Positions 1 to 64,000 of a stretch of DNA of 64,000 bases are shown here, in pieces. Under the pieces are notes generated by a model. That model worked only from the letters and a program-made list of their open reading frames with translations, had not been told where the DNA came from and searched no databases. The stretch is from Rhizobiales bacterium GAS188 (lineage in GTDB: Bacteria > Pseudomonadota > Alphaproteobacteria > Rhizobiales > Beijerinckiaceae). The first letter of the stretch is position 1, and the number at the start of each line of letters is the position of its first letter. Both the position numbers and the translations under genes were made by a program. The stretch spans positions 8,007,001-8,071,000 of the forward strand of contig FNSS01000001.1 of assembly GCA_900104855.1 (NCBI GenBank), in the 5' to 3' direction.

Positions 1-1
1 G

Positions 2-814
2 CACAAGACCCAATCGGCCGTCTCCATGCATATCAAGCGCCTGGAGGATCGTCTGGGACGCCCGTTGTTCGACAAGCTCGGCCGCGGCGTGCGGCTCTCG
101 GAAGATGGCGAGAAGCTCGTCGATTATGCACGCCGCATGCTGCAGATCGAGGCGTCGGCGATGGCCGCCATCTCCAATAAGGGTCTTACCGGCCATGTGC
201 GGCTCGGCATCCCCGACGATTACGCGGACAACTTCCTGCCCGCCATCCTGACCCGTTTCACGCGCCGCCATCCGCTGGTCGAGGTCTCGGTCGTCTGCGA
301 CGGCAGCCATGCCCTCGACGAGCAGGTGCGCCTGGGGCAACTCGACATCGCGGTCGTCACCGATTGCGAACGCCTGGCCCATGTCGAGGTGCTGCGCGAG
401 GAGCCGCTGAACTGGGTCACCGGACCGCATTGCTCCACCCATACGGAGCGGCCGCTGCCGCTGGCGCTCGGCCGCGCCTCATGCGTCTGGCGGCAAGGAG
501 CGGTGGAGCGCCTCAACGAGCGCTCCATCCCCTGGCGTCTGGTCGTGAGCTCGAATAATTACGCGGCGATTGCGCCCGTGGTGCAGGCGGGTCTTGCCAT
601 CACGGTCCTGCCGCGGAGCGCCTTCAGGACCTGGCAGCGCGTTCTCGGCGCCAAGGAAGGGCTGCCGGCCCTGCCGCCTTGCCGCATCGGCTTCGTCACG
701 GCGTCCGGCGCCCACACGGCCGAAAGCAAGGCGCTGGGCGAGACCATTCGCGCCGCGCTCGAGACGCGCGCCGATATCGATCTCGACGACATGGCGCAGC
801 AAACGGCGGCGTAG
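2..814 (+). CDS. LysR-family transcriptional regulator, 5' end outside window
   Basis: The reading frame is open from the first bases of the window. It enters inside the DNA-recognition helix of a LysR helix-turn-helix (KTQSAVSMHIKRLEDRLG), so about 25 N-terminal residues are missing. An internal ATG at 26 would cut the helix and is not the real start. The rest is a LysR effector domain: a linker helix, then GHVRLGIPDDYADNFLPAIL and a second lobe (WRLVVSSNNYAAIAPVVQAGLAI). It stops at TAG 812-814, and the total length fits a LysR protein of about 295 residues. The regulated gene is probably upstream of the window; enolase on the other strand is an unlikely target. The family is clear, the ligand unknown. 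Confidence 0.9.
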   Translation, partial: HKTQSAVSMHIKRLEDRLGRPLFDKLGRGVRLSEDGEKLVDYARRMLQIEASAMAAISNKGLTGHVRLGIPDDYADNFLPAILTRFTRRHPLVEVSVVCDGSHALDEQVRLGQLDIAVVTDCERLAHVEVLREEPLNWVTGPHCSTHTERPLPLALGRASCVWRQGAVERLNERSIPWRLVVSSNNYAAIAPVVQAGLAITVLPRSAFRTWQRVLGAKEGLPALPPCRIGFVTASGAHTAESKALGETIRAALETRADIDLDDMAQQTAA

Positions 815-843
815 CGTGATGGTGGGCGCCGCCCCGGCGGCGA

Positions 844-2163
<1,320 letters not shown>

Positions 2164-2234
2164 CTATCGGATCGCAAGGCCTCGTCAAAGGGCGGCGGGG
2201 TATCCGAATGGCCGAAGCCGCAAGCGTTGCGGGC

Positions 2235-2666
2235 TCAGCTTCCGACCTTCGGCTGGGTTTCGGGTCTGGGCTGCGGCATCTCGGTCGGGGCGCCGGCCTT
2301 CTTCCAGGCGCCGAACCCGCCCTTCAGATGCGCGACTGGAGAAAGCCCCATGTCGATTGCGGTCCTGGCCGCGAGCGCCGAGCGCCAGCCGCCGGCGCAG
2401 AAGAAGATGAAGCGCCTGTCCTGCGCGAAGACCGGCTTGTGATAGGGGCTTTCCGGATCGATCCAGAATTCCAGCATGCCGCGCGGGCAATGAAAGGCGC
2501 CCGGTATCTTGCCTTCGCGCTCGATCTCGCGCGGATCGCGCAGATCAACGAACACGACCTCATCCTGGCCCTGCAATTCGCGCGCTTCCTCGATGCCGAG
2601 CGTCGGCACCACGGCATCGGCCTCGGCGAGCAGGGCCTTGTAGCCCTTCTTGATCTGTTGCGGCAT
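2235..2666 (-). CDS. Rhodanese-like domain protein
   Basis: A single-domain rhodanese of 143 residues, probably a sulfur carrier or thiosulfate/persulfide sulfurtransferase. The active-site loop is FFCAGGWRSALAA with the catalytic cysteine at about residue 90, and the CH2A-like motif VVFVDLRDPREIEREGKIPG lies near residues 37-56. I chose the ATG at 2666 because GGGAG lies 7 bases upstream. The frame stays open to 2717, which would add 17 unsupported residues. The C-terminal tail is Pro-rich and probably disordered. The family is certain; the physiological sulfur donor and acceptor cannot be read from sequence. Confidence 0.88.
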   Translation of the reverse strand: MPQQIKKGYKALLAEADAVVPTLGIEEARELQGQDEVVFVDLRDPREIEREGKIPGAFHCPRGMLEFWIDPESPYHKPVFAQDRRFIFFCAGGWRSALAARTAIDMGLSPVAHLKGGFGAWKKAGAPTEMPQPRPETQPKVGS

Positions 2667-2791
2667 GCGGCTCTCCCGACCAATGACGACGCGCTCTATC
2701 GCTTGCTCGAGCATCATATCACTGTGGGGGGCGGTTTGCCTCCTTCTCCGGCACCGAGTTGGGGCCGTCTCGTGCGCCCCGAAGCAGCAGC

Positions 2792-2998
2792 CTATTGCCG
2801 CGAGAGGTCGAGGTCCGGCGAATACTGCGCGCCTTCGACCTCCTTGACGATCGCCTGGCCGCCGATCACCCGCTTCGTCTCGGGGCTATAGGTCAGCGTC
2901 GGCGATCCGTGCAGCTGCCAGCCGCGATTGAGGGCGTCGGTGACGCGATGGCAGAAGCTCGAATCGTCGGGGCCGGTGAGATAACGGTAGAGTTTCAT
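2792..2998 (-). CDS. Small DUF1737-like protein
   Basis: A 68-residue protein beginning MKLYRYLTGPDDSSFCHRV, followed by ALNRGWQLHGSPTLTY. The pattern LYRYLTGPDDSxFCxRVxxALNxGWxLxGxPT is typical of DUF1737, small proteins of unknown function common in Proteobacteria. No membrane segment or catalytic motif is visible. It lies 125 bases upstream of the rhodanese on the same strand, so co-transcription is possible. No clear Shine-Dalgarno is present (GAGAC is the best candidate). I rely on the family pattern and intact frame. Confidence 0.7.
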   Translation of the reverse strand: MKLYRYLTGPDDSSFCHRVTDALNRGWQLHGSPTLTYSPETKRVIGGQAIVKEVEGAQYSPDLDLSRQ

Positions 2999-3183
2999 GG
3001 CGTCTCAGTCTGGGCCTAGGGTCGCGGGTTGAGCGATCGATACCAGCGCGCCGCTTGGAACGATCCATGCAAGCTTTGCCGAGACATATCCGCAAGGCGC
3101 AGATACGCCGGCGCCGCCTTCCCGTCACCAGGAAGCGGTCCATGCCGATCATATGTTCAGGAAGCCGGCTGAAGCCGGCCGTC

Positions 3184-3291
3184 TCAGCCGTGCAGCAGAT
3201 AGAAGGCCGAGGCGAATAGCGCCGATGCGCCAAGCACGATCTTGGCGGAATTCCAGGGGCAACGTTGCATCTGAGCGATAATCAAGCTCAT
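3184..3291 (-). CDS. Possible 35-residue single-pass membrane protein
   Basis: A short frame starting at ATG 3291, with GGAG about 7 bases upstream. The product has a positively charged and Cys-containing N-terminal part, then one hydrophobic stretch (KIVLGASALFASAFYLLHG) that could span the membrane. A longer version from 3372 exists but its added residues look non-coding. No homology is recognised. Support is only the ribosome-binding site and the hydrophobic helix, so this is tentative. Confidence 0.35.
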   Translation of the reverse strand: MSLIIAQMQRCPWNSAKIVLGASALFASAFYLLHG

Positions 3292-3415
3292 TGCATACTC
3301 CGGGCTGATCGGCCGAAGATTCGACCGCATTGGGACATGAGATGGTTTACGCCAACTTAACGCGCGCGACAATGCCCCGGTTCCGACACCGTTCCGCCAT
3401 GAAGGGACAGGGTAA

Positions 3416-4135
3416 ATGACGCTGCCTGCCGGCTCGCTCGCCGATCTCGCAGCCGTCGCCTGCTTCGTGGCGGCCTGGCTCGGCTACCACCTCCTGATCG
3501 AAACGGCCGGTCATGGCCGGCGCTCGCTCAATATGCGCATGAATGCCGAGCGCTCCGCTTGGATGCGCAACATGCTCGCCCGCGACAACCGCATCGTCGA
3601 TTCGAGCTTGCTCGCCTCGTTGCAGAACGGCACGGCCTTCTTTGCCTCGACCTCGCTTCTCGCCGTCGGCGGTTCGCTCGCCCTGTTGCGCGCGCCCGAC
3701 GATCTGATGCGGCTCGCCGCCGATCTCGATCTCGGCGGCAGCCAGACGCGCGGCACGGCCGAGCTGAAGGCGCTCGGCCTCGCAGTCATCTTCGTCTACG
3801 CATTTTTCAAATTCGCCTGGTCCTACCGCGTCTTCAACTATGCGGCGATCCTGATGGGGGCCGTGCCGATGCCCAACCGGGCGAGCGCCGATGAGACGCA
3901 AGCCGCAGCCGACCGCGCCGCGGCCATGATCACGGTCGCCGGGCGCCATTTCAATCGCGGCCAGCGTGCCTTCTTTTTCGCGCTCGCCTATCTCGGTTGG
4001 TTCGCGAGCCCCTATGTGCTGATCGCGGCGACCACAGCCGCCTTCTACGTCATGTGGCGACGCCAGTTCCGATCGGAGGCCTTGGTGGCGCTCGATACGG
4101 GTCGCGAGATTTCAGCCGGGCTCGAGCGATCCTGA
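3416..4135 (+). CDS. DUF599 family integral membrane protein
   Basis: A 239-residue protein with about four hydrophobic segments: residues 8-27, 65-87, 118-140 and 185-212. Between the first two is the conserved cytoplasmic stretch ERSAWMRNMLARDNRIVDSS typical of DUF599. The second half has FFKFAWSYRVFNY and GRHFNRGQRAFFFALAYLGW, also family hallmarks. Function is unknown. The ATG at 3416 is preceded by a weak AGGG. The gene is convergent with the diguanylate cyclase, 37 bases away. Confidence 0.82.
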   Translation: MTLPAGSLADLAAVACFVAAWLGYHLLIETAGHGRRSLNMRMNAERSAWMRNMLARDNRIVDSSLLASLQNGTAFFASTSLLAVGGSLALLRAPDDLMRLAADLDLGGSQTRGTAELKALGLAVIFVYAFFKFAWSYRVFNYAAILMGAVPMPNRASADETQAAADRAAAMITVAGRHFNRGQRAFFFALAYLGWFASPYVLIAATTAAFYVMWRRQFRSEALVALDTGREISAGLERS

Positions 4136-4172
4136 AGACGGCCGGCCAGCATCACGGCCGGGCCGCCTCCCC

Positions 4173-5681
4173 TCAAGCCACGTCGCTCAGCTCCGTCGCC
4201 GCGTCCGCGTGCATGACCCGGTTGCGGCCCTCGCGCTTCGCCGCATAGAGCGCCCGGTCGGCCCGCGACAAGGCTGCGTCGGCGCTCTTGTCGCTTGGCT
4301 CGACCAGCGCCACGCCGATGCTTGCCGTGATGCGCAACTCCGCGGCGCGGCCGCGAAAGCGCAGGCGCTCCGCCCCGGCGCGCAGCCTTTCGGCGCGTGA
4401 CAGCGCCGCTTCCAGCGAGGCATCGGGAATGAGGATGGCGAACTCCTCGCCGCCGATGCGCCCGACCACGTCCTGCGAGCGGAACAGACGCCGGCACAAG
4501 GCCGCGAAGGATTTCAGCGCCAGATCGCCGGCCTCGTGACCATAGGTGTCGTTGATGCGCTTGAAATGATCCATGTCGATCATCAGCAAGGCGAGCGGCT
4601 TGCCGCTGTGGCGCGCCGTCGCGACCGCAGGCTCGGCCGCCGCGAAGAAGCCGGCGCGGTTCGCTAGACCGGTGAGCGGGTCGGTGGTGGCAAGATGCTC
4701 GAGGCGCCGTTCCAGCTGCTTGCGGTGGGTGATGTCGAGACCGGCCACCAGGATGTTCTCGACACCGTCGATCTTCACGACGCGCGCGGCGACGAGCACA
4801 TCGCGCGTCGTTCCGTCCGCAACCCTTATCACCCCTTCGAATTGGTGCGCGGCTCCTTCGGTGGCTGCGAGCGACTGTACGGGGTGGCTCGGATCGGCCC
4901 GCAGATCGCCCAGAAAGTTCAGGCCGGTATCCCTCGGATCGCCGCCCAGAAACTCCACCGCCGCGTCATTGGCCTGGACGAGGCGACCATCGGCCTTGGA
5001 CACGATGAGGAGCGGCACCGGCACTCTCATCAGCATTCTTTGCAGCGTGAGGCGGCTTTCGGCGAGCTCCTGCTTGATGCCCCGCTCCCGCTCGGACGCC
5101 ATCCACGCCTGACGACGCAAGCGATTGGAGCGGACCACCACCGTGGCGAGCGCGCAATTGAGCAGCAGCATGACGAGCAGCAGCCCGATCACGACAGAGG
5201 CGGCATCTTCGTGGAGAAGATAACCGCACACCATGATCACGCTGCAGCCTATGCCCGACAGGGCGACGGCGCCGAACGATGCCGGCACGACGAGCCAAAA
5301 GGCCGAGGGCAGCATCAGAGTGACGAACAGCGCGGTATCGCTGTGTGTGGAAACGATGGCGCCGACCGCAAGGCCGAGCGCCGTCGTCCAGGCGAGCATC
5401 ACAGCTTGGGCGCCCCTGAACGTCGTCATGCGGTCGATGGCGATCAGGCAGACGATGGCGACGCCGACGATCACCGCGCGGGCCGGGATGGAGATCGAGA
5501 AATTCGCCTGCCCGTGGACGCGCCAGTCGCTGATGAAGAACACGATGTTCAAGATCACCGAAAGGGCGAATATGATGCGGGCTTGGCGCATCGCCTCCGG
5601 CAGGCGCTCGGCTCGGAAGCGCATCTCGTCCTTGGCGACAAGGAACTCGCCCGTGATCGGTGAGAGCTGGTCGATGCGCAT
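4173..5681 (-). CDS. Membrane diguanylate cyclase: TM region, PAS, GGDEF
   Basis: Predicted to make cyclic di-GMP from two GTP at the inner membrane. The first ~200 residues hold five or six hydrophobic segments, then a coiled linker, a PAS-like domain ([20 protein letters not shown]) and a C-terminal GGDEF domain starting near DPLTGLANR. The signature is GGEEF, which is active in known enzymes. RSQD lies exactly five residues before it, matching the RxxD inhibitory I-site for product feedback. The ATG at 5681 gives 502 residues. ATG 5702 is an alternative, and the frame stays open to 5819; no start has a strong ribosome-binding site. No EAL domain is present. Confidence 0.9.
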
Positions 5682-5805
5682 AGGGAATCCATCGCATGCC
5701 ATATTGACCGCCGCGTTAACGCGGACGCCGAAATTGCACCCTTGGTTGCGCACTCGCTTAACGCTTGGTTGCAGTCTCGACCGCGGCGGCAAATGTCGAT
5801 GCGAA

Positions 5806-6207
<402 letters not shown>

Positions 6208-6227
6208 GCCAAGTCTTGGAGCGCGGC

Positions 6228-6755
6228 TCAGGCCGGTTCCTTCAGCAAGCCCTCGAGGTCGAGGCGGCGCGTGTGCATCTGCAGGCCGCCATCCGGGCCG
6301 CGCGGCCAGAGTTCCTTCGGGCGGTCCCAATAGAGCTCGACGCCGTTCTCATCCGGGTCGCGCAGATAGAGGGCTTCGCTGACCCCATGATCGCTCGCCC
6401 CGTCGAGCTGAATGCCGGCCGCGATCAGGCGGCGCAGCGCATCGGCGAGCTTGGCGCGCGTCGGGTAGAGGATGGCGACGTGATAGAGCCCCGTGGTGCC
6501 GGGCGCCGGGGGCTTGCCGCCGGCGCTCTCCCAGGTGTTCAGCCCGATATGGTGATGGTAGCCGCCGGCCGAGATGAAGGCTGCCTGCGCGCCGTAGCGC
6601 TGGATCTGCTCGAAGCCGAGCACGCCGCAATAGAAGGCCAGCGCCCTTTCGAGATCGGCGACCTTGAGATGCACATGGCCGATGCGGACGCCCGGATCGA
6701 TCGGGTCGGCCGTCACGGCGCGGCCGGAGGTCTTGTTCTGCACCAGGGTGTTCAT
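6228..6755 (-). CDS. VOC-family protein, CatE-like
   Basis: A 175-residue vicinal-oxygen-chelate protein, the fold of extradiol dioxygenases and glyoxalases. The module begins RIGHVHLKVADLERALAFYC (metal His in GHVHL), continues FISAGGYHHHIGLNTW (His cluster) and ends LYLRDPDENGVELYWDRP (metal Glu). This resembles the N-terminal half of Bacillus CatE, a catechol 2,3-dioxygenase. ATG 6755 has GGAG 8 bases upstream; the frame extends to 6785 but would overlap doxX. It follows doxX by 26 bases in the same direction. Substrate is inferred from the DoxX neighbour, not shown. Confidence 0.85.
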   Translation of the reverse strand: MNTLVQNKTSGRAVTADPIDPGVRIGHVHLKVADLERALAFYCGVLGFEQIQRYGAQAAFISAGGYHHHIGLNTWESAGGKPPAPGTTGLYHVAILYPTRAKLADALRRLIAAGIQLDGASDHGVSEALYLRDPDENGVELYWDRPKELWPRGPDGGLQMHTRRLDLEGLLKEPA

Positions 6756-6781
6756 GGTGATGGCTCCGGTCTCGTGCGGCT

Positions 6782-7207
6782 TCAACGCGCCAGGGCAAGC
6801 TCGCCCGGCTTAGATGGGGAGCGCAGCGCATAGGCGCCATCCCCGAGCAGAGCCTGCACCAGAAGCGCGACCGCCCAGAACGCCGGATATTCCCATCCGC
6901 CGCCCGCATTGGTGAAGAAGAAGCCGTTGGCGGCGTGCACCGTGACGATGGCGCCGATGAGGACAGCGACGAGCACGAGCGATGCCCAGCGAGTGAAATA
7001 GCCGAGGATGAGGCAGAGCGCGCCGAGAATCTCGGCAGCGATCGTGAGGTAGGCGAGCGCCGACGGCAGGCCGAGCTTGCCGAAGAACTGCGCCGTGCCG
7101 GCAGGGGTGAACACGAAGAGCTTCAAGCCAGCATGGGCCAGGAACATGGCGCCGAGCGTCAAGCGCAAGGCGAGGGCGGCATAGGGAGCGGTGCGGGCAT
7201 CGATCAT
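6782..7207 (-). CDS. DoxX family membrane protein
   Basis: A 141-residue protein with four hydrophobic helices and the DoxX signature TLGAMFLAHAGLKLFVF near the N-terminus, followed by AYLTIAAEILGALCLILGYF. DoxX proteins are inner-membrane subunits linked to quinone or thiol redox chemistry; the Bacillus member CatD pairs with CatE. Here it is the first gene of a two-gene operon with a CatE-like VOC protein, divergent from a LysR regulator. ATG at 7207. I infer a role in electrophile, quinone or catechol detoxification from this arrangement. Confidence 0.87.
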   Translation of the reverse strand: MIDARTAPYAALALRLTLGAMFLAHAGLKLFVFTPAGTAQFFGKLGLPSALAYLTIAAEILGALCLILGYFTRWASLVLVAVLIGAIVTVHAANGFFFTNAGGGWEYPAFWAVALLVQALLGDGAYALRSPSKPGELALAR

Positions 7208-7260
7208 TTTCGGCCTCCGGAACGCGATCAGCTGGAAGTAATCTCCCGCGATTGCATTGA

Positions 7261-7281
7261 TTATCGGGGCAAGCGTGATAA
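7261..7281. promoter_or_regulatory. Putative LysR operator between doxX and its regulator
   Basis: The interrupted palindrome TTATC-N11-GATAA lies in the 103-base divergent gap between doxX and the LysR gene. It fits the T-N11-A pattern of LysR binding sites and is centred about 40 bases from the regulator start. It is the only such palindrome I noticed in the gap. Confidence 0.5.
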
Positions 7282-7310
7282 CAGCTCACACCGTGCATAT
7301 GAGATGAACG

Positions 7311-8264
7311 ATGCTCGATCGCGTCACCAGCATGCTCGTCTTCGTACGCGTCACGGCATTGGGGAGCTTTTCCGCCGCCGGTCGCGCGCTCAACCTGTCG
7401 CAGACCATGGTGACGAAGCATATCGCGGCGCTCGAGGAGCGGCTCGGCGTCAAGCTATTCCATCGCTCGACGCGGCGGCTGACCTTGACCGAAGCGGGGC
7501 GACATTATCTCGCCTCCTGCGAGCGCATCCTCGCCGAAATCGAGGAGGCCGAGACCTCGGCACGCGCGGACCAGGTCGAGCCCAGGGGCACGTTGCGGCT
7601 CAACGTTCCTCTGTCGTTCGGCATCCGCGAGATCGCGCCTGCGCTCGCCGAGTTCGTGCATCTCCATCCGGCGGTCTCGATCGATCTCGGGCTGAGCGAC
7701 CGCTATGTCGACCTGATCGACGAGGGCTGGGATCTCGCCGTGCGCATCGGGTTCCTGCAGGAATCGAGCCTCGTCGCCCGCTATCTCGCGCCCTGCCGTG
7801 TCGTCCTCTGCGCCGCGCCCGCTTATCTCGCGGCGCGAGGCACGCCGCATGTGCTGGCCGATCTCGCCGCCCATAACTGCCTCGGCTACACGCTGCCGAG
7901 CCCGGCAAGCGCCGATCGCTGGCAGTTCGGCAAGAATGGCGAGGTGGCGGTCAAGATCGCGGGCAATCTGCGCGCCAGCAATGGCGACGCGCTGGTCGCT
8001 GCCGCGCTCGCCGGCCAGGGCCTGATCTACCAGCCGACATTCCTGCTCGCCGATCGCCTGCGTTCGGGAAGCCTTGTGACCCTGCCGCTCGATCAGCCGA
8101 CGCGTACGCTGCCGATCCACGCCATCTTGCCATCCGGTCGCCAGCCGCCCGCGAAGGTCCGCGCCTTCGTCGAATTCCTGGCCCGCCGCTTCAAGCCCGA
8201 TCCGCCCTGGGATCGCGGGCTCGCATTTCAGTCGAGCGTACAAAGGGCAGCGGACACCCCTTGA
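7311..8264 (+). CDS. LysR-family regulator, divergent from doxX
   Basis: A full-length 317-residue LysR protein. The helix-turn-helix is GSFSAAGRALNLSQTMVTKH (about residues 20-39), followed by LEERLGVKLFHRSTRRLTLT. The effector domain follows (PRGTLRLNVPLSFGIREIAP). The body is of the CrgA/DmlR type. It is divergent from the DoxX-VOC operon, with a T-N11-A palindrome between them, so it most likely controls that operon and itself. ATG 7311 is favoured; no strong Shine-Dalgarno is seen. Confidence 0.9.
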   Translation: MLDRVTSMLVFVRVTALGSFSAAGRALNLSQTMVTKHIAALEERLGVKLFHRSTRRLTLTEAGRHYLASCERILAEIEEAETSARADQVEPRGTLRLNVPLSFGIREIAPALAEFVHLHPAVSIDLGLSDRYVDLIDEGWDLAVRIGFLQESSLVARYLAPCRVVLCAAPAYLAARGTPHVLADLAAHNCLGYTLPSPASADRWQFGKNGEVAVKIAGNLRASNGDALVAAALAGQGLIYQPTFLLADRLRSGSLVTLPLDQPTRTLPIHAILPSGRQPPAKVRAFVEFLARRFKPDPPWDRGLAFQSSVQRAADTP

Positions 8265-8295
8265 GCGAAACTCGCCCCTGCCCTACCCTGCCGGC

Positions 8296-8757
8296 ATGAA
8301 TCGCCATGGCTCAATTTCACACCGCGCCGTCCTTGGCCTCGCACTCGCGACGCTCGCCGCCTTTGCCGCCGGGACCGGCCCGACGGCTGCCGCCGATCTC
8401 GGCGCTTATGGCGCCTCGCCTTGCGCGATCTACGCGCAATCCTTCAATGGGGCCCTGCGCTCGATCCGGCAAACCGCCAGGGTGTTTCGGGCCCATGAGC
8501 GCAGCTTCCATCGTCTCAAACGGGTGAGGGCCAATGACGGCTTCACCGGTCCCGATATCGCGCTCAACGCGGTGATGTCCGCCGAGCAGGTCGACGTCGC
8601 CACCGGGGCGACCGAGGTCGCGATATCGGTCCAGCAGGCGCGCCGCCTGGGCTGCTTCTCGCCGGCCCGGCTGAACGAGATCGAGAATGAGGCGAGCCGC
8701 ATCAAGCTCGAGATCGCCGAGGAGACGATCTGGATCGATCCCGTCACCTTCCGTTGA
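8296..8757 (+). CDS. Hypothetical exported protein
   Basis: A 153-residue protein with a cleavable-looking signal peptide (hydrophobic stretch LGLALATLAAFAAGTGPTAA, cleavage likely before ADLGAYGAS). The mature part is mostly alpha-helical by composition and has two cysteines (SPCAIY and LGCFSP), which could form a disulfide. No known domain is recognised. It lies 31 bases after the LysR gene on the same strand. Confidence 0.6.
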   Translation: MNRHGSISHRAVLGLALATLAAFAAGTGPTAAADLGAYGASPCAIYAQSFNGALRSIRQTARVFRAHERSFHRLKRVRANDGFTGPDIALNAVMSAEQVDVATGATEVAISVQQARRLGCFSPARLNEIENEASRIKLEIAEETIWIDPVTFR

Positions 8758-8829
8758 TCGGAGGAGCCGGTCGGCACGGACGGATTCAGCCCGGGGCCGC
8801 GGCCGGCGAACCAAGAGATTGACAGGCTA

Positions 8830-10074
8830 GTGAGCGCCGTTCGAGACAAGCGCATCATCGTTGCGGGAGCGGGCCCGGCCGGGCTCCTTGCGGCGCTTGC
8901 GCTCGCACGCGAGGGCCTGGAGGTGAGCCTGGTGGGGCAGACGGTGCCCGAGGCCGGCGGGCGCACCGTCGCCCTGTTCCAGCATTCGGTGCACCTCCTC
9001 ACCGAGCTCGGCGCCTGGAAAACTCTCGCACCTCAAGCCGCCCCCTTGCGCAAGCTCCGCATCATCGACGACACCGACAATTTGTTCCGCTGGCGCCCGC
9101 TCACTTTCGCCGCGAGCGAGATCGGGCTCGACGCTTTCGGCTGGAATGTCGAGGCCGGCGCCTTGGCGGCTTCGCTGCGCCGGCTCGCCGAGACGGTACC
9201 GTCCATTCACCTAATGGATGGCGTGTTCGAAGAGCCGCGCTTCGAGGCCGAGACCGCCAGCATCGCCGTCAAAGGCCGAAATGGCGGCAAGAATCTGGGC
9301 CGCATCGAGGCCGCGCTGATCGTCGCGGCGGACGGACAGCGCTCGCAACTGCGCCAGGCGGCCGGCATCCGAGCACACCTCGAACGGCTGCCGCAATCGG
9401 CTCTCACCGCCATCCTGGCGCACGCCCTCCCTCATGACGACGTCTCGACCGAATTCCATATGCGCGGCGGCCCCTGCACACTGGTGCCGCTGCCTGCCTC
9501 GACAGACGCGACGGCAGCCCCGCCGGAATCGCGGGCATTTCGCTATCGATCGAGCCTCGTCTGGATGCTGCGCCAGGAAGAGGCTCAGAGGCTCGCGGCG
9601 CTCGACGACGACGCCTTCGCGCTCATGGTCGAAAAGCGCGTGCATGCGATCCTCGGCAAGATGCGGGTCGCGGGGCCGCGCGGCGCCGTGCCGCTCGCGA
9701 GCCTCGATGTGACGCGCTTCCATGGGCAGCGCCTGGCGCTGGTCGGCGAGGCGGCGCATGCCTTTCCGCCGATCGGCGCGCAAGGGCTCAATCTCGGCCT
9801 GCGTGACGCCGCGGCGCTAGCGGCGCTCGCCGGGGAAGCGTTGCGCGACGGTGACGATGTCGGAGGTGAGCTCCTGCTCGAGGCCTATGACCGCGCCCGT
9901 CGGGGCGATGTGACCAGCCGGGCCGGCATCGTCAAGGCCATGAACCGCTCCTTGCTCTCGCCTTTCCTCCCCGTCGACCTCGTGCGTGGCCTCGGCATGG
10001 CGGCGCTCGACCTCATCCCACCCTTGCGGCATTTCGTGATGCGCGAGGGCGTGGCGCCGGGCTTCCACAGCTAG
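8830..10074 (+). CDS. FAD-dependent monooxygenase, UbiH/VisC family
   Basis: A 414-residue aromatic-ring hydroxylase. It has the FAD Rossmann motif IIVAGAGPAGLLAALALARE at the N-terminus, the DG-type motif IVAADGQRSQLRQAAG in the middle (about residue 165) and the second FAD motif LVGEAAHAFPPIGAQGLNLG near residue 300, which is GE rather than the usual GD. This is the UbiH/UbiF/VisC pattern, so a ubiquinone-pathway hydroxylase is the leading guess. Most alphaproteobacteria have several paralogues and the ring position cannot be read. The start is GTG 8830. The gene stands alone. Confidence 0.88.
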   Translation: MSAVRDKRIIVAGAGPAGLLAALALAREGLEVSLVGQTVPEAGGRTVALFQHSVHLLTELGAWKTLAPQAAPLRKLRIIDDTDNLFRWRPLTFAASEIGLDAFGWNVEAGALAASLRRLAETVPSIHLMDGVFEEPRFEAETASIAVKGRNGGKNLGRIEAALIVAADGQRSQLRQAAGIRAHLERLPQSALTAILAHALPHDDVSTEFHMRGGPCTLVPLPASTDATAAPPESRAFRYRSSLVWMLRQEEAQRLAALDDDAFALMVEKRVHAILGKMRVAGPRGAVPLASLDVTRFHGQRLALVGEAAHAFPPIGAQGLNLGLRDAAALAALAGEALRDGDDVGGELLLEAYDRARRGDVTSRAGIVKAMNRSLLSPFLPVDLVRGLGMAALDLIPPLRHFVMREGVAPGFHS

Positions 10075-10129
10075 TCAGGCTCCGGCTGGGTGGCGGCTCG
10101 GAACTGTGAGGCTCGCCAGAAGTACAGCA

Positions 10130-10657
10130 TCACCGGGCAAGTCTGCGAAGCATGTATTTCGCGGTCGCACCATAGGATTTCAACTTCTCGCCAAGAGCGC
10201 GCTCATGTGCCACATGAAAGCCGCAGCGTTCCCAGAGTGGCTGCGTTTCGTAGACGGAGACGAGGGTCAAAGCGGAAATGCCCCTTTCGCGTGCCAGATC
10301 CACGGCGAGCGCGATATAGGCCTGCGCCGAATTGCTGCCGCGCGCCCGCGGAACAATCCCCACGTCATGAACGAAAATGCATTCAGGCGGCGAAGGCAGG
10401 GAGATGAGCAAGGTATCGAGCGGAGGGATGCTGTTCAGCACCCAAGGGTGACAGAGCCCATATCCGGCCAGACCCTCGCCATCGCTCAGCGCCATGCACC
10501 CATCGGGAAACAACCTGAACCTCTCCTCGAAGATTTCCGGTCGCTCGACGAGATCGGGGTGAATCCGATCACCAATGCTGTTGATCGCTTCCAGATCGTC
10601 CGGGCGTGCCGGCCGCCAGTGCAGCAGCGAATTTTTCTTGGCGTTGCCTCTCATCAC
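10130..10657 (-). CDS. GNAT-family acetyltransferase, coupled to the ParE toxin gene
   Basis: A 175-residue GNAT protein. The start of the fold is LLHWRPARPDDLEAINSI, the acetyl-CoA region is VHDVGIVPRARGSNSAQAYI (a degenerate Q/RxxGxG/A loop) and the end is SVYETQPLWERCGF, the usual C-terminal N-acetyltransferase strand. Translation is coupled to the toxin: its stop TGA overlaps the GTG at 10657 (GTGA), with a second ATG at 10654. It is therefore the last gene of the antitoxin-antitoxin-toxin operon. It may be an ordinary small-molecule acetyltransferase or a part of the module; sequence alone does not decide. Confidence 0.82.
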   Translation of the reverse strand: MMRGNAKKNSLLHWRPARPDDLEAINSIGDRIHPDLVERPEIFEERFRLFPDGCMALSDGEGLAGYGLCHPWVLNSIPPLDTLLISLPSPPECIFVHDVGIVPRARGSNSAQAYIALAVDLARERGISALTLVSVYETQPLWERCGFHVAHERALGEKLKSYGATAKYMLRRLAR

Positions 10658-10953
10658 TTGCGGGCTTCGCCCTCCCCTTCCCAGGGCGCCCGCGACGTAT
10701 GGCGGATATGCGCGATTTCCACGACATCGTCACGGACACGATAGAAGATTTTGTACGGATACCGGCCAACGAACACTACCCGCACATCGGGCTCGTCGGT
10801 CTCATGGCCGCTGCGGGGCTGTTCGGCCAGGCGCGTTACCGTGGTGCGGATATCCCTCATCACGTTGCGAGCACCGCTCGGTGAGCGTTCACGCAGATAT
10901 TCGAAGATTTGTTCCCGATCCCGGAACGCTCTGAGGGTATAGCGAACCCTCAT
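10654..10953 (-). CDS. ParE/RelE-family toxin
   Basis: A 99-residue toxin of the RelE/ParE superfamily. It begins MRVRYTLRAFRDREQIFEYL, has the central ARNVMRDIRTTVTRLAEQP helix pair and ends YKIFYRVRDDVVEIAHIRHT, the ParE-type strand pattern ending in IxHIRHT. ParE toxins inhibit DNA gyrase, while RelE toxins cut mRNA; the chain resembles ParE more. Its ATG overlaps the antitoxin stop (ATGA at 10950-10953). Confidence 0.88.
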   Translation of the reverse strand: MRVRYTLRAFRDREQIFEYLRERSPSGARNVMRDIRTTVTRLAEQPRSGHETDEPDVRVVFVGRYPYKIFYRVRDDVVEIAHIRHTSRAPWEGEGEARK

Positions 10954-11186
10954 AGATCGTGGCGCTTGTCTGCCTCCGCAATGATCTGATCGGGCGCGAA
11001 TTCTCCGCGATCGGCTTGCGCGAGCCCAAGGCGCACGGCAACCTTTTCATCATCCGACATCACATAGACGCCCGTGCGCCGTGCCTGTATCTCGCGCGCG
11101 AACTCGGCAAGCTCCGCCTGGTCTTCCGCCGGCCAAGTCTCAGCGCTCAGGACCACTTCTCTAAGTGCTTTGATCATGGCGGACAT
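10950..11186 (-). CDS. Antitoxin partner of ParE (second paralogue)
   Basis: A 78-residue helical protein: ALREVVLSAETWPAEDQAEL, then AREIQARRTGVYVMSDDE and GLAQADRGEFAPDQ. This pattern is typical of antitoxin-like proteins encoded just before ParE toxins. ATG 11186 is chosen because it lies 4 bases after the stop of the first paralogue; the frame is open further to 11273. It overlaps the toxin start by 4 bases, so stoichiometry is probably set by coupled translation. No clear DNA-binding fold is visible. Confidence 0.8.
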   Translation of the reverse strand: MSAMIKALREVVLSAETWPAEDQAELAEFAREIQARRTGVYVMSDDEKVAVRLGLAQADRGEFAPDQIIAEADKRHDL

Positions 11187-11190
11187 TATA

Positions 11191-11418
11191 TCATATCCAG
11201 CGATATTTGGAGAAGGTCGCTTCAGCATCGTCCTCGGCGGCGAACCGACCTTCGGCCGCCGCGAGCAGTCCACTATCTATGCCCGCCAGCTCTTCGACAT
11301 TCGCCTCATACTCGCCGGCATGACGCGCTTCGATTTCCTGTGCGAGCTCGACAAGCTCTGCCTGGTCGGCTTCCGGCCAACTTTCGGCCCGCGTCAGCAT
11401 CTCCTTAAGCTTGCTCAT
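11191..11418 (-). CDS. Antitoxin paralogue without its own toxin
   Basis: A 75-residue protein that aligns along its whole length with the next gene. KLKEMLTRAESWPEADQAEL matches ALREVVLSAETWPAEDQAEL, and GLLAAAEGRFAAEDDAEATF matches GLAQADRGEFAPDQIIAEAD. The pair looks like a tandem duplication that has diverged. GAGG lies 6 bases before ATG 11418; ATG 11421 is an alternative. It heads the operon. It may bind the same toxin, or only regulate. Confidence 0.72.
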   Translation of the reverse strand: MSKLKEMLTRAESWPEADQAELVELAQEIEARHAGEYEANVEELAGIDSGLLAAAEGRFAAEDDAEATFSKYRWI

Positions 11419-11564
11419 CATGCACCTCAATTAGCATATTTCATCTCCCCGCACAGCAGGCGTGCAGTTTGCTCTCAGCGATCGTTGCGCTTGAAGAACA
11501 CGGACATATCCGCGTCGCACGATCGAGCCGCTCCCGGCAACGCCGTTGCCGGCCACCTCTCACC

Positions 11565-13907
11565 TCACTCGGTATCGGGCTCAGCTCGTTCCTCGCTCGG
11601 GGCCTCAGGCTCCTCTTCGGTCGTGCCGCTCTTGCCCGCCGTGACAGCTGGTCGCGCATGCCGCGGTGGGCGCGACCAGGGTCGGTTCTCGTCCACCGAG
11701 CGGGCTGTCGTCATGGCAAGGTGATCGCCGTCAATACGCAGGCTGACGGCACCGGTTGCTTCGAGCCGAGGTCGATCGAGGATGAGCGGCGCCACGCAAT
11801 TCGCAGGCGCCCGCAGCGGCGTGACGACGATGTCGGCGCGCAGGCAGTCGTCCTCGAAGGCCGCTGCCACCATCACCACGGCGAGCATGCTGCCGTCGCG
11901 CAGCTTGCCAACGCAGCCCAGCCGGTCGCAGACGCTGCCAAGGCCGAGCAATTGATGCGCCTCGCGGCTATCGCCATCGGCGCGCAGCCATTGCTCGGCG
12001 GCGAACAGGTTCGGCCGCGCCCCGACCACTGCGAGCTTGCCGTCGGAGAGCCTGAGGGTCGCTGCATCGCCGCCCGGCGCCACGACCACGTCGAAGCCTT
12101 CGCCCGACACGGCGCCGAGAAGGCCGAGCGCGAGGAAGATCAGCGCCGTCGAGCGCAGCAGCCAGCTCTTCCAGATGACGGCGGACAACACGGCAAGCGT
12201 CAGGAACAGGATGGCCCAGGGCGCGAATGTATGCAGATAGAGCGTCGCGCCCGGAGCCGCGGCGATCTGGCGCGCCGCCCAGAAGATCAGCTGGATGCCG
12301 ACCCCGAGATAATGCCAGACGAAGCCGTCGAGCCCGAGCGGGTAGAGGAGCGCGCCGATCAAGGCGCCGGGCACCGCGAAGAACTCGATGATGGTCAAGG
12401 TGAGCGGGTTGCCGATCAGCACATAGGGGCTGAGCTCGTGGAAGTCATAAGCCATGTAGGAAGCCGTCGCCGAGGTGGCGCAGAGCGTCGCGAATAGCAG
12501 CCAGGCCAGCGTCTCGACGGCCTTGCCGATAAAGCGCGCGAGAAGGCCTTGCGGAGGCGGTTCGCGCGCTTTGCCAAGATCCTGCAGTCTCGTCCGCTGC
12601 TTCGCCAGCATGGCCATGCGCGTCTCGGAAACGGCGACCAGCGCCGAGACGGCGGCGAAAGACAGCTGGAAGCTCGCACCCAGTATCGCCTCCGGCTCGA
12701 AGGCGATGACGGCGAATGCCGCGTAGGCCAGGTTGCGCATGGTGAAGGCACGTCGATCGGCGAGCACCGCGGCGAGCACGATCAGCGTCATGAACAAGGC
12801 GCGCTCGGTGCCGACGCGCGAGCCGGTGCAGATGTCATAGGCGATGGCGCCGAGCATGGCGACGGCGGCAGCCCATTTCTTGATAGGATAACGCAGCGCC
12901 AGGACGCTGGAAAATGCGAGCAGACGGCGCACTACCCAGAAGATCATCCCCGCCACGAGCGTCATCTGCACGCCCGATATGGTGATGATGTGAAAGATGC
13001 CGGCCTCGCGGATGAGCTCGCGCGCCTTGTCCGAAAGGAGCTCGCGCTTGCCGGTGACCATGGCGGCCGCGACCGCGCCCTCATCGCCGCCGAGGATGGC
13101 GAAGACGCGCTGGGCGAGCGCGTTGCGGGCCCGGTCGACGGCGGCCATCAGCCTCAACCGCAGACCCGGCGGGGCGGGCGCTGCCTCTGCGGTGATGCGC
13201 CCGAGCACCGATCCGACTGCGCCGAGTCTTGCGAAATACGCATCGCGGGCGAAATCATAGCCGCCCGGCAGGGCTGCGCGTGCCGGCGGCAGCAGCCGCG
13301 CGGTGACCGCGACGAAGTCCCCCGCCTCGACACGCGGCGTCTCCTTGGTGGTGAGGCGCACGCGATAGGGTGTCTCATCGGGCCGCAAGTCTTGCGCTTC
13401 GGCGACGCGCAGGATGAAGCGCGCGCCCTGGCGGCGCAGATTCATCTCCTCGATCGTGCCGGTCAGCTTGAGGACGCGCGGCCGATCGAGGACGGGCGCA
13501 GCCAGGAGATAGGAGCGCAAGGTCGCCGACAGGAAGCCGCAGGCAATGGCTGTGACGAGGAGCGCGGCAGCGAAATGGGCGCGCCAGTGCCGCAGGGCCA
13601 CGCACAGCCCGACCGAAGCGGCCGCGACCAACGCCGCATAACCGAGCGAAGGTTCACGGTCCGCCGCGAAATACAGGACGACGCCGGCACCGGCCGCGAC
13701 CGGCAGCCACAGGAACAGGCGCCGCTGCTCGATCTCGAGCTCGATTGCGGCCTCGCAGGCTCCTCGCAGGCGGAGCCAGGCTTCGCGCAACGCGATGCCG
13801 ACAGGAATGCCGCCGGCCACGGCCTTGGCCCCGATCGCTTCGCCTACGCCTCCCCTGCGCACGCCCGTGACAAGCCCCCCTGGATGCCCTATGTGCCGCC
13901 CGAACAT
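11565..13907 (-). CDS. ComEC/Rec2-family competence protein
   Basis: A 780-residue polytopic protein, the DNA-uptake channel family. The N-terminal DUF4131-like part (about residues 70-230) is followed by the competence core, with [21 protein letters not shown] near residue 310 in place of the usual HxxAISGxHxxxxAG. About ten hydrophobic helices follow. The C-terminus is a short domain ([20 protein letters not shown]) rather than a full metallo-beta-lactamase domain, as is usual in alphaproteobacteria. I start at ATG 13907; the frame runs on to 14108, but that would overlap gltX. It is divergent from gltX. Natural competence is not established by this gene alone. Confidence 0.85.
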
Positions 13908-13965
13908 GCTACATGCGCGGCGTTTCCCGCCAAGGGGAACAGATGTGCAACATCCAACACTTGTC

Positions 13966-14010
13966 GCACCAAGACCCGCGGCACCAAGACTCGCCGCACC
14001 AAGACTCGCC
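13966..14010. repeat. Three tandem 15-base repeats before gltX
   Basis: Three adjacent copies of a 15-base unit (consensus GCACCAAGACTCGCC) occupy 13966-13980, 13981-13995 and 13996-14010. The last two are identical; the first differs at two or three bases. The array lies 15 bases before the gltX ATG, inside the comEC-gltX divergent gap. Confidence 0.85.
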
Positions 14011-14025
14011 GCAACGGAACCCGAG

Positions 14026-15447
14026 ATGACCCCGGACATCGTCACGCGCTTCGCCCCTTCGCCTACGGGCTTCCTGCATATCGGAGGCGCACGCACCGCC
14101 CTCTTCAATTGGCTCTATGCCCGCCATCACGGGGGGCGCATGCTGTTGCGCATCGAGGACACGGATCGCGAGCGTTCGACCGAAACTGCGATCGCTGCCA
14201 TCCTCGACGGCTTGAAATGGCTCGGCCTCGATTGGGACGGCGATGCGGTGTTCCAGTTCGCGCGGGTCGCGCGCCACGCCGAGGCGGCGCTCGGCCTCGT
14301 CGCCTCGGGGAATGCCTATCCCTGCTACGCCTCGAAGGAGGAACTCGACGAGATGCGCGAGGCGGCCAAGCGCGAGGGCCGTCCGATGCGCTATGACGGC
14401 CGCTGGCGCGACCGCGACCCCAAGGAGGCGCCGGCCGGTGTGAAGCCCGTCATCCGCCTCAAGGCTCCGAGCCAGGGCGAGACGGTGGTCGAGGACATGG
14501 TGCAGGGCCGCGTCACCTGGCAGAACAGGGACCTCGACGACCTCGTGCTTCTGCGCTCGGACGGCACCCCGACCTATATGCTGGCCGTGGTCGTCGACGA
14601 TCACGATATGGGCGTCACCGACGTCATCCGTGGCGACGATCACCTGACCAATGCGGCGCGCCAGACGCAGATCTATCGCGCCTTCGGCTGGGATGTGCCG
14701 CGCATGGCGCATATCCCGCTGATTCATGGCCCGGACGGCGCCAAGCTCTCCAAGCGCCATGGCGCGCTTGGCGTCGATGCCTATCGCGGGCTTGGCTACC
14801 TGCCGGCGGCGCTGCGCAATTATCTCGTGCGTCTGGGCTGGTCGCATGGCGATCAGGAGGTGTTCTCGACGCAGGAGATGATCGACGTCTTCAACCTCGA
14901 AGCGGTGGGGCGCTCGCCGGCGCGCTTCGATTTCGCCAAGCTCGAGAATTTGAACGGGCTTTATATCCGCGAGACGCAGGATGCCGAGCTTGTCCAGGCG
15001 ATCGAACGCATCCTGCCCGAGGTCGGACCGCCGCGCGGCGCGCCCGCGGCCCTGGAGCCAGCCATGCGGACGCGCCTCGTCGCCGCAATGCCGGGGCTGA
15101 AGGAGCGCGCCAAGACGCTGATCGAGCTGATCGAGGGCGCCTATTATCTCTACGCCCCGCGCCCGCTGGCGCTCGACGACAAGGCGAAGGCGCTGCTGAC
15201 ACCGGCCGCGATCGCCGTGCTCGCCAAGGTCACGCCCCTCCTCGCCGCGCCGCAAGGCGAGTGGAGCACGGCCGCTCTCGAAGCCGTGGTGCGCAGCTTC
15301 GCGGAGGCGGAGGCGCTGAAGCTCGGCCAGGTGGCGCAGCCCCTGCGGGCTGCCCTTACCGGCCGCGCCACCTCGCCCGGCCTCTTCGACGTGATGGTGG
15401 TGCTCGGGCGCGAGGAATGCCTGGCGCGTCTCCAAGACCGGCTTTGA
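14026..15447 (+). CDS. gltX: Glutamyl-tRNA synthetase
   Basis: Charges tRNA-Glu with glutamate in the cytosol. The 473-residue class I enzyme starts [20 protein letters not shown], where FLHIG is the HIGH motif. [10 protein letters not shown] near residue 245 is the KMSKS motif. The C-terminal anticodon-binding helical domain is complete. The frame is open upstream to 13795, but the conserved start of the family is at 14026. Many alphaproteobacteria carry two gltX copies, one of which serves tRNA-Gln by the indirect pathway; I cannot tell which this is. Its TGA lies inside a tandem repeat. Confidence 0.97.
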
Positions 15448-15491
15448 GAGACCGGCTTTGAGAGATCGGCTCTGAGAGGCCGCCTCTGATA
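15436..15491. repeat. Four tandem 14-base repeats across the gltX stop codon
   Basis: Copies of GACCGGCTTTGAGA lie at 15436-15449, 15450-15463, 15464-15477 (two changes) and 15478-15491 (degenerate). The gltX stop TGA (15445-15447) is inside the first copy. The 14-base period shifts the frame each time, so the extra copies lie outside the coding frame. Confidence 0.85.
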
Positions 15492-15760
15492 TGCAAAGCG
15501 CGAGCGACCGGAGCTCCGCGCTACCGATGCGGCAGCGCACAAATGCCTTGCGGAATCGGCCGGGAACCGCTGAAAAAATGGGCGGTTTTCCGGCATCGCC
15601 ATGACGGTCTGCGGCAGCAACCCGGCCATCTCTTGCCCGCCCTTGTCAAAAGCGTTACGCACTGCAACATTCTGGGGGAGACGGCGTCGTCATTGGTTGG
15701 TCATCGCGCCGGCCCATCGTCACGCATTTATTCGAACCGTCGCGCAATCGGCGACCAACC
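15492..15760. other. Intergenic gap gltX-gltA
   Basis: After the tandem repeat, about 270 bases precede citrate synthase. I see no credible coding frame and no strong hairpin. The gltA promoter should lie here, but no clear -35/-10 pair stands out. Confidence 0.4.
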
Positions 15761-17065
15761 ATGGGCTTGAACATGAGCGCAATCGTCAGCTCGATCACGG
15801 TGGGCAACAAGGTCGTCGAACTTCCGGCACGTGACGGCTCGGTCGGCCCAAGCGTCGTCGACATCTCGAAGCTCTACGCCCAGACGGGCATGTTCACCTA
15901 CGATCCGGGTTTCACCTCGACTGCGAGCTGCGATTCCAAGATCACCTATATCGACGGTGACGAGGGCATCCTTCTCTATCGCGGCTACCCGATCGAGCAG
16001 CTCGCCGAGCATGGCGACTTCCTGGAGACCGCCTATTTGCTGCTCTACGGCGAATTGCCGACCAGCCAGCAGAAGGACGATTTCGTCTACCGCGTCACGC
16101 GCCACACCATGGTGCATGACCAGATGACACGCTTCTTCCAGGGCTTCCGCCGCGACGCTCATCCGATGGCCGTGATGGTGGCGGCGGTCGGCGCGCTGTC
16201 GGCCTTCTATCACGACTCGACGGATATCTCCGACGATCATCAGCGCATGGTCGCCTCGATCCGCATGATCGCCAAGATCCCGACGCTGGCGGCCATGGCT
16301 TTCAAGTATACGATCGGTCAGCCCTTCGTTTATCCGAAGAATGATCTCGACTATACGTCGAACTTCTTGCGGATGTGCTATGCGGTGCCGTGCGAGGACT
16401 ATCACGTCAACCCGGTGCTGTCGCGCGCCCTCGACCGCATCTTCATCCTGCATGCCGATCACGAGCAGAACGCCTCGACCGCCACGGTGCGGCTCGCCGG
16501 GTCCTCGGGCGCCAATCCCTTCGCCTGCATCGCAGCCGGCATCGCCTGCCTGTGGGGCCCTGCCCATGGTGGAGCCAACGAGGCGGCGCTCAAGATGCTG
16601 GCCGAGATCGGCAAACCGGAGCGCATCCCGCAATTCATCGCCCGCGCCAAGGACAAGAACGACCCGTTCCGCCTGATGGGCTTCGGCCATCGCGTCTACA
16701 AGAACTACGATCCGCGCGCCAAGATCATGCAGCGCACCACGCATGAGGTGCTGGCCGAGCTCGGCATCAAGGATGACCCGCTGCTCGACGTGGCGCTCGA
16801 GCTCGAGCGCATCGCGCTGCACGATGAGTATTTCATCGAGAAGAAGCTCTACCCCAATATCGACTTCTATTCGGGTCTGACCTTGAAGGCGATGGGTTTC
16901 CCGACCGATATGTTCACGGCCTTGTTCGCGCTCGCACGCACCACGGGCTGGATCGCCCAGTGGAAGGAGATGATCGAGGATCCGAGCCAGAAGATCGGCC
17001 GGCCGCGTCAGCTCTATACGGGCGCGCCGCGGCGCGAATACACGCCGCTCGCTCAGCGCCGCTGA
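15761..17065 (+). CDS. gltA: Citrate synthase (type II)
   Basis: Condenses acetyl-CoA and oxaloacetate to citrate, the entry step of the TCA cycle. The 434 residues are the hexameric Gram-negative type. Visible are the oxaloacetate and CoA site histidine region [15 protein letters not shown] (about residue 230), the catalytic stretch [14 protein letters not shown] (about 268), [16 protein letters not shown] (about 305) and the aspartate in YPNIDFYSG (about 368). ATG 15761 and an in-frame ATG at 15773 are both possible. Together with gltX it faces the lpx operon, 6 bases from lpxB tail to tail. Confidence 0.97.
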
Positions 17066-17071
17066 CGGCGC

Positions 17072-18283
17072 CTAGCCCCCTCTCGTCGCAGATGGGGAGA
17101 GGGCGAGCGCCGCAATGACGATGCCGGCTGCCCGCGCCGCCGGCGTTTCGCCCGGTATGGCTATGCGTTCGCGGACCTGAGCCAGCGCCGCCAGCTGGGC
17201 GCGCCGGGCCGGGCTGTCCTGGAGGAGCGGCAGCAGGGCAGCGCCCAGCGCCTCAGGCGTGCAGTCATCCTGGACGAGCTCCGGCACCGCCCTCTCCTCG
17301 AGGATCAGGTTCGGCAACAGGATATGAGGCGCCGTGACCAGGAGCCGCAGGATGTGGACCTCCAAGGCTCCGACCTTATAGGCCGCGACGGTCGGCACGC
17401 CTGCCAGCGCCAGCTCCAGCGAGACCGTGCCTGAGGCGGCAAGCGCGGCGCGCCCCTGGCGGAAGGCGGCAAGCTTGGCCGCCTCTCCGGTGACGATCTG
17501 TGGGACCAGAGGCCAGCTGCGCGTCGCATCGGCGATCTCCTGCGCCAGCCAGGGCACAGCCGGCAGGACGGGCCGGATCGGGTGGGTCGCGTGGAGCCTG
17601 GCGATGGTCTCGCCGAATACCGGCAGGAGCCGCCTGATCTCGGTGCGGCGGCTGCCGGGCAGCACCAGCAGAAGCGGCGGCGAGGCCTGGCGTGCAGCCT
17701 CGTCGTCGAGATCGGGCATGAAATCGCCAAGCCTTTGCGACAATGGATGGCCGACATAGGTGCAGCTCGGGCCGCCGAGCTTGCGATGCGCCTCAGGCTC
17801 GAAGGGCAGGAGCGCCAGCACCTGATCGACATAGCGGCGCATGGCCCGCGCCCGCCCCGGCCGCCAGGCCCAGACGGAGGGGCTCACGTAATCGACGACG
17901 GGCAGCTTGGGCAGCCTGGCGCGCAACCGCCTCGCGACCCTGTGGGTGAAGTCTGGACTGTCGATGATCACGAGCACGTCCGGCCGCGCAGCGAGCAGCG
18001 CCTCGACGGTCTGGCGTATGCGCCGCAGCAGGAGCGGCAAGCGGGCGATCACGGCCGTGAAGCCCATCACGGCGATGTCGGAAAGGGGAAACAGGCTCTT
18101 GAGCCCCTCGCCCTGCATCGCCTGGCCGCCGACGCCGACGAAGGCGACCTCGCGCGGCGCCAACGCCTCGCGCAGCGCGCGCATCAGCGGCGCGCCGAGC
18201 GCATCCCCCGATTCCTCGCCGGCGACCAGGCCGACGATGAGGGGGCGGGGCGCGGCGGCCGCCGGATCCGATGCGCTGCTCAT
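17072..18283 (-). CDS. lpxB: Lipid-A-disaccharide synthase
   Basis: Joins UDP-2,3-diacylglucosamine and lipid X to make the lipid A disaccharide at the inner face of the cytoplasmic membrane. The 403-residue protein begins its fold at PLIVGLVAGEESGDALGAPL. It has DVLVIIDSPDFTHRVARRLR, the conserved YVSPSVWAWRPGRARAM and ALAASGTVSLELALAGVPTV, all LpxB hallmarks. It overlaps lpxI by 4 bases (ATGA) and is the last gene of the long minus-strand envelope operon. Confidence 0.96.
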   Translation of the reverse strand: MSSASDPAAAAPRPLIVGLVAGEESGDALGAPLMRALREALAPREVAFVGVGGQAMQGEGLKSLFPLSDIAVMGFTAVIARLPLLLRRIRQTVEALLAARPDVLVIIDSPDFTHRVARRLRARLPKLPVVDYVSPSVWAWRPGRARAMRRYVDQVLALLPFEPEAHRKLGGPSCTYVGHPLSQRLGDFMPDLDDEAARQASPPLLLVLPGSRRTEIRRLLPVFGETIARLHATHPIRPVLPAVPWLAQEIADATRSWPLVPQIVTGEAAKLAAFRQGRAALAASGTVSLELALAGVPTVAAYKVGALEVHILRLLVTAPHILLPNLILEERAVPELVQDDCTPEALGAALLPLLQDSPARRAQLAALAQVRERIAIPGETPAARAAGIVIAALALSPSATRGG

Positions 18284-19200
18284 TGGCTGCGATCGCGTTT
18301 CAGGCCGAACAGGAAGAGGCCTGCCGCATCGGCGGCCGCGACCACCGCCTGGCCCTCGATGACCAGCACTCGGCCCGCCTCGACCACCACTCCGGCAAGG
18401 CCGGCCTTGGCGGCGCGCTCGATGGTGCGCGGCCCGATGGTCGGCAGGTCCACCTTGAGACTCTGGCCGATCTTGGTCCCCTTGAGCAGTAGGCCATCCC
18501 GCCCCGATCGCGGCAGCCTTCCCAACCGGCGCAGCTCCGCGATCCTGTCGATCAGCCCGTCAGTGCCTTCGGCGCCCTCGATCGCCACGATGCGCTCGCC
18601 GAAACTGACGAGCGCTTGACCGACATCGAAAGGCGAGATGGCGTCGAGGCAGGCAAAGCCCTGCGCCGCCGCGGCGAGCGCCTCGGATGGCGCGGCGAGC
18701 TGGCCGATGCGGCCCTCCGGCGCCAGCAGCTCAGGCGCAACCTCGCCGGCGCTGAGCACCGGAAAGCCCTGATCCTCGAACCAGCGCAGCATGCCGCGCA
18801 GCATCCCGTCATCGCTGCGCCGGACGTTGCGCAGGAAGTCGAAGAGATAACTCCAGCCGATCGCATCGATGCGCATGGAGCGCAAGGTCGGACGCTGCAT
18901 GGCGCCGACGAGCACGACGCCGGCGCAGTTCTCGCGGCGCAGCAAGGCGAACAGCTTGCCCAATTGCCCGAGCGCCAGCCAATGGGCACCGAGCCGGTCG
19001 AGCCCCGGATCGGCGATGCCGGCGATCGCCACGATCAACGCCTGACGCCCGGCCAGGCGCATCGCCTCGGCGACGGCGAACGGCAAGGCGCCGCCGGCGC
19101 AGAGCAAAGCGATGGGACCCTGCCTGGATGAGGGCACGCCGGCCCGCGCCGGGCCGCTCGAAATCACGATTTCTGGCCTTGCCCGTTGCGCGGCGTGCAC
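18280..19200 (-). CDS. lpxI: UDP-2,3-diacylglucosamine pyrophosphatase LpxI
   Basis: Hydrolyses UDP-2,3-diacylglucosamine to lipid X and UMP, the alphaproteobacterial replacement for LpxH. The N-terminal Rossmann-like domain starts IALLCAGGALPFAVAEA. The C-terminal catalytic domain has TDGLIDRIAEL, KIGQSLKVDLPTIGPRTIER and AGLAGVVVEAGRVLVIE, matching DUF1009/LpxI. No lpxH is seen. The listed ATG 19200 overlaps lpxA by 37 bases; a GTG at 19137 would avoid this. Its place between lpxA and lpxB is the standard alphaproteobacterial order. Confidence 0.93.
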   Translation of the reverse strand: MHAAQRARPEIVISSGPARAGVPSSRQGPIALLCAGGALPFAVAEAMRLAGRQALIVAIAGIADPGLDRLGAHWLALGQLGKLFALLRRENCAGVVLVGAMQRPTLRSMRIDAIGWSYLFDFLRNVRRSDDGMLRGMLRWFEDQGFPVLSAGEVAPELLAPEGRIGQLAAPSEALAAAAQGFACLDAISPFDVGQALVSFGERIVAIEGAEGTDGLIDRIAELRRLGRLPRSGRDGLLLKGTKIGQSLKVDLPTIGPRTIERAAKAGLAGVVVEAGRVLVIEGQAVVAAADAAGLFLFGLKRDRSQ

Positions 19201-19970
19201 AAGGCACGCTCGCCGCCCTCGCGAATGAAGTCGAGGATCTCGTGCACCTGCGGATGCTCGGCGAATTCCTGAGCAACGTCCTCGACACGCTCCTTCAAAG
19301 CGCCCTCATCGGCGAAAAGCAGTCGATAGGCTCGCCGCAGATCGTGGATCGACTCGCGCGAGAAGCCACGCCGGCGCAAGCCGACGAGATTGAGCCCCCC
19401 AAGATACGCCCGGTTGCCGAGCGCCATGCCGTAGGGGATCAAGTCGTTCTCGAGCCCGGACAGGCCGCCGATGAAGGCGTGCGCACCGACGCGCGTGAAC
19501 TGGATGACGGCTGCGCCGCCGCCGATGATGACGAAATCTCCGATCGCCACATGGCCGGCGAGCATGACGTTATTCGACAAGATGACGTCGTTTCCGACCT
19601 TGCAATCATGCCCGACATGGGAATTCGCCAGGAAGGCGCAGCGATCGCCGATCACTGTCGCCATGCCCCCGCCCACTGTGCCGGGGTTCATGGTCACCCC
19701 CTCGCGGATGAGGCAATCCGAGCCAATGGTCAGCGTCGAGGGCTCGCCCGCATATTTCAGGTCCTGAGGCTGATGGCCGATCGACGCGAAGGGAAAGATG
19801 CGCGTCTTCGCACCGATCGTCGTGCGCCCGGCGAGCGCCACATGGCTGACGAGTTCGCAGCCATCGCCGAGCACCACGTCGGGGCCGACCCAGCAGAACG
19901 GGCCGACGCGCACGTCCGCACCGAGACGGGCGCCGTCCTCGACGATGGCCGTTGCATGAATCAAGCTCAT
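19164..19970 (-). CDS. lpxA: UDP-GlcNAc O-acyltransferase
   Basis: First step of lipid A synthesis: transfers a 3-hydroxyacyl chain from acyl carrier protein to UDP-GlcNAc. The 268-residue left-handed beta-helix protein begins MSLIHATAIVEDGARLGADV and has the hexapeptide repeats typical of the family. The catalytic-His region is LANSHVGHDCKVGNDVIL, followed by GDFVIIGGGAAVIQFTRVGA. The C-terminal helical part includes LRRRGFSRESIHDLRRAYRL. ATG 19970 fits the family start and lies 8 bases after the fabZ stop; a longer frame to 20060 would overlap fabZ. Confidence 0.96.
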   Translation of the reverse strand: MSLIHATAIVEDGARLGADVRVGPFCWVGPDVVLGDGCELVSHVALAGRTTIGAKTRIFPFASIGHQPQDLKYAGEPSTLTIGSDCLIREGVTMNPGTVGGGMATVIGDRCAFLANSHVGHDCKVGNDVILSNNVMLAGHVAIGDFVIIGGGAAVIQFTRVGAHAFIGGLSGLENDLIPYGMALGNRAYLGGLNLVGLRRRGFSRESIHDLRRAYRLLFADEGALKERVEDVAQEFAEHPQVHEILDFIREGGERALCTPRNGQGQKS

Positions 19971-19978
19971 CGCAGCGA

Positions 19979-20434
19979 TCAATCGCGGACCAGCATGGCG
20001 GCGATCTCGGCCTCGCAGACCAGCACGCCCGCGACCTTCGCCTCGCCGCGAAACCACCACATGTTGAGGCGGTTCTTGAGCTTGGTCATATGGTATTCGA
20101 CGACATCGCCGGGGAACACCGGCTTGCGGAATTTCGCCTTGTCGATGGTCATGAAATAGACCGCCTTGGGCCGCGGCGTGATGGTGCGGGCGCAGAGCGC
20201 ACCCGCCGTCTGCGCCATGCCCTCGATCATCAGCACGCCGGGCATGATCGGGTTGCCGGGGAAATGGCCGGTGAATTGCGGCTCGTTATAGCTGACATTC
20301 TTGATGCCGATGCAGCTCTGGTCGCCCTTCATCTCGATGATGCGGTCGACGAGCAGGAACGGATAGCGGTGCGGAAGATAGTTCAGGATGTCGAGGATCT
20401 GCGCCGTATCGAGTGAGTTCGGTGTATCGCCCAT
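19979..20434 (-). CDS. fabZ: 3-hydroxyacyl-ACP dehydratase FabZ
   Basis: Dehydrates 3-hydroxyacyl-ACP in fatty acid elongation and competes with LpxA for its substrate, which explains their co-localisation. The 151-residue hot-dog protein has the helix entry [20 protein letters not shown], the catalytic histidine in [19 protein letters not shown] and the glutamate stretch [12 protein letters not shown]. It sits 3 bases after lpxD and 8 before lpxA. Confidence 0.97.
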
Positions 20435-20437
20435 CTT

Positions 20438-21583
20438 TCAATCCTTCCCCGCGGCGGAATCCCCCGCCTTCCCCTCACCTTTCACATCAGCGCCCCCAAG
20501 ATCGACGCCTCCAAGACCTGCGCCTGCAAGACCTTGACGTTCGCCGCGCTGCCAGCGCCTGGCAAGCAAGGCAATGAGCTGCATTTCCCGGAACCAATCC
20601 CGAATCGGCTTGGCCGGCGTGCCGCCATAGCGCGCGCCGGCGGGCACATCGCCTGTGACATTGCTCGACCCGGCGACCTGCGTGCCCTGGCCGATGCGCA
20701 GATGCCCGACGACGCCGACATGGCCGCCCAGCACGACGAAATCGTCGAGCGTTGCGCTGCCGGAAATGCCGACGCCGGCGGCGATCACGCAATGGCGGCC
20801 GATGACGACATTATGCGCGATCTGGACGAGATTATCGATCTTCGTCCCCTCGCCGATCATGGTGTCGCGATTGGCGCCGCGATCGATGGTGGAGTTGGCG
20901 CCAATCTCGACATCGTCCTGGATGATGACGCGACCGAGCTGCGGTATCTTCAAATGGCCTTGCGCCCCCATGGCGAAGCCGAATCCGTCCTGCCCGACCC
21001 GCACGCCGGCATGCAGGATGACGCGGTTGCCGATCAGGGCATGTGTCACCGAGGCGCAAGGCCCGATGGCGCAATCCCTGCCGATCCGCACCGAGGGTCC
21101 GATCACCGCATTGGCGCCGATCAGGCTTCCGGCGCCGATCTCGGCGCCTGGGCCGATCACCGCGCCCGGATCGACGGTCACGCCGGCCTCGAGCCTGGCG
21201 CTCGCATCGACGAAAGAGCCGGGCGACACGCCATGCGTGCCGCAGACCGAGGTCGGGCGCAGCGCGGTCGGGAACAGCGTGGCGGCGACGCGCGCGAAGG
21301 AACGTTGCGGATCCTTGACCAGGAGTGGCAGGACGTGAGCGGGAACGCGCGCCGCGTGCTTCTGGGCGACCAGGCAGGCGAGCGCCTGGGTCTGCGCCAG
21401 CGCGCCGACATAGCGGGGATTCTCGAGGAAAGTGAGATCCCCCTCACCGGCCCGGTCGATCGCGGCGAGGCCTGCGACGCGCAGCTTGCCATGCTCCAGC
21501 GCAGGCGGCGGCGCGCCGACAAGGGCTGCCACCTCCGCGAGGGTCAAGCTGGCCGCAGGCTCGTGGAAGACCGGATCGGGCAC
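20438..21583 (-). CDS. lpxD: UDP-3-O-acylglucosamine N-acyltransferase
   Basis: Adds the second (N-linked) 3-hydroxyacyl chain in lipid A synthesis. The 381-residue protein has an N-terminal uridine-binding domain ([20 protein letters not shown]) and a hexapeptide-repeat beta-helix. The catalytic-His region is [20 protein letters not shown] (about residue 255). The C-terminus is longer than usual, with a Gly/Ala-rich repetitive tail ([20 protein letters not shown]) that looks disordered. It follows bamA by 56 bases. Confidence 0.95.
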
Positions 21584-21639
21584 GATGCTTTGCCGAATCG
21601 CCGAGGCGCTGTGCGCCTCGGCCTTGATCGCAATTGCGC

Positions 21640-24114
21640 TCAGAACGACCCGCCGCCCGAGAAGCGGAAGACTTGCAGGCGGTCGTATTTATCCTTCGTC
21701 GTCGCATAGGCGAGATCGAAGCGGATCGGCCCGAGCGGTGAGTTCCAGAGAATCGAGCCGCCGACCGAGGAGCGGATCATGTGCGAATCATGCACATTCA
21801 CGCATTCGCTGACCTGGGTGGCGGTGATCTGCGCGAAGGAAACCGGCGGATTACAATTGACTGGGTTGGCGAGGGTTCCGCCATAGAAACCAGGGAAGTA
21901 TTTCTGCCCGCGATAACCGAACAAGGTGCCGGCATCGGCAAACAATGCCCCTTTGAGCCCGATTTCCCTCGGGATGCCCCAGATCGGAAACTGGACTTCG
22001 AACGAGCCGCCGAAATAGGTGGTTCCACCCAGCGGATTGTTCTTGAAATCGCCGTTCAAGTCACGCGGGCCGATGCCCTGTGGAGCGAAGCCGCGCACGA
22101 TCTCCGGACCCAGGTTGAAGTTATCCGTGATCTTGAGCTTGTTGTTGCCACCATAGCCCCACAGATAGCCGCCCTGGAGCTTGAAGAGGCCGACGACGTC
22201 CTCATACATCTCGTAATAGTATTTGGCGACGCCGGTGGTGCGGACCCACTTCGAATCGCCGCCGAGGCCTGCGAAGTCCTGCTTCACTTCGGCGAATATG
22301 CCGGCATGCGGGTCCTTCACATTGTCGACGGTGTTGTAGTCGAAGGTATAGCCCGGCGCCGAGGTCAGCCGCGATCCCTTCGATTGCTTCAAGGCGATCG
22401 ACGCCTCGCCATTCGCCGTGCAGCTCGTCAGGTTGGTCGTGCCGTCGGGGTTGACGAGCGTTACGCCCGGAATTGGCGAGGTGCAGTCGTTGAAGGGCTG
22501 CGTCGTGGTGTTCGGGATTTTGATATCGGTCGAATAGAGCGCGTAGCGCGCGATGAAGGTCCACTCCTCCGTGAGCGGAAATCCGAGCCGGATCTGGCCG
22601 CCGGTCGTGCGGCTCGTGTAGAGCGCGTATCTCGTATTGTCCTGGTATTTGGTGAACAGGTCGAAGCCCGCCGCCAATCTCTGCCCGAGGAAATAGGGGT
22701 TCGTGAACGAGAACTCGACGCCGTTCGTCCTCTGGCCGAGCGAGCCCGACACTTTGACGTAGAGGCCGCGGCCGAGGAAGTTGCTCTCGGTCACCGACAC
22801 CTCGCCGATGATACCGTCGCTCGTCGAATAGCCGCCCGAAACCGCGAAAGCGCCCGTCGGTTGGTCTTCGGCATTCACCACCACGACAATGCGGTCGGGC
22901 GTCGACCCGGGCTCGGTCGTGACGGCGACCTTCTTGAAATAGCCGAGATTGTTCAAACGGCGCTCGGCGCGGTCCATCAGGACCTTGTTGTAGGCGTCGC
23001 CTTCGCTGAGGTCGATCTCGCGGCGAATCACGTCGTCATGGGTGCGTGTATTGGCCTTGATGTCGATGCGTTCGACGAACACCCGCGGCCCTTCCTCGAC
23101 GATGTAGCCGATCGAGACCGTATGGGTAGCCGGGTCGCGCGTGCCGACGGGCCGCGCCTGGCCGAACGCATAGCCCTTGGCGCCGACCTGGCTGGTCAAG
23201 GCCTGGACGCTCTTCTCGACGAGCTCGGCGTTGTAGAGGTCGCCGGTCGAGGTGCGCACCACGCGGCGAAGCTGGTCGCCGTCGATGCTCGGGATATGGG
23301 ATTCGACACGCACATCGCCGATCCGGTAGGGCCCGCCCTCGTCGAGCACGACGGTCAGCACCCAGCCCCCTCTCGCCTCGTCGAATACGGCTTCCTGGGA
23401 AACGACCCTGAAATCGGCATAGCCGTTCTTGAGATAGTAGCGGCGGATCTGCTCGAGATCGGCGGCGATGCGGTCCGGATCATAGATGTCGGAGGTCTTG
23501 AAGAAGCTCAACCAGTTCGACTCGGTGGTCGTCATGATGTTCTTCAGACGCCAGTTCGAAACGGCGTTGTTGCCGATGAACTTGATCTCTTTCAGACCGG
23601 TCTTCTCACCCTCCTTGACCGTGAAGACGACGTCGACCTTGCCGTCCGGCAGATTGACGGTTCTCTCCGAGACAATGGCATGACCGCGGCCTTGCGTGCG
23701 GTAGAGGTCCTTGATGCGCTGCACATCGGCATCGACGACGGATTGGCTGAACGGGCCGCGCGTCTTCGACAGCACCGTGGTCTCGAGGGTGTCGGTCTTG
23801 AGCTTGCTGTTTCCCTCGAACACGACGCGCGAGATCTGCGCCTTGGCCGAGATGGTCACCACCAGGTTCGAGCCCTGGCGAGTCACCTTCGCGCCCGGGA
23901 AGAATCCGGCCTTGTCGAGCTCGGCCTGCGCCGACGCCGGGTCGAGCAGCCGGCCTTCGCGCGACACGTAAGGCTTCACCGCCTCCGGATCGACATTGGC
24001 GTTGCCGCGCACGATCACCTGCTGGGCGAAGGCCGGCAGGCCTCCAGACAGCAAGGCAGCCGCGAAGGCGGCCATCCGGAACGCCGGAAGTCGAAGTAAA
24101 GCCCAATCAAACAT
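21640..24114 (-). CDS. bamA: Outer membrane protein assembly factor BamA
   Basis: Central Omp85 component of the BAM machine that folds beta-barrels into the outer membrane. The 824 residues include a signal peptide ([20 protein letters not shown], cleavage near AFAQ), five POTRA domains (about 25-430) and the C-terminal barrel. The conserved Omp85 motif is seen as [13 protein letters not shown], with the final strand ending FRFSGGGSF, an aromatic C-terminus used as the assembly signal. The barrel contains an Asn/Thr-rich external loop near residues 535-570 with a likely disulfide (NDCTSPIPG / LTSCTANG). Confidence 0.97.
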
Positions 24115-24491
24115 CGTCCGTCACCGCTCTCGCCAATGATGCACGCCCGGTCCCCGGGATTCTCATCCACTGACCTTCTATCCGGTTTCCGAGCCAGCGC
24201 AATCACTTCGCAGCGTTAAGGGGAGATTTATCGGGCAGGCGTGACCTCCAGGCCACGCCTCGCCGCCCCTCAAACTTCGAACCGTCGAAATCGAGCACTG
24301 ACAGGCCAGTTTCAGGCGGGATTTGCGCGGATGTCAACCGGACGGAGAGGCCGGAAGGCCCTGCCCTGCTGAATTCCCCAAAGCGAGGAGCGATGCCCCA
24401 TCGGCATCGCCGCTCAAAGGATCGATCCTTGCGATTTCAGGATCTTGCGGGGAGCTCCTGGCCATCCCCGGCTTGCAGTCGATTCGACAGC
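24115..24491. other. Intergenic gap bamA-rseP
   Basis: This 377-base gap lies inside the envelope operon and carries no credible coding frame. A perfect 8-base hairpin is at 24390-24410. On the minus strand, TTGCGC then 16 bases then TAGAAG sits about 70-95 bases before the bamA ATG and is a weak promoter candidate. An independent bamA promoter is therefore plausible. Confidence 0.4.
24390..24410 (-). terminator. Hairpin downstream of rseP
   Basis: GCGATGCC and GGCATCGC pair perfectly around a 5-base loop, 82 bases after the rseP stop. The minus strand that follows is only moderately T-rich, so this may be a weak or attenuating terminator. Confidence 0.35.
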
Positions 24492-25634
24492 TCAGGATGA
24501 GGTGATCTTCAAGATATCGTTGAAGGTGACGAACAACATCAGCGCCACCACCAAAGCGAGCCCCATGCGGAAGCTCATCTCCTGCGCCTTCTCGCTCAAG
24601 GGGCGCCCGCGCGAGCCCTCGATCGCGTAGAGCAGCAGATGGCCGCCATCGAGAATCGGGATCGGGAAGAGGTTGATGAGCCCGATCGACACCGACATCA
24701 GCGCCATGAAATTGAGCAGCGCCCCGAGGCCCCAGCCCGCCACCACGCCGACGGCCTGACCAATCCCCAGCGGGCCCGAGAGCTGCGAGGCGGATTCGCG
24801 GCCGAGCAGCATGCCGCCGATATAGGATAGCGTCCTTTCGACGAAGCCGAAGGTGTCGGACATGCCCGTGCCGATCGAGCCGAGCAGGGAGGGATAGATG
24901 TAGTGCAGGTCGCTCGGATCGCTGGACGGGCTGACGCCGAGGAAGCCGCCGCGCTGCTTGCCGAAAGGCGTCTTGAGATCGGTCGCGACAGGCGTGGCGA
25001 CGAGCGTCACGTCGCGACCTGCGCGCGCCACGACGAAGCTCAAGGTCTCACCTGGACGGCTGCTGACCGCCATCTGCAGCTCGGAGAAGCCCTGGATCGG
25101 CTGCCCGTCGATCTTGAGGACGACGTCGCCCGGCAGGAAGCCCGCAGTCGCAGCCGCGCTCGCCGGCTCGACCCGCTCGATACGCGGCGTCAGCACCGCC
25201 TTGCCGTAGAAATACGACGTCGCCGAGAACACGACGATGGCGAGCAGGAAATTGGCCAGAGGACCCGCGGCCACGATGAGGGCCCGCGCCCAGAGTGGCT
25301 GAGCCGGCAGGCTCCTGCGCCGCTCCTCCGGAGTCATCTTCGCGACCTCGGCGAGGTCCGGCGCGCTCGCCGCATTCTGATCGCCGTAGAACTTGACATA
25401 GCCGCCAAGCGGCACGGCCGCGAGCCGCCAACGTGTCCCGTGCCGGTCGTTGAAGCCGAACAGCTCGGGTCCGAAGCCGATCGAAAAGGTCCAGACGCCG
25501 ACGCCGCACCAGCGGCCGACCAGGAAGTGCCCCAGCTCATGCACGAAGACGACGATGCCGAGCAGCACCAGCATGGGGACGATGTTTGCGGTCAGGACAT
25601 GCATCATCTGTGTCGCCAGTGAAAGGAGATCCAT
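24492..25634 (-). CDS. rseP: Site-2 intramembrane metalloprotease RseP
   Basis: Cleaves transmembrane anti-sigma factors and signal peptide remnants in the inner membrane. The 380-residue protein has the zinc motif HELGH (VVFVHELGHFLVGR, about residue 32), one PDZ domain (GDVVLKIDGQPIQGFSELQM, about 165-195) and the C-terminal metal-ligand motif FPIPILDGGHLLLY (about 330). Four transmembrane segments are visible. ATG 25634 gives the family start. It sits between bamA and cdsA as usual, but dxr, normally its upstream neighbour, is missing. Confidence 0.96.
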   Translation of the reverse strand: MDLLSLATQMMHVLTANIVPMLVLLGIVVFVHELGHFLVGRWCGVGVWTFSIGFGPELFGFNDRHGTRWRLAAVPLGGYVKFYGDQNAASAPDLAEVAKMTPEERRRSLPAQPLWARALIVAAGPLANFLLAIVVFSATSYFYGKAVLTPRIERVEPASAAATAGFLPGDVVLKIDGQPIQGFSELQMAVSSRPGETLSFVVARAGRDVTLVATPVATDLKTPFGKQRGGFLGVSPSSDPSDLHYIYPSLLGSIGTGMSDTFGFVERTLSYIGGMLLGRESASQLSGPLGIGQAVGVVAGWGLGALLNFMALMSVSIGLINLFPIPILDGGHLLLYAIEGSRGRPLSEKAQEMSFRMGLALVVALMLFVTFNDILKITSS

Positions 25635-25854
25635 ATCACGTCCTTGGTGTCGTCCGAATGTGGCAAGATCACGCCGTCACCCCATCGGAGCTGGTGGGAT
25701 CGGCTCGGAAGGCAGGCTGCGTTAACGGTTTGTTGAGCATAAAATCGCAGGCGCGGCCGGCACTAGCAAGCCTCGAGCGGCGACTGCTTGCAAACATGGT
25801 GAACGCCGCGAACAAAGACCAGCCCCGGCATCGGAGGAATGCAGGGCTTTCGGC
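25635..25854. other. Gap where dxr is normally found
   Basis: Only 220 bases separate rseP from cdsA. In most Hyphomicrobiales this space holds dxr (about 1.2 kb). I see no fragment of a reductoisomerase, no coding frame and no clear hairpin here. Confidence 0.6.
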
Positions 25855-26697
25855 TCAAACGGCGATGCGCAAGGCGAGCGCAATAACGATCGACGCGGCC
25901 GCAAATCCGTCAAGCCGGTCCATGAATCCGCCATGTCCTGGAATGAGTTGGCTTGAATCCTTGATGCTGTATCTGCGCTTGAGGGCCGATTCCATGAGAT
26001 CCCCCGCATGGGCCGCTAGGCTCGCAAGCGAACTGATTCCTGCCACGGCTCCCGCGGAAAGCGGCAGGACAGGCCAGCACAGATTGGCAAGGCTCGCCGC
26101 GCCGACCCCGATGAGCGTTCCCCCCACCAGGCCGGACCAGGTCTTCTTCGGGCTGATGCGGGGCCACAGCTTCGGCCCGCCGAGGCTGCGGCCGACGAAA
26201 TAAGCCCCGATATCGGTGGCCCAGACCACGGCGTAGAGCCACAGCGTCGCAGCGAGGCCATGCAGGGGCTGCGATCTGATCAGGATGACGGGAAGCGCGA
26301 CGCAAGCCGCATAGACGAGGCCGGCGACACTGAGATAGCGCGCAGCGCTGCCTGCCGCGCAAGCCGCCATCACGAGCCCGGCCAGGCCGATGACGGCAAG
26401 GCCCACGGGAAGCGCGCCCGGCTGAAGGAGTATGAGCGCCGACCCTGCAAGGCCAAGCCCGCCGACCGCGATGCCCACGACCAAGGGCTTATAGGCGACC
26501 ATGACCAGGAATTCCGCAAGGAAGAAGACGGAAGCGGCGGCCCAGAACACCGCGAAAGCCGCCCCGCCCCAAGCCGTCGCGCCGAGCGCGAGCAGCGCCA
26601 GGCCGAAGGCTGAGGCCACGCGTGAGGTGAGTTCGTGTTCTCGGAGTCGCGTGAAGAGGGATGGTCGTGCGCTGGAAGAATTTGGCTCGCCCCTCAC
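25855..26697 (-). CDS. cdsA: Phosphatidate cytidylyltransferase
   Basis: Makes CDP-diacylglycerol from phosphatidate and CTP, the branch point of phospholipid synthesis. The 280-residue polytopic protein ends with the family signature: [20 protein letters not shown], then [20 protein letters not shown], including the metal aspartates. About seven hydrophobic helices precede it. [20 protein letters not shown] and [15 protein letters not shown] are also conserved. Its ATG overlaps the uppS stop by 4 bases. Confidence 0.95.
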
Positions 26698-27488
26698 GCG
26701 CGTTCCTTCAAGGAGGCGGCCGGCGAGCCGAGGCCGCCATAGCGGCGATCCCGGCTGCGGAACTCATGGATCGCCGCTTCGAGCGCGGCGCGATCGAAAT
26801 CCGGCCACAGGAGAGGCGTGAAGACGAATTCGGTATAGGCGCATTGCCACAATAGGAAATTCGACAGGCGCTGCTCGCCGGAGGTCCGGATGAGGAGGTC
26901 GGGATCGGGAATGCCGATCGTGCCGAGAAAGGCTTCGAAGCCCTCTTCGTCGAGGCGATCCGGATCGACCTTGCCCTCCTGCGCCGCCTTGGCGATGGCG
27001 CGCGCCGCGCTCAGGATCTCCTGCCTTGCGCCATAGTTGAAGGCGACCACGAGGGTGAGCCCGGCATTGGCGCGGGTCAGTTTCTCGGCTTCCAGGAACA
27101 GCCCGGCAATGTCGGACGGCAGGCGCTCGCGCGAGCCGATGAAGCACACCTTGACGCCTTGCGCATGCAGGTCCGCGAGATCGCGGCGCACGAACAGGCG
27201 CAAAAGGCCGAAGAGATCGCCCACTTCCTCGGCCGGGCGGCGCCAATTCTCCGAGGAGAAGCTGTAGATCGTCAGGTAGCTGATGCCGAGCTCGATCGAG
27301 GCGCGCACCGTGCGCCGCAGCGCCTCGACGCCGCGCCGATGCCCTTCGAGGCGCGGCAAGCCGCGCTTGGTCGCCCAGCGGCCATTGCCGTCCATGATGA
27401 TAGCGACATGGCGCGGGCCTCGCGCGCCAGAACTCGCAAGATCATGGCTTGCAACATCATCTTGCATATCGGCCTGGTCCTTTTTCAC
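26694..27488 (-). CDS. uppS: Undecaprenyl diphosphate synthase
   Basis: Cis-prenyltransferase that builds the C55 carrier lipid for peptidoglycan and polysaccharides. The 264-residue protein has the substrate motif [20 protein letters not shown] (catalytic Asp in DGNGRW, about residue 33), [10 protein letters not shown] (about 88) and [20 protein letters not shown] (about 205). The first 20 residues are an extra acidic extension. It precedes cdsA with a 4-base overlap. Its isoprenoid substrate must come from a pathway whose dxr is not in this cluster. Confidence 0.96.
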
Positions 27489-27535
27489 CGTGCCCCTTTC
27501 GCCGCCGAGGCTCGTGCGACGCTACAGGACACGGG

Positions 27536-28099
27536 CTAGACCTGCATGATTTCCTTTTCCTTGGCCGCGAGGGCGGCGTCGATCTCGGCGATCACCTGGT
27601 CCGTCGCTTTCTGCACCTGATCGTGTTCGCGCGCCACATCGTCCTCGGCAATCGCCTTCTCTTTTTCGAGCTTCTTGATCAGATCCATGCCGTCGCGCCG
27701 CACATGGCGCACGGCGACGCGCGCATCCTCGGCGTATTTATGGGCGATCTTGACCATCTCCTTGCGCCGCTGCTCGTTCAGCTCCGGGATGCGGATGCGC
27801 AGCACCTGGCCCTCGATGGTCGGGCTCAGGCCGAGATTGGCGTTGCGAATCGCTTTGTCGACGGCCGTCACCATGGACTTGTCCCACACCTGCACCGACA
27901 ACAGCCGCGGCTCGGGAACGCTGATGGTCGCCACCTGGTTGATCGGCATTTGGGCGCCATAGGCCTCCACCGTCACCGGCTCGATCAGGCTCGCCGAGGC
28001 GCGCCCGGTGCGCAGCCCGCCGAGCTCATGGCGGAAGGATTGGGTGGCGCCCTGCATGCGGCGCTTCAGTTCGGCGAGATCGAGAGGTGGGGTCGGCAT
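27536..28099 (-). CDS. frr: Ribosome recycling factor
   Basis: Releases post-termination ribosomes from mRNA together with EF-G. The 187-residue protein is standard length. It has [20 protein letters not shown] (about residues 29-48), [19 protein letters not shown] and the helical end [20 protein letters not shown] followed by [13 protein letters not shown]. It lies between pyrH and uppS in the usual order. Confidence 0.97.
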
Positions 28100-28159
28100 G
28101 GCGTTTCCTGTCGTTCCAGCGGCGCCGCCGGCACGGGCCGACGGACCGGATTCCGCCCC

Positions 28160-28900
28160 TCAGGGCGTGATGCGAGTCGAGGGCCGCCGACCGGAAAGCG
28201 CGTCGGCGATGGCGTGCTCACCCATCAGTGCACATACGATTATCGGCAACCGCGCCTCGCGGGCAAGGGCGAAAGCGGCCGTATCCATGATCTTCAGATC
28301 GCGTCTGATGGCTTCGGCATGGGTGATCTCGTCAAAGCGCTTGGCATTCGGGTCCTTACGCGGATCTGCATCGTAGACGCCATCGACCTGCGTCGCCTTG
28401 ACGACAAGGTCGCACGACAATTCGGCGGCGCGAAGCACTCCCGCCGTGTCGGTGGTGAAATACGGGTTGCCGGTGCCCCCGCCGAGCACCACGATGCGGC
28501 CCCGCCCGAGATGGTCGCGGGCCTGCTGGCGCGAATAGGATTCGCAGATCGAGGGGGCAGGCACCGCCGATTGGGTGCGGGCCGGGAAACCGAAGGATTC
28601 GAGCGCCCCCTCCAGCGCCAGAGCATTCATGAGTGTCGCCAGCATGCCGATCGAGTCGCCCCGCGCCCGATCGATGCCTTGCTCCAAACCCTTGATACCA
28701 CGGAAGAAATTTCCACCCCCGACCACGACCGCAACTTCGCTGCCGCTGGCGTGGACGGCGCCGAGATCGCGCGCGATGCGGGCGACCGTCGGCGGGTCGA
28801 GGCCGAAAGCCCCCTCGCCTGCCAGCGCCTCGCCGGAGAGCTTGATCAGGATACGGGAGGGGTGGCGGGGTGATGGCGGTTGAGCCGTCTCGGTTTGCAT
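28160..28900 (-). CDS. pyrH: Uridylate kinase
   Basis: Phosphorylates UMP to UDP, feeding UTP and UDP-sugars, including those for lipid A. The 246-residue amino-acid-kinase-fold protein has ILIKLSGEALAGEGAFGLDP, EVAVVVGGGNFFRGIKGLEQ and the aspartate stretch KATQVDGVYDADPRKDPNAK. It heads the visible operon; the usual upstream rpsB and tsf are absent, and mazG lies divergently about 145 bases away. Confidence 0.97.
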   Translation of the reverse strand: MQTETAQPPSPRHPSRILIKLSGEALAGEGAFGLDPPTVARIARDLGAVHASGSEVAVVVGGGNFFRGIKGLEQGIDRARGDSIGMLATLMNALALEGALESFGFPARTQSAVPAPSICESYSRQQARDHLGRGRIVVLGGGTGNPYFTTDTAGVLRAAELSCDLVVKATQVDGVYDADPRKDPNAKRFDEITHAEAIRRDLKIMDTAAFALAREARLPIIVCALMGEHAIADALSGRRPSTRITP

Positions 28901-29044
28901 GTCGCGCCACCATCGATGTTTCGGGGCCGGCTTGTGCCAAAGACCGGGCGATGTGGCAAGGAGCGGCCGGCCGAATCGGTGCTTGGAGAAGGCGCGGGCC
29001 TTGGCTAGACGTCAATCGGATGCAGCACAGCCGGGATTGACGAG

Positions 29045-29935
29045 ATGGATGACGAGTTCGCCGGAGCGGTGCGGCGCGACGAGGCGGCGACACAGGAGAT
29101 GAGGGATCAGGGGCGCGGCTTCGCGCCTTCGCGCGAGATCGAGGCGCTCATCGCCATCATGGCGGCGCTGCGCGACAAGGAGACCGGCTGCCCCTGGGAC
29201 CTCAGGCAGAGCTTCGCCTCGATCGCCCCTTATACGATCGAAGAGGCTTATGAGGTCGCCGATGCGATCGCCAAGGGCGACATGGCCGAATTGCGCGAGG
29301 AGCTCGGCGATCTGCTGCTCCAAGTCGTTTTCCATGCGCAGATGGGCGAAGAGGCCGGGCTTTTCGATTTCGCCGACGTGGTCGAGGCGATCACCGCAAA
29401 GCTCATCCGCCGCCACCCGCATGTGTTCGGCGGGGCGCGCGGTGCGAAGCTCGGTGAGGTCAACGCCGCCTGGGAGCGGATCAAGCAAGAGGAGAAGGCG
29501 CACAAAGCTGGCGCCGATCCCGAGCGCGTCGCGGCGCCGGCGAGCCTTCTCGACGGCATCGCGCTTGCCCTGCCGGCGCTAACCCGCGCCGAGAAGCTGC
29601 AGGCGCGCGCGGCGCGCATCGGCTTCGACTGGCGCACGCCCGAGCCCATCCTCGCCAAGCTGCGCGAGGAGATCGCCGAGTTCGAGGCCGCCCTGGAGGC
29701 GAAGGATCAGGCAGCGCTCACCGACGAAATGGGCGATCTCCTGTTCACTCTCGCCAACCTCTCGCGCCGGCTCGGCATCGATCCGGAAGCGGCGGCGCGC
29801 GGCGCCAACGCCAAGTTCGAGCGCCGCTTCCGGGCAATGGAGGCGAAAGCTGCGGGCGCCGAGCGCGAGATGGCGGCAATGAGCCTTGACGAGCTCGAGG
29901 CGCTTTGGGTCGAGGCCAAGCGCCAGGTCGGCTGA
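29045..29935 (+). CDS. mazG: Nucleoside triphosphate pyrophosphohydrolase MazG
   Basis: Hydrolyses NTPs and dNTPs to the monophosphate and pyrophosphate, a house-cleaning enzyme. The 296 residues hold two MazG domains. The first starts IIMAALRDKETGCPWDLRQS and includes YTIEEAYEVADAIAKGDMAE and EELGDLLLQVVFHAQ, the EExxE/ExxD metal pattern. The second has LREEIAEFEAALEAKDQAAL and DEMGDLLFTLANLSRRLG. An N-terminal extension of ~40 residues precedes the first domain. It is divergent from pyrH. Confidence 0.95.
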   Translation: MDDEFAGAVRRDEAATQEMRDQGRGFAPSREIEALIAIMAALRDKETGCPWDLRQSFASIAPYTIEEAYEVADAIAKGDMAELREELGDLLLQVVFHAQMGEEAGLFDFADVVEAITAKLIRRHPHVFGGARGAKLGEVNAAWERIKQEEKAHKAGADPERVAAPASLLDGIALALPALTRAEKLQARAARIGFDWRTPEPILAKLREEIAEFEAALEAKDQAALTDEMGDLLFTLANLSRRLGIDPEAAARGANAKFERRFRAMEAKAAGAEREMAAMSLDELEALWVEAKRQVG

Positions 29936-30140
29936 GACGGCGCGGGTTCGCGCCTGTTCCGAGCGGCCAGGATTCGCGCCTCGCATCGACGCACGCCTCG
30001 CACCGCGCCGGTCGGGGGCGGTCCGCTCGCGATCCCACCTTGCGCAACTCGCATTGATGCCCGCGCGGCCATGCCCTAACTAACCTCGCCGCAAGACAAA
30101 GTTCGGGCGTGCGATCAAGACGCCAGGGAGGAATGGGGCA

Positions 30141-31475
30141 ATGACGGATATCGTGCAGGGGGGCCTGTCGCCGGCGGTGGCGACGCCGATCGACTACGCC
30201 GATATGAGGCGACGCATCAAGGCGATCATCATCGGCTCCATCGGCAACCTCGTCGAATGGTACGATTTCTACGTCTACACCGCGTTCTCGCTCTATTTCG
30301 CGCCGGCCTTCTTCCCGGGCTCCGATCCCGTCATCCAGCAGCGCGACGCTGCCTTCTTCTTCTGGGCGGGCTTCGTGGTGCGCCCGCTCGGCGGCTGGTT
30401 GTTCGGGCATCTCGCCGATCGATTCGGGCGCCGCGGTTCCCTGATGGCGTCAGTGCTGATGATGTGCTTCGGCTCGCTGATGATCGCGGTCCTGCCGACT
30501 TACGCCTCGATCGGCATCGCAGCACCGCTGCTTCTCGGCCTTGCCCGCATCATCCAGGGGATCAGCCTCGGCGGCGAATATGGCGCGAGCGCCACCTATC
30601 TGAGCGAGGTCGCCGATCCGCAGCGGCGCGGCTTCTATTCGAGCTTCCAATATGTGACGCTGATCGGCGGCCAGCTTGCGGCGATCCTCGTGCTGCTCGT
30701 GCTGCAGAAGCTCTTCCTGACCAATGAGGAGATTACGGCCTGGGGCTGGCGCATCCCCTTCGTCATCGGCGCGCTGCTCGCCGTCATCGCGGCCGTGATG
30801 CGTTCGCAGCTTCATGAGACCGAAGCCTTCGAAGCGGCGAAGAAGACCGTGCAGAAGACGAGCTCGCTCAAGGCGCTCATGGCGCATCCGCGCGAGGTTC
30901 TCCTGGTGATCGGCCTGACGCTCGGGGGCACCTGCGCCTTCTACACCTACACCACTTACATGCAGACCTTCCTCAAGCTCTCGGTCGGACTCGATTCCGA
31001 CACGACTACGCTCGTCGTCGCCGGCTCGCTGATCTTCGCGATCATCCTGCAGCCGATCTACGGTTACGTGTCCGATCATATCGGACGCCGGCCGGTGCTG
31101 ACCTGGTTCGGCGTGTGCGGGGTGGTCTTCACCTATGCGCTGCTCACCGGCATCCAGGCGACCAAGAACGCACCTGCCGCGTTCTGCATGATCTGCTTCG
31201 CCTGGATCATCGTCGCCGGCTACACCTCGATCAACGCCATCGTGAAGGCGGAACTCTTTCCGACACGCATTCGAGCGACGGGTGTCGGCCTGCCTTATGC
31301 GCTCACGGTCTCGATCTTCGGCGGCACCGCGCCGCTCATCGCCCTCCAGCTCAAATCCATGGGCCACGAGTCCTGGTTCTATCTCTACCTCACCGGCTGC
31401 ATCCTGGTCTCGCTTCTCGTCTACACCCTGATGCGCGACACCAAGCTCGAATCGGCGATGGAGAGGCATGAGTGA
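30141..31475 (+). CDS. MFS transporter, metabolite:H+ symporter (KgtP-like)
   Basis: A 444-residue permease with 12 hydrophobic helices. The family signature GNLVEWYDFYVYTAFSLYFA is at residues 36-55, the loop 2-3 motif GHLADRFGRRGSLM near 93 and RIIQGISLGGEYGASATYLS near 138. These match the MHS subfamily, which moves 2-oxoglutarate, proline/betaine or shikimate. I would guess a dicarboxylate substrate but cannot prove it. A GGAGG lies 11 bases before the ATG. It is monocistronic. Confidence 0.9.
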   Translation: MTDIVQGGLSPAVATPIDYADMRRRIKAIIIGSIGNLVEWYDFYVYTAFSLYFAPAFFPGSDPVIQQRDAAFFFWAGFVVRPLGGWLFGHLADRFGRRGSLMASVLMMCFGSLMIAVLPTYASIGIAAPLLLGLARIIQGISLGGEYGASATYLSEVADPQRRGFYSSFQYVTLIGGQLAAILVLLVLQKLFLTNEEITAWGWRIPFVIGALLAVIAAVMRSQLHETEAFEAAKKTVQKTSSLKALMAHPREVLLVIGLTLGGTCAFYTYTTYMQTFLKLSVGLDSDTTTLVVAGSLIFAIILQPIYGYVSDHIGRRPVLTWFGVCGVVFTYALLTGIQATKNAPAAFCMICFAWIIVAGYTSINAIVKAELFPTRIRATGVGLPYALTVSIFGGTAPLIALQLKSMGHESWFYLYLTGCILVSLLVYTLMRDTKLESAMERHE

Positions 31476-31532
31476 AAGCTACGGCTGTTCGAGGAGCACC
31501 TCTATCGACCGCGTCAGCGGAGGAGAGATGAA

Positions 31533-31907
31533 ATGAAACCTTGGCGAGCCGCGCTGCTTCTTCTACCCCTCATGGCTGCGGGCTTGCTCCCGGCGCGGGC
31601 CGAATGTCAGTTCAGCCCCTTCAGCTTCTTTCCCGACCGCAATGACGCCGTCGAGATCAGGGTGCGGACCGAGTCGGGACATTCCTGCGCCATGGCCTTC
31701 AAGGAAGGGCCGGGCTATCGCTTCACCAAGGCCTCATTCCAAAAGCCGCCTCCGCATGGCGTGCTGGCGAGGACAGGCCCCACGAAATTCCTCTATCTGC
31801 CCTTCAAAGGCTATAGGGGTGAGGACAGCTACGCCATCAAGCTCTGCGCCATCGTCCAAGGCCGCAGCGGCTGCTCTTCCCTGACCTATCTGGTCGATGT
31901 GCAGTAG
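31533..31907 (+). CDS. Hypothetical exported protein
   Basis: A 124-residue protein with a clear signal peptide (MKPWRAALLLLPLMAAGLLP, cleavage near ARA-EC). The mature part has four cysteines (ECQF, HSCAM, KLCAIV, SGCSS), consistent with disulfides in the periplasm. GPTKFLYLPFKGYRGEDSY recalls tandem beta-sandwich repeats with a GEDSY-like turn. GGAGG is 8 bases before ATG 31533. Convergent with the next gene. Confidence 0.65.
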   Translation: MKPWRAALLLLPLMAAGLLPARAECQFSPFSFFPDRNDAVEIRVRTESGHSCAMAFKEGPGYRFTKASFQKPPPHGVLARTGPTKFLYLPFKGYRGEDSYAIKLCAIVQGRSGCSSLTYLVDVQ

Positions 31908-31923
31908 GCAGAAGGCCCCGCGG

Positions 31924-32415
31924 CTACTTCACCGATTTGATGCTGCTGGCGATGGCGCGCAGGTCATGCTCATTCGCCTTCTCGCCATCGGGCGAGGCCC
32001 AATAGGTCAGCAGCAACAATTTCTCGGCCGAAGCGGCGACGAGCGTCACACTGACCTTGGTCGGGCCGTCCTTGTCCTTCCCCTCCCAGGAGAGGGCGAC
32101 GGTGTCCATCCCGTTGATGTTGATGTCCTTCTGCTTCATCGTCGAGGCGTCGATGGCGACACCCTGCGTCGCCAGCCATTTGATGGCGTCGACGGTCGAT
32201 TGCTTGACGTCCCTGGTCGCGGTCGCCTCGACCGCGAGATAGACGCCGGAATCGGGCGAGGTCGCTTCGACCCCCTCGTCGATCTCGTTGATCGTCCAGG
32301 CATCGGGAATGGTGATGATCGCGACCGTGTTGTCGTCGGGGATCTTGATGGTCTTGGCCAAAGCAAGCGCCGGCATTGCCGCGGCGAAGATCACCGCGAG
32401 GAGGAGCTTTCTCAT
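31924..32415 (-). CDS. Hypothetical exported protein, lipid- or histidine-kinase-independent stress type unknown
   Basis: A 163-residue protein with a signal peptide (MRKLLLAVIFAAAMPALALA, cleavage near ALA-KT). The mature chain alternates short strands and helices (NTVAIITIPDAWTINEIDEG, KVSVTLVAASAEKLLLLTYW) and looks like a small alpha/beta periplasmic domain, similar in outline to PsbP/DUF1795-like folds. No function is assigned. ATG 32415 has GGGAC about 8 bases upstream; ATG 32436 is an alternative. Convergent with the upstream exported protein, divergent from mccB. Confidence 0.62.
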   Translation of the reverse strand: MRKLLLAVIFAAAMPALALAKTIKIPDDNTVAIITIPDAWTINEIDEGVEATSPDSGVYLAVEATATRDVKQSTVDAIKWLATQGVAIDASTMKQKDININGMDTVALSWEGKDKDGPTKVSVTLVAASAEKLLLLTYWASPDGEKANEHDLRAIASSIKSVK

Positions 32416-32627
32416 GACCAAGTCCCGGAAACGCATTGCAAGGCGACGGCAGGTAGGGGCCGGCTGAGAATGGGACAAGGCCTGTGGCAACACTGTGACG
32501 GATGCCTGCCAGCCGCGCCCGGCGGGCGAAAGAGTCTCCGCCGCTCTTCCGATTTCCAGCTCTCTTTCCATTTTCATGCGCTCGCGCCATCTTGCGGGGC
32601 CGCCAACCCGGCCGGAGGCCTGCCGCA

Positions 32628-34235
32628 GTGACCATCCTCAAGCCTAAGCTCGATGCGAGCTCCCGCGATCTTGCAGCGAACGCCGCCGAATGGGGCAAGC
32701 TCGCAGCCGAGTTGCGCGAGCGACGCGCCGTGGTGGCGCAAGGCGGCTCCGCCAAGGCACGCGAGCGCCATGTGGGGCGCGGCAAGCTGCTGCCCCGCGA
32801 ACGCGTGATGCGGCTTCTCGATCCGGGATCGCCCTTCCTCGAGATCGGGCTTCTCGCCGCGAACGGCCTTTATGGCGACGACATCCACGCAGCCGGCATG
32901 ATCGCCGGCATCGGGCGCGTCGAGGGGCGCGAGGTGATGATCGTGTGCAACGATTCCACCATCAAGGGCGGCACCTATTACCCGATGACGGTGAAGAAGC
33001 ATTTGCGCGCCCAGGAAATCGCGCGCGAGAACCGCTTGCCTTGCATCTATCTCGTCGATTCGGGGGGCGCCAACCTGCCCCATCAGACGGAGGTGTTTCC
33101 CGACCGGGAGCATTTCGGCCGCATCTTCTACAACCAGGCCAATCTGTCCTCGTTCGGCATCCCGCAGATCGCCGTGGTGATGGGATCGTGCACGGCGGGC
33201 GGCGCCTATGTGCCGGCCATGTCGGACGAGACCATCATCGTGCGCAAGCAAGGCACCATCTTCCTAGCGGGCCCGCCTCTGGTGAAGGCCGCGACCGGCG
33301 AAGTGGTGTCGGCCGAGGAGCTCGGCGGCGCCGATGTGCATGCGCGCCAGTCGGGCGTCGCCGATCACTACGCGCTCGATGACGGGCACGCGCTGGCCAT
33401 CGCCCGACGCATCGTCGGCAATCTCAACAGCCGCAAGGAGATCGATATCGTCCTTGCCGAGCCGCGCGAGCCCTTGCATCCGAGCGAGGAGCTCGAGGCC
33501 GTCGTGCCGACCGACCTCAAGAAGCAATATGATCCGCGCGAGATCATCGCGCGCCTCGTCGACGGCTCGGAGTTCGACGAGTTCAAGGCGCTCTACGGGC
33601 AGACCCTGGTCACCGGCTTCGCCAGGCTGCATGGCGTCCCGGTCGGCATCATCGCCAATGCCGGCATCTTGTTCTCCGAAAGCGCCATGAAGGGAGCCCA
33701 TTTCATCGAGCTCTGCTGCCAGAGGCGCATCCCGCTGCTGTTCCTGCAGAACATCTCAGGCTTCATGGTGGGACGCCAATACGAGGCGGGCGGCATCGCC
33801 AAGGACGGGGCGAAGCTCGTCACTGCGGTCGCGACCGCGCGGGTGCCGAAGCTCACGCTGATCGTCGGCGGTTCTTTCGGGGCCGGCAATTACGGCATGT
33901 GCGGGCGCGCCTATCAGCCGCGCTTCCTGTTCATGTGGCCGAATGCCCGGATCTCGGTGATGGGCGGCGAGCAGGCCGCGAGCGTGCTCGCGACCGTGCG
34001 CCGCGACAATATCGAGGCCGACGGCAAGAGCTGGAGCGCGCTGGACGAGGCCGAGTTCAAGGCGCCGATCCGGGCGAGATATGAGGAAGAGGGCTCGCCC
34101 TATTACGCCACCGCGAGGCTGTGGGATGACGGCATCATCCTGCCTTCCGAAACCCGCCGCGTGCTGTCGCTTGCCCTCTCGGCCTGCCTCAACGCCCCGA
34201 TCGAGGAGACGAAATTCGGCGTGTTCCGGATGTGA
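32628..34235 (+). CDS. mccB: Methylcrotonyl-CoA carboxylase, carboxyltransferase (beta) subunit
   Basis: Transfers carboxyl from biotin to 3-methylcrotonyl-CoA in leucine degradation. The 535-residue crotonase-fold protein has both lobes. [20 protein letters not shown] and [20 protein letters not shown] are the N-terminal oxyanion regions, and [20 protein letters not shown] is the C-terminal one. The extended [14 protein letters not shown] form distinguishes MccB from propionyl-CoA carboxylase beta. The start is GTG 32628, with GGAGG 9 bases upstream; the frame opens earlier at 32502. The biotin subunit gene lies about 2.8 kb downstream, separated by an inserted segment. Confidence 0.93.
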
Positions 34236-34310
34236 TCGGGGCCTTGGCGAGGCGAGCGGGGCGTGCCTCTGATATAAAGCGGCAATCGACATTTCACTGG
34301 GGGCGATGCG

Positions 34311-35210
34311 ATGGCGGTAAGCGATCATGAGTTTGGTGGAGTATCGACGGATCTCAAACTGTCGCTTGTGGGGGGCTATCTAACCGCTTTTACCACCGCT
34401 CTGCGAGCGAGGTTCCAGCATCTTTGGTATATCGACGCATTCGCCGGGACTGGCGAACGCACTGTCCGTCATGCCGCCCAGGATGGTGGCTTGTTCGATT
34501 CGGCAACTGAGGAGCGAATTGAGCGTCACCGAGGTTCAGCTCGCATAGCGATAGATGTGAAGCCGCCGTTTGATCGGCTAATCTTCATGGACAAAAATCC
34601 GAAGCACTGCGAGGCACTGCGCGCCCTTCGATCGGCACAAATGGACCGCCAGATTGAGGTTCTTGAGGGCGACGCCAATGAAGGCATTAAGAGCTTACTC
34701 GTCGGAAGGCGGTGGGTATCAACACGAGCTGTAATGTTCCTCGACCCGTATGGCATGAGCGTCGATTGGGAAACGCTCGAAGCAATCCGCGCTACCCGCG
34801 CGATCGACGTTTGGTACCTGGTTTCGTTATCGGGGCTCTTTCGCCAAGCCGCGCGTAGGGCCAGCGCGGTAGATGAGTCGAAACGCGCGGCCCTTACCCG
34901 AATGCTCGGTACGGGCGATTGGGAGAGCGCTTGGTATCAGAAGGCGCCTACAACTACCTTATTCGGGGAGATCGACGGAGAGAGCTCCCGAATCGCAGAT
35001 GTTGAAAAGATGGAGGTATTCGTCTGGAATCGACTTAGGTCTCTCTTTCCGAGTGTTCTCAAGTCGCTCCGACTAAAGGACGGGCGCGGCATTCCTCAAT
35101 TTGCTTTGTTCTTCGCTATATCGAATCCCGAACCCAAGGCCATCGGACTCGCGACAAAGATTGCCAATCACATTCTCAATTCGGGAAGAGCGTCCCAAGT
35201 GCGGCCATGA
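34311..35210 (+). CDS. tcmP: TcmP-like protein with methyltransferase fold
   Basis: A 299-residue protein of the three-Cys-motif-partner type. The order of motifs is that of a class I SAM methyltransferase: YIDAFAGTGERTV (glycine-rich motif I, about residue 40), LIFMDKNPKHCEAL (acidic motif II, about 90), VLEGDANEG (about 120) and VMFLDPYGMSVDW (motif IV, DPYG in place of DPPY, about 144). A C-terminal region of ~120 residues may bind the partner or nucleic acid. It ends 43 bases inside the 3' end of the convergent partner gene. Codon use is AT-richer than its neighbours. Substrate unknown; methylation is inferred from fold only. Confidence 0.78.
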   Translation: MAVSDHEFGGVSTDLKLSLVGGYLTAFTTALRARFQHLWYIDAFAGTGERTVRHAAQDGGLFDSATEERIERHRGSARIAIDVKPPFDRLIFMDKNPKHCEALRALRSAQMDRQIEVLEGDANEGIKSLLVGRRWVSTRAVMFLDPYGMSVDWETLEAIRATRAIDVWYLVSLSGLFRQAARRASAVDESKRAALTRMLGTGDWESAWYQKAPTTTLFGEIDGESSRIADVEKMEVFVWNRLRSLFPSVLKSLRLKDGRGIPQFALFFAISNPEPKAIGLATKIANHILNSGRASQVRP

Positions 35211-35920
35211 TAGGAGCGACCGGTCGCCTTCTTGTTTCGACCACCCCACTGTTTGAAGAAGAATGCGGCGCCAGCAGGCCCACACAGCATATGAATTTCG
35301 CGGAGCCATGCTTCATCCATTGGACGCGCGCGCGGGCCAGACTCGCCTCCAACTATGGCCCAATGAATCCCTGTCAGATCAGCCCCGGCTACAGACCCGA
35401 TCAGTGGCTCGAACGAGACGAAGCGTATTTTAGCGGGCGTGAGTCGCAGGTCATCTAACCGCCTCAACACCTTCGAATCCTCCACGCTAGTACCGAGCCA
35501 GACGTTTGGGAGAACGGGAAATCTTGCATTGACCAGTATCTCACGCATACGTTCGGGCCGTTTCGTGAGAATTTGATAAGTGTGCTGCCGAGTGCCTCGC
35601 ATCACTGCCCACACACGCTCGATGAAATCGACTGGAACCCGTTCGTGGAATAGGTCTGACATCGAGTTCACAAATATTCTGCGTGGCCGCTTCCAGTTTG
35701 TGGGTACGGCGAGCGCGCGCTCGTCCAGCGTTACGCGGCCTGTCCAAATATGCCTGCCCCCGCTCTTGCGCGTTAGACCGCGATATTTTTCGATACCCAT
35801 AGCATCAAGCCTCGCAGCCATCCTCATTGCGTAGCAGTTCGTGCAGCCCGCAGTTAGGATCGTGCATCCCCCGACAGGATTCCACGTCGCGTCGGTCCAC
35901 TCGATTGAGGTTTCAGCCAT
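35168..35920 (-). CDS. Phage Gp37/Gp68-like (DUF5131) protein with CX6CX2C motif
   Basis: A 250-residue protein starting MAETSIEWTDATWNPVGGC. The three cysteines in GGCTILTAGCTNCYA form CX6CX2C, a possible iron-sulfur site like that of radical-SAM enzymes but with different spacing. Other conserved blocks are IFVNSMSDLFHERV, QHTYQILTKRPERM, NVWLGTSVED, WAIVGGESGPRARPM and AAFFFKQWGG, a pattern typical of PF07505. GGAGG sits 5 bases before ATG 35920; an in-frame ATG at 35932 is less likely. It faces the TcmP-like gene tail to tail with a 43-base overlap. The named partnership is established for the families; function is not. Confidence 0.85.
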   Translation of the reverse strand: MAETSIEWTDATWNPVGGCTILTAGCTNCYAMRMAARLDAMGIEKYRGLTRKSGGRHIWTGRVTLDERALAVPTNWKRPRRIFVNSMSDLFHERVPVDFIERVWAVMRGTRQHTYQILTKRPERMREILVNARFPVLPNVWLGTSVEDSKVLRRLDDLRLTPAKIRFVSFEPLIGSVAGADLTGIHWAIVGGESGPRARPMDEAWLREIHMLCGPAGAAFFFKQWGGRNKKATGRSYHGRTWDALPELRM

Positions 35921-35932
35921 GGGATCCTCCAA

Positions 35933-36246
35933 TGCCCGCGCAGGCTGACGAAATATGGTTAATGGGTCGGAAATCAGGCCTATTCACATTTTGTTCTATT
36001 TCGAGCCAAACCTCAAATCGTATACTTTCGCCGATGGGCTGCCCGGGACAAGAAGCAGCTCCAAGCGATGGGAACCGTTAGCCGGGCCAACAAGGCAGCT
36101 CCTTCTGGCGTTCAGAACTTTGGCGCTGCCCGCGCGCCTCGGGCTCGCCGAATTCCCGCCCTCGCTAGGCTCCAACGCGCCAAGTTTCGGCCCCGATCAT
36201 GCGCCATCTCGGTGCCGCGCGGGCGGTGCGAGACTCTGGAGCTGCA
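35933..36246. other. Gap between DUF5131 gene and cytochrome b561
   Basis: This 314-base stretch is AT-rich for its first ~120 bases and returns to GC-rich composition after about 36090. That change marks the likely right border of the insert. No homologous coding frame, tRNA remnant or hairpin is evident. Confidence 0.45.
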
Positions 36247-36899
36247 ATGAACGAGATGGCCCGCAACCTCGCCGCGCCCGAGGTCGATTCGCCCCAACTG
36301 GAATCGCCTAAGGTCGCTTCGGCGGAAGTCGCTGGGCCCCAAGTCACGCCTGCCCCGACGCTGCCCCGTTACACGCCACTCGCACAGGCGCTGCATTGGG
36401 TCACGGCGCTCCTCGCCTTCGCCATCTTGCCGATCGCCTGGGTGATGCAGACCATGAGCCGCAGCCCGCAGCGCGAAGCCCTCGTCACTATCCACAAATC
36501 GCTGGGCGTGACCATTCTGGCCCTCGTCGTGATCCGCATGCTCTGGCGGGCCGGCCATCCTGCGCCGGCAGCGTCGGGTCGGCATGGCGTGTTCCTGCGC
36601 ATCGCGGCCGAGGCCGGACATTGGCTCCTCTATGCGAGCTTCATCGTGATGCCGGTGAGCGGCTATGTCCTCTCGGCGGCAGGCGGCCATACGGTGCCGT
36701 TCTTCGGCCTCGTCGATTTGCCGGCACTGCCGGATAATCACGCCTCTCCGAGGCAGCGCGCTTCGTTCACAACGCCACGAGCTGGGCGGTCTACGCGCTC
36801 GTCGCCACTCATATCGGGGCTGCGGCCTGGCATGTCGCCGTGTTCCGCGACGGTTCGCTCGAGCGCATGCTGCCGGCGCAGGACACTGCCGGGCACTGA
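36247..36899 (+). pseudogene. Cytochrome b561 with a one-base frameshift
   Basis: Dihaem membrane cytochrome of the YodB/CybB type. The first ~165 residues are in frame: ALHWVTALLAFAILPIAWVM, VTIHKSLGVTILALVVIRML and AGHWLLYASFIVMPVSGYVL, with three of the haem-ligand histidines. After PALPDNHA the frame is wrong. Restoring one C near 36740 gives LSEAARFVHNATSWAVYALV, then ATHIGAAAWHVAVF with the fourth histidine, ending at TGA 36897-36899. GGAG precedes ATG 36247 by 7 bases. Either a real pseudogene or a sequencing error in a C run. Confidence 0.8.
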
Positions 36900-37030
36900 A
36901 ATGACCCGACACAACACCAGTTCCCCGTCAAGATCATGAGGTTGCGCTCTTGACGCGGCGCGCCCCTGTTGATGGGGTGCAAGACGGCTAGAATCCGTGC
37001 CGGCCGCTGCACGCCTCGAGGGATAAGTCG

Positions 37031-39070
37031 ATGTTCTCTTCGCTCCTCATCGCCAATCGCGGCGAGATCGCCTGTCGCGTCATCCGCACAGCGCGGCGCC
37101 TGGGCCTGCGCAGCATCGCGGTCTATTCGCAGGCCGATGCCCGCGCCCCGCATGTGAGCCTCGCCGACGAAGCCCATGCGATCGGGCCGGCGCCCGCGAG
37201 CGAGAGCTATCTGCGCGCCGACAAGATCATCGAGGTCGCGAGAGCCTCAGGCGCGCAAGCCATCCATCCGGGCTATGGCTTCCTCTCCGAAAATGCCGAA
37301 TTCGCCGAAGCCTGCGCCGAAGCCGGCATCGTCTTCGTCGGGCCGCCGGCCTCCGCCATCCGCGCCATGGGCCTCAAGGACGCAGCCAAGGCGCTCGCCG
37401 AGAAGGCCGGCGTGCCGGTGGTGCCGGGCTATCACGGGACGCGCCAGGAGCCGGATTTCCTGCGCCAGAAGGCTTACGAGACCGGCTATCCGGTGCTGAT
37501 CAAGGCGATCGCCGGCGGTGGCGGCAAGGGCATGCGGCGCGTCGATCGCCAGCAGGATTTCGACGCCGCGCTCGATTCGGCGCAGCGCGAGGCCAAGAGC
37601 TCCTTCGGCGATTCGCGCGTGCTGATCGAGAAATACATCCTCTCGCCGCGCCATATCGAGATGCAGGTGTTCGGCGACGCGCATGGCCATGTGGTGCATC
37701 TCTTCGAGCGCGATTGCTCGCTGCAGCGGCGCCATCAGAAGGTGATCGAGGAGGCGCCCGCCCCCGGCATGACGCCGGAGGTGCGCGCCGCCATGGGTCA
37801 GGCGGCCGTCGAGGCGGCACGCGCCGTGGGCTATGTCGGGGCCGGCACGGTCGAGTTCATCGCCGACGGGCGCGGTGCGCTCAGCGCCGACGGCTTCTAC
37901 TTCATGGAGATGAATACCCGCCTGCAAGTCGAGCATCCGGTGACCGAAGAGATCACCGGGCTCGATCTCGTCGAATGGCAATTGCGCGTCGCTTCCGGCG
38001 AGCCGCTTGCGTTCGACCAGGAGGATCTGTCGATCGGCGGCCATGCCGTCGAGGCGCGGCTTTATGCGGAAGACCCCGAAAAGGGTTTCCTGCCCTCGAC
38101 CGGCAGGCTGTTCGCCCTCAAGCTCCCCACAGGCGAAGGCGTTCGGGTCGATTCCGGCGTCGAGGAAGGTGGCGAGGTCACGCCCTTCTACGATCCGATG
38201 ATCGCCAAGATCATCGCCCATGGCGCCTCGCGTGAAGAGGCGCTCGAGCGGCTTTCGGGCGCGCTGGCGCATACGGTGGTGGCGGGGCCGAAATGCAATG
38301 TCGCCTTCCTCAAGGCGTTGGTCGATGCCGAGGAATTCCGCGAAGGCGCGGTCGATACCGGCTTCATCGAGCGCCAAGCGCAGCGTTTGGGCGCGGTCGA
38401 ACGGCCCCTCGACCCTGAGGCGGTGGCGGCCGGCGCCGCCCAGCTGCTGCGCATGAGCTACGACAAGGTCAATCCGTCGCTGCTGATCCGCGGGCGGCTG
38501 GGATCCCGCGAATGGCTCTACGATCCCTGGGGCGTGCGCCAAGGCTTCGAGTTCGCCGGCCGCCGGCACACCTTGCTGCCGGTGACGACCGAGGCCGGCC
38601 CGGCCAAACTCGATCTGTTCTTCGACGAGAACGGGCCAAGCCTGCGTGCGCCCGGACAAAAGCAGGAGAGCTGGCCGGAGATCGAATGGAACCCCAGCCG
38701 CAAGCTCGCCGAGCTCGGCGACCGCAGCGGCGTCGTGGTGCGGGCCGGCAACAAGGCGCTGGTGATCCGCCAGGGCCGGCAGACCGCCGTGTCGCTCGTC
38801 GATCCGCTCGATGTCGATCTCGAGCATATCGAGAGCGATAATGGGGGCCTCGTGACCTCGCCGATGCACGGCAAGCTGGTGGCGCTCCTGGTCAGCGAAG
38901 GCGAGGAGGTCGTGAAGGGCCAGAGGCTCGCCGTGGTCGAGGCCATGAAGATGGAGCATGCTCTGATCGCCCCGGTCGACGGCATCATCGCCGACATCGC
39001 GGCCGAGCCCGGGCAGCAAGTCGCCGAGGGGGCACGGCTGATGACGGTTACCCCGGCAGCCTCGGCTTGA
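37031..39070 (+). CDS. mccA: Methylcrotonyl-CoA carboxylase, biotin (alpha) subunit
   Basis: ATP-dependent carboxylation of its own biotin, partner of MccB. The 679 residues hold the biotin carboxylase domain (SLLIANRGEIACRVIRTARR at the start; ATP-grasp loop AIAGGGGKGMRRV near 155; MNTRLQVEHPVTEEITGLDL near 294), a BT-like middle region and the biotinyl domain with VEAMKMEHAL near residue 637, where the lysine carries biotin. Standard length for MccA. Downstream is a strong hairpin at 39123. Its pairing with mccB identifies the pathway, although other leucine genes are not nearby. Confidence 0.94.
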   Translation: MFSSLLIANRGEIACRVIRTARRLGLRSIAVYSQADARAPHVSLADEAHAIGPAPASESYLRADKIIEVARASGAQAIHPGYGFLSENAEFAEACAEAGIVFVGPPASAIRAMGLKDAAKALAEKAGVPVVPGYHGTRQEPDFLRQKAYETGYPVLIKAIAGGGGKGMRRVDRQQDFDAALDSAQREAKSSFGDSRVLIEKYILSPRHIEMQVFGDAHGHVVHLFERDCSLQRRHQKVIEEAPAPGMTPEVRAAMGQAAVEAARAVGYVGAGTVEFIADGRGALSADGFYFMEMNTRLQVEHPVTEEITGLDLVEWQLRVASGEPLAFDQEDLSIGGHAVEARLYAEDPEKGFLPSTGRLFALKLPTGEGVRVDSGVEEGGEVTPFYDPMIAKIIAHGASREEALERLSGALAHTVVAGPKCNVAFLKALVDAEEFREGAVDTGFIERQAQRLGAVERPLDPEAVAAGAAQLLRMSYDKVNPSLLIRGRLGSREWLYDPWGVRQGFEFAGRRHTLLPVTTEAGPAKLDLFFDENGPSLRAPGQKQESWPEIEWNPSRKLAELGDRSGVVVRAGNKALVIRQGRQTAVSLVDPLDVDLEHIESDNGGLVTSPMHGKLVALLVSEGEEVVKGQRLAVVEAMKMEHALIAPVDGIIADIAAEPGQQVAEGARLMTVTPAASA

Positions 39071-39122
39071 GCCGGAACCGGGCAGGCTGCCATCGATCAA
39101 ATTCACGGTCCTTGAAGCGAAG

Positions 39123-39151
39123 ACGCCGGCCGCCTCGGGGGCGGCCGGCGT
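39123..39151. terminator. GC-rich hairpin between mccA and a small gene
   Basis: A perfect 12-base stem (ACGCCGGCCGCC with GGCGGCCGGCGT) around a 5-base loop lies 53 bases after mccA and 42 bases after the minus-strand small gene. The T-run is weak on both strands. A bidirectional terminator is the simplest reading. Confidence 0.5.
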
Positions 39152-39192
39152 GTTGCCGAACGGGTGGCTGTCGGCTGTGAATCTCGGATGGG

Positions 39193-39291
39193 TCAGTCCT
39201 GCTTCTCGAGCGCGTTCGCCAGGCTGACATTGCTGATGAACTGGAAGATCTGAGCAATCACAAGGATTGCAACAACACCGTAAAGCGCCAT
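39193..39291 (-). CDS. 32-residue membrane microprotein
   Basis: A short gene with a strong ribosome-binding site, AAGGAGAG, 6 bases before the ATG. The product starts MALYGVVAILVIAQIFQFIS, a hydrophobic helix of about 20 residues, and ends NALEKQD with a charged tail, so a single-pass membrane protein with the tail on one side is likely. The frame ends at TGA 39193-39195. It is too short for routine gene finding. The family is unknown to me. Confidence 0.62.
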   Translation of the reverse strand: MALYGVVAILVIAQIFQFISNVSLANALEKQD

Positions 39292-39452
39292 GACATCTCT
39301 CCTTGTTGATCGCCGGGCCCGGTCATTCGGGCCAGGTGCTCATTGGTCGAGACGGTCACGACAAAGGTTCACGCCGGCGCATGGAAATCGTTCATGCGCC
39401 GGTCAGGTGATGCGGCTCTTCGCCGAATGATCGTGAGGTGGCCGAGCCGGTC

Positions 39453-39830
39453 TCAGCCCTGCATCTCGGCATGCGCCTCGATCCGGTAGCCGTCCGGATC
39501 GACCACGAAGGCCGCGTAATAGCCCGCGCCGTAATCGGCGCGCAGGCCCGGCTTGCCATTATCCTTGCCGCCGGATTTGAGCGCCGCCGCATGGAAGGCA
39601 TCGACCGCTTTGCGGTCATCGGCCTTGAAGCACAGATGCAGGCCTGAGTCCTTGTCCGCGGGGACCGGGCTCTTGACGGCAAGCACCCATAATTCCTCGC
39701 GGTCGCGGCCATAGCCGAGGGAGGTCTCGCCGGGGCTGCTGCAGCTATAGCCCAGCGCCGAGAGAGTGGCGTCGTAGAAGCGCCGCGAGCGCGCAAGATC
39801 GCGAACGCCGATGGAGACATGGTCGAGCAT
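39453..39830 (-). CDS. VOC-family protein (glyoxalase/bleomycin resistance fold)
   Basis: A 125-residue single-module protein starting MLDHVSIGVRDLARSRRFYD. It has the metal ligands expected of the fold: His in LDHVS, His in LHLCFKADDRKAVDAFH and Glu in GYRIEAH. YGRDREELWVLAVKS is the central beta hairpin. Resembles lactoylglutathione lyase-like proteins with no assigned substrate. GGGAG is 6 bases before ATG 39830. It is divergent from the CGNR regulator and probably controlled by it. Confidence 0.87.
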   Translation of the reverse strand: MLDHVSIGVRDLARSRRFYDATLSALGYSCSSPGETSLGYGRDREELWVLAVKSPVPADKDSGLHLCFKADDRKAVDAFHAAALKSGGKDNGKPGLRADYGAGYYAAFVVDPDGYRIEAHAEMQG

Positions 39831-39848
39831 CGTCAGCTCCCTTTTTTG

Positions 39849-39915
39849 AGTAACCAGCATCATGGTTATTTACTGCTCGCAATTATTGCGGTTGTCAACC
39901 TCCATGCTGGTTACT
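39849..39915. promoter_or_regulatory. Twin operator between VOC and CGNR genes
   Basis: A perfect 12-base inverted repeat, AGTAACCAGCAT at 39849-39860 and ATGCTGGTTACT at 39904-39915, encloses the 43-base core of the divergent promoter region. Each arm is itself part of a palindrome AACC-N8-GGTT (left AACCAGCATCATGGTT, right on the other strand AACCAGCATGGAGGTT). Two copies in opposite directions suggest a dimeric regulator controlling both genes, most simply the CGNR protein. Confidence 0.65.
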
Positions 39916-39926
39916 AAGTGGGACTG

Positions 39927-40562
39927 ATGGAATCTCCGCCCGAATCGGATGCACTCGCCATCCCAGCCCCGCCCGATGATCTGTGCTTGGGCTTCGTCAA
40001 CACCCGCTATTGGCGAGGCAGCGAGGTCTCGACCGAGGAGCTCAACAGCCTCGACGATCTCTTGGCCTGGTGTGGAGCCAAGGCTGGGGCGGGCCCGGAG
40101 CTGCTGCGACAGGCAAGGGAGGAGCTTCCCGCAGGGTCGCCCGAGGCGGAAAGCGACTTCAGGCAGGCGATCGCGTTGCGCGAAGCGCTCGCTGCGATCT
40201 TCAGAGCAACCGCCGAGGAACGCAGCCCGGCGAAAGAGCATCTCGCAGCCCTTGATGAGGCCCTTGCGGCGGCGCCTGCGCGCTCGCGCATCTTGCGCAG
40301 TGGCGGCGACTATTTCTGGCAGGTCGCGCAGCCTGAACCCGCGCTTCGCCTCTTGCTCGCCCCGGTCTTGTGGTCGGCCGCGGATCTGCTCACCGGCAAG
40401 CGGCTCGGTCGCGTACGGCGCTGCGGCAATGATCGCTGCTTGTGGCTGTTCCTCGACGACAGCAAGAGCGGAAATCGCCGCTGGTGCTTCATGAGCTCAT
40501 GCGGCAATCGCGCCAAGGCGCATCGCCATCGGGCCAAGAAGAAGCAGGAAGGCGCCACTTAG
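39927..40562 (+). CDS. CGNR zinc-finger/ABATE domain regulator
   Basis: A 211-residue protein with an N-terminal ABATE-type stress-sensor-like region (LCLGFVNTRYWRGSEVSTEE) and a C-terminal zinc finger: RRCGNDRCLWLFLDDSK then RRWCFMSSCGNRAKAHRHR, the last containing the family-defining CGNR. Function is presumed transcriptional. ATG 39927 is listed; a GTG at 39918 is also in frame. It is divergent from a VOC gene across the twin operator, suggesting autoregulation. Confidence 0.88.
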   Translation: MESPPESDALAIPAPPDDLCLGFVNTRYWRGSEVSTEELNSLDDLLAWCGAKAGAGPELLRQAREELPAGSPEAESDFRQAIALREALAAIFRATAEERSPAKEHLAALDEALAAAPARSRILRSGGDYFWQVAQPEPALRLLLAPVLWSAADLLTGKRLGRVRRCGNDRCLWLFLDDSKSGNRRWCFMSSCGNRAKAHRHRAKKKQEGAT

Positions 40563-40584
40563 GGCGCTACACCCTTGGCGGAGC

Positions 40585-41274
40585 CTATTCGCCGTCGACG
40601 ATCTTGCCGTCCCGCAAGGTGACGCGACGATCCATACGCGAAGCGAGATCGAGATTATGCGTCGCGACCAGCGCCGCGAGGCCGGTGCCGCGCACGATGG
40701 CGCCGAGCATGGCGAAGACGCGTTCGGCGGTCGGCGGGTCGAGATTGCCGGTCGGCTCGTCGGCGAGCAGGACGCGCGGCGCATTGGCGATGGCGCGTCC
40801 GATGGCGACACGCTGCTGCTCACCGCCCGACAGCGCCGCCGGGCGATGGCTCGAGCGCTCGGCGAGGCCGAGCACGCGCAACAGCTCGCCCGCTCGCTTG
40901 CGCGCCTCCGCGCGCGGCAGGCCGCGCAGCAATTGCGGCAGCATGACGTTCTCCAGCGCCGAGAACTCGCCGAGGAGGTAATGCGACTGGTAGACGAAGC
41001 CGATGGTCTCGCGGCGAAGCTTGGTGCGCGCCGCGTCGTCGAGCTTGGACGAGGACAGGCCATTGATGATCACATCCCCGCCATCCGGGCGCTCCAGCAG
41101 GCCGGCGATATGCAGAAGCGTCGACTTGCCGGCCCCCGACGGGGCGACCAGCGCCACCATCTCGCCGGTGCGCAAGGTGAGGTCGGCGCCGGTGAGGATA
41201 TGGAGGCGCTCATCGCCTTGCGCGTAATGGCGCTCGACGCCGTGGAGCCTCAGGGGCTGAGCTTTCCCGGTCAT
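40585..41274 (-). CDS. lolD: Lipoprotein-releasing ABC transporter ATPase LolD
   Basis: Powers release of lipoproteins from the inner membrane to the carrier LolA. The 229-residue ATPase has Walker [18 protein letters not shown], signature [17 protein letters not shown] and Walker [14 protein letters not shown], with [20 protein letters not shown] as the Q-loop. ATG 41274 is the family start; a longer frame to 41421 would overlap lolE. It follows lolE with a palindromic repeat between them. Confidence 0.94.
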
Positions 41275-41275
41275 C

Positions 41276-41322
41276 GCATCATCCCGAAAAGGGGCTTTCC
41301 GCTTTTCGGAACCGGATGATGC
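41276..41322. repeat. REP-like extragenic palindrome
   Basis: GCATCATC-CCGAAAAG pairs with CTTTTCGG and GGATGATGC in a long, slightly asymmetric hairpin within the 64-base lolE-lolD gap. The core CCGAAAAG...CTTTTCGG and the GCATCAT/ATGATGC ends match the palindrome that is common between genes in Rhizobiales. Confidence 0.75.
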
Positions 41323-41338
41323 GACGTCAAGTGAGCCC

Positions 41339-42613
41339 TCAGCCACGGCGCAATTGCTCCACGGGGTCGAGCGAGGCGGCTTTCCAGGCCGGATAGAGCG
41401 TCGCCAGCAGCGAGAGCACAAATGCGATCATCGTGATGGTCGCCACTTCGTGCCAGTCGAGCACGGCCGGCAATTGCGACAGGAAATAGAGCTCGGGCGA
41501 GAACAAAGTGGTGCCGGTTAGGCGCGACAGGAATTGGCGGATCGACTCGACGTTCAACGTGATGAGAAGGCCGAGCAGGAAGCCCGCGAAGGTGCCGGCG
41601 ACGCCGATGGCACCGCCCGTCAACAGGAAGACACGCATGATCGTGCCCTGCGTCGCTCCCATGGTGCGCAGAATTGCGATGGCCGAGCCTTTGTCCTTCA
41701 CCAGCATGATCATGCCCGACACGATATTGAGGGCTGCGACCAGCACGATCAGCAGGAGGATCAGGAACATGACGTTGCGCTCGACCGCAAGCGCGCTGAA
41801 GAAGGTGCGGTTGCTCTGGCGCCAATCGGTGATCAGCGTCGGGCGCCCCGCAGCCTTCTCGATGACCGGTCGCATCTCGTCGATGCGGTCGGGGTTGTCG
41901 AGGAATACTTCGATTACGGTCGCCTCACCCTCCTTGTCGAAGAAGTTGTCGGCCTCCCGAAAGGGAATGAAGACATTCGACGAATCAATGACCGACATGC
42001 CGGCCTCGAACTCGGCGACGACCGTGTAGGCCTTGAGCCGCGGCACGACGCCCATGGGGGTGGTGGCGCCGCGCGGCGAGATCAAGGTCACCTTGTCGCC
42101 TACGGTGACACCGAGTTGCTGGGCAAGCCGCAAGCCGATGGCGATATTGGCCGCAGCGTCGAAATCCTCGAGGCCGCCATAGCGGATATTCTTGGCGACG
42201 CCCGGCACCTTGGCGAGATCGGCGCCCGCCATGCCCCGCACCAGCGCGAAGGCCGCACCGTTCGGCGAGGAGACGAGCGCCTGGCCTTCGATGAAGCCCT
42301 TGGCCGAAGCGACGCCTGGCACCTTCGACAGGCGCTCGACCACATCCTTGTAGTCGGTCAGCGGTGCCTCGATCGGGTTCAGCAGAAAATGGCCGTTGAA
42401 GCCCAAGAACTTGGCATAGAGCTCCTGGCGGAAGCCGCCCATCACCGACATCACGATGATCAAAGTCGCGACGCCGAGCATCACCCCGATGAAGGAGAAA
42501 ATGGCGATGACCGAGATGAAGCTGTCCTTGCCCCGCGCCCGCAGATAGCGCAGCGCCAGCATGCGCTCGATGGCCGAGAAGGCGCGAGGAGAACTCAGGG
42601 CGTCAGCCGGCAT
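41339..42613 (-). CDS. lolE: Lipoprotein-releasing ABC transporter permease (LolC/LolE)
   Basis: Inner-membrane partner of LolD. The 424 residues have the family start [20 protein letters not shown], a first TM segment ([20 protein letters not shown]), a large periplasmic domain (about 50-275), and three C-terminal TM segments with [20 protein letters not shown] and [19 protein letters not shown]. It is a single fused-type permease, as usual in alphaproteobacteria, and could be called lolC. It follows proS by about 100 bases. Confidence 0.93.
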
Positions 42614-42712
42614 GCGCTTGTCCAGATCTCCTCGGCGTCTCGCCTTTCGAATGCTGATGCGCCAAGAACAAGGCGGATATTCGGCTCACGACACTGGCAG
42701 ACCCGCCGCCCA

Positions 42713-44038
42713 TCATCCGCCGGTCACCAAGGCGACTGCATCTTCGATCGAGACCGATTGGCGTTCGCCCGTGGCCCGGCGCTTCACCTCGACCTTGCCC
42801 TCCGCAAGGCCTTTCGGCCCGGCGATGATCTGCCAGGGCAGGCCGATGAGATCGGCGGTCGCGAATTTGCCGCCCGGGCGCTCTTCCGTGTCGTCGATCA
42901 GTGCCTCCCTGCCCTTGGCGGCGAGCGCAGCCTCAAGCTCGGCGCAAGCGCGATCGCAGGCGCCATCTCCCGGCCGCAGATTGAGGAGCGAGACGTCGAA
43001 GGGCGCGACGGAATCGGGCCAGACGATGCCTTGCTCGTCATGGGACGCCTCGATCACCGCGGCGACGAGGCGCGAAGGGCCGATGCCGTAGGATCCCATA
43101 TGCACCGGACGCTCGCTGCCGTCAGGGCCCGCCACCACCGCCTTCATCGGCTCGGAATATTTCGTGCCGAAATAGAAGATATGCCCGACCTCGATGCCGC
43201 GCGCCGTCACCTGCTTGTCGGCGGGCACGGCAGCGAAGGCATCGGCCTCGTGCTTCTCCGAGGTCGCGGCATAGAGCGAGGTCCATTTCGCCACGATCTC
43301 CTTGAGCGCCTGCGGATCGTCGAAATTGGTGTTCGGCCCGGGGACTCTGAAATCGAGATAGTCCTTGTGGCAATAGACCTCGCTCTCCCCGGTCGAGGCG
43401 AGGATAATGAACTCATGGCTCATATCGCCGCCGATCGGACCGGATTCGGCGCGCATCGGGATCGATTTCAGGCCGAGCCGCTCGAAGGTGCGCAGATAGG
43501 CGACGAACATCTTGTTATAGGAGTGGCGTGCCCCCTCCTGGTCGAGATCGAAGGAATAAGCGTCCTTCATCAGGAACTCGCGCGAACGCATGGTGCCGAA
43601 GCGCGGCCGGATCTCGTCGCGGAACTTCCACTGGATATGGTAGAGATTCAGCGGCAGATGCTTGTAGGAGCGCACATAGGCGCGGAAGATCTCGGTGATC
43701 ATCTCTTCATTGGTCGGCCCATAGAGCATCTCGCGCTCATGCCGGTCCGAAATGCGCAACATCTCCTTGCCATAGGCATCGTAGCGCCCGCTCTCGCGCC
43801 ACAGCTCCGCCGATTGCACGGTCGGCATCAGGAGTTCCAGCGCACCCGAGCGGTTCTGCTCCTCGCGCACGATCTGCGCGATCTTGTTCAGCACCCGTAG
43901 CCCGAAGGGCAGGAAGGCGTAGATGCCGACGCTCTCCTGGCGCACCAAGCCTGCCCGCAGCATCAGCCGATGCGAGACGATCTCGGCATCCTTGGGAGTT
44001 TCACGCAGGATCGGCAGGAAATAACGGGAAAGTCGCAT
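42713..44038 (-). CDS. proS: Prolyl-tRNA synthetase (short alphaproteobacterial type)
   Basis: Charges tRNA-Pro. The 441-residue class II enzyme lacks the inserted editing domain of E. coli ProS, as in other alphaproteobacteria. Motif 2 region is [20 protein letters not shown] and motif 3 region is [20 protein letters not shown]. The anticodon domain ([19 protein letters not shown]) is C-terminal. ATG 44038. Confidence 0.96.
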
Positions 44039-44319
44039 GACGGTCCTGATGCAAGGGAAAAATCGGGTGTAAGGGAAGAATCGCGGCGCGGTCGATGACG
44101 TCGCGCCGCATCACAAAGCCCAAGCTCCTCGCAAACACAAGTCGCTCCTCAAACACAAGTCGGGTATTCGCGGCCGTCATGAGTCAGACGTCATGAGTCT
44201 GGCCTGGCGCGGTCGGCCAAAGAGAGACCTCTTCCATACCATCGCGTCAATTGCGAAATTTTTTTTACACAACCCCACCTGCAGCGTGACAAGCATGCGG
44301 GGCGGTGCTATGCATTTGC
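44039..44319. other. Gap upstream of proS
   Basis: Holds short direct repeats: two copies of AAACACAAGTCG (about 44133 and 44151) and two of TCATGAGTC (about 44179 and 44193). A promoter for the downstream small RNA is at 44286-44314. No coding frame. Confidence 0.45.
44286..44314 (+). promoter_or_regulatory. Candidate promoter of the small RNA
   Basis: GTGACA (44286-44291), a 17-base spacer and TATGCA (44309-44314) approach the alphaproteobacterial sigma-70 pattern TTGACN-N17-CTATAT. Transcription would start near 44320, just before the structured region. Confidence 0.45.
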
Positions 44320-44455
44320 GCAGACTGGCTATGCATTCAGCAAGCCAGCGGCCCGAGTCTTGGGAGGAACGCTGGCCCCTTTCGGCATGCGAAAGGCGGA
44401 ATCAGCGAATAAGAAATTCCTGAAAGCAGAGCCGAGGCTCTGCTTTTCTTTTTTT
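44320..44455 (+). ncRNA. Candidate structured small RNA with Rho-independent terminator
   Basis: No coding frame fits, but three consecutive hairpins do. First, GCCAGCG (44344-44350) pairs with CGCTGGC (44370-44376) and encloses an inner CCCGA/TTGGG stem. Second, CCTTTCG (44378-44384) pairs with CGAAAGG (44390-44396) around GCATG. Third, AGCAGAGC (44425-44432) pairs with GCTCTGCT (44437-44444), followed by TTTCTTTTTTT, a textbook terminator. A promoter-like pair lies just upstream. Size would be about 135 nucleotides. It does not match tmRNA, RNase P or 4.5S RNA motifs. It could be a new regulatory RNA or a divergent known one such as 6S. Confidence 0.65.
44425..44455 (+). terminator. Rho-independent terminator
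   Basis: An 8-10 base stem (AAAGCAGAGC with GCTCTGCTTT) capped by a CGAG tetraloop is followed by a run of T with one C. There is no plus-strand gene to end here other than the small RNA proposed above. Confidence 0.8.
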
Positions 44456-44492
44456 GGGCCTGCCTTCAGCGCGTCATTTCGCCCCAAGCCCC

Positions 44493-44680
44493 CTGGGACT
44501 GCGGCCCTCTTGGTTGCTCTTCTTCCCGGTGGGTGACACCAGCCTCAGCATTTTCAAGAGCGGGCGAGGACGCCCGCGGTCCCACCGCGCTGGGATCGCG
44601 ACCGTCTCGGTCGCTCTTCTTCTCTGCGGTGGCGACCTCGCCGTTCACGACAGGGCGCGAGGACGCCGGCGTTCCAGGCG
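44493..44680. repeat. Two degenerate tandem copies of a ~95-base repeat
   Basis: CTGGGACTGCGGCCCTCTTG at 44493 returns as CTGGGATCGCGACCGTCTCG at 44590, and both continue into GCTCTTCTT. Both copies end with GAGGACGCC in a GC-rich block (44566 and 44659). The copies are about 70% alike. They lie between the small RNA and the binding-protein gene. Confidence 0.6.
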
Positions 44681-44688
44681 CCCCGCTC

Positions 44689-45897
44689 TTATTTCTTGAG
44701 GAAGCCGCAGGCTTGCGGGTCGGCAGGCAGGAAAGCGTCCTTGGCGGCGATCGAGCGGATCTTCTTGTAATAATCCCAGGGCGCCTTGCTCTCCTGCGGG
44801 GTCTTCACCTGATAGAGCGCCACGTCATACATGACGCGGCCATCCTCGCGCAGCGAGGCCGGGTGGCCGAAATAGTCGATCGGCGCCTTGCGCATCGCCT
44901 CCATCACCGCATCGGGAGCCTTGCTTTTCGCGGCAGCGATGGCGGCGAGGTAATGCTTCACCTCGGCATAGGCGTTGGCCTGCGCCTTGGTCGGCATGCG
45001 GCCATTGAACTCCGCCGCGAAGCGCTTGGCGAAGGCGCGCGTCTGATCGTCATCATCCCAGTAGAAGCCGGTGGTGACGAACAGGCCCTGCGCCACCTTC
45101 AGGCCGAGCGAATGCACGTCGCTGATGAACAGCAAGAGGCCGGTGAGCTTCTGGCGCCCGTCATGGCCGACCCCGAATTCAGCCGCCTGCTTGATCGAGT
45201 TGATGGTATCGCCCGCCGAATTGGCCAAGGCGATCACATTGGCGTTCGATTGCTGGGCCTGCAACAGGGCCGAGGCGTAGTCGGTCGCGTTCAAGGGATG
45301 CAGCGCATGCCCGACCACATGGCCGCCGAGCGCGGTCACCACCTGGCTCGCGGCGTCCTCCATGGTGTGGCCGAAGGCGAAATCGGCCGTCAGGAAGAAC
45401 CAGTCCTTGCCGCCCTCCTGAACGAGCGCACGGGCGGTGCCCGCCGCGAGTGCATTGGTGTCGTCGGCGAAATGTACGGTGTAGGGCGAGCATTGCTTGC
45501 CGGTGAGCTCGGTGCTGGCGCCTTCATTGATGAGCAGGATCTTCTTCTGGGCGCGGGCCACGTTCTGCACGGCGAGCGCCACGGGCGTCACCGGCAAGCC
45601 GACGATGGCATCGACGCTCTCGACCTCGAACCAGCGCCGCGCCGTCTGGGCCGCGCTGTCGGGCTTGTTGAGGGTATCGGCCTGCACCACCTCGATCGGC
45701 TGGCCGAGCAGCTGACCGCCGGCCTCCTTCACGGCCATCTTGACGGCGGCGACCACGCCCGTCCCGCCGGAATCGGCCGCAAAACCCGAAAGGTCGGTGA
45801 GCACGCCGATCTTCACCGGCGCCTCGGCGGCTTGCCCCGCAAAGCTTCCCGCAAGCAGAGCCGCAAAGCCGAGCCCCGCCATCACACGAAATCGCAT
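44689..45897 (-). CDS. Branched-chain amino acid-type ABC substrate-binding protein
   Basis: A periplasmic LivK/LivJ-type binding protein of 402 residues. It has a signal peptide (MAGLGFAALLAGSFAGQAAE), then PVKIGVLTDLSGFAADSGGT, the usual start of peripheral-binding-protein type 1 domains, with DAIVGLPVTPVALAVQNVAR and FLTADFAFGHTMEDAASQVV in the two lobes. The ligand may be an amino acid, amide or aromatic acid. ATG 45897 has GGAGG upstream; the frame extends to 46113. No cognate permeases are adjacent, so it is an orphan in this window. Confidence 0.9.
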   Translation of the reverse strand: MRFRVMAGLGFAALLAGSFAGQAAEAPVKIGVLTDLSGFAADSGGTGVVAAVKMAVKEAGGQLLGQPIEVVQADTLNKPDSAAQTARRWFEVESVDAIVGLPVTPVALAVQNVARAQKKILLINEGASTELTGKQCSPYTVHFADDTNALAAGTARALVQEGGKDWFFLTADFAFGHTMEDAASQVVTALGGHVVGHALHPLNATDYASALLQAQQSNANVIALANSAGDTINSIKQAAEFGVGHDGRQKLTGLLLFISDVHSLGLKVAQGLFVTTGFYWDDDDQTRAFAKRFAAEFNGRMPTKAQANAYAEVKHYLAAIAAAKSKAPDAVMEAMRKAPIDYFGHPASLREDGRVMYDVALYQVKTPQESKAPWDYYKKIRSIAAKDAFLPADPQACGFLKK

Positions 45898-46184
45898 CCC
45901 ATCCTCCCCTTCAGCCCTGCGTCTCGCGCTGGCCAATCCCAGACCCCACCCGGCTCGAGCGTCGCCAGGAACTGACCACACAGAGCCAGAGAGGCTGACT
46001 ACAAGGGAGGCTGGACTAGCAGGGAAGAGGCCGATCTGGATAGAGGGTCCGGCCGCCGCCCGGCAGCGATCGGCCGGCACAGAGGGCCGAAGCGGAGGCG
46101 ATCGCGACGGCACCTTTCCGATGTCGATCGAACAAAGAGGCGCTGACCCTTCAAGACGTGGGCCGCGCCCCTTCTGAAGCCGGC

Positions 46185-46799
46185 TCAGTTGCCGCTGATA
46201 TCGCGGGCGGCGCGCGCCAGGATCTCGGCGATGCGGCGCTGCTCTTCGAGGGACGCGTCACGTTTCTCGTCGAGCGCCGAGCGCAACAGGCGGCGCGCCG
46301 CCATCATTTCGGATGCACGCCAATCCTCTCTCGAGAATGCGCGGCGGACCCCTTCCATCTTCTGCCCTACCCTCTCGATCTGCGACAGGATGGCGTCTGC
46401 AACCTCCTTGCGCTCCTTCAGGAAGGCAAGGCCCGCCTCGGTCGGGCTGTAGAGCTTGCGGGAGGCATCGGCCGCCACGGTCGCATAGCCGATCTCTTCG
46501 AGATAGGTCAGCGCCGGATAGATGACGCCGGGGCTCGGCGCATAGAAGCCGTTGGAGCGCTCCTCCAACGCCTTGATGATCTCGTAGCCATGGCTCGGCT
46601 TCACGGCGATCAAGGCCAGGATCAGCAGTTGCAGATCGCTGCCGGACAGCTTTCGCCCGGTGCGGAATCCGCGCCCACCCATTTCGCCTTCATCGGCGAA
46701 GCCCCCGGCAAAACGCCCGAAGCCATGCCGGCCATGATGGCGCGGGCCGAAGGCGCTTTCGGCGCGACAGGCCCATTCGCGGAAATAGTGACGATACAT
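46185..46799 (-). CDS. PadR-family regulator with His-rich N-terminus
   Basis: A 204-residue PadR protein. The winged helix is LLILALIAVKPSHGYEIIKA, then LEERSNGFYAPSPGVIYPAL and TYLEEIGYATVAADASRKLY. The ~60-residue N-terminal extension is rich in His and Gly (FGPRHHGRHGFGRFAGGF), as in the metal-responsive YqjI. GGAG lies 7 bases before ATG 46799. It is divergent from the NitT/TauT-like transporter, with a 40-base palindrome upstream of its own start. Metal sensing is an inference from the extension. Confidence 0.88.
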   Translation of the reverse strand: MYRHYFREWACRAESAFGPRHHGRHGFGRFAGGFADEGEMGGRGFRTGRKLSGSDLQLLILALIAVKPSHGYEIIKALEERSNGFYAPSPGVIYPALTYLEEIGYATVAADASRKLYSPTEAGLAFLKERKEVADAILSQIERVGQKMEGVRRAFSREDWRASEMMAARRLLRSALDEKRDASLEEQRRIAEILARAARDISGN

Positions 46800-47140
46800 G
46801 CGGCACTCCTCTTGTTGGTTAGATGTGTTCATTGGTCGCTAGATGCATTTTACGATATATATCTTACGATGTATCTAGCGGCACTCGGTGGTTCCGTCAA
46901 GAGCGGGGCGTGCCATTCCCGGGTCGGCCCATTCGCCTGTCACCGCAGCGACATATGTCCCGCTTACGCAAAGAGAATCGGCGGCGGCCAGGCGAGTTTC
47001 GAGGCCCTTTCGAGGTTGCGGCCTTCTGACGCGTATGCGGCTGCCGCAGGTCTCGTACTCGGCCCTTGCAATTCTCCTGGCTTTGGTTCAGCGCAAACGC
47101 CGGCAACCGGTCCTGAGCGGCCAAGACATGGATTTCGGCC
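46800..47140. other. Divergent gap PadR-ABC transporter
   Basis: This 341-base gap holds the PadR palindrome at 46839-46878 and otherwise no recognised element. I looked for a thiamine or cobalamin riboswitch before the permease and saw none. Confidence 0.4.
46839..46878. promoter_or_regulatory. 40-base palindrome upstream of the PadR gene
   Basis: CTAGATGCAT and ATGTATCTAG form a near-perfect inverted repeat (9 of 10) around an AT-rich centre with two TTACGAT copies. It starts 40 bases before the PadR ATG and is strikingly AT-rich for this genome. A PadR operator is the simplest interpretation. Confidence 0.65.
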
Positions 47141-48928
47141 ATGAGACTGTTCTCGAAAGCCGCCGGACTGTCGGGATATCGCGCGACCGGTGCCGTCGAG
47201 CGCCGCGGCTTCTTCCCCAATCAATATGATCTCGCCGCCATCGCGCTGATCCTCGCCGGGCTCGTGCTGGTGGTGGCCGGCGGGCGCCAGATGACCGCGC
47301 CGATGGCCGGGCTCGGCATCGCGCCGATCTCGCTTGATCCGACGAACCTGCCGGCCTATGCGCTGCGCACGGTGCTGCGCATGTTCGCCGGTGTCATCGC
47401 CTCGCTGGTCTTCACCTTCATCTTCGCGACCGCCGCGGCCAAGAGCCGCAAGGCCGAGATCGTCATCATCCCGGCGCTCGACATCCTGCAATCGATCCCG
47501 GTCCTCGGCTTCCTCACCTTCACGGTCACATTCTTCCTCGGCCTGTTCCCCGAGAGCCAGTTGGGCGGCGAGCTCGCCGTGATCTTCGCCATCTTCACAG
47601 CCCAGGCCTGGAACATGGCCTTCAGCTTCTACCAGTCGCTGCGCTCCGTGCCGCATGATCTCGATGAAGCGTCGCGAGCGTTCCAGCTGTCGGGCTGGCA
47701 GCGCTTCTGGCGGCTCGAAGTGCCCTTCGCCACGCCGGGCCTCGTCTGGAACACCATGCTGTCCATGTCGGGCGCCTGGTTCTTCATCGTCGCCTCTGAG
47801 GCGATCTCGGTCGGCGACACGACGGTCAAATTGCCCGGCATCGGCGCCTATCTCGCGCTCGCGATCGATCAGGCGGATGTTCAATCGGTCCTGTATGCGG
47901 TCGGCGCCATGGCGGTCGTGATCCTGCTTTACGACCAGTTGATCTTCCGCCCGATCGTCGCCTGGGCCGACAAGTTCCGGGTCGAGACGACGGCGAGCCA
48001 GGCGCGCCCGAGTTCCTGGATCTACGATCTCGCCAGGCGCACGCGCCTCGTCCACACCGTGACCGGGCCGTTGAGCGCGGCGCTGGGCGCCGTGTCGATG
48101 GCGCGCCTGCCGCGCCTCAGCCTCGGCTCGACGAAGGCTGCCGCAGGCCCCGCGGCGAAAAGCGCGCCGCGCAAGAGCCTCGCCAAGCTCCTCGACTGGG
48201 CGTGGATTGCCGTCGTGCTCGCGGTGGCCGCCTGGGGATTTTGGACCATCTACCACTATGTCAGCGAGACCCTGACGCCCTCGGACCTCGTCACGGCGGT
48301 CGGCCTGTCCTTTCTCACCTTGTTGCGCGTCATCGCCCTCATCGCGCTGTCGACGCTGATCTGGGTGCCGATCGGGGTCTGGATCGGATTGCGCCCAGCC
48401 TGGACCGAGCGCATCCAGCCGCTGGCGCAGTTCCTCGCCGCCTTTCCGGCCAATGTGCTCTACCCGATCGCCGTGATCGTGATCGTGCGCTTCGATCTCA
48501 ACCCCGATATCTGGCTGACGCTCCTCATCATGCTGGGAGCGCAATGGTATATCCTCTTCAACGTCATTGCCGGGGCCAGCGTCTTCCCCAACGACCTCAA
48601 GGAGGCCGCCTCGGTGCTGGGGCTGCGCTCCTGGAACTGGTGGCGCCGGGTGATCCTGCCGGGTATCTTCCCCTATTACGTGACCGGGGCGCTGACCGCG
48701 TCAGGGGGGGCCTGGAATGCCAGCATCGTCGCCGAGATCGTCAAATGGGGCGACACGACGCTCAAGGCCAAGGGCATCGGCGCCTATATCGCGCAGGCGA
48801 CGAGCGATGGCGATTTCCCGCGTGTCGTTCTCGGCATCGCGGCCATGTCCATCTTCGTCATCGTCTTCAACCGGCTCGTCTGGCGCCGGCTCTATGCCTT
48901 TGCTGCCGAACGCACGCGCCTCGATTGA
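47141..48928 (+). CDS. NitT/TauT-like ABC permease, two fused domains
   Basis: A 595-residue protein with two copies of the binding-protein-dependent permease domain. Each has the EAA-loop: DLDEASRAFQLSGWQRFWRL (about residue 178) and DLKEAASVLGLRSWNWWRRV (about 487). Each copy has about six TM segments, joined by a ~90-residue Ala/Ser-rich linker. Fusion means it acts as both membrane halves. It is followed by its ATPase 69 bases downstream. No substrate-binding protein is adjacent. Substrate unknown; the subfamily covers nitrate, taurine and other small anions or nutrients. Confidence 0.9.
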   Translation: MRLFSKAAGLSGYRATGAVERRGFFPNQYDLAAIALILAGLVLVVAGGRQMTAPMAGLGIAPISLDPTNLPAYALRTVLRMFAGVIASLVFTFIFATAAAKSRKAEIVIIPALDILQSIPVLGFLTFTVTFFLGLFPESQLGGELAVIFAIFTAQAWNMAFSFYQSLRSVPHDLDEASRAFQLSGWQRFWRLEVPFATPGLVWNTMLSMSGAWFFIVASEAISVGDTTVKLPGIGAYLALAIDQADVQSVLYAVGAMAVVILLYDQLIFRPIVAWADKFRVETTASQARPSSWIYDLARRTRLVHTVTGPLSAALGAVSMARLPRLSLGSTKAAAGPAAKSAPRKSLAKLLDWAWIAVVLAVAAWGFWTIYHYVSETLTPSDLVTAVGLSFLTLLRVIALIALSTLIWVPIGVWIGLRPAWTERIQPLAQFLAAFPANVLYPIAVIVIVRFDLNPDIWLTLLIMLGAQWYILFNVIAGASVFPNDLKEAASVLGLRSWNWWRRVILPGIFPYYVTGALTASGGAWNASIVAEIVKWGDTTLKAKGIGAYIAQATSDGDFPRVVLGIAAMSIFVIVFNRLVWRRLYAFAAERTRLD

Positions 48929-48997
48929 TCGCCTTCCTCTCCGCGGCCGCGGAGAGGGACATCGCCTCAGCGCCTTTCTCTCCCGAAGAGGTCTTCC

Positions 48998-50317
48998 ATG
49001 CTGATGAATCCGCAAACCGCCCTGCGCGCGCCGCTCATCGAGGTGAAGGGGTTGCGTCATCTCTACCATAAGGGCTCGACGCCCGATCTCGTGGTGCTCG
49101 ACGGGGTGGAGATGACCTTGCGTGAAGGCGAGATCGTTGCGCTCCTCGGGCGCTCGGGCTCGGGCAAGTCGACGCTGCTGCGCTCGATCGCCGGTCTCAT
49201 CAGGCCGACCGACGGCAGCGTCACCTTCGCCGGCACGCCGGTCACCGGCTGTTGCGAGGGCGTGTCGATGGTGTTCCAGTCCTTCGCCTTGTTCCCTTGG
49301 CTCACCGTGCAGGAGAATGTGGAAATCGGGCTCGAGGCGCGCGGCGTGCCGGCAGCCGATCGGCGCAAGAGCGCGCTGGCCGCCATCGATCTCATCGGCC
49401 TCGACGGTTTCGAGAACGCTTATCCCAAGGAGCTCTCGGGCGGCATGCGCCAGCGGGTCGGGTTGGCGCGCGCCCTCGTGGTGCACCCGCAAGTGCTGCT
49501 GATGGACGAGCCCTTCTCGGCGCTCGACGTGCTCACCGCCGAGACCTTGCGCACCGATCTCATCGATCTATGGACGGAAGGCCGGATGCCGATCAAGTCC
49601 ATCCTGATGGTGACCCATAATATCGAGGAGGCGGTGCTGATGTGCGATCGCGTCCTGGTGTTCTCCTCGAACCCCGGACGGATCGCAGCGGAGATCAAGG
49701 TCGAGCTGCCGCGCCCCAGAAGCCGCATGGAGCCGGCCTTCCGCGAGCTCGTCGACCGCATCTACGGCATCATGACGAAACGCCCGGTCGGCAAGCCGGC
49801 ACGTGAGGGCGCCTTCCCCGGCACCGGCCTCGGCATGTCGCTCAAATACGTCTCCAGCAACACCCTCGCAGGCCTCCTCGAGACGCTCGAAGCCAAGCCC
49901 TATGAGGGCAAGGCCGACCTCCCCCATCTCGCCCAGAGCCTGCAGATGGAGATCGACGATCTCTTTCCCATCGCCGAGACCTTGCAGCTCTTGCGCTTCG
50001 CCGAATTGGAGGAAGGCGATCTTCGCCTCACCCCGGCCGGGCGGCGCTTCGCCCATGGCGAGGTCGATGAGCGCAAGCGTCTGTTCGCCGAGCATCTCGT
50101 CACCTATGTGCCGATCGCCGGTCATATCAGGCGCGTGCTCGACGAGCGCCCGAGCCACCAGGCCCCGGCGACCCGCTTCCAGGAAGAGCTCGAAGATTAC
50201 ATGTCGCCCGAATTCGCCGGCGAAACCTTGCATGCGGTGGTCGCCTGGGGCCGCTATGGCGAGGTGTACGCCTATGACGAGCAGGCCGGAGCCTTCAGCC
50301 TCGAGAACCCCGCCTGA
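48998..50317 (+). CDS. NitT/TauT-like ABC ATPase with C-terminal extension
   Basis: A 439-residue ATPase. The nucleotide-binding domain has Walker A LLGRSGSGKSTLLRSIAGL, Q-loop VFQSFALFPWLTVQENVEIG, signature ELSGGMRQRVGLARALVV and Walker B VLLMDEPFSALD. After about residue 270 an AAA-associated C-terminal domain follows (LAQSLQMEIDDLFPIAETLQ, LLRFAELEEGDLRLTPAGRR), found in ATPases of this subfamily and possibly regulatory. It pairs with the fused permease just upstream. ATG 48998 or the next ATG at 49004. Confidence 0.9.
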   Translation: MLMNPQTALRAPLIEVKGLRHLYHKGSTPDLVVLDGVEMTLREGEIVALLGRSGSGKSTLLRSIAGLIRPTDGSVTFAGTPVTGCCEGVSMVFQSFALFPWLTVQENVEIGLEARGVPAADRRKSALAAIDLIGLDGFENAYPKELSGGMRQRVGLARALVVHPQVLLMDEPFSALDVLTAETLRTDLIDLWTEGRMPIKSILMVTHNIEEAVLMCDRVLVFSSNPGRIAAEIKVELPRPRSRMEPAFRELVDRIYGIMTKRPVGKPAREGAFPGTGLGMSLKYVSSNTLAGLLETLEAKPYEGKADLPHLAQSLQMEIDDLFPIAETLQLLRFAELEEGDLRLTPAGRRFAHGEVDERKRLFAEHLVTYVPIAGHIRRVLDERPSHQAPATRFQEELEDYMSPEFAGETLHAVVAWGRYGEVYAYDEQAGAFSLENPA

Positions 50318-50400
50318 GGCAGGCCTCGACCACGTCCAAGCAACTCGCGCGCCTACCTTCTCCCGCCCTGTTGCGGGACAAGGGAGCCGCCCTCAGAAAT

Positions 50401-51600
50401 TCAGGATTGCGCCATCATCAGCCTCGGCCCGGCCGCCCGGCGCTGGAAGAGTTGTCGCGACCACTTCGCCAAGCGGGGATGGCGGCGCAGATGCCCCTTC
50501 AGGCTCGCCTCGGCGGCCATCGGTAGGCCGCGCCAGGATCTCGCCTGGGTCAGCTCGAACAGCTTCAGGCGCTCGCCGCCCAGCCGGCGCTTGAACTCGT
50601 AATCGCCGATGGTGAAATCGAAACAGCCGCAGCCCTCGGCGCTCAATTGCTCGATGGTGCGGGTGATCACCAGCCGGCCGGGCGAGCATGACCTCCAGGC
50701 CTCTCCGGCATTGGAGATGCGCACCATCGAGAACACCTCGCTGTCGCGCACGCCCAATAGTGCCGCGACAACTTCTTCGCCTGCAAGCAGCACCGTCATC
50801 ACCGTATAGCCCGAGCCGAGGCCGCCGATCACGAGCTCGCGGTAGAAATTGGCGATATCGGGCGTGTCGAGGATATAGGGCAGGCCGAGCCCCCTGATAC
50901 GCCGCTCCTGCTGCTCCTCGATACGCCGCAGCACGCCGAGCGCGCTCTCGACGTCGGTAACACGCCGGAACTCCGTGCCGCCCAGGCGCTCGAAGACCCG
51001 CCAGCTCCGTTCGAGCTCCTTGCGGTAGGTGCGGCCGCGGTCGCGCTTGAACTCGTCATAGGAGGCGAGTTTCAGCACATTGCCATGCAGGCTCGAGGGC
51101 TGGCTTGCCGACAGAAGCGCGAGCGGATTGGGGCGTCCGGCGATCACGCCCGGCATCTTGGTCAACCGGATCGCATCGGCCTTGGGCAGATGGCGCTTGA
51201 GCGCCGCCCACAGCTTGCGCGCGCCTGCGACGCAATGGGGCGCCGCCGGACCGAGAAGCGGCGCGTTGTAATCGGTCACCCCGAGATCGGCGAACTCGAT
51301 CAGAATGCGCCCGTTCTGGCGCAGCTCGATCAGGGGCAACACCATGGCGAGCTGGCCGCGCGCCTCGTCACGAATGCTGGCCACGAGAGGAACCACGTGA
51401 GGGTGGCGGCCCGCCGTCTCGAACCAGGTCCCAAGCCAGGTGCGGTGCTGGAAGGGCGAAGCCGCAGCGAGCGACCCCGCCATGCCAAGCGTCCTCTCCG
51501 CATCCGCGAAGCTCTTTGCCACCGCGACGGAATATTCGTCGGTGCGAACCTCCTGACCCCATCCTCGAACATCGTACTCTACGCCAGCGGCGGTCAGCAT
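50401..51600 (-). CDS. CelD/BcsL-like GNAT acyltransferase
   Basis: A 399-residue protein of the Acetyltransf_6 type that acts in polysaccharide loci. It has ASPFQHRTWLGTWFETAGRH, FADLGVTDYNAPLLGPAAPH and the C-terminal GNAT part (VVAALLGVRDSEVFSMVRIS, FDFTIGDYEFKRRLGGERLK). ATG 51600 is chosen; an open frame runs to 51900 and would overlap the next gene. It is the last gene of a minus-strand trio with the JmjC-like and sugar transferase genes. The acyl acceptor is unknown. Confidence 0.82.
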   Translation of the reverse strand: MLTAAGVEYDVRGWGQEVRTDEYSVAVAKSFADAERTLGMAGSLAAASPFQHRTWLGTWFETAGRHPHVVPLVASIRDEARGQLAMVLPLIELRQNGRILIEFADLGVTDYNAPLLGPAAPHCVAGARKLWAALKRHLPKADAIRLTKMPGVIAGRPNPLALLSASQPSSLHGNVLKLASYDEFKRDRGRTYRKELERSWRVFERLGGTEFRRVTDVESALGVLRRIEEQQERRIRGLGLPYILDTPDIANFYRELVIGGLGSGYTVMTVLLAGEEVVAALLGVRDSEVFSMVRISNAGEAWRSCSPGRLVITRTIEQLSAEGCGCFDFTIGDYEFKRRLGGERLKLFELTQARSWRGLPMAAEASLKGHLRRHPRLAKWSRQLFQRRAAGPRLMMAQS

Positions 51601-51814
51601 GTGGTGCTTGTCCTCTCCGAAACGATTCTCTTGCAACACCGATATAAGAACAACATCCAATTTTCCGCGCCCCGGGCAAGCGCATGCCTCTCGCGAGCGG
51701 CTTGTCTCCCGGATTCGAGCCGGATGATCTTCAAGCCGGATGATCTTCAAGGAAGTAATCTTGGAGGCCGTTCGAGCCCTGCGCCGCGGACCCGTCGCGA
51801 CGCCGGTTCGAGCC

Positions 51815-52780
51815 TCAGCCTGCCGAGCCTGTCGCCTCGATGTCGAGGATCGCGCCCAACCTCGTGCGGTCGAGCTTGAAATCGACCGGCCGGCGGGCAC
51901 TGCGCTCCTTCTTCACCCAGCTCGTGTCGCGCAGCGCCCGTTGCAGGATCGCCTTGGCGTAGAAGCTCGGACCGCTGGTGGCGCGGCTCTTTGGCGTCAC
52001 CCCGAGGCGATTGCGCAAAATGGCATTGCCCATGGTGACGATATGCGAACGCCTGATATCCTCCGACCAGTATTCGAGCGTCATCGACACGTTCAGGCAG
52101 TCATGGTTCTCGACCCGGTGCGGCGCGTTGAGCGGCCAGTGCAGCATCTGGCCGGGCTCGAGCTCGAGCACCACGGCGTGGTCGTCGTACCACTCCTCAT
52201 AGGGCATATCGACCTCGACGCCGAACAGGGCGATGCCTTCGAGGTGCTTGGGAGTGAGGAAGGGCGCGGTCGGCGGATAGACATAGACGCGCTTGCTGCC
52301 GATGATCTGCCACAAGGCCTGACCCGGCAAGTCGGCATGATAATAGACCTGCGCCTTGGGTGAGGAGATCAGGATGCCGGCGCTGTGGTTGAAGCTCGAA
52401 AATCCCGGCATGCGCTGCGACCATTCCTGGAAGATCGCCTCGACGAGATCGGCATAGCTTGGATCGACGTCCTTGACGCGGCGCAGATTGAGCCACATGC
52501 GCCCGGCTTCGATGGCGGAGATGACCTCCTCGCCGCTCAGGCCCTGGATATCGCCCTCGCGCCAGAAGCGCCGCTCGCCCTTCGCGCCCATATGCACCAA
52601 GCTGTAATGCTGCTTCGGATAGATCTCGATCAGGCGCGCCAATTCCTGGCGTGAGAATAGCGGCGAGCGATGCAGCTCATGGGCGAGCCGGATCGGCTGG
52701 TTGCCGAAGAGCTCGGCGTGGCGCTCGGTCCAGTCGGTGAAGATCGGCTTTGCTTCCGGGGGCAGGCTGGTCGTCGGCAT
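51815..52780 (-). CDS. Cupin-like/JmjC-fold protein
   Basis: A 321-residue protein with a cupin-8/JmjC pattern. The likely Fe(II) ligands are in QVYYHADLPGQALWQIIGSK (HxD near residue 148) and LHWPLNAPHRVENHDCLNVS (second His near 218). Such proteins are 2-oxoglutarate dioxygenases, mostly hydroxylases of proteins or small molecules. The C-terminal ~60 residues are basic. It lies between the sugar transferase and the acyltransferase, so a role in glycan or glycan-machinery modification is possible. Confidence 0.78.
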   Translation of the reverse strand: MPTTSLPPEAKPIFTDWTERHAELFGNQPIRLAHELHRSPLFSRQELARLIEIYPKQHYSLVHMGAKGERRFWREGDIQGLSGEEVISAIEAGRMWLNLRRVKDVDPSYADLVEAIFQEWSQRMPGFSSFNHSAGILISSPKAQVYYHADLPGQALWQIIGSKRVYVYPPTAPFLTPKHLEGIALFGVEVDMPYEEWYDDHAVVLELEPGQMLHWPLNAPHRVENHDCLNVSMTLEYWSEDIRRSHIVTMGNAILRNRLGVTPKSRATSGPSFYAKAILQRALRDTSWVKKERSARRPVDFKLDRTRLGAILDIEATGSAG

Positions 52781-52903
52781 GGCAGTCCTTCCTAAGAAAG
52801 AATCCGGCTCAGCAACAGTTTCGAAAAGTGATCTTCAGCTCTTCGAAATAAGTGGTGCGATGGCAAAGACTAAAGGCAACGGCGCGTCTTTGCTGAAGCC
52901 GCG

Positions 52904-54430
52904 TCAATAGGCGTTGCGATAGGCTTTTCCCGACAGCACGGTCATCAGGATGATCCGCAGATCGAACCCGAAGGACCAATTGTCGATGTAGTGGAGGTCG
53001 TGCTCGACGCGAGCGCGCATCGTCTCGTCGGTCGCGGTCTCCCCGCGCAACCCGTTGACTTGCGCCCAGCCCGTGATGCCGGGCTTCACGTTGTGGCGGC
53101 GCGCATAGAGCGCGACCCGATCCTGGAAGGCATGGTCATGGGGCACGGCGTGCGGACGCGGGCCGACGAGCGACATTTCGCCCAGGAAGACGTTCAGGAG
53201 CTGCGGCAACTCGTCGAAGTTCCAGCGCCGCAGGAAACGGCCGATGGCGGTGATGCGCGCATCGTTCTTGGTGGCCTGCTGGAACTCGCCCTCCGAGGCG
53301 CCGATGGTCATGCTGCGGAACTTGAAGATCGGAAAAGGCTCCTGATTGAAGCCGTAGCGGCGCTGCACGAAGAACACCGGACCCGGCGTATCGAGCTTGA
53401 TCAGGATCGCGATCATCAGAAAGATCGGCGCGAGCAGAATGAGCGCGACCGTCGAGACCACGAGGTCGAAGAGGCGCTTCACCAGCACTTCCAGTACCGA
53501 AAGCGGCTCGCGCACCAGATTGAGCCCGAGCACCGGGCCGAGCCTGGAGATCTTCAGATCCTCGAAGCGGCTGAGGATCTTCTCCGGGTCGAGATGGATG
53601 GAGGCCGGCACGGTCAGGAAGGCCTCGATGCAACGCTCGATCGTCTCCTTGTCCGACCAGGGCAGCATAATGAAGACATCCTCTGGGCGCCGGAAACGCG
53701 CGACGCTGACCGCGAGCCGGATATCCTCGGCAAGCTCTTCCTCGCGACGCGAGCGATCGCCCTTCGCCCCGTCATCGCGCAGGAGCGACGCCCCCACGAT
53801 GCGCAGGCCGCAGGTCGTGCTCTCGCAACGGCTACGAAAGGTTTCGACATCCGCCTCGCGGCCGACCAGGAAGACTTGCCTCAAGGCCGCCACACCCCGT
53901 TCGGCGATCTCGCGCGCCACGCCGACGAGCAGGAGGCGCGCCAGCACGATCGAGCCGAAGCCGCAGACATAGAAGAGCAGGACCGCCCCGCGGGAGAAAT
54001 CGGCGGTGGCCTTGACCATGAAGCCGAGACCGAGAGCTGCGCAAAAGGCGACATTCCACAAGGTGAAGGCGCGCCGCAATCCGCTCGGAAAGGAAAGGAG
54101 GCTCTCGATCGAATAGGTGGAGCGGGAAGCGTTCGGCGCCGCGAACAGCAAGCCGATCACCAGCCCGGCCTCGGTGTAATTGCCGACGACTCCGGCCTCT
54201 CCATAGAAGACGACGTGATAGGCGAGGCCGACCACGATCGAGGAGGCGAGGATGGCCCCCATCTCGGTCAGGCAGGCGCCAAACGACAACAGCGAGCGCA
54301 ACAGGCCCGCCTGGCCGTGCGGCAGGAAGCTTCTGCGCCCGAACAGCCAGACGAGGAATGGCCGTTCTTGCCGTGACAGACCGCGCAATGCGCGCGGCGA
54401 GGGCGACGTGGCCGCTGTGTCAGCGAGCAT
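52904..54430 (-). CDS. Priming glycosyltransferase (undecaprenyl-phosphate sugar phosphotransferase)
   Basis: Transfers the first sugar-phosphate to undecaprenyl phosphate. The 508-residue protein has an N-terminal region of about four TM helices, a CoA-binding-like domain and the C-terminal bacterial sugar transferase domain: VKRLFDLVVSTVALILLAPI, FKFRSMTIGASEGE, FLRRWNFDELPQLLNVFLG and MSLVGPRPHAVPHDHAF. WcaJ/ExoY/GumD-like. ATG 54430 is used; the frame is open to 54640. It is divergent from the co-polymerase gene, the usual layout of a Wzx/Wzy locus, although no flippase or polymerase is yet seen. Confidence 0.92.
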   Translation of the reverse strand: MLADTAATSPSPRALRGLSRQERPFLVWLFGRRSFLPHGQAGLLRSLLSFGACLTEMGAILASSIVVGLAYHVVFYGEAGVVGNYTEAGLVIGLLFAAPNASRSTYSIESLLSFPSGLRRAFTLWNVAFCAALGLGFMVKATADFSRGAVLLFYVCGFGSIVLARLLLVGVAREIAERGVAALRQVFLVGREADVETFRSRCESTTCGLRIVGASLLRDDGAKGDRSRREEELAEDIRLAVSVARFRRPEDVFIMLPWSDKETIERCIEAFLTVPASIHLDPEKILSRFEDLKISRLGPVLGLNLVREPLSVLEVLVKRLFDLVVSTVALILLAPIFLMIAILIKLDTPGPVFFVQRRYGFNQEPFPIFKFRSMTIGASEGEFQQATKNDARITAIGRFLRRWNFDELPQLLNVFLGEMSLVGPRPHAVPHDHAFQDRVALYARRHNVKPGITGWAQVNGLRGETATDETMRARVEHDLHYIDNWSFGFDLRIILMTVLSGKAYRNAY

Positions 54431-54905
54431 GTGACGATCGATATACACGGGACACGCGATCCTATTTGACACATTCAGTGTTCCGGCTTCGCACGGAATC
54501 AGCGTTTCCGGGCTCGCCTGCCATGGAAGTGGCAAAAGGCGCGCCGCAGATGCCATCAGCGAATCGGGAGAGGGCGAGGCAGTACGCAGCCAGCCGCAAC
54601 AACACGCAGTCTTCAGCTTGCCGTCACGCAATCGCCGCAACGCGCAGCCCTGAAGCCGGCCGCCATCCAGTCCTCAGCCAGCCGTCAGGACGCCGGAAAT
54701 GCGGAAAAAGCTATAGATGTGCTTAACCAGGCGTGAACGAATATTCAACTCATGCGTGCCAGGATGCGGCCACGGCGTCGGCCAGACACTGGCTCACGCT
54801 TGCGCGAGGGCGCCCGCAAGCAACTTCCGTGCCACCATGATATGGTCTGGCCGGTCGCATGCGGCGGGCGCCACGCGCGACTCGATTGGAGCCTGGCCGA
54901 TACGC
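54431..54905. other. Divergent gap between sugar transferase and co-polymerase
   Basis: This 475-base gap has no credible gene. It has two ~22-base direct repeats, imperfect (4 differences), at 54607-54628 and 54668-54689. CTATAGAT at 54711-54718 resembles a -10 element for the plus-strand gene, but I see no convincing -35. Promoters for both strands should lie here. Confidence 0.4.
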
Positions 54906-57494
54906 ATGTCGATTCCCGTTCCACCGCGGCCTGCCGCAGAGGCCCCAAGATCTGAGGCCAATCCGGCTCTGGCCGGCACCACGGATTTGCGTGAGCTTTC
55001 CGCGCATCTGGCCGAGCGCTGGCGCCTGATCGTGGCCTGCGTTGTCGCAGCGCTTCTGCTCGCGGCCGGATATCTCTTCGTCTCTTCGCCACAATATCTC
55101 GCGCTGGCGTCGCTGCTGATCGACCCCCAGGCCAATGGCAGCCTGACCGCCGATACGGGCTTTTCACGCGGCGCGCCGGATACCAGCGTCGTCGAGAACG
55201 AGTTGAAGCTGGTCGTTGCCGATAACGTGCTGCGACGGGTGGTCGATCACGAAAACTTGATTTCCGACCCTGAATTCGGCCCGCAGCCGCCTGGTATCCT
55301 CAGCCGGCTCCTCACCCTCTTGGGGCGCGCGCCACCCTCGAGCGACGACCCTATGACCTCCGCCATCGGCACGTTGCGCGAGCACGTGTTCACGCGACGC
55401 TCCGAGCGGACCTTCGTGATCGATCTCGGCGTCTATGCTCGCGATCCGAAGAAGAGCGCCCACCTGACCGATGCGCTCGCTCAAGCCTTCATCGACGACC
55501 AGACGGCGGCCCGCGTCGCCATCGCGCGCCAGCAATCCGACGAGATTCGGACGCGGCTCGCCAGCCTGAAGTCGCAGATCGAGGCGGCCGAGACACGCGT
55601 CGAACAGTACAAAACCCAGCACAACATCTTCGACAGTGATGGCAAGCCGCTCTCCGCCCAGCAGCTCACCGATTCCGAGCGCGACCTGACGCAAGCCCAT
55701 CTCAGGGTCGTCGACGCCAAGGCGAGGCTCGACCAATTGCGCTCGAGCCTGGCGGCAGGGCGCGATCCCGCTGCCGTGCCGGAGGCGATGCGCTCGACCG
55801 CGGTCGAGCGCATCAAGACGCAGATCGCCGACATCATCCGCCAGCAGGCCAATCTGCGCACGACGCTCGGACCGCGCCATCCGGCCCTTCTCGAATCCGA
55901 GAACCAGCTGCGGGAGGCTCGCGCCCTCCTGCAGATGGAACTGACCCGCATCGCCGACGGGGCGCGCAACGACTACGACATTGCGCTGGCCAATGAGGCC
56001 GCCCTGCAGAAGCGCTTGGTCGAAACGCGCACCAAGACCTCCGGTATCAACGAGGCGATGGTGAAGATGCGGGAGCTGCAGCGCGACGTCGAGGTCAGCC
56101 ACGCCATCTATGATCGCTTCCTCAAGGCGAGCGGCTTCGTCGCCTCGGACCAGCTCGACACGCCGACCGCGCGCGTCTTCTCGGCCGCGGTCGTCCCGAC
56201 GCGACCCGAGAGCCCGAAGCGCCTCGCCGTGCTGTCGATCGCGCTCGCCGCGGGCCTCGGCCTCGGCCTTGGTCTTGCCCTGTTCGGGAGGTCGCGCAGC
56301 GTCTACCCCGCATCCCCGCAATCGGGACAAGAGACGCCGCGCGGCGGCCCAGCAGCGGGAACAGCGGCCTCGGCGGTCGCCGAGACCTCCTCTGGTCTTG
56401 CGGCCAAGGCCGAAGCCGCAGAGGTCCTTGCGGCGAAGGAGGAGACGCGAGCAGCCTCCGTGTCGCAAGCCGAATTTGCGACGCCGGTTGCGACGGATAT
56501 CACGCCGGCCGCGGCTGCGAGCCCGCCAGCTGCCCCCCTGGTCCTGAAGCAGGTCGTCACCTCGCCTTCGGTGTCGGCGAGCGAGCAAACGGCTCGGCAA
56601 GACCGCGAGCCTGTGCCTCGAGCCGCCCCGGCATTAGGAGATGCGGGTGAGCGCCCGGCGCCAGTACGGCCGCGAGAATCCTCCCAAGTACCATCCAAGG
56701 AGGTGCCGTCCAAGGAGGCAGACGCAGCTTCGCGCAGCTTCGCCTCTTCTGCCCCGCCGCCGCCGGATCGCTTCGACATCCCGGCTCTCGCAACCGCCGC
56801 GGACGCGGAGGCTTCGCTGACGACCAGGCTGCGCGTCGCCCGCGACAACCCGCAAGCACTGCTTCCGCATGCGCGCGAGGTCGAGCTGCATCCGAGCTCG
56901 GAATTCGCGAGGGTCATGCGTGAGCTGCGCCGGGCCCTCACCGCCGGCACGGACGCAAGGCTGCTGGTGGTGGCGATCGTCTCGGAGATGCGCGGCTGCG
57001 GAAAGTCGACGCTGGCCACCAATCTGGCACGCGCCTTCACCGATACCGGGGAGCGCGTTCTGATACTCGACGCCGACCGCCGCAATGCCAGCCTCACCCA
57101 GGCCATGGGCACCGACGCGCCCGAGGGCACCATCCGCCTTGCCGACGCCATGCGGCCCGTCTTCGCGCTCGACGGTTCCTGGCGCGCCGGCATCTTCCTC
57201 GCCTCGCTGGCGCTGGGCCGCGCCGAGCCGGGGCGCGCAGATGCCCGCATGCCGAGCTTTTCGGGGCCCAAGGCGCTGACGGACGTGCTGATCATCGATA
57301 CGCAGGCCGGCACGCGCGGACCAGCGCTTGGTCCGGACCTACCGATCGATGCGACGTTGATCATCGGGCCGGCGCTGCAGAGCCCGGCAAAGCCCCTCGC
57401 CTCCCCGGCCTTCGCCCATGTCAGGCTGGTCGCCGGACCAGGGGACCTCCACAGCAGTGCGGCGCCGCGCCGGCCGGCAACCGCGAATGCGTGA
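54906..57494 (+). CDS. Wzz/BY-kinase-like polysaccharide co-polymerase
   Basis: An 862-residue inner-membrane protein. Domains in order: first TM (WRLIVACVVAALLLAAGYLF, about residue 40), Wzz domain (ASLLIDPQANGSLTADTG), a long coiled coil (about 180-410), second TM (LAVLSIALAAGLGLGLGLAL, about 445), a ~180-residue Ala/Pro/Glu-rich linker, then a P-loop domain with Walker A VSEMRGCGKSTLATNLARAF, Walker A' VLILDADRRNA and Walker B VLIIDTQAG. This is the layout of a bacterial tyrosine kinase that controls chain length. Remarkably, no tyrosine occurs after the second TM except one in SVYPASP, so the usual C-terminal Tyr cluster is absent. Confidence 0.88.
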   Translation: MSIPVPPRPAAEAPRSEANPALAGTTDLRELSAHLAERWRLIVACVVAALLLAAGYLFVSSPQYLALASLLIDPQANGSLTADTGFSRGAPDTSVVENELKLVVADNVLRRVVDHENLISDPEFGPQPPGILSRLLTLLGRAPPSSDDPMTSAIGTLREHVFTRRSERTFVIDLGVYARDPKKSAHLTDALAQAFIDDQTAARVAIARQQSDEIRTRLASLKSQIEAAETRVEQYKTQHNIFDSDGKPLSAQQLTDSERDLTQAHLRVVDAKARLDQLRSSLAAGRDPAAVPEAMRSTAVERIKTQIADIIRQQANLRTTLGPRHPALLESENQLREARALLQMELTRIADGARNDYDIALANEAALQKRLVETRTKTSGINEAMVKMRELQRDVEVSHAIYDRFLKASGFVASDQLDTPTARVFSAAVVPTRPESPKRLAVLSIALAAGLGLGLGLALFGRSRSVYPASPQSGQETPRGGPAAGTAASAVAETSSGLAAKAEAAEVLAAKEETRAASVSQAEFATPVATDITPAAAASPPAAPLVLKQVVTSPSVSASEQTARQDREPVPRAAPALGDAGERPAPVRPRESSQVPSKEVPSKEADAASRSFASSAPPPPDRFDIPALATAADAEASLTTRLRVARDNPQALLPHAREVELHPSSEFARVMRELRRALTAGTDARLLVVAIVSEMRGCGKSTLATNLARAFTDTGERVLILDADRRNASLTQAMGTDAPEGTIRLADAMRPVFALDGSWRAGIFLASLALGRAEPGRADARMPSFSGPKALTDVLIIDTQAGTRGPALGPDLPIDATLIIGPALQSPAKPLASPAFAHVRLVAGPGDLHSSAAPRRPATANA

Positions 57495-57582
57495 GGCGGA
57501 AGGCCCGGCTCGAAACAAGATGATCGCGGTTCTCGGTCGGGGATTTTGAATCTCGGCGTCCGACCCGTTGCGGACGTTCAAC

Positions 57583-57612
57583 GCGGTGCAAAAATCAAGA
57601 ATATTGCACCGC
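57583..57612. terminator. Inverted repeat in the convergent gap
   Basis: GCGGTGCAA (57583-57591) and TTGCACCGC (57604-57612) pair perfectly around a 12-base AT-rich spacer, between the convergent co-polymerase and WYL genes. It may be a bidirectional terminator, though the loop is large and T-runs are weak. Confidence 0.4.
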
Positions 57613-57638
57613 TTAGCCTCTATGCGGCGCCGGAGTTG

Positions 57639-58352
57639 CTATTCGCCATCGGGGATCCGACCTGGGCCCATTTTGCGGGAGGCATCCTGCTTCAAAAAAT
57701 CCTGCGCCGTCTGACCCGGTGCCGCGTCGAATTTCGCTTCTAGTGGCGCGAAAGCGGACATTCGGTCGATCCGGAAAACGCGAAATCCCTCGCGGAGTTC
57801 GCACCAGGCAGCGAGCAACCAGACGGGGCCATAAAACGCCATGATCAAAGGACGGACTACACGCTCGGTCGATTGGCCATCGATGTCCTGATATGTGAAC
57901 CGTATCTTGCGTTGGTCGCGGATGGCGTGGCGCAGGGCCGCCTGATCGATTTTGATGGTATCACGGGCGTGATCGGCCGGTGCCCACAGCCTCACCAAAT
58001 CGAGCTGTCGACGTAACGAGTCCGGAGATACGGCTCCGACCTTGTCCATCACGGTGGCCGCCGCTGCGGCGAGTTCGGGATCGGCCCATGATTGCACGAT
58101 GCGCGCTCCCAACAGCAACGCTTCGATCTCGTTCTCATTGAACATGAGTGGAGGCAAATCAAAGCCCGGCCGCAAGATGTATCCAACGCCCGCCTCTCCG
58201 TCGATGGGGACGCCTCTCGAAACCATGTCGCTGATGTCTCGGTAAATCGTGCGTTCGGAAACCTCCAAGAGAGCGGCAAGATCGACCGCTCTCGTCGCCT
58301 TCTTCCGGCGCAATATCTGTATGATTTCGAAAAGACGATCAGCGCGGCGCAT
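57639..58352 (-). CDS. WYL-domain transcriptional regulator (YafY type)
   Basis: A 237-residue regulator. The N-terminal winged helix is MRRADRLFEIIQILRRKKAT with VSERTIYRDISDMVSRGVPI. The WYL domain is in the second half (FTYQDIDGQSTERVVRPLIM, VWLLAAWCELREGFRVFRID). Such proteins bind nucleic acid or nucleotides as ligands. It lies 18 bases after the metallo-beta-lactamase gene, same strand, and probably controls that operon. Confidence 0.9.
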   Translation of the reverse strand: MRRADRLFEIIQILRRKKATRAVDLAALLEVSERTIYRDISDMVSRGVPIDGEAGVGYILRPGFDLPPLMFNENEIEALLLGARIVQSWADPELAAAAATVMDKVGAVSPDSLRRQLDLVRLWAPADHARDTIKIDQAALRHAIRDQRKIRFTYQDIDGQSTERVVRPLIMAFYGPVWLLAAWCELREGFRVFRIDRMSAFAPLEAKFDAAPGQTAQDFLKQDASRKMGPGRIPDGE

Positions 58353-58370
58353 GCGGATTCCAAGCCGTCC

Positions 58371-59645
58371 TTACGACTTCAAACGCTCTTCCGACTCGCG
58401 TTCTGAGACTGACAGGATCGCCTTCCCGATCAAGGAGGTCTCCGCTTCCACACAATCGGCATAGATTTCCGCTCGCACGCGATGAACCTCCTTATTGTCC
58501 GGCGAGGCTGCTGCGGCGAATTCGATCACATGGGCGGCGAGCTGCGTCCGGCCCGTTCTGGCAAGTGCTTCCGCGCGCCGCGTCAACGCTCCGACACCGC
58601 CGGCAAGCATGGCGATCTCCTCGCCCAGTTCACGCTCGGCAGCGGGCTTCAGATGGGCCGGATTCCCGTCAAACCAGCCTGCGTACTGGTGCCAGATGCT
58701 TCGCACGACAAACGCGGGATCGTCGTATTTCGGCAGCAGATAGGGTTTGGCGAGGAGTTCTTGGGGCGCATGGACTTGTTGGAGGACCGAATTCAGGGTG
58801 TGCCCCTTGCTCATGAGTTCGAGCGCCTGCTTGACCAGGCTTTCCAACGCGCTAGCCCCGTCATCCAGCATCCGAGCCACGCGCGCGGCACCAGAAATCA
58901 CGGGCCCGTGGCCTGGCACCAATAGTCGGGGACCGAGTGCCTGCATCCGCCGGAGCGCCGAAGCCCAGTCCGGCGCGAACCGCTGGACCTTGCGAGGGTT
59001 GCCGGCATTCGGGAACACCCAGATGACGAAGTCGCCGCTGATCAAAATCTGCTTCCGGGGAAGAAAGACATAAGTCGCGTCGTCGGTTTCTCCGCGTCCA
59101 TGAGCCAGATCGAGGCGGAGCCCGCCGACAGTAAGGCTATGTTCCTCGTCGTAGACTGCGTCCGGGCGTCGATGCTCTCCGGGAAAAACGTAACCGGGCG
59201 TGTTGAACTGCCGCCCCATGATGAGACTGTTGAGGTCCTGCGACTGGTCATAGCGCCGGAAACGATCCAGGACGTTCCGGTGCGCAACAATTCGCGGGCG
59301 CGCAACACCATTTGCATCTGCCTCCTCGTCCAAAAGCCGAGCGCCCCAAGTGTGATCGATGTGGCCGTGCGTGTAGATGACGGTGTTGATCGGGCTCTTG
59401 TCCCAGCGGCGGATCACACCGAGCGTGTCCTTCGCGCTCTCTCGGCTGCCGGTGTCCACCAGAACCAACCCGTCACCCGTCCGAATCGCGGTGACGTTCC
59501 CGAAGAGGTAGCTGGTCGAGACGACGATCATGTCGTCTGAAATTGCGTTGGCCGAGCCATCGGCAATCGCTGCGCTCCATTCCTCCATCGCGGCTTCGCC
59601 GCTCCAGAGCCGTTCGAAGAGGCGGTCGATGTCCGTCTCGCTCAT
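58371..59645 (-). CDS. Metallo-beta-lactamase-fold hydrolase, alkyl sulfatase-like
   Basis: A 424-residue enzyme. The zinc motif HxHxDH is seen in VIYTHGHIDHTWGARLLDEE (about residue 92), with further ligands in LAHGRGETDDATYVFLP and GHGPVISG. The C-terminal half is like the alkyl sulfatase dimerisation domain (LAKPYLLPKYDDPAFVVRSI, WHQYAGWFDGNPAHLKP). An SDS-like sulfatase or related hydrolase is likely; specificity is unknown. Starts at ATG 59645. Co-directional with the WYL regulator. Composition is slightly less GC-rich than the flanks. Confidence 0.87.
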   Translation of the reverse strand: MSETDIDRLFERLWSGEAAMEEWSAAIADGSANAISDDMIVVSTSYLFGNVTAIRTGDGLVLVDTGSRESAKDTLGVIRRWDKSPINTVIYTHGHIDHTWGARLLDEEADANGVARPRIVAHRNVLDRFRRYDQSQDLNSLIMGRQFNTPGYVFPGEHRRPDAVYDEEHSLTVGGLRLDLAHGRGETDDATYVFLPRKQILISGDFVIWVFPNAGNPRKVQRFAPDWASALRRMQALGPRLLVPGHGPVISGAARVARMLDDGASALESLVKQALELMSKGHTLNSVLQQVHAPQELLAKPYLLPKYDDPAFVVRSIWHQYAGWFDGNPAHLKPAAERELGEEIAMLAGGVGALTRRAEALARTGRTQLAAHVIEFAAAASPDNKEVHRVRAEIYADCVEAETSLIGKAILSVSERESEERLKS

Positions 59646-59794
59646 GTGCTGTCCCCTTATGTCGAGGCGACTTTACAATAGCGCTCCTGCCAGCGTGGTG
59701 TCAGGAGAATGTCAGGGGCGTTCCGGGTTGCATAACAAGCCCGGTCGGTGGCCGGGATGCGGTGAGGTCAGAGCGTCATTCCACGACAGGGACG

Positions 59795-61156
59795 TCAGGG
59801 CGCGCGGGAGAGGGCCTCCGCGAGACCGCGCCTTGCCGCCTTCGGACGCATGGCCTGATCATAGATCGTCGGTCGCGGGCACGGAGGCTCGCTGACGCAG
59901 TTGGCCCAACGGCCGAGCGAAGGATAGACGGCCGAAGGCGAGCCGTTTTCCCGCAGCCAGGAATATTTGTCAGAGAGGTCCCAATTCGAGACCATGGTGA
60001 CGGCCGGCACCTGCAGCGCCGCCGCAACGAAGGAGCGCATATAATCGGCGACCAGCCTGTCGCGTTGCGCGGTCTCGCGCATGGAGCAGTCGTTGACGTC
60101 GAGCTCGGTGAGATAGATCTCGACACCCCGCGCCGAAAGATCCTTCAGGAAGGCGACGAAGGGGCGCCAATCCGGCTGATGCGGATCGCTCATCCATTGC
60201 GGCATGAGATGGCATTCGAGGCCGACCGCATCCACCTTCCGGCCGGAGCGCTGCAGCACCTCGACGAGGCGCAACATGGCGGGCCGGACGATCGGCCCGA
60301 AGCGATCATTGTCGCAATTCGTCTCATTGACGAAGAGAGCGGTGGACGATGAGCTGTCGAAGCGCTCGGCCAGCTCGAAAGCCCGGCCGATATAGCCCGG
60401 CACGCCATCGGCTTCCAGGCCGAAGGCATCGAGCCACAGGCCCTTGCGCCATCCCGGCCGTCCGCCGCTCGCAGCCCAAGGATCGAAGGGCTCGTTGACG
60501 AGCCCGCACCAGCGCATCACTTTTCGGCCGGCCTTCGCCGAGAGGTCGTCGAAATGCGAAAAGACGCTCCGGAAATGGGCTTCGTAACCCCCCTTGAGCA
60601 TATCCTGCCAGCCGGTCGCCCGCGCGCCCGCGATAGTGGTGAGCCAATCCGGCAGCCAATCGTTCCAAGCCAGGCAATCGCCCCGCACCGGGATGCCGAG
60701 CTTCGCGGCGATCGCGACGATGTCGTCGCACTCGTACCAGGTGTGGAAGATCTTCCCGTCCGCCTTCCCTTCGAAGCTCATCGATTGCGGATGAAGGTTT
60801 CCGAACTTCAGGCCGCTGCCGACCACCAGGAATTGCGGCTTTTCGGCAGCGATCGCATCGACCAGCGCCTGGTCATAAATGCCTGGAGCTTCGAGCTTCA
60901 CGCCCCAGGCCACGCGGCTGCTGATGGCGCCGAGCGCCACCGCGGAAGAAAACGGCCGCTCCGACGCTTCGGTCGCGTCGCTGCAGAAGCTCGCGCCCTG
61001 CGCCGCAGCGGGAGCCAGTCCCAGGCCGGCAAGCCCCGCGAGGCAGGCGCGGCGCGTGGGCCGCCGCCGGCCTCCGCGAGCTTCGCCGGCCGCTTCTCCA
61101 CCCATCACCTCGTGAATGACGTCACCTCCCGATTGCACGCCAGGAACGGCCATCAT
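59795..61156 (-). CDS. GH10 endo-beta-1,4-xylanase-like glycosidase, Tat exported
   Basis: A 453-residue secreted glycosidase. The N-terminus carries a twin-arginine signal (RRPTRRACLAGLAGLGLAPA). The GH10 barrel has VRGDCLAWNDWLPDWL (substrate histidine region replaced), MRWCGLVNEPFDPWA (acid/base Glu in NEP) and VEIYLTELDVNDCS (nucleophile Glu in TELD). In a polysaccharide locus, such enzymes usually trim the secreted polymer rather than plant xylan. It is divergent from the GT-C gene. Confidence 0.9.
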   Translation of the reverse strand: MMAVPGVQSGGDVIHEVMGGEAAGEARGGRRRPTRRACLAGLAGLGLAPAAAQGASFCSDATEASERPFSSAVALGAISSRVAWGVKLEAPGIYDQALVDAIAAEKPQFLVVGSGLKFGNLHPQSMSFEGKADGKIFHTWYECDDIVAIAAKLGIPVRGDCLAWNDWLPDWLTTIAGARATGWQDMLKGGYEAHFRSVFSHFDDLSAKAGRKVMRWCGLVNEPFDPWAASGGRPGWRKGLWLDAFGLEADGVPGYIGRAFELAERFDSSSSTALFVNETNCDNDRFGPIVRPAMLRLVEVLQRSGRKVDAVGLECHLMPQWMSDPHQPDWRPFVAFLKDLSARGVEIYLTELDVNDCSMRETAQRDRLVADYMRSFVAAALQVPAVTMVSNWDLSDKYSWLRENGSPSAVYPSLGRWANCVSEPPCPRPTIYDQAMRPKAARRGLAEALSRAP

Positions 61157-61288
61157 TGGCCCGAAGATAGCATGGGAACCAACACGCCCGCTAACCTTAC
61201 CGAAAGCTTAGCATTTGGCCGCCGACGCAAATGCGGTAGACGGTCTTGCCCAATCCGACAGCCATCTGTCGCGCGCGCCAAAGGCCCC

Positions 61289-62881
61289 ATGATGAGCACT
61301 GCCGTCGAAAGCGACGATCGATCGCTGGCATTGGATGCGAGGTCGTCCTCGATCTTTGCATGCCTGCTGTTCGGCGCCGTCATCTGCCTGCGGCTGGCGA
61401 TCCAATATTTCCAGAACGGCGATGTCTATCTCGAAGACGATGCCTATTACTATACAGTCATTGCCCGCAATATCGCGCAATCGGGGATCAGCAGCTTCGA
61501 TGGTCAGACGCTCACCAATGGCTACCATCCGCTGTGGCTGTTGCTGCTGGTCGCCCAGGACCACCTCGTCGGCAGCTCGCCCTATGCGACGATCCTGATC
61601 GAGCTCGCCCTGACCATTGCGGGGCTATGGTTCTTCCTCGCCTCCTTCAGCACGAGCTCCGCGCTGTTCAAGATCGCCTTCGCGATGATCTACACCGTGC
61701 TCTTATGGCCGATGACGGCAAAGGGGATGGAAGTCTCGCTCCTGATCTTCTCGCTCGGTCTGTTCACGCGCGTGGCGGTCGCCCAATTCAGGGGCGGCGA
61801 TCATGGCGTCACGCTCGGGATCGCGACTATCTTGTGCATCGGCGCGCGTCTCGACGCCGCGGTCTTCGTCATCCCGACGCTGCTCCTCGTCTCACGCAGC
61901 CTTCGGCAGGCGCTGATCCCCGTCACGCTCGTCGGGGTCGCCGGCGCCGTCTATGCGGGTGCCAATCTGTGGCTGTTCGGCGTGCCCTTTCCGATATCCG
62001 GCGCCATCAAATCGCTCGGCGGATTGCAATGGAACGAAGCCCTGCTCGACCAGATGAGCGCCTATTGGCGCGGGGTCGGGGTGCTCAAGGGAAGCATCTC
62101 GTTCCTGAACTCCTTCCTGGGCCGGCCATTCGTGCTCTTCGTGCTCAGCGCGCTCGTGGTGCTGTTCACGAGACCGGGATGGAAATCCCGCCCGCTCTGC
62201 CTTGGCTTCCTGGCCGGCTTCGTCCTGTTCGCCGTCAAGCTCGTTGCGTTCTCCTCATGGGTCGTGTGGCCATGGTATGCCTTCCCCTCGATCATCGCAC
62301 TCACCGCGCTGTTCCATGCGATCGATGATGCCCTGCTTGCGGCGCCGATCGACTTGCATCCGCGCCGCGAGCTGATCGCGACCATCGCACTCGCCCTCCT
62401 CTTCGTCGGGCTGCAGCTGCGCCAGGGCTTGGCCAAAGCCGACAATTCCTTCGAAGCCGTCAATCTCGAAGCCGTCGCCAAGTTCGGCCCTGCGCTGCAT
62501 GGCGCGCGCGTCGCCATGGGAGACCGAGCGGGCTCATTTGCTTCCCATTATGCGGGGCCGGTGACGCAGCTCGAGGGGCTGGTCAACGACAAGGCCTATT
62601 TCGACCTCATCCAACAGCATGCCGATATCCGGCCTTTGCTCTGCCGCCGCGGCGTGCGCTACGTCCTGTCCTACCAGCGCGATCTCGGCCAATACGACAA
62701 GGTGAGCCTCACCATTCTGCGGCATCCGCTCACCCATTTTGCCGGGCCGGTCCTGACATTCCGGCGTTCGGACGAAGTCGGTCGCGTCTCCGATCTTTCG
62801 AAATACGACAACAGCGCCGAGGATGAAGGGGATAATTATCTCTATCTCTGGCGCCTCTCGGGTTGCGAAGCCGGCGGCTGA
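61289..62881 (+). CDS. GT-C-like polytopic membrane protein
   Basis: A 530-residue protein with about ten TM helices. The first periplasmic loop has the acidic motif VYLEDDAYYYTVIARNIAQ followed by TNGYHPLWLLLLV, typical of GT-C-fold glycosyltransferases that use lipid-linked sugar donors. The C-terminal ~120 residues are soluble and periplasmic. No family name is certain. ATG 61289 or 61292. It precedes the UbiA-type gene by about 100 bases, whose product could make its lipid-linked donor. Confidence 0.75.
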   Translation: MMSTAVESDDRSLALDARSSSIFACLLFGAVICLRLAIQYFQNGDVYLEDDAYYYTVIARNIAQSGISSFDGQTLTNGYHPLWLLLLVAQDHLVGSSPYATILIELALTIAGLWFFLASFSTSSALFKIAFAMIYTVLLWPMTAKGMEVSLLIFSLGLFTRVAVAQFRGGDHGVTLGIATILCIGARLDAAVFVIPTLLLVSRSLRQALIPVTLVGVAGAVYAGANLWLFGVPFPISGAIKSLGGLQWNEALLDQMSAYWRGVGVLKGSISFLNSFLGRPFVLFVLSALVVLFTRPGWKSRPLCLGFLAGFVLFAVKLVAFSSWVVWPWYAFPSIIALTALFHAIDDALLAAPIDLHPRRELIATIALALLFVGLQLRQGLAKADNSFEAVNLEAVAKFGPALHGARVAMGDRAGSFASHYAGPVTQLEGLVNDKAYFDLIQQHADIRPLLCRRGVRYVLSYQRDLGQYDKVSLTILRHPLTHFAGPVLTFRRSDEVGRVSDLSKYDNSAEDEGDNYLYLWRLSGCEAGG

Positions 62882-62986
62882 ATCGGACCCATATGAACGT
62901 CAGCGGCACCATGGTCGGGACCGCCCGCTGCCTACGCCCAGCCGCAGATACATTTTGGATACCCCAGGATGCTAAGCTCTGCTCCC

Positions 62987-64000
62987 ATGATCGAGGATCA
63001 AGTCGCTGCCGCCATTCCCCTGGTCGTCGATCTCGACGGCACGCTGATCCGTAGCGATCTGCTCGTCGAATCCTTTTTCCAGAGCTTCGGCGATGACTGG
63101 CTGGCGCCCGCCGCCCTCTTGCGGCCGCTCCTGCGCGGCAAGGCGCAGCTGAAGGCGGCCATCGCCGATCGCACCGAGATCGACCCCTCCGAGCTGCCTT
63201 ACGACGAAGCCGTGCTGGCCCGCATCCGCGCGGCGATCTCGCAAGGCCGAAAGGCCTACCTCGCTTCGGCCAGCCATGAGCGTTATGTGGCGGCGATCGC
63301 CGCTCATCTCGGGCTGTTCTCGGGCTGGTTCGCTTCGGACATGACCCGCAATCTGTCCGGCCCCGCCAAGGCGGCACGCCTGGTCGAGGCCTTCGGCCAG
63401 CATGGCTTCGACTATATCGGCAATGACGAGGCCGATCTCCCGGTCTGGGCGGCGGCGGCGACCCCGATCGGCATCAGGGTTGCGCCCGGCACGCGCCGGC
63501 GGCTGAGCCACATGGCGCCGCAGGCCGAGTTTCTGCCCTCCGAGCGGGCCTCGCTGACCGATTGGCTGAAGCTGATCCGCGTCCACCAATATGCGAAGAA
63601 CGCCCTGATATTCATTCCGCTGCTGACCGCGCAGAAATTCCAGGCAGCCTCCTTCCTGATCGCGCTCACGGCCTTCATCGCCTTCTCGCTCTGCGCCTCG
63701 GGCGTCTACATCCTCAACGATCTCGTCGATCTCGCGGCCGATCGCTGCCACCCGACGAAGAAGAACCGCCCGCTCGCGGCCGGCACCATCCCGCCTTTCG
63801 AGGGCATCGTCGCGGCCTGCCTGCTGCTCTGCAGCGCCGTGATCATCGGCGCGACGGTATCGCCTATGTTTCTCGGCGTTCTCGTCGCCTATTTCGCCCT
63901 GACGAGCGCCTACACATTTGCGCTCAAGCGCAAGATGCTCGTCGACGTCATCGTCCTGGCGATGCTCTACACCATCAGGGTCATCGGGGGCGCGGCCGCC
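62987..64000 (+). CDS. HAD-UbiA fusion prenyltransferase, 3' end outside window
   Basis: The visible 338 residues contain two domains. The first is a HAD-type phosphatase with VVDLDGTLIRSDLLVESFF (DxDGT, about residue 14) and GNDEADLPVWAAA. The second, from about residue 185, is a UbiA prenyltransferase with YILNDLVDLAADRCHP (NDxxDxxxD) and KNRPLAAGTI. This is the layout of decaprenyl-phosphate phosphoribosyltransferase-like enzymes, which attach a sugar phosphate to a polyprenyl carrier. ATG 62987 is used; an in-frame ATG at 62969 is also possible. The frame is open to the window's end. Confidence 0.87.
   Translation, partial: MIEDQVAAAIPLVVDLDGTLIRSDLLVESFFQSFGDDWLAPAALLRPLLRGKAQLKAAIADRTEIDPSELPYDEAVLARIRAAISQGRKAYLASASHERYVAAIAAHLGLFSGWFASDMTRNLSGPAKAARLVEAFGQHGFDYIGNDEADLPVWAAAATPIGIRVAPGTRRRLSHMAPQAEFLPSERASLTDWLKLIRVHQYAKNALIFIPLLTAQKFQAASFLIALTAFIAFSLCASGVYILNDLVDLAADRCHPTKKNRPLAAGTIPPFEGIVAACLLLCSAVIIGATVSPMFLGVLVAYFALTSAYTFALKRKMLVDVIVLAMLYTIRVIGGAAA

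Follow-up and report, generated by a model that had tools for sequence, protein, structure and literature searches.

Between mccB and mccA, the genes for the two subunits of methylcrotonyl-CoA carboxylase, Rhizobiales bacterium GAS188 carries a pair of facing genes, tcmP and a DUF5131 gene, that is a lineage-specific horizontal acquisition. The pair was analyzed within a window of 64,000 nt (the whole stretch of DNA studied, positions 8,007,001 to 8,071,000 of the 9.09-Mb genome). That both proteins belong to catalogued families and that the pair was acquired are, taken jointly, practically certain, while a role in defense is probable, on circumstantial evidence. The fuller proposal developed below, in which a mobile defense module alters a nucleic acid base in two SAM-dependent steps, is tentative, and we place it slightly on the doubtful side.

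Gene order of the locus

The features of the locus are as follows.

32502 to 34235, plus strand: mccB, left flank; 19 fetched relatives are 81 to 86% identical at the DNA level across the 3' stretch that was scored
34311 to 35210, plus strand: tcmP, 299 aa, TIGR04474, PDC-M41A; predicted RlmJ-like Rossmann methyltransferase fold
34434 to 34454, plus strand: TcmP motif I, DAFAGTG, residues 42 to 48; D42, F44, and G46 invariant in 64/64
34743 to 34754, plus strand: TcmP motif IV, DPYG, residues 145 to 148; D145 and P146 invariant in 64/64
35168 to 35210, no strand: tail-to-tail overlap of the tcmP and DUF5131 coding ends, 43 nt, from the ORF coordinates
35168 to 35920, minus strand: DUF5131 gene (Gp37/Gp68), PF07505, PDC-M41B; predicted radical-SAM fold
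35834 to 35866, minus strand: DUF5131 C19-X6-C26-X2-C29, presumed [4Fe-4S] ligands; all three invariant in 63/63
36199 to 36939, plus strand: cytochrome b561 gene, frame disrupted near 36735; PF01292, 1.6e-17, profile positions 1 to 132 of 179
37031 to 39070, plus strand: mccA, right flank; 80 to 81% DNA identity to the mccA start in two congeners

A genome search found one copy each of TcmP and DUF5131 in GAS188. The DUF5131 ORF extends to a TTG at 35932 (35168 to 35932, minus strand), and the preferred start is probably the in-frame ATG at 35920, which has a GGAGG-like site just upstream. The b561 gene lies inside the mccB-mccA interval and outside the tcmP-DUF5131 module; its profile match stops at position 132 and its reading frame shifts at about 36735, owing either to damage to the gene or to an error in sequencing. 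Neither this break nor the tail overlap figures in the initial annotation.

Horizontal acquisition

Both genes differ in composition from the rest of the window. GC content is 55.4% in tcmP (GC3, 58.3%) and 56.6% in the DUF5131 gene (GC3, 60.2%), against means of 65.5% (SD, 2.7) and, for GC3, 78.6% (SD, 8.0) in the other 41 long ORFs, and the pair holds the lowest and third-lowest GC3 among the 43. The initial annotation had described an AT-richer segment separating MccB and MccA; the AT-rich part spans only about 34240 to 36100, and the b561 gene has native composition (GC, 67.1%).

Both families were absent from the three congeners searched, and in two of these mccB and mccA lie 134 and 398 nt apart (the match in the third was ended by the end of its contig). 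A pair shared by every close relative and native in composition would have spoken against the proposed acquisition in the GAS188 lineage; the outcome was the opposite and bears the acquisition out. A query with the whole interval matched 57 of 60 genomes (GAS188 included); among the matches listed, those of the relatives cover only the end of mccB and the start of mccA, and none spans the pair or b561. In the 19 fetched relatives, the mccB matches stop at or near its stop codon. Presence in the host family is patchy: of 397 genomes (GAS188 included), 101 have DUF5131 and 40 have TcmP.

The claim that mccB and mccA are normally neighbors holds in part. We scored 27 junctions in 26 genomes, taken from the matches listed (37 mccB rows entered, with partial and paralogous rows excluded): 18 were below 1 kb, with 11 at 100 nt or less, and nine measured 1.6 to 6.1 kb. 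Six of the nine relatives with wide junctions were inspected and all six contained other ORFs, so a separated mccB and mccA is not rare in itself. In other relatives, unrelated small ORFs lie between the two genes at L006 (128 aa), L013 (219 aa, Uma2-like by eye), and L019 (168 aa), which suggests that the junction tolerates cargo. In Chelativorans alearense (L162, 7992 to 11343), a TcmP-DUF5131 pair is found ~90 nt downstream of an mccB homolog (71% identical), in the orientation opposite to that of the window and with no mccA homolog within the 16.9-kb locus. This is apparently a second, independent landing beside mccB. We considered mccB as an insertion hotspot and rejected the idea, which would rest on a single case among 147 loci, a total that includes loci shared by the two collections.

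Among the loci found, the closest relative is that of Microvirga brassicacearum (TcmP, 71%; DUF5131, 73%). Against three relatives, pN was 0.19 to 0.25 and pS, which is saturated, 0.78 to 0.86, a pattern that appears as expected under purifying selection. The 64-kb window contains no tRNA gene, the repeat scan showed neither a duplication nor inverted repeats where the AT-rich segment begins and ends, and the promoter and terminator scans gave no score above those of shuffles. Two imperfect 13-nt direct repeats (12/13 matching) span the segment, the first at the mccB end and in b561 (34216 and 36835) and the second in tcmP and in the stretch before mccA (34323 and 36932); as their copies fall within genes or at some distance from the segment ends, we took them as chance and not as a mark of integration. 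The landing of the pair between the carboxylase genes is ordinary horizontal transfer.

Family assignment and conserved motifs

Profile searches confirmed the initial annotation of a TcmP and Gp37/Gp68 pair between mccB and mccA. TcmP matches TIGR04474 with 183.3 bits (cutoff, 53; E value, 8.1e-54) and DUF5131 matches PF07505 with 316.4 bits (gathering cutoff, 28.9; E value, 1.7e-94) over profile positions 1 to 243 of 243. Both are above the curated cutoffs, and neither family name gives a function. The adjacent genes also match both PADLOC models of the candidate system PDC-M41, M41A for TcmP (2e-83) and M41B for DUF5131 (7.1e-103). Judged by sequence, the GAS188 copy is thus a member of families catalogued in NCBIfam, Pfam, and PADLOC, the last of which already lists the pair as a defense candidate. 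DUF5131 has no match to a Pfam family other than PF07505 at an E value of 0.01. At the sequence level, the radical-SAM superfamily is hinted at by a partial DUF5131 match to the model "radical SAM mobile pair protein A" (2e-17), whose score of 63.4 bits falls well short of the model cutoff of 355. Up to an E value of 1, neither TcmP nor DUF5131 alone found a solved relative by sequence, and the DUF5131 profile found none up to 5. A BTG match of TcmP (E value of 0.0039, below the cutoff) and the FtsA rows were set aside as chance.

The motifs that had been read from the DNA (FAGTG, DKNP, and DPYG in TcmP and CX6CX2C in the facing protein) were all located in the translations, with DKNP at TcmP residues 94 to 97. 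D145 and G148 are invariant in 25/25 sequences of a wider TcmP set, and a distant subgroup has DQxG in place of DPYG. By a weak profile match, DPYG aligns with the DPPY of RlmJ. The protein encoded beside TcmP, whose gene overlaps the 3' end of tcmP, keeps its three cysteines in all 63 aligned DUF5131 sequences (the window's own counted in), and the CX6CX2C spacing is identical in 30/30 loci of a wider family sample. The canonical radical-SAM cysteine motif is CX3CX2C.

Pair architecture and partner variation

The two families do travel together, as had been stated for them. In the host-family sample, 47 of 52 TcmP match rows have a DUF5131 within 3 kb, the remaining five being partial or weak matches. 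Orientation in this sample is codirectional as DUF5131-TcmP in 36 rows and as TcmP-DUF5131 in 6, and convergent in 5; some rows represent fragments of a single broken gene, so that genes are counted twice. Around the window's own TcmP, convergence prevails (76/80 nearest genome loci), and 72 of these 76 overlap at their 3' ends (by 4 to 66 nt; median, 37). The 80 loci are those most similar to the window TcmP among 426 stretches of one genome collection that encode a relative of its subfamily, so the convergent share is biased to the arrangement of the query; within these comparisons, it shows a convergent overlap kept within this subfamily, not a general one. Among 67 IMG/VR loci, 50 are convergent, 10 codirectional, 6 have TcmP alone, and 1 has neither by these profiles, with both genes present in 60.

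DUF5131 is also found without a detected TcmP, in 75 of 116 host-family matches of at least 600 nt, and 159 phage records have DUF5131 against 5 with a TcmP of the window's type, in a TcmP search that misses long TcmPs. PDC-M30, which also has the status of a candidate in PADLOC, pairs the same DUF5131 with a long TcmP-type protein, whereas the A component of PDC-M41 is short. The M30A and M41A models match each other's proteins, which indicates that the A components are related. One DUF5131 occurs with two TcmPs on plasmids of Sinorhizobium meliloti, Agrobacterium tumefaciens, and Rhizobium rhizogenes (L167, L249, and L252 among the loci noted) and at genome loci L149, L163, and L165. In this three-gene form, the short TcmP faces the long TcmP, followed by DUF5131 on the strand of the latter. 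The long proteins of L149, L163, L165, and L167 match PDC-M30A at 6e-19 to 2e-20, and the other two are annotated as TcmP. L132 has both TcmPs in a different order, and L157 is ended by the end of its contig.

In two further plasmids, Nostoc L169 (4823 to 7080) and Natronosalvus L251 (4885 to 6876), TcmP adjoins genes annotated as "radical SAM protein" and not DUF5131, possibly a partner swap; at the DUF5131 position of Nostoc L169 there is only a 68-aa ORF.

Conservation is higher in DUF5131 than in TcmP at 62/62 loci compared with the window and in 1,946 of 1,953 locus pairs (median identities, 66.7 versus 42.6%), so by protein identity TcmP is diverging much faster. A slow DUF5131 together with a fast and sometimes duplicated TcmP suggests a constant chemistry with changeable recognition.

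Phages, viral contigs, and plasmids

TcmP-DUF5131 pairs are widespread, and phages, plasmids, and an archaeal plasmid encode TcmPs. The convergent pair recurs, with a 46-nt overlap, in Synechococcus phage Ssp-JY39 (TcmP 41% and DUF5131 74% identical to those of the window). In Gordonia phage Bosnia, DUF5131 and a PDC-M30A-type protein are convergent between the integrase and the immunity repressor, and in Gordonia phage BaxterFox, a DUF5131 ORF and TcmP are convergent beside the repressor. The BaxterFox ORF (L083, 6948 to 7961, minus strand; profile E value, 1e-104) is open and carries no annotation, with genes 39 to 41 called on the opposite strand.

On viral contigs, the commonest match among near neighbors was the transcriptional repressor family phrog_4, of the CI type (17 of 108 proteins, from 48 loci), and 13 of the 108 have an S24 peptidase domain. 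Among proteins far from the pair, phrog_4 was matched by at most 2 of 98, from 45 of the same loci, and was absent from the top 25 families. Neighbors were taken as the longest ORFs, without a gene caller; the near set is 108 of 208 proteins, hand chosen before identification and mostly larger, with near-duplicate loci excluded, and the far set is 98 of 153.

Defense-labeled neighbors were present in 6 of 15 annotated plasmid regions, hand picked from 12 TcmP-matching and 404 DUF5131-matching records (L257 and L259 lack an annotated TcmP and L169 an annotated DUF5131; L167 and L168 are unannotated and beyond the 15). These neighbors are BREX in Nostoc, two Abi proteins in Leisingera, a DUF1837 protein and a helicase in A. 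tumefaciens Yub001 that PADLOC identifies as Hachiman (HamA, 2.9e-97; HamB, E value of 0), a type ISP restriction-modification system in R. rhizogenes, a restriction endonuclease in Pseudochrobactrum, where it lies beside LexA and Cro/CI-type regulators, and a DNA methyltransferase with a helicase in Roseibium. The other nine regions have no clear defense-labeled neighbors. PADLOC models matched 123 families among 134 near proteins (of 151 near neighbors) and 41 among 123 far ones; these tallies did not serve as a test, because one methyltransferase matches many models and the tallies run by family and not by protein.

Two of the nine regions deserve mention. A Phaeobacter piscinae plasmid (L260, 5986 to 9485) has DUF5131, TcmP, and a dGTP triphosphohydrolase gene (dgt) in succession on one strand; dGTPases are known antiphage proteins. 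A Deinococcus plasmid region has a DNA methyltransferase in the neighborhood. In S. meliloti, an 845-aa ORF just upstream of tcmP matches the PADLOC candidate PDC-S28 at an E value of 0, and tcmP (SMa2243) is listed beside the defense gene hna (PMC12445080).

Together with the PDC-M41 match, these defense neighbors and the CI-type repressors of the viral contigs agree with the antiphage setting that the initial annotation had suggested. Among 100 Pseudomonas aeruginosa strains, PDC-M30 was predicted in 32, of which 68.8% were phage resistant (PMC10855318); this is a weak correlation. PDCs in general are described as unvalidated.

Predicted folds and possible roles

The predicted structures bear out the reading of the pair as a radical-SAM-like protein with a SAM-binding-fold protein. 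The DUF5131 model has a radical-SAM TIM-barrel-like fold nearest to spore photoproduct lyase, which gives the best rows, tied with viperin, whose relatives' chains are within 1 Z unit.

An alternative to defense is a role in nucleic acid repair or protection, in which DUF5131 would undo damage to a base, in the way that spore photoproduct lyase undoes thymine dimers, or would mark phage or plasmid DNA together with TcmP against host nucleases, the pair being a gene set that serves the element and sometimes settles in chromosomes. We consider this unlikely. The fold match is not specific, since both viperin and RlmN chains come within about 1.5 Z units of it. Identity to the lyase is 10 to 13%, the solved lyase chains exceed DUF5131 by some 90 residues, and the CX6CX2C of DUF5131 differs from the CX3CX2C of the lyase, for which we know of no partner methyltransferase. 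BREX, Abi, Hachiman, restriction-modification, and CI-type repressor neighbors also suit a host-protecting cargo better.

The TcmP model is nearest to RlmJ, the 23S rRNA A2030 N6-methyltransferase (m6A), and the rRNA and tRNA base methyltransferases RlmJ, Trm1, RlmCD, and RsmD head its fold rows, closely followed by small-molecule methyltransferases. Identity to RlmJ is about 16%, and the catalytic motif of RlmJ is DPPY, whereas TcmP has DPYG, or DQxG in the distant subgroup. To our knowledge, RlmJ has a housekeeping function and no radical-SAM partner. These fold rows, and the housekeeping genes among the chromosomal neighbors of the pair, would also suit a pair that modifies RNA for the physiology or regulation of the host and that mobile elements carry although it plays no part in defense. 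This seems rather improbable given the patchy presence in the host family (101 and 40 of 397 genomes), the carriage on viral contigs and plasmids, the defense neighbors, and the fast divergence of TcmP.

A viperin-like small-molecule defense, in which DUF5131 would make a chain terminator or a signal from a nucleotide and TcmP would methylate or use the product, appears quite improbable, as base methyltransferases lead the TcmP rows (though small-molecule ones are close behind) and DUF5131 has no second Pfam family at the E value given above. Identity to viperin and viperin-like enzymes is 6 to 12%, and their cysteine spacing is different.

Proposed mechanism

Two SAM-using folds, a near-constant pairing when TcmP is present, and carriage beside repressors and defense genes fit a nucleic-acid-modifying antiphage module. 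We infer the iron-sulfur cluster, catalysis, the nucleic acid substrate, the division of labor, and the blocking of phages from these folds, motifs, and neighborhoods. The candidate module, of the PDC-M41 type, would have landed horizontally between mccB and mccA. DUF5131 would be a compact radical-SAM enzyme, with three cysteines holding a [4Fe-4S] cluster that splits SAM to give a 5'-deoxyadenosyl radical, and TcmP a Rossmann methyltransferase of the RlmJ kind, acting on the exocyclic amine or a nearby atom of a base. Jointly, they may alter a nucleic acid base and so block phage replication or translation. The slowly evolving DUF5131 would supply the constant radical chemistry, and the fast-evolving TcmP both methylation and target recognition, the part under arms-race pressure. 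Copies in prophages, often in the lysogeny region, would protect the lysogen against other phages, and the chromosomal copy of GAS188 may be retained for the same protective use.

A more specific version, an analog of restriction-modification built on radical chemistry, is speculative and improbable: TcmP would N-methylate a base, marking "self" or priming the target, and DUF5131 would abstract a hydrogen to lesion or hypermodify the phage copy. If true, the plasmid forms in which two divergent TcmPs accompany one DUF5131 would combine two specificities with a shared effector. We know of no radical-SAM enzyme that acts as a nucleic-acid-damaging defense effector.

In searches of open-access PMC, we found no mechanism or functional assay for TcmP-DUF5131 and no mention of PDC-M41. 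The fold assignments, the position beside repressors, the overlap architecture, and the DUF5131 common to PDC-M30 and PDC-M41 were not met in these searches. Our analysis adds to the description of PDC-M41 an insertion site, the overlap architecture, the viral-contig neighborhood, the forms with two TcmPs, and the predicted folds. The folds and the position beside repressors lead to testable predictions, namely, an iron-sulfur cluster, a modified base, and protection in lysogens. Base modification by radical chemistry, if it proves to be how the pair stops phages, would represent a new type of defense chemistry.
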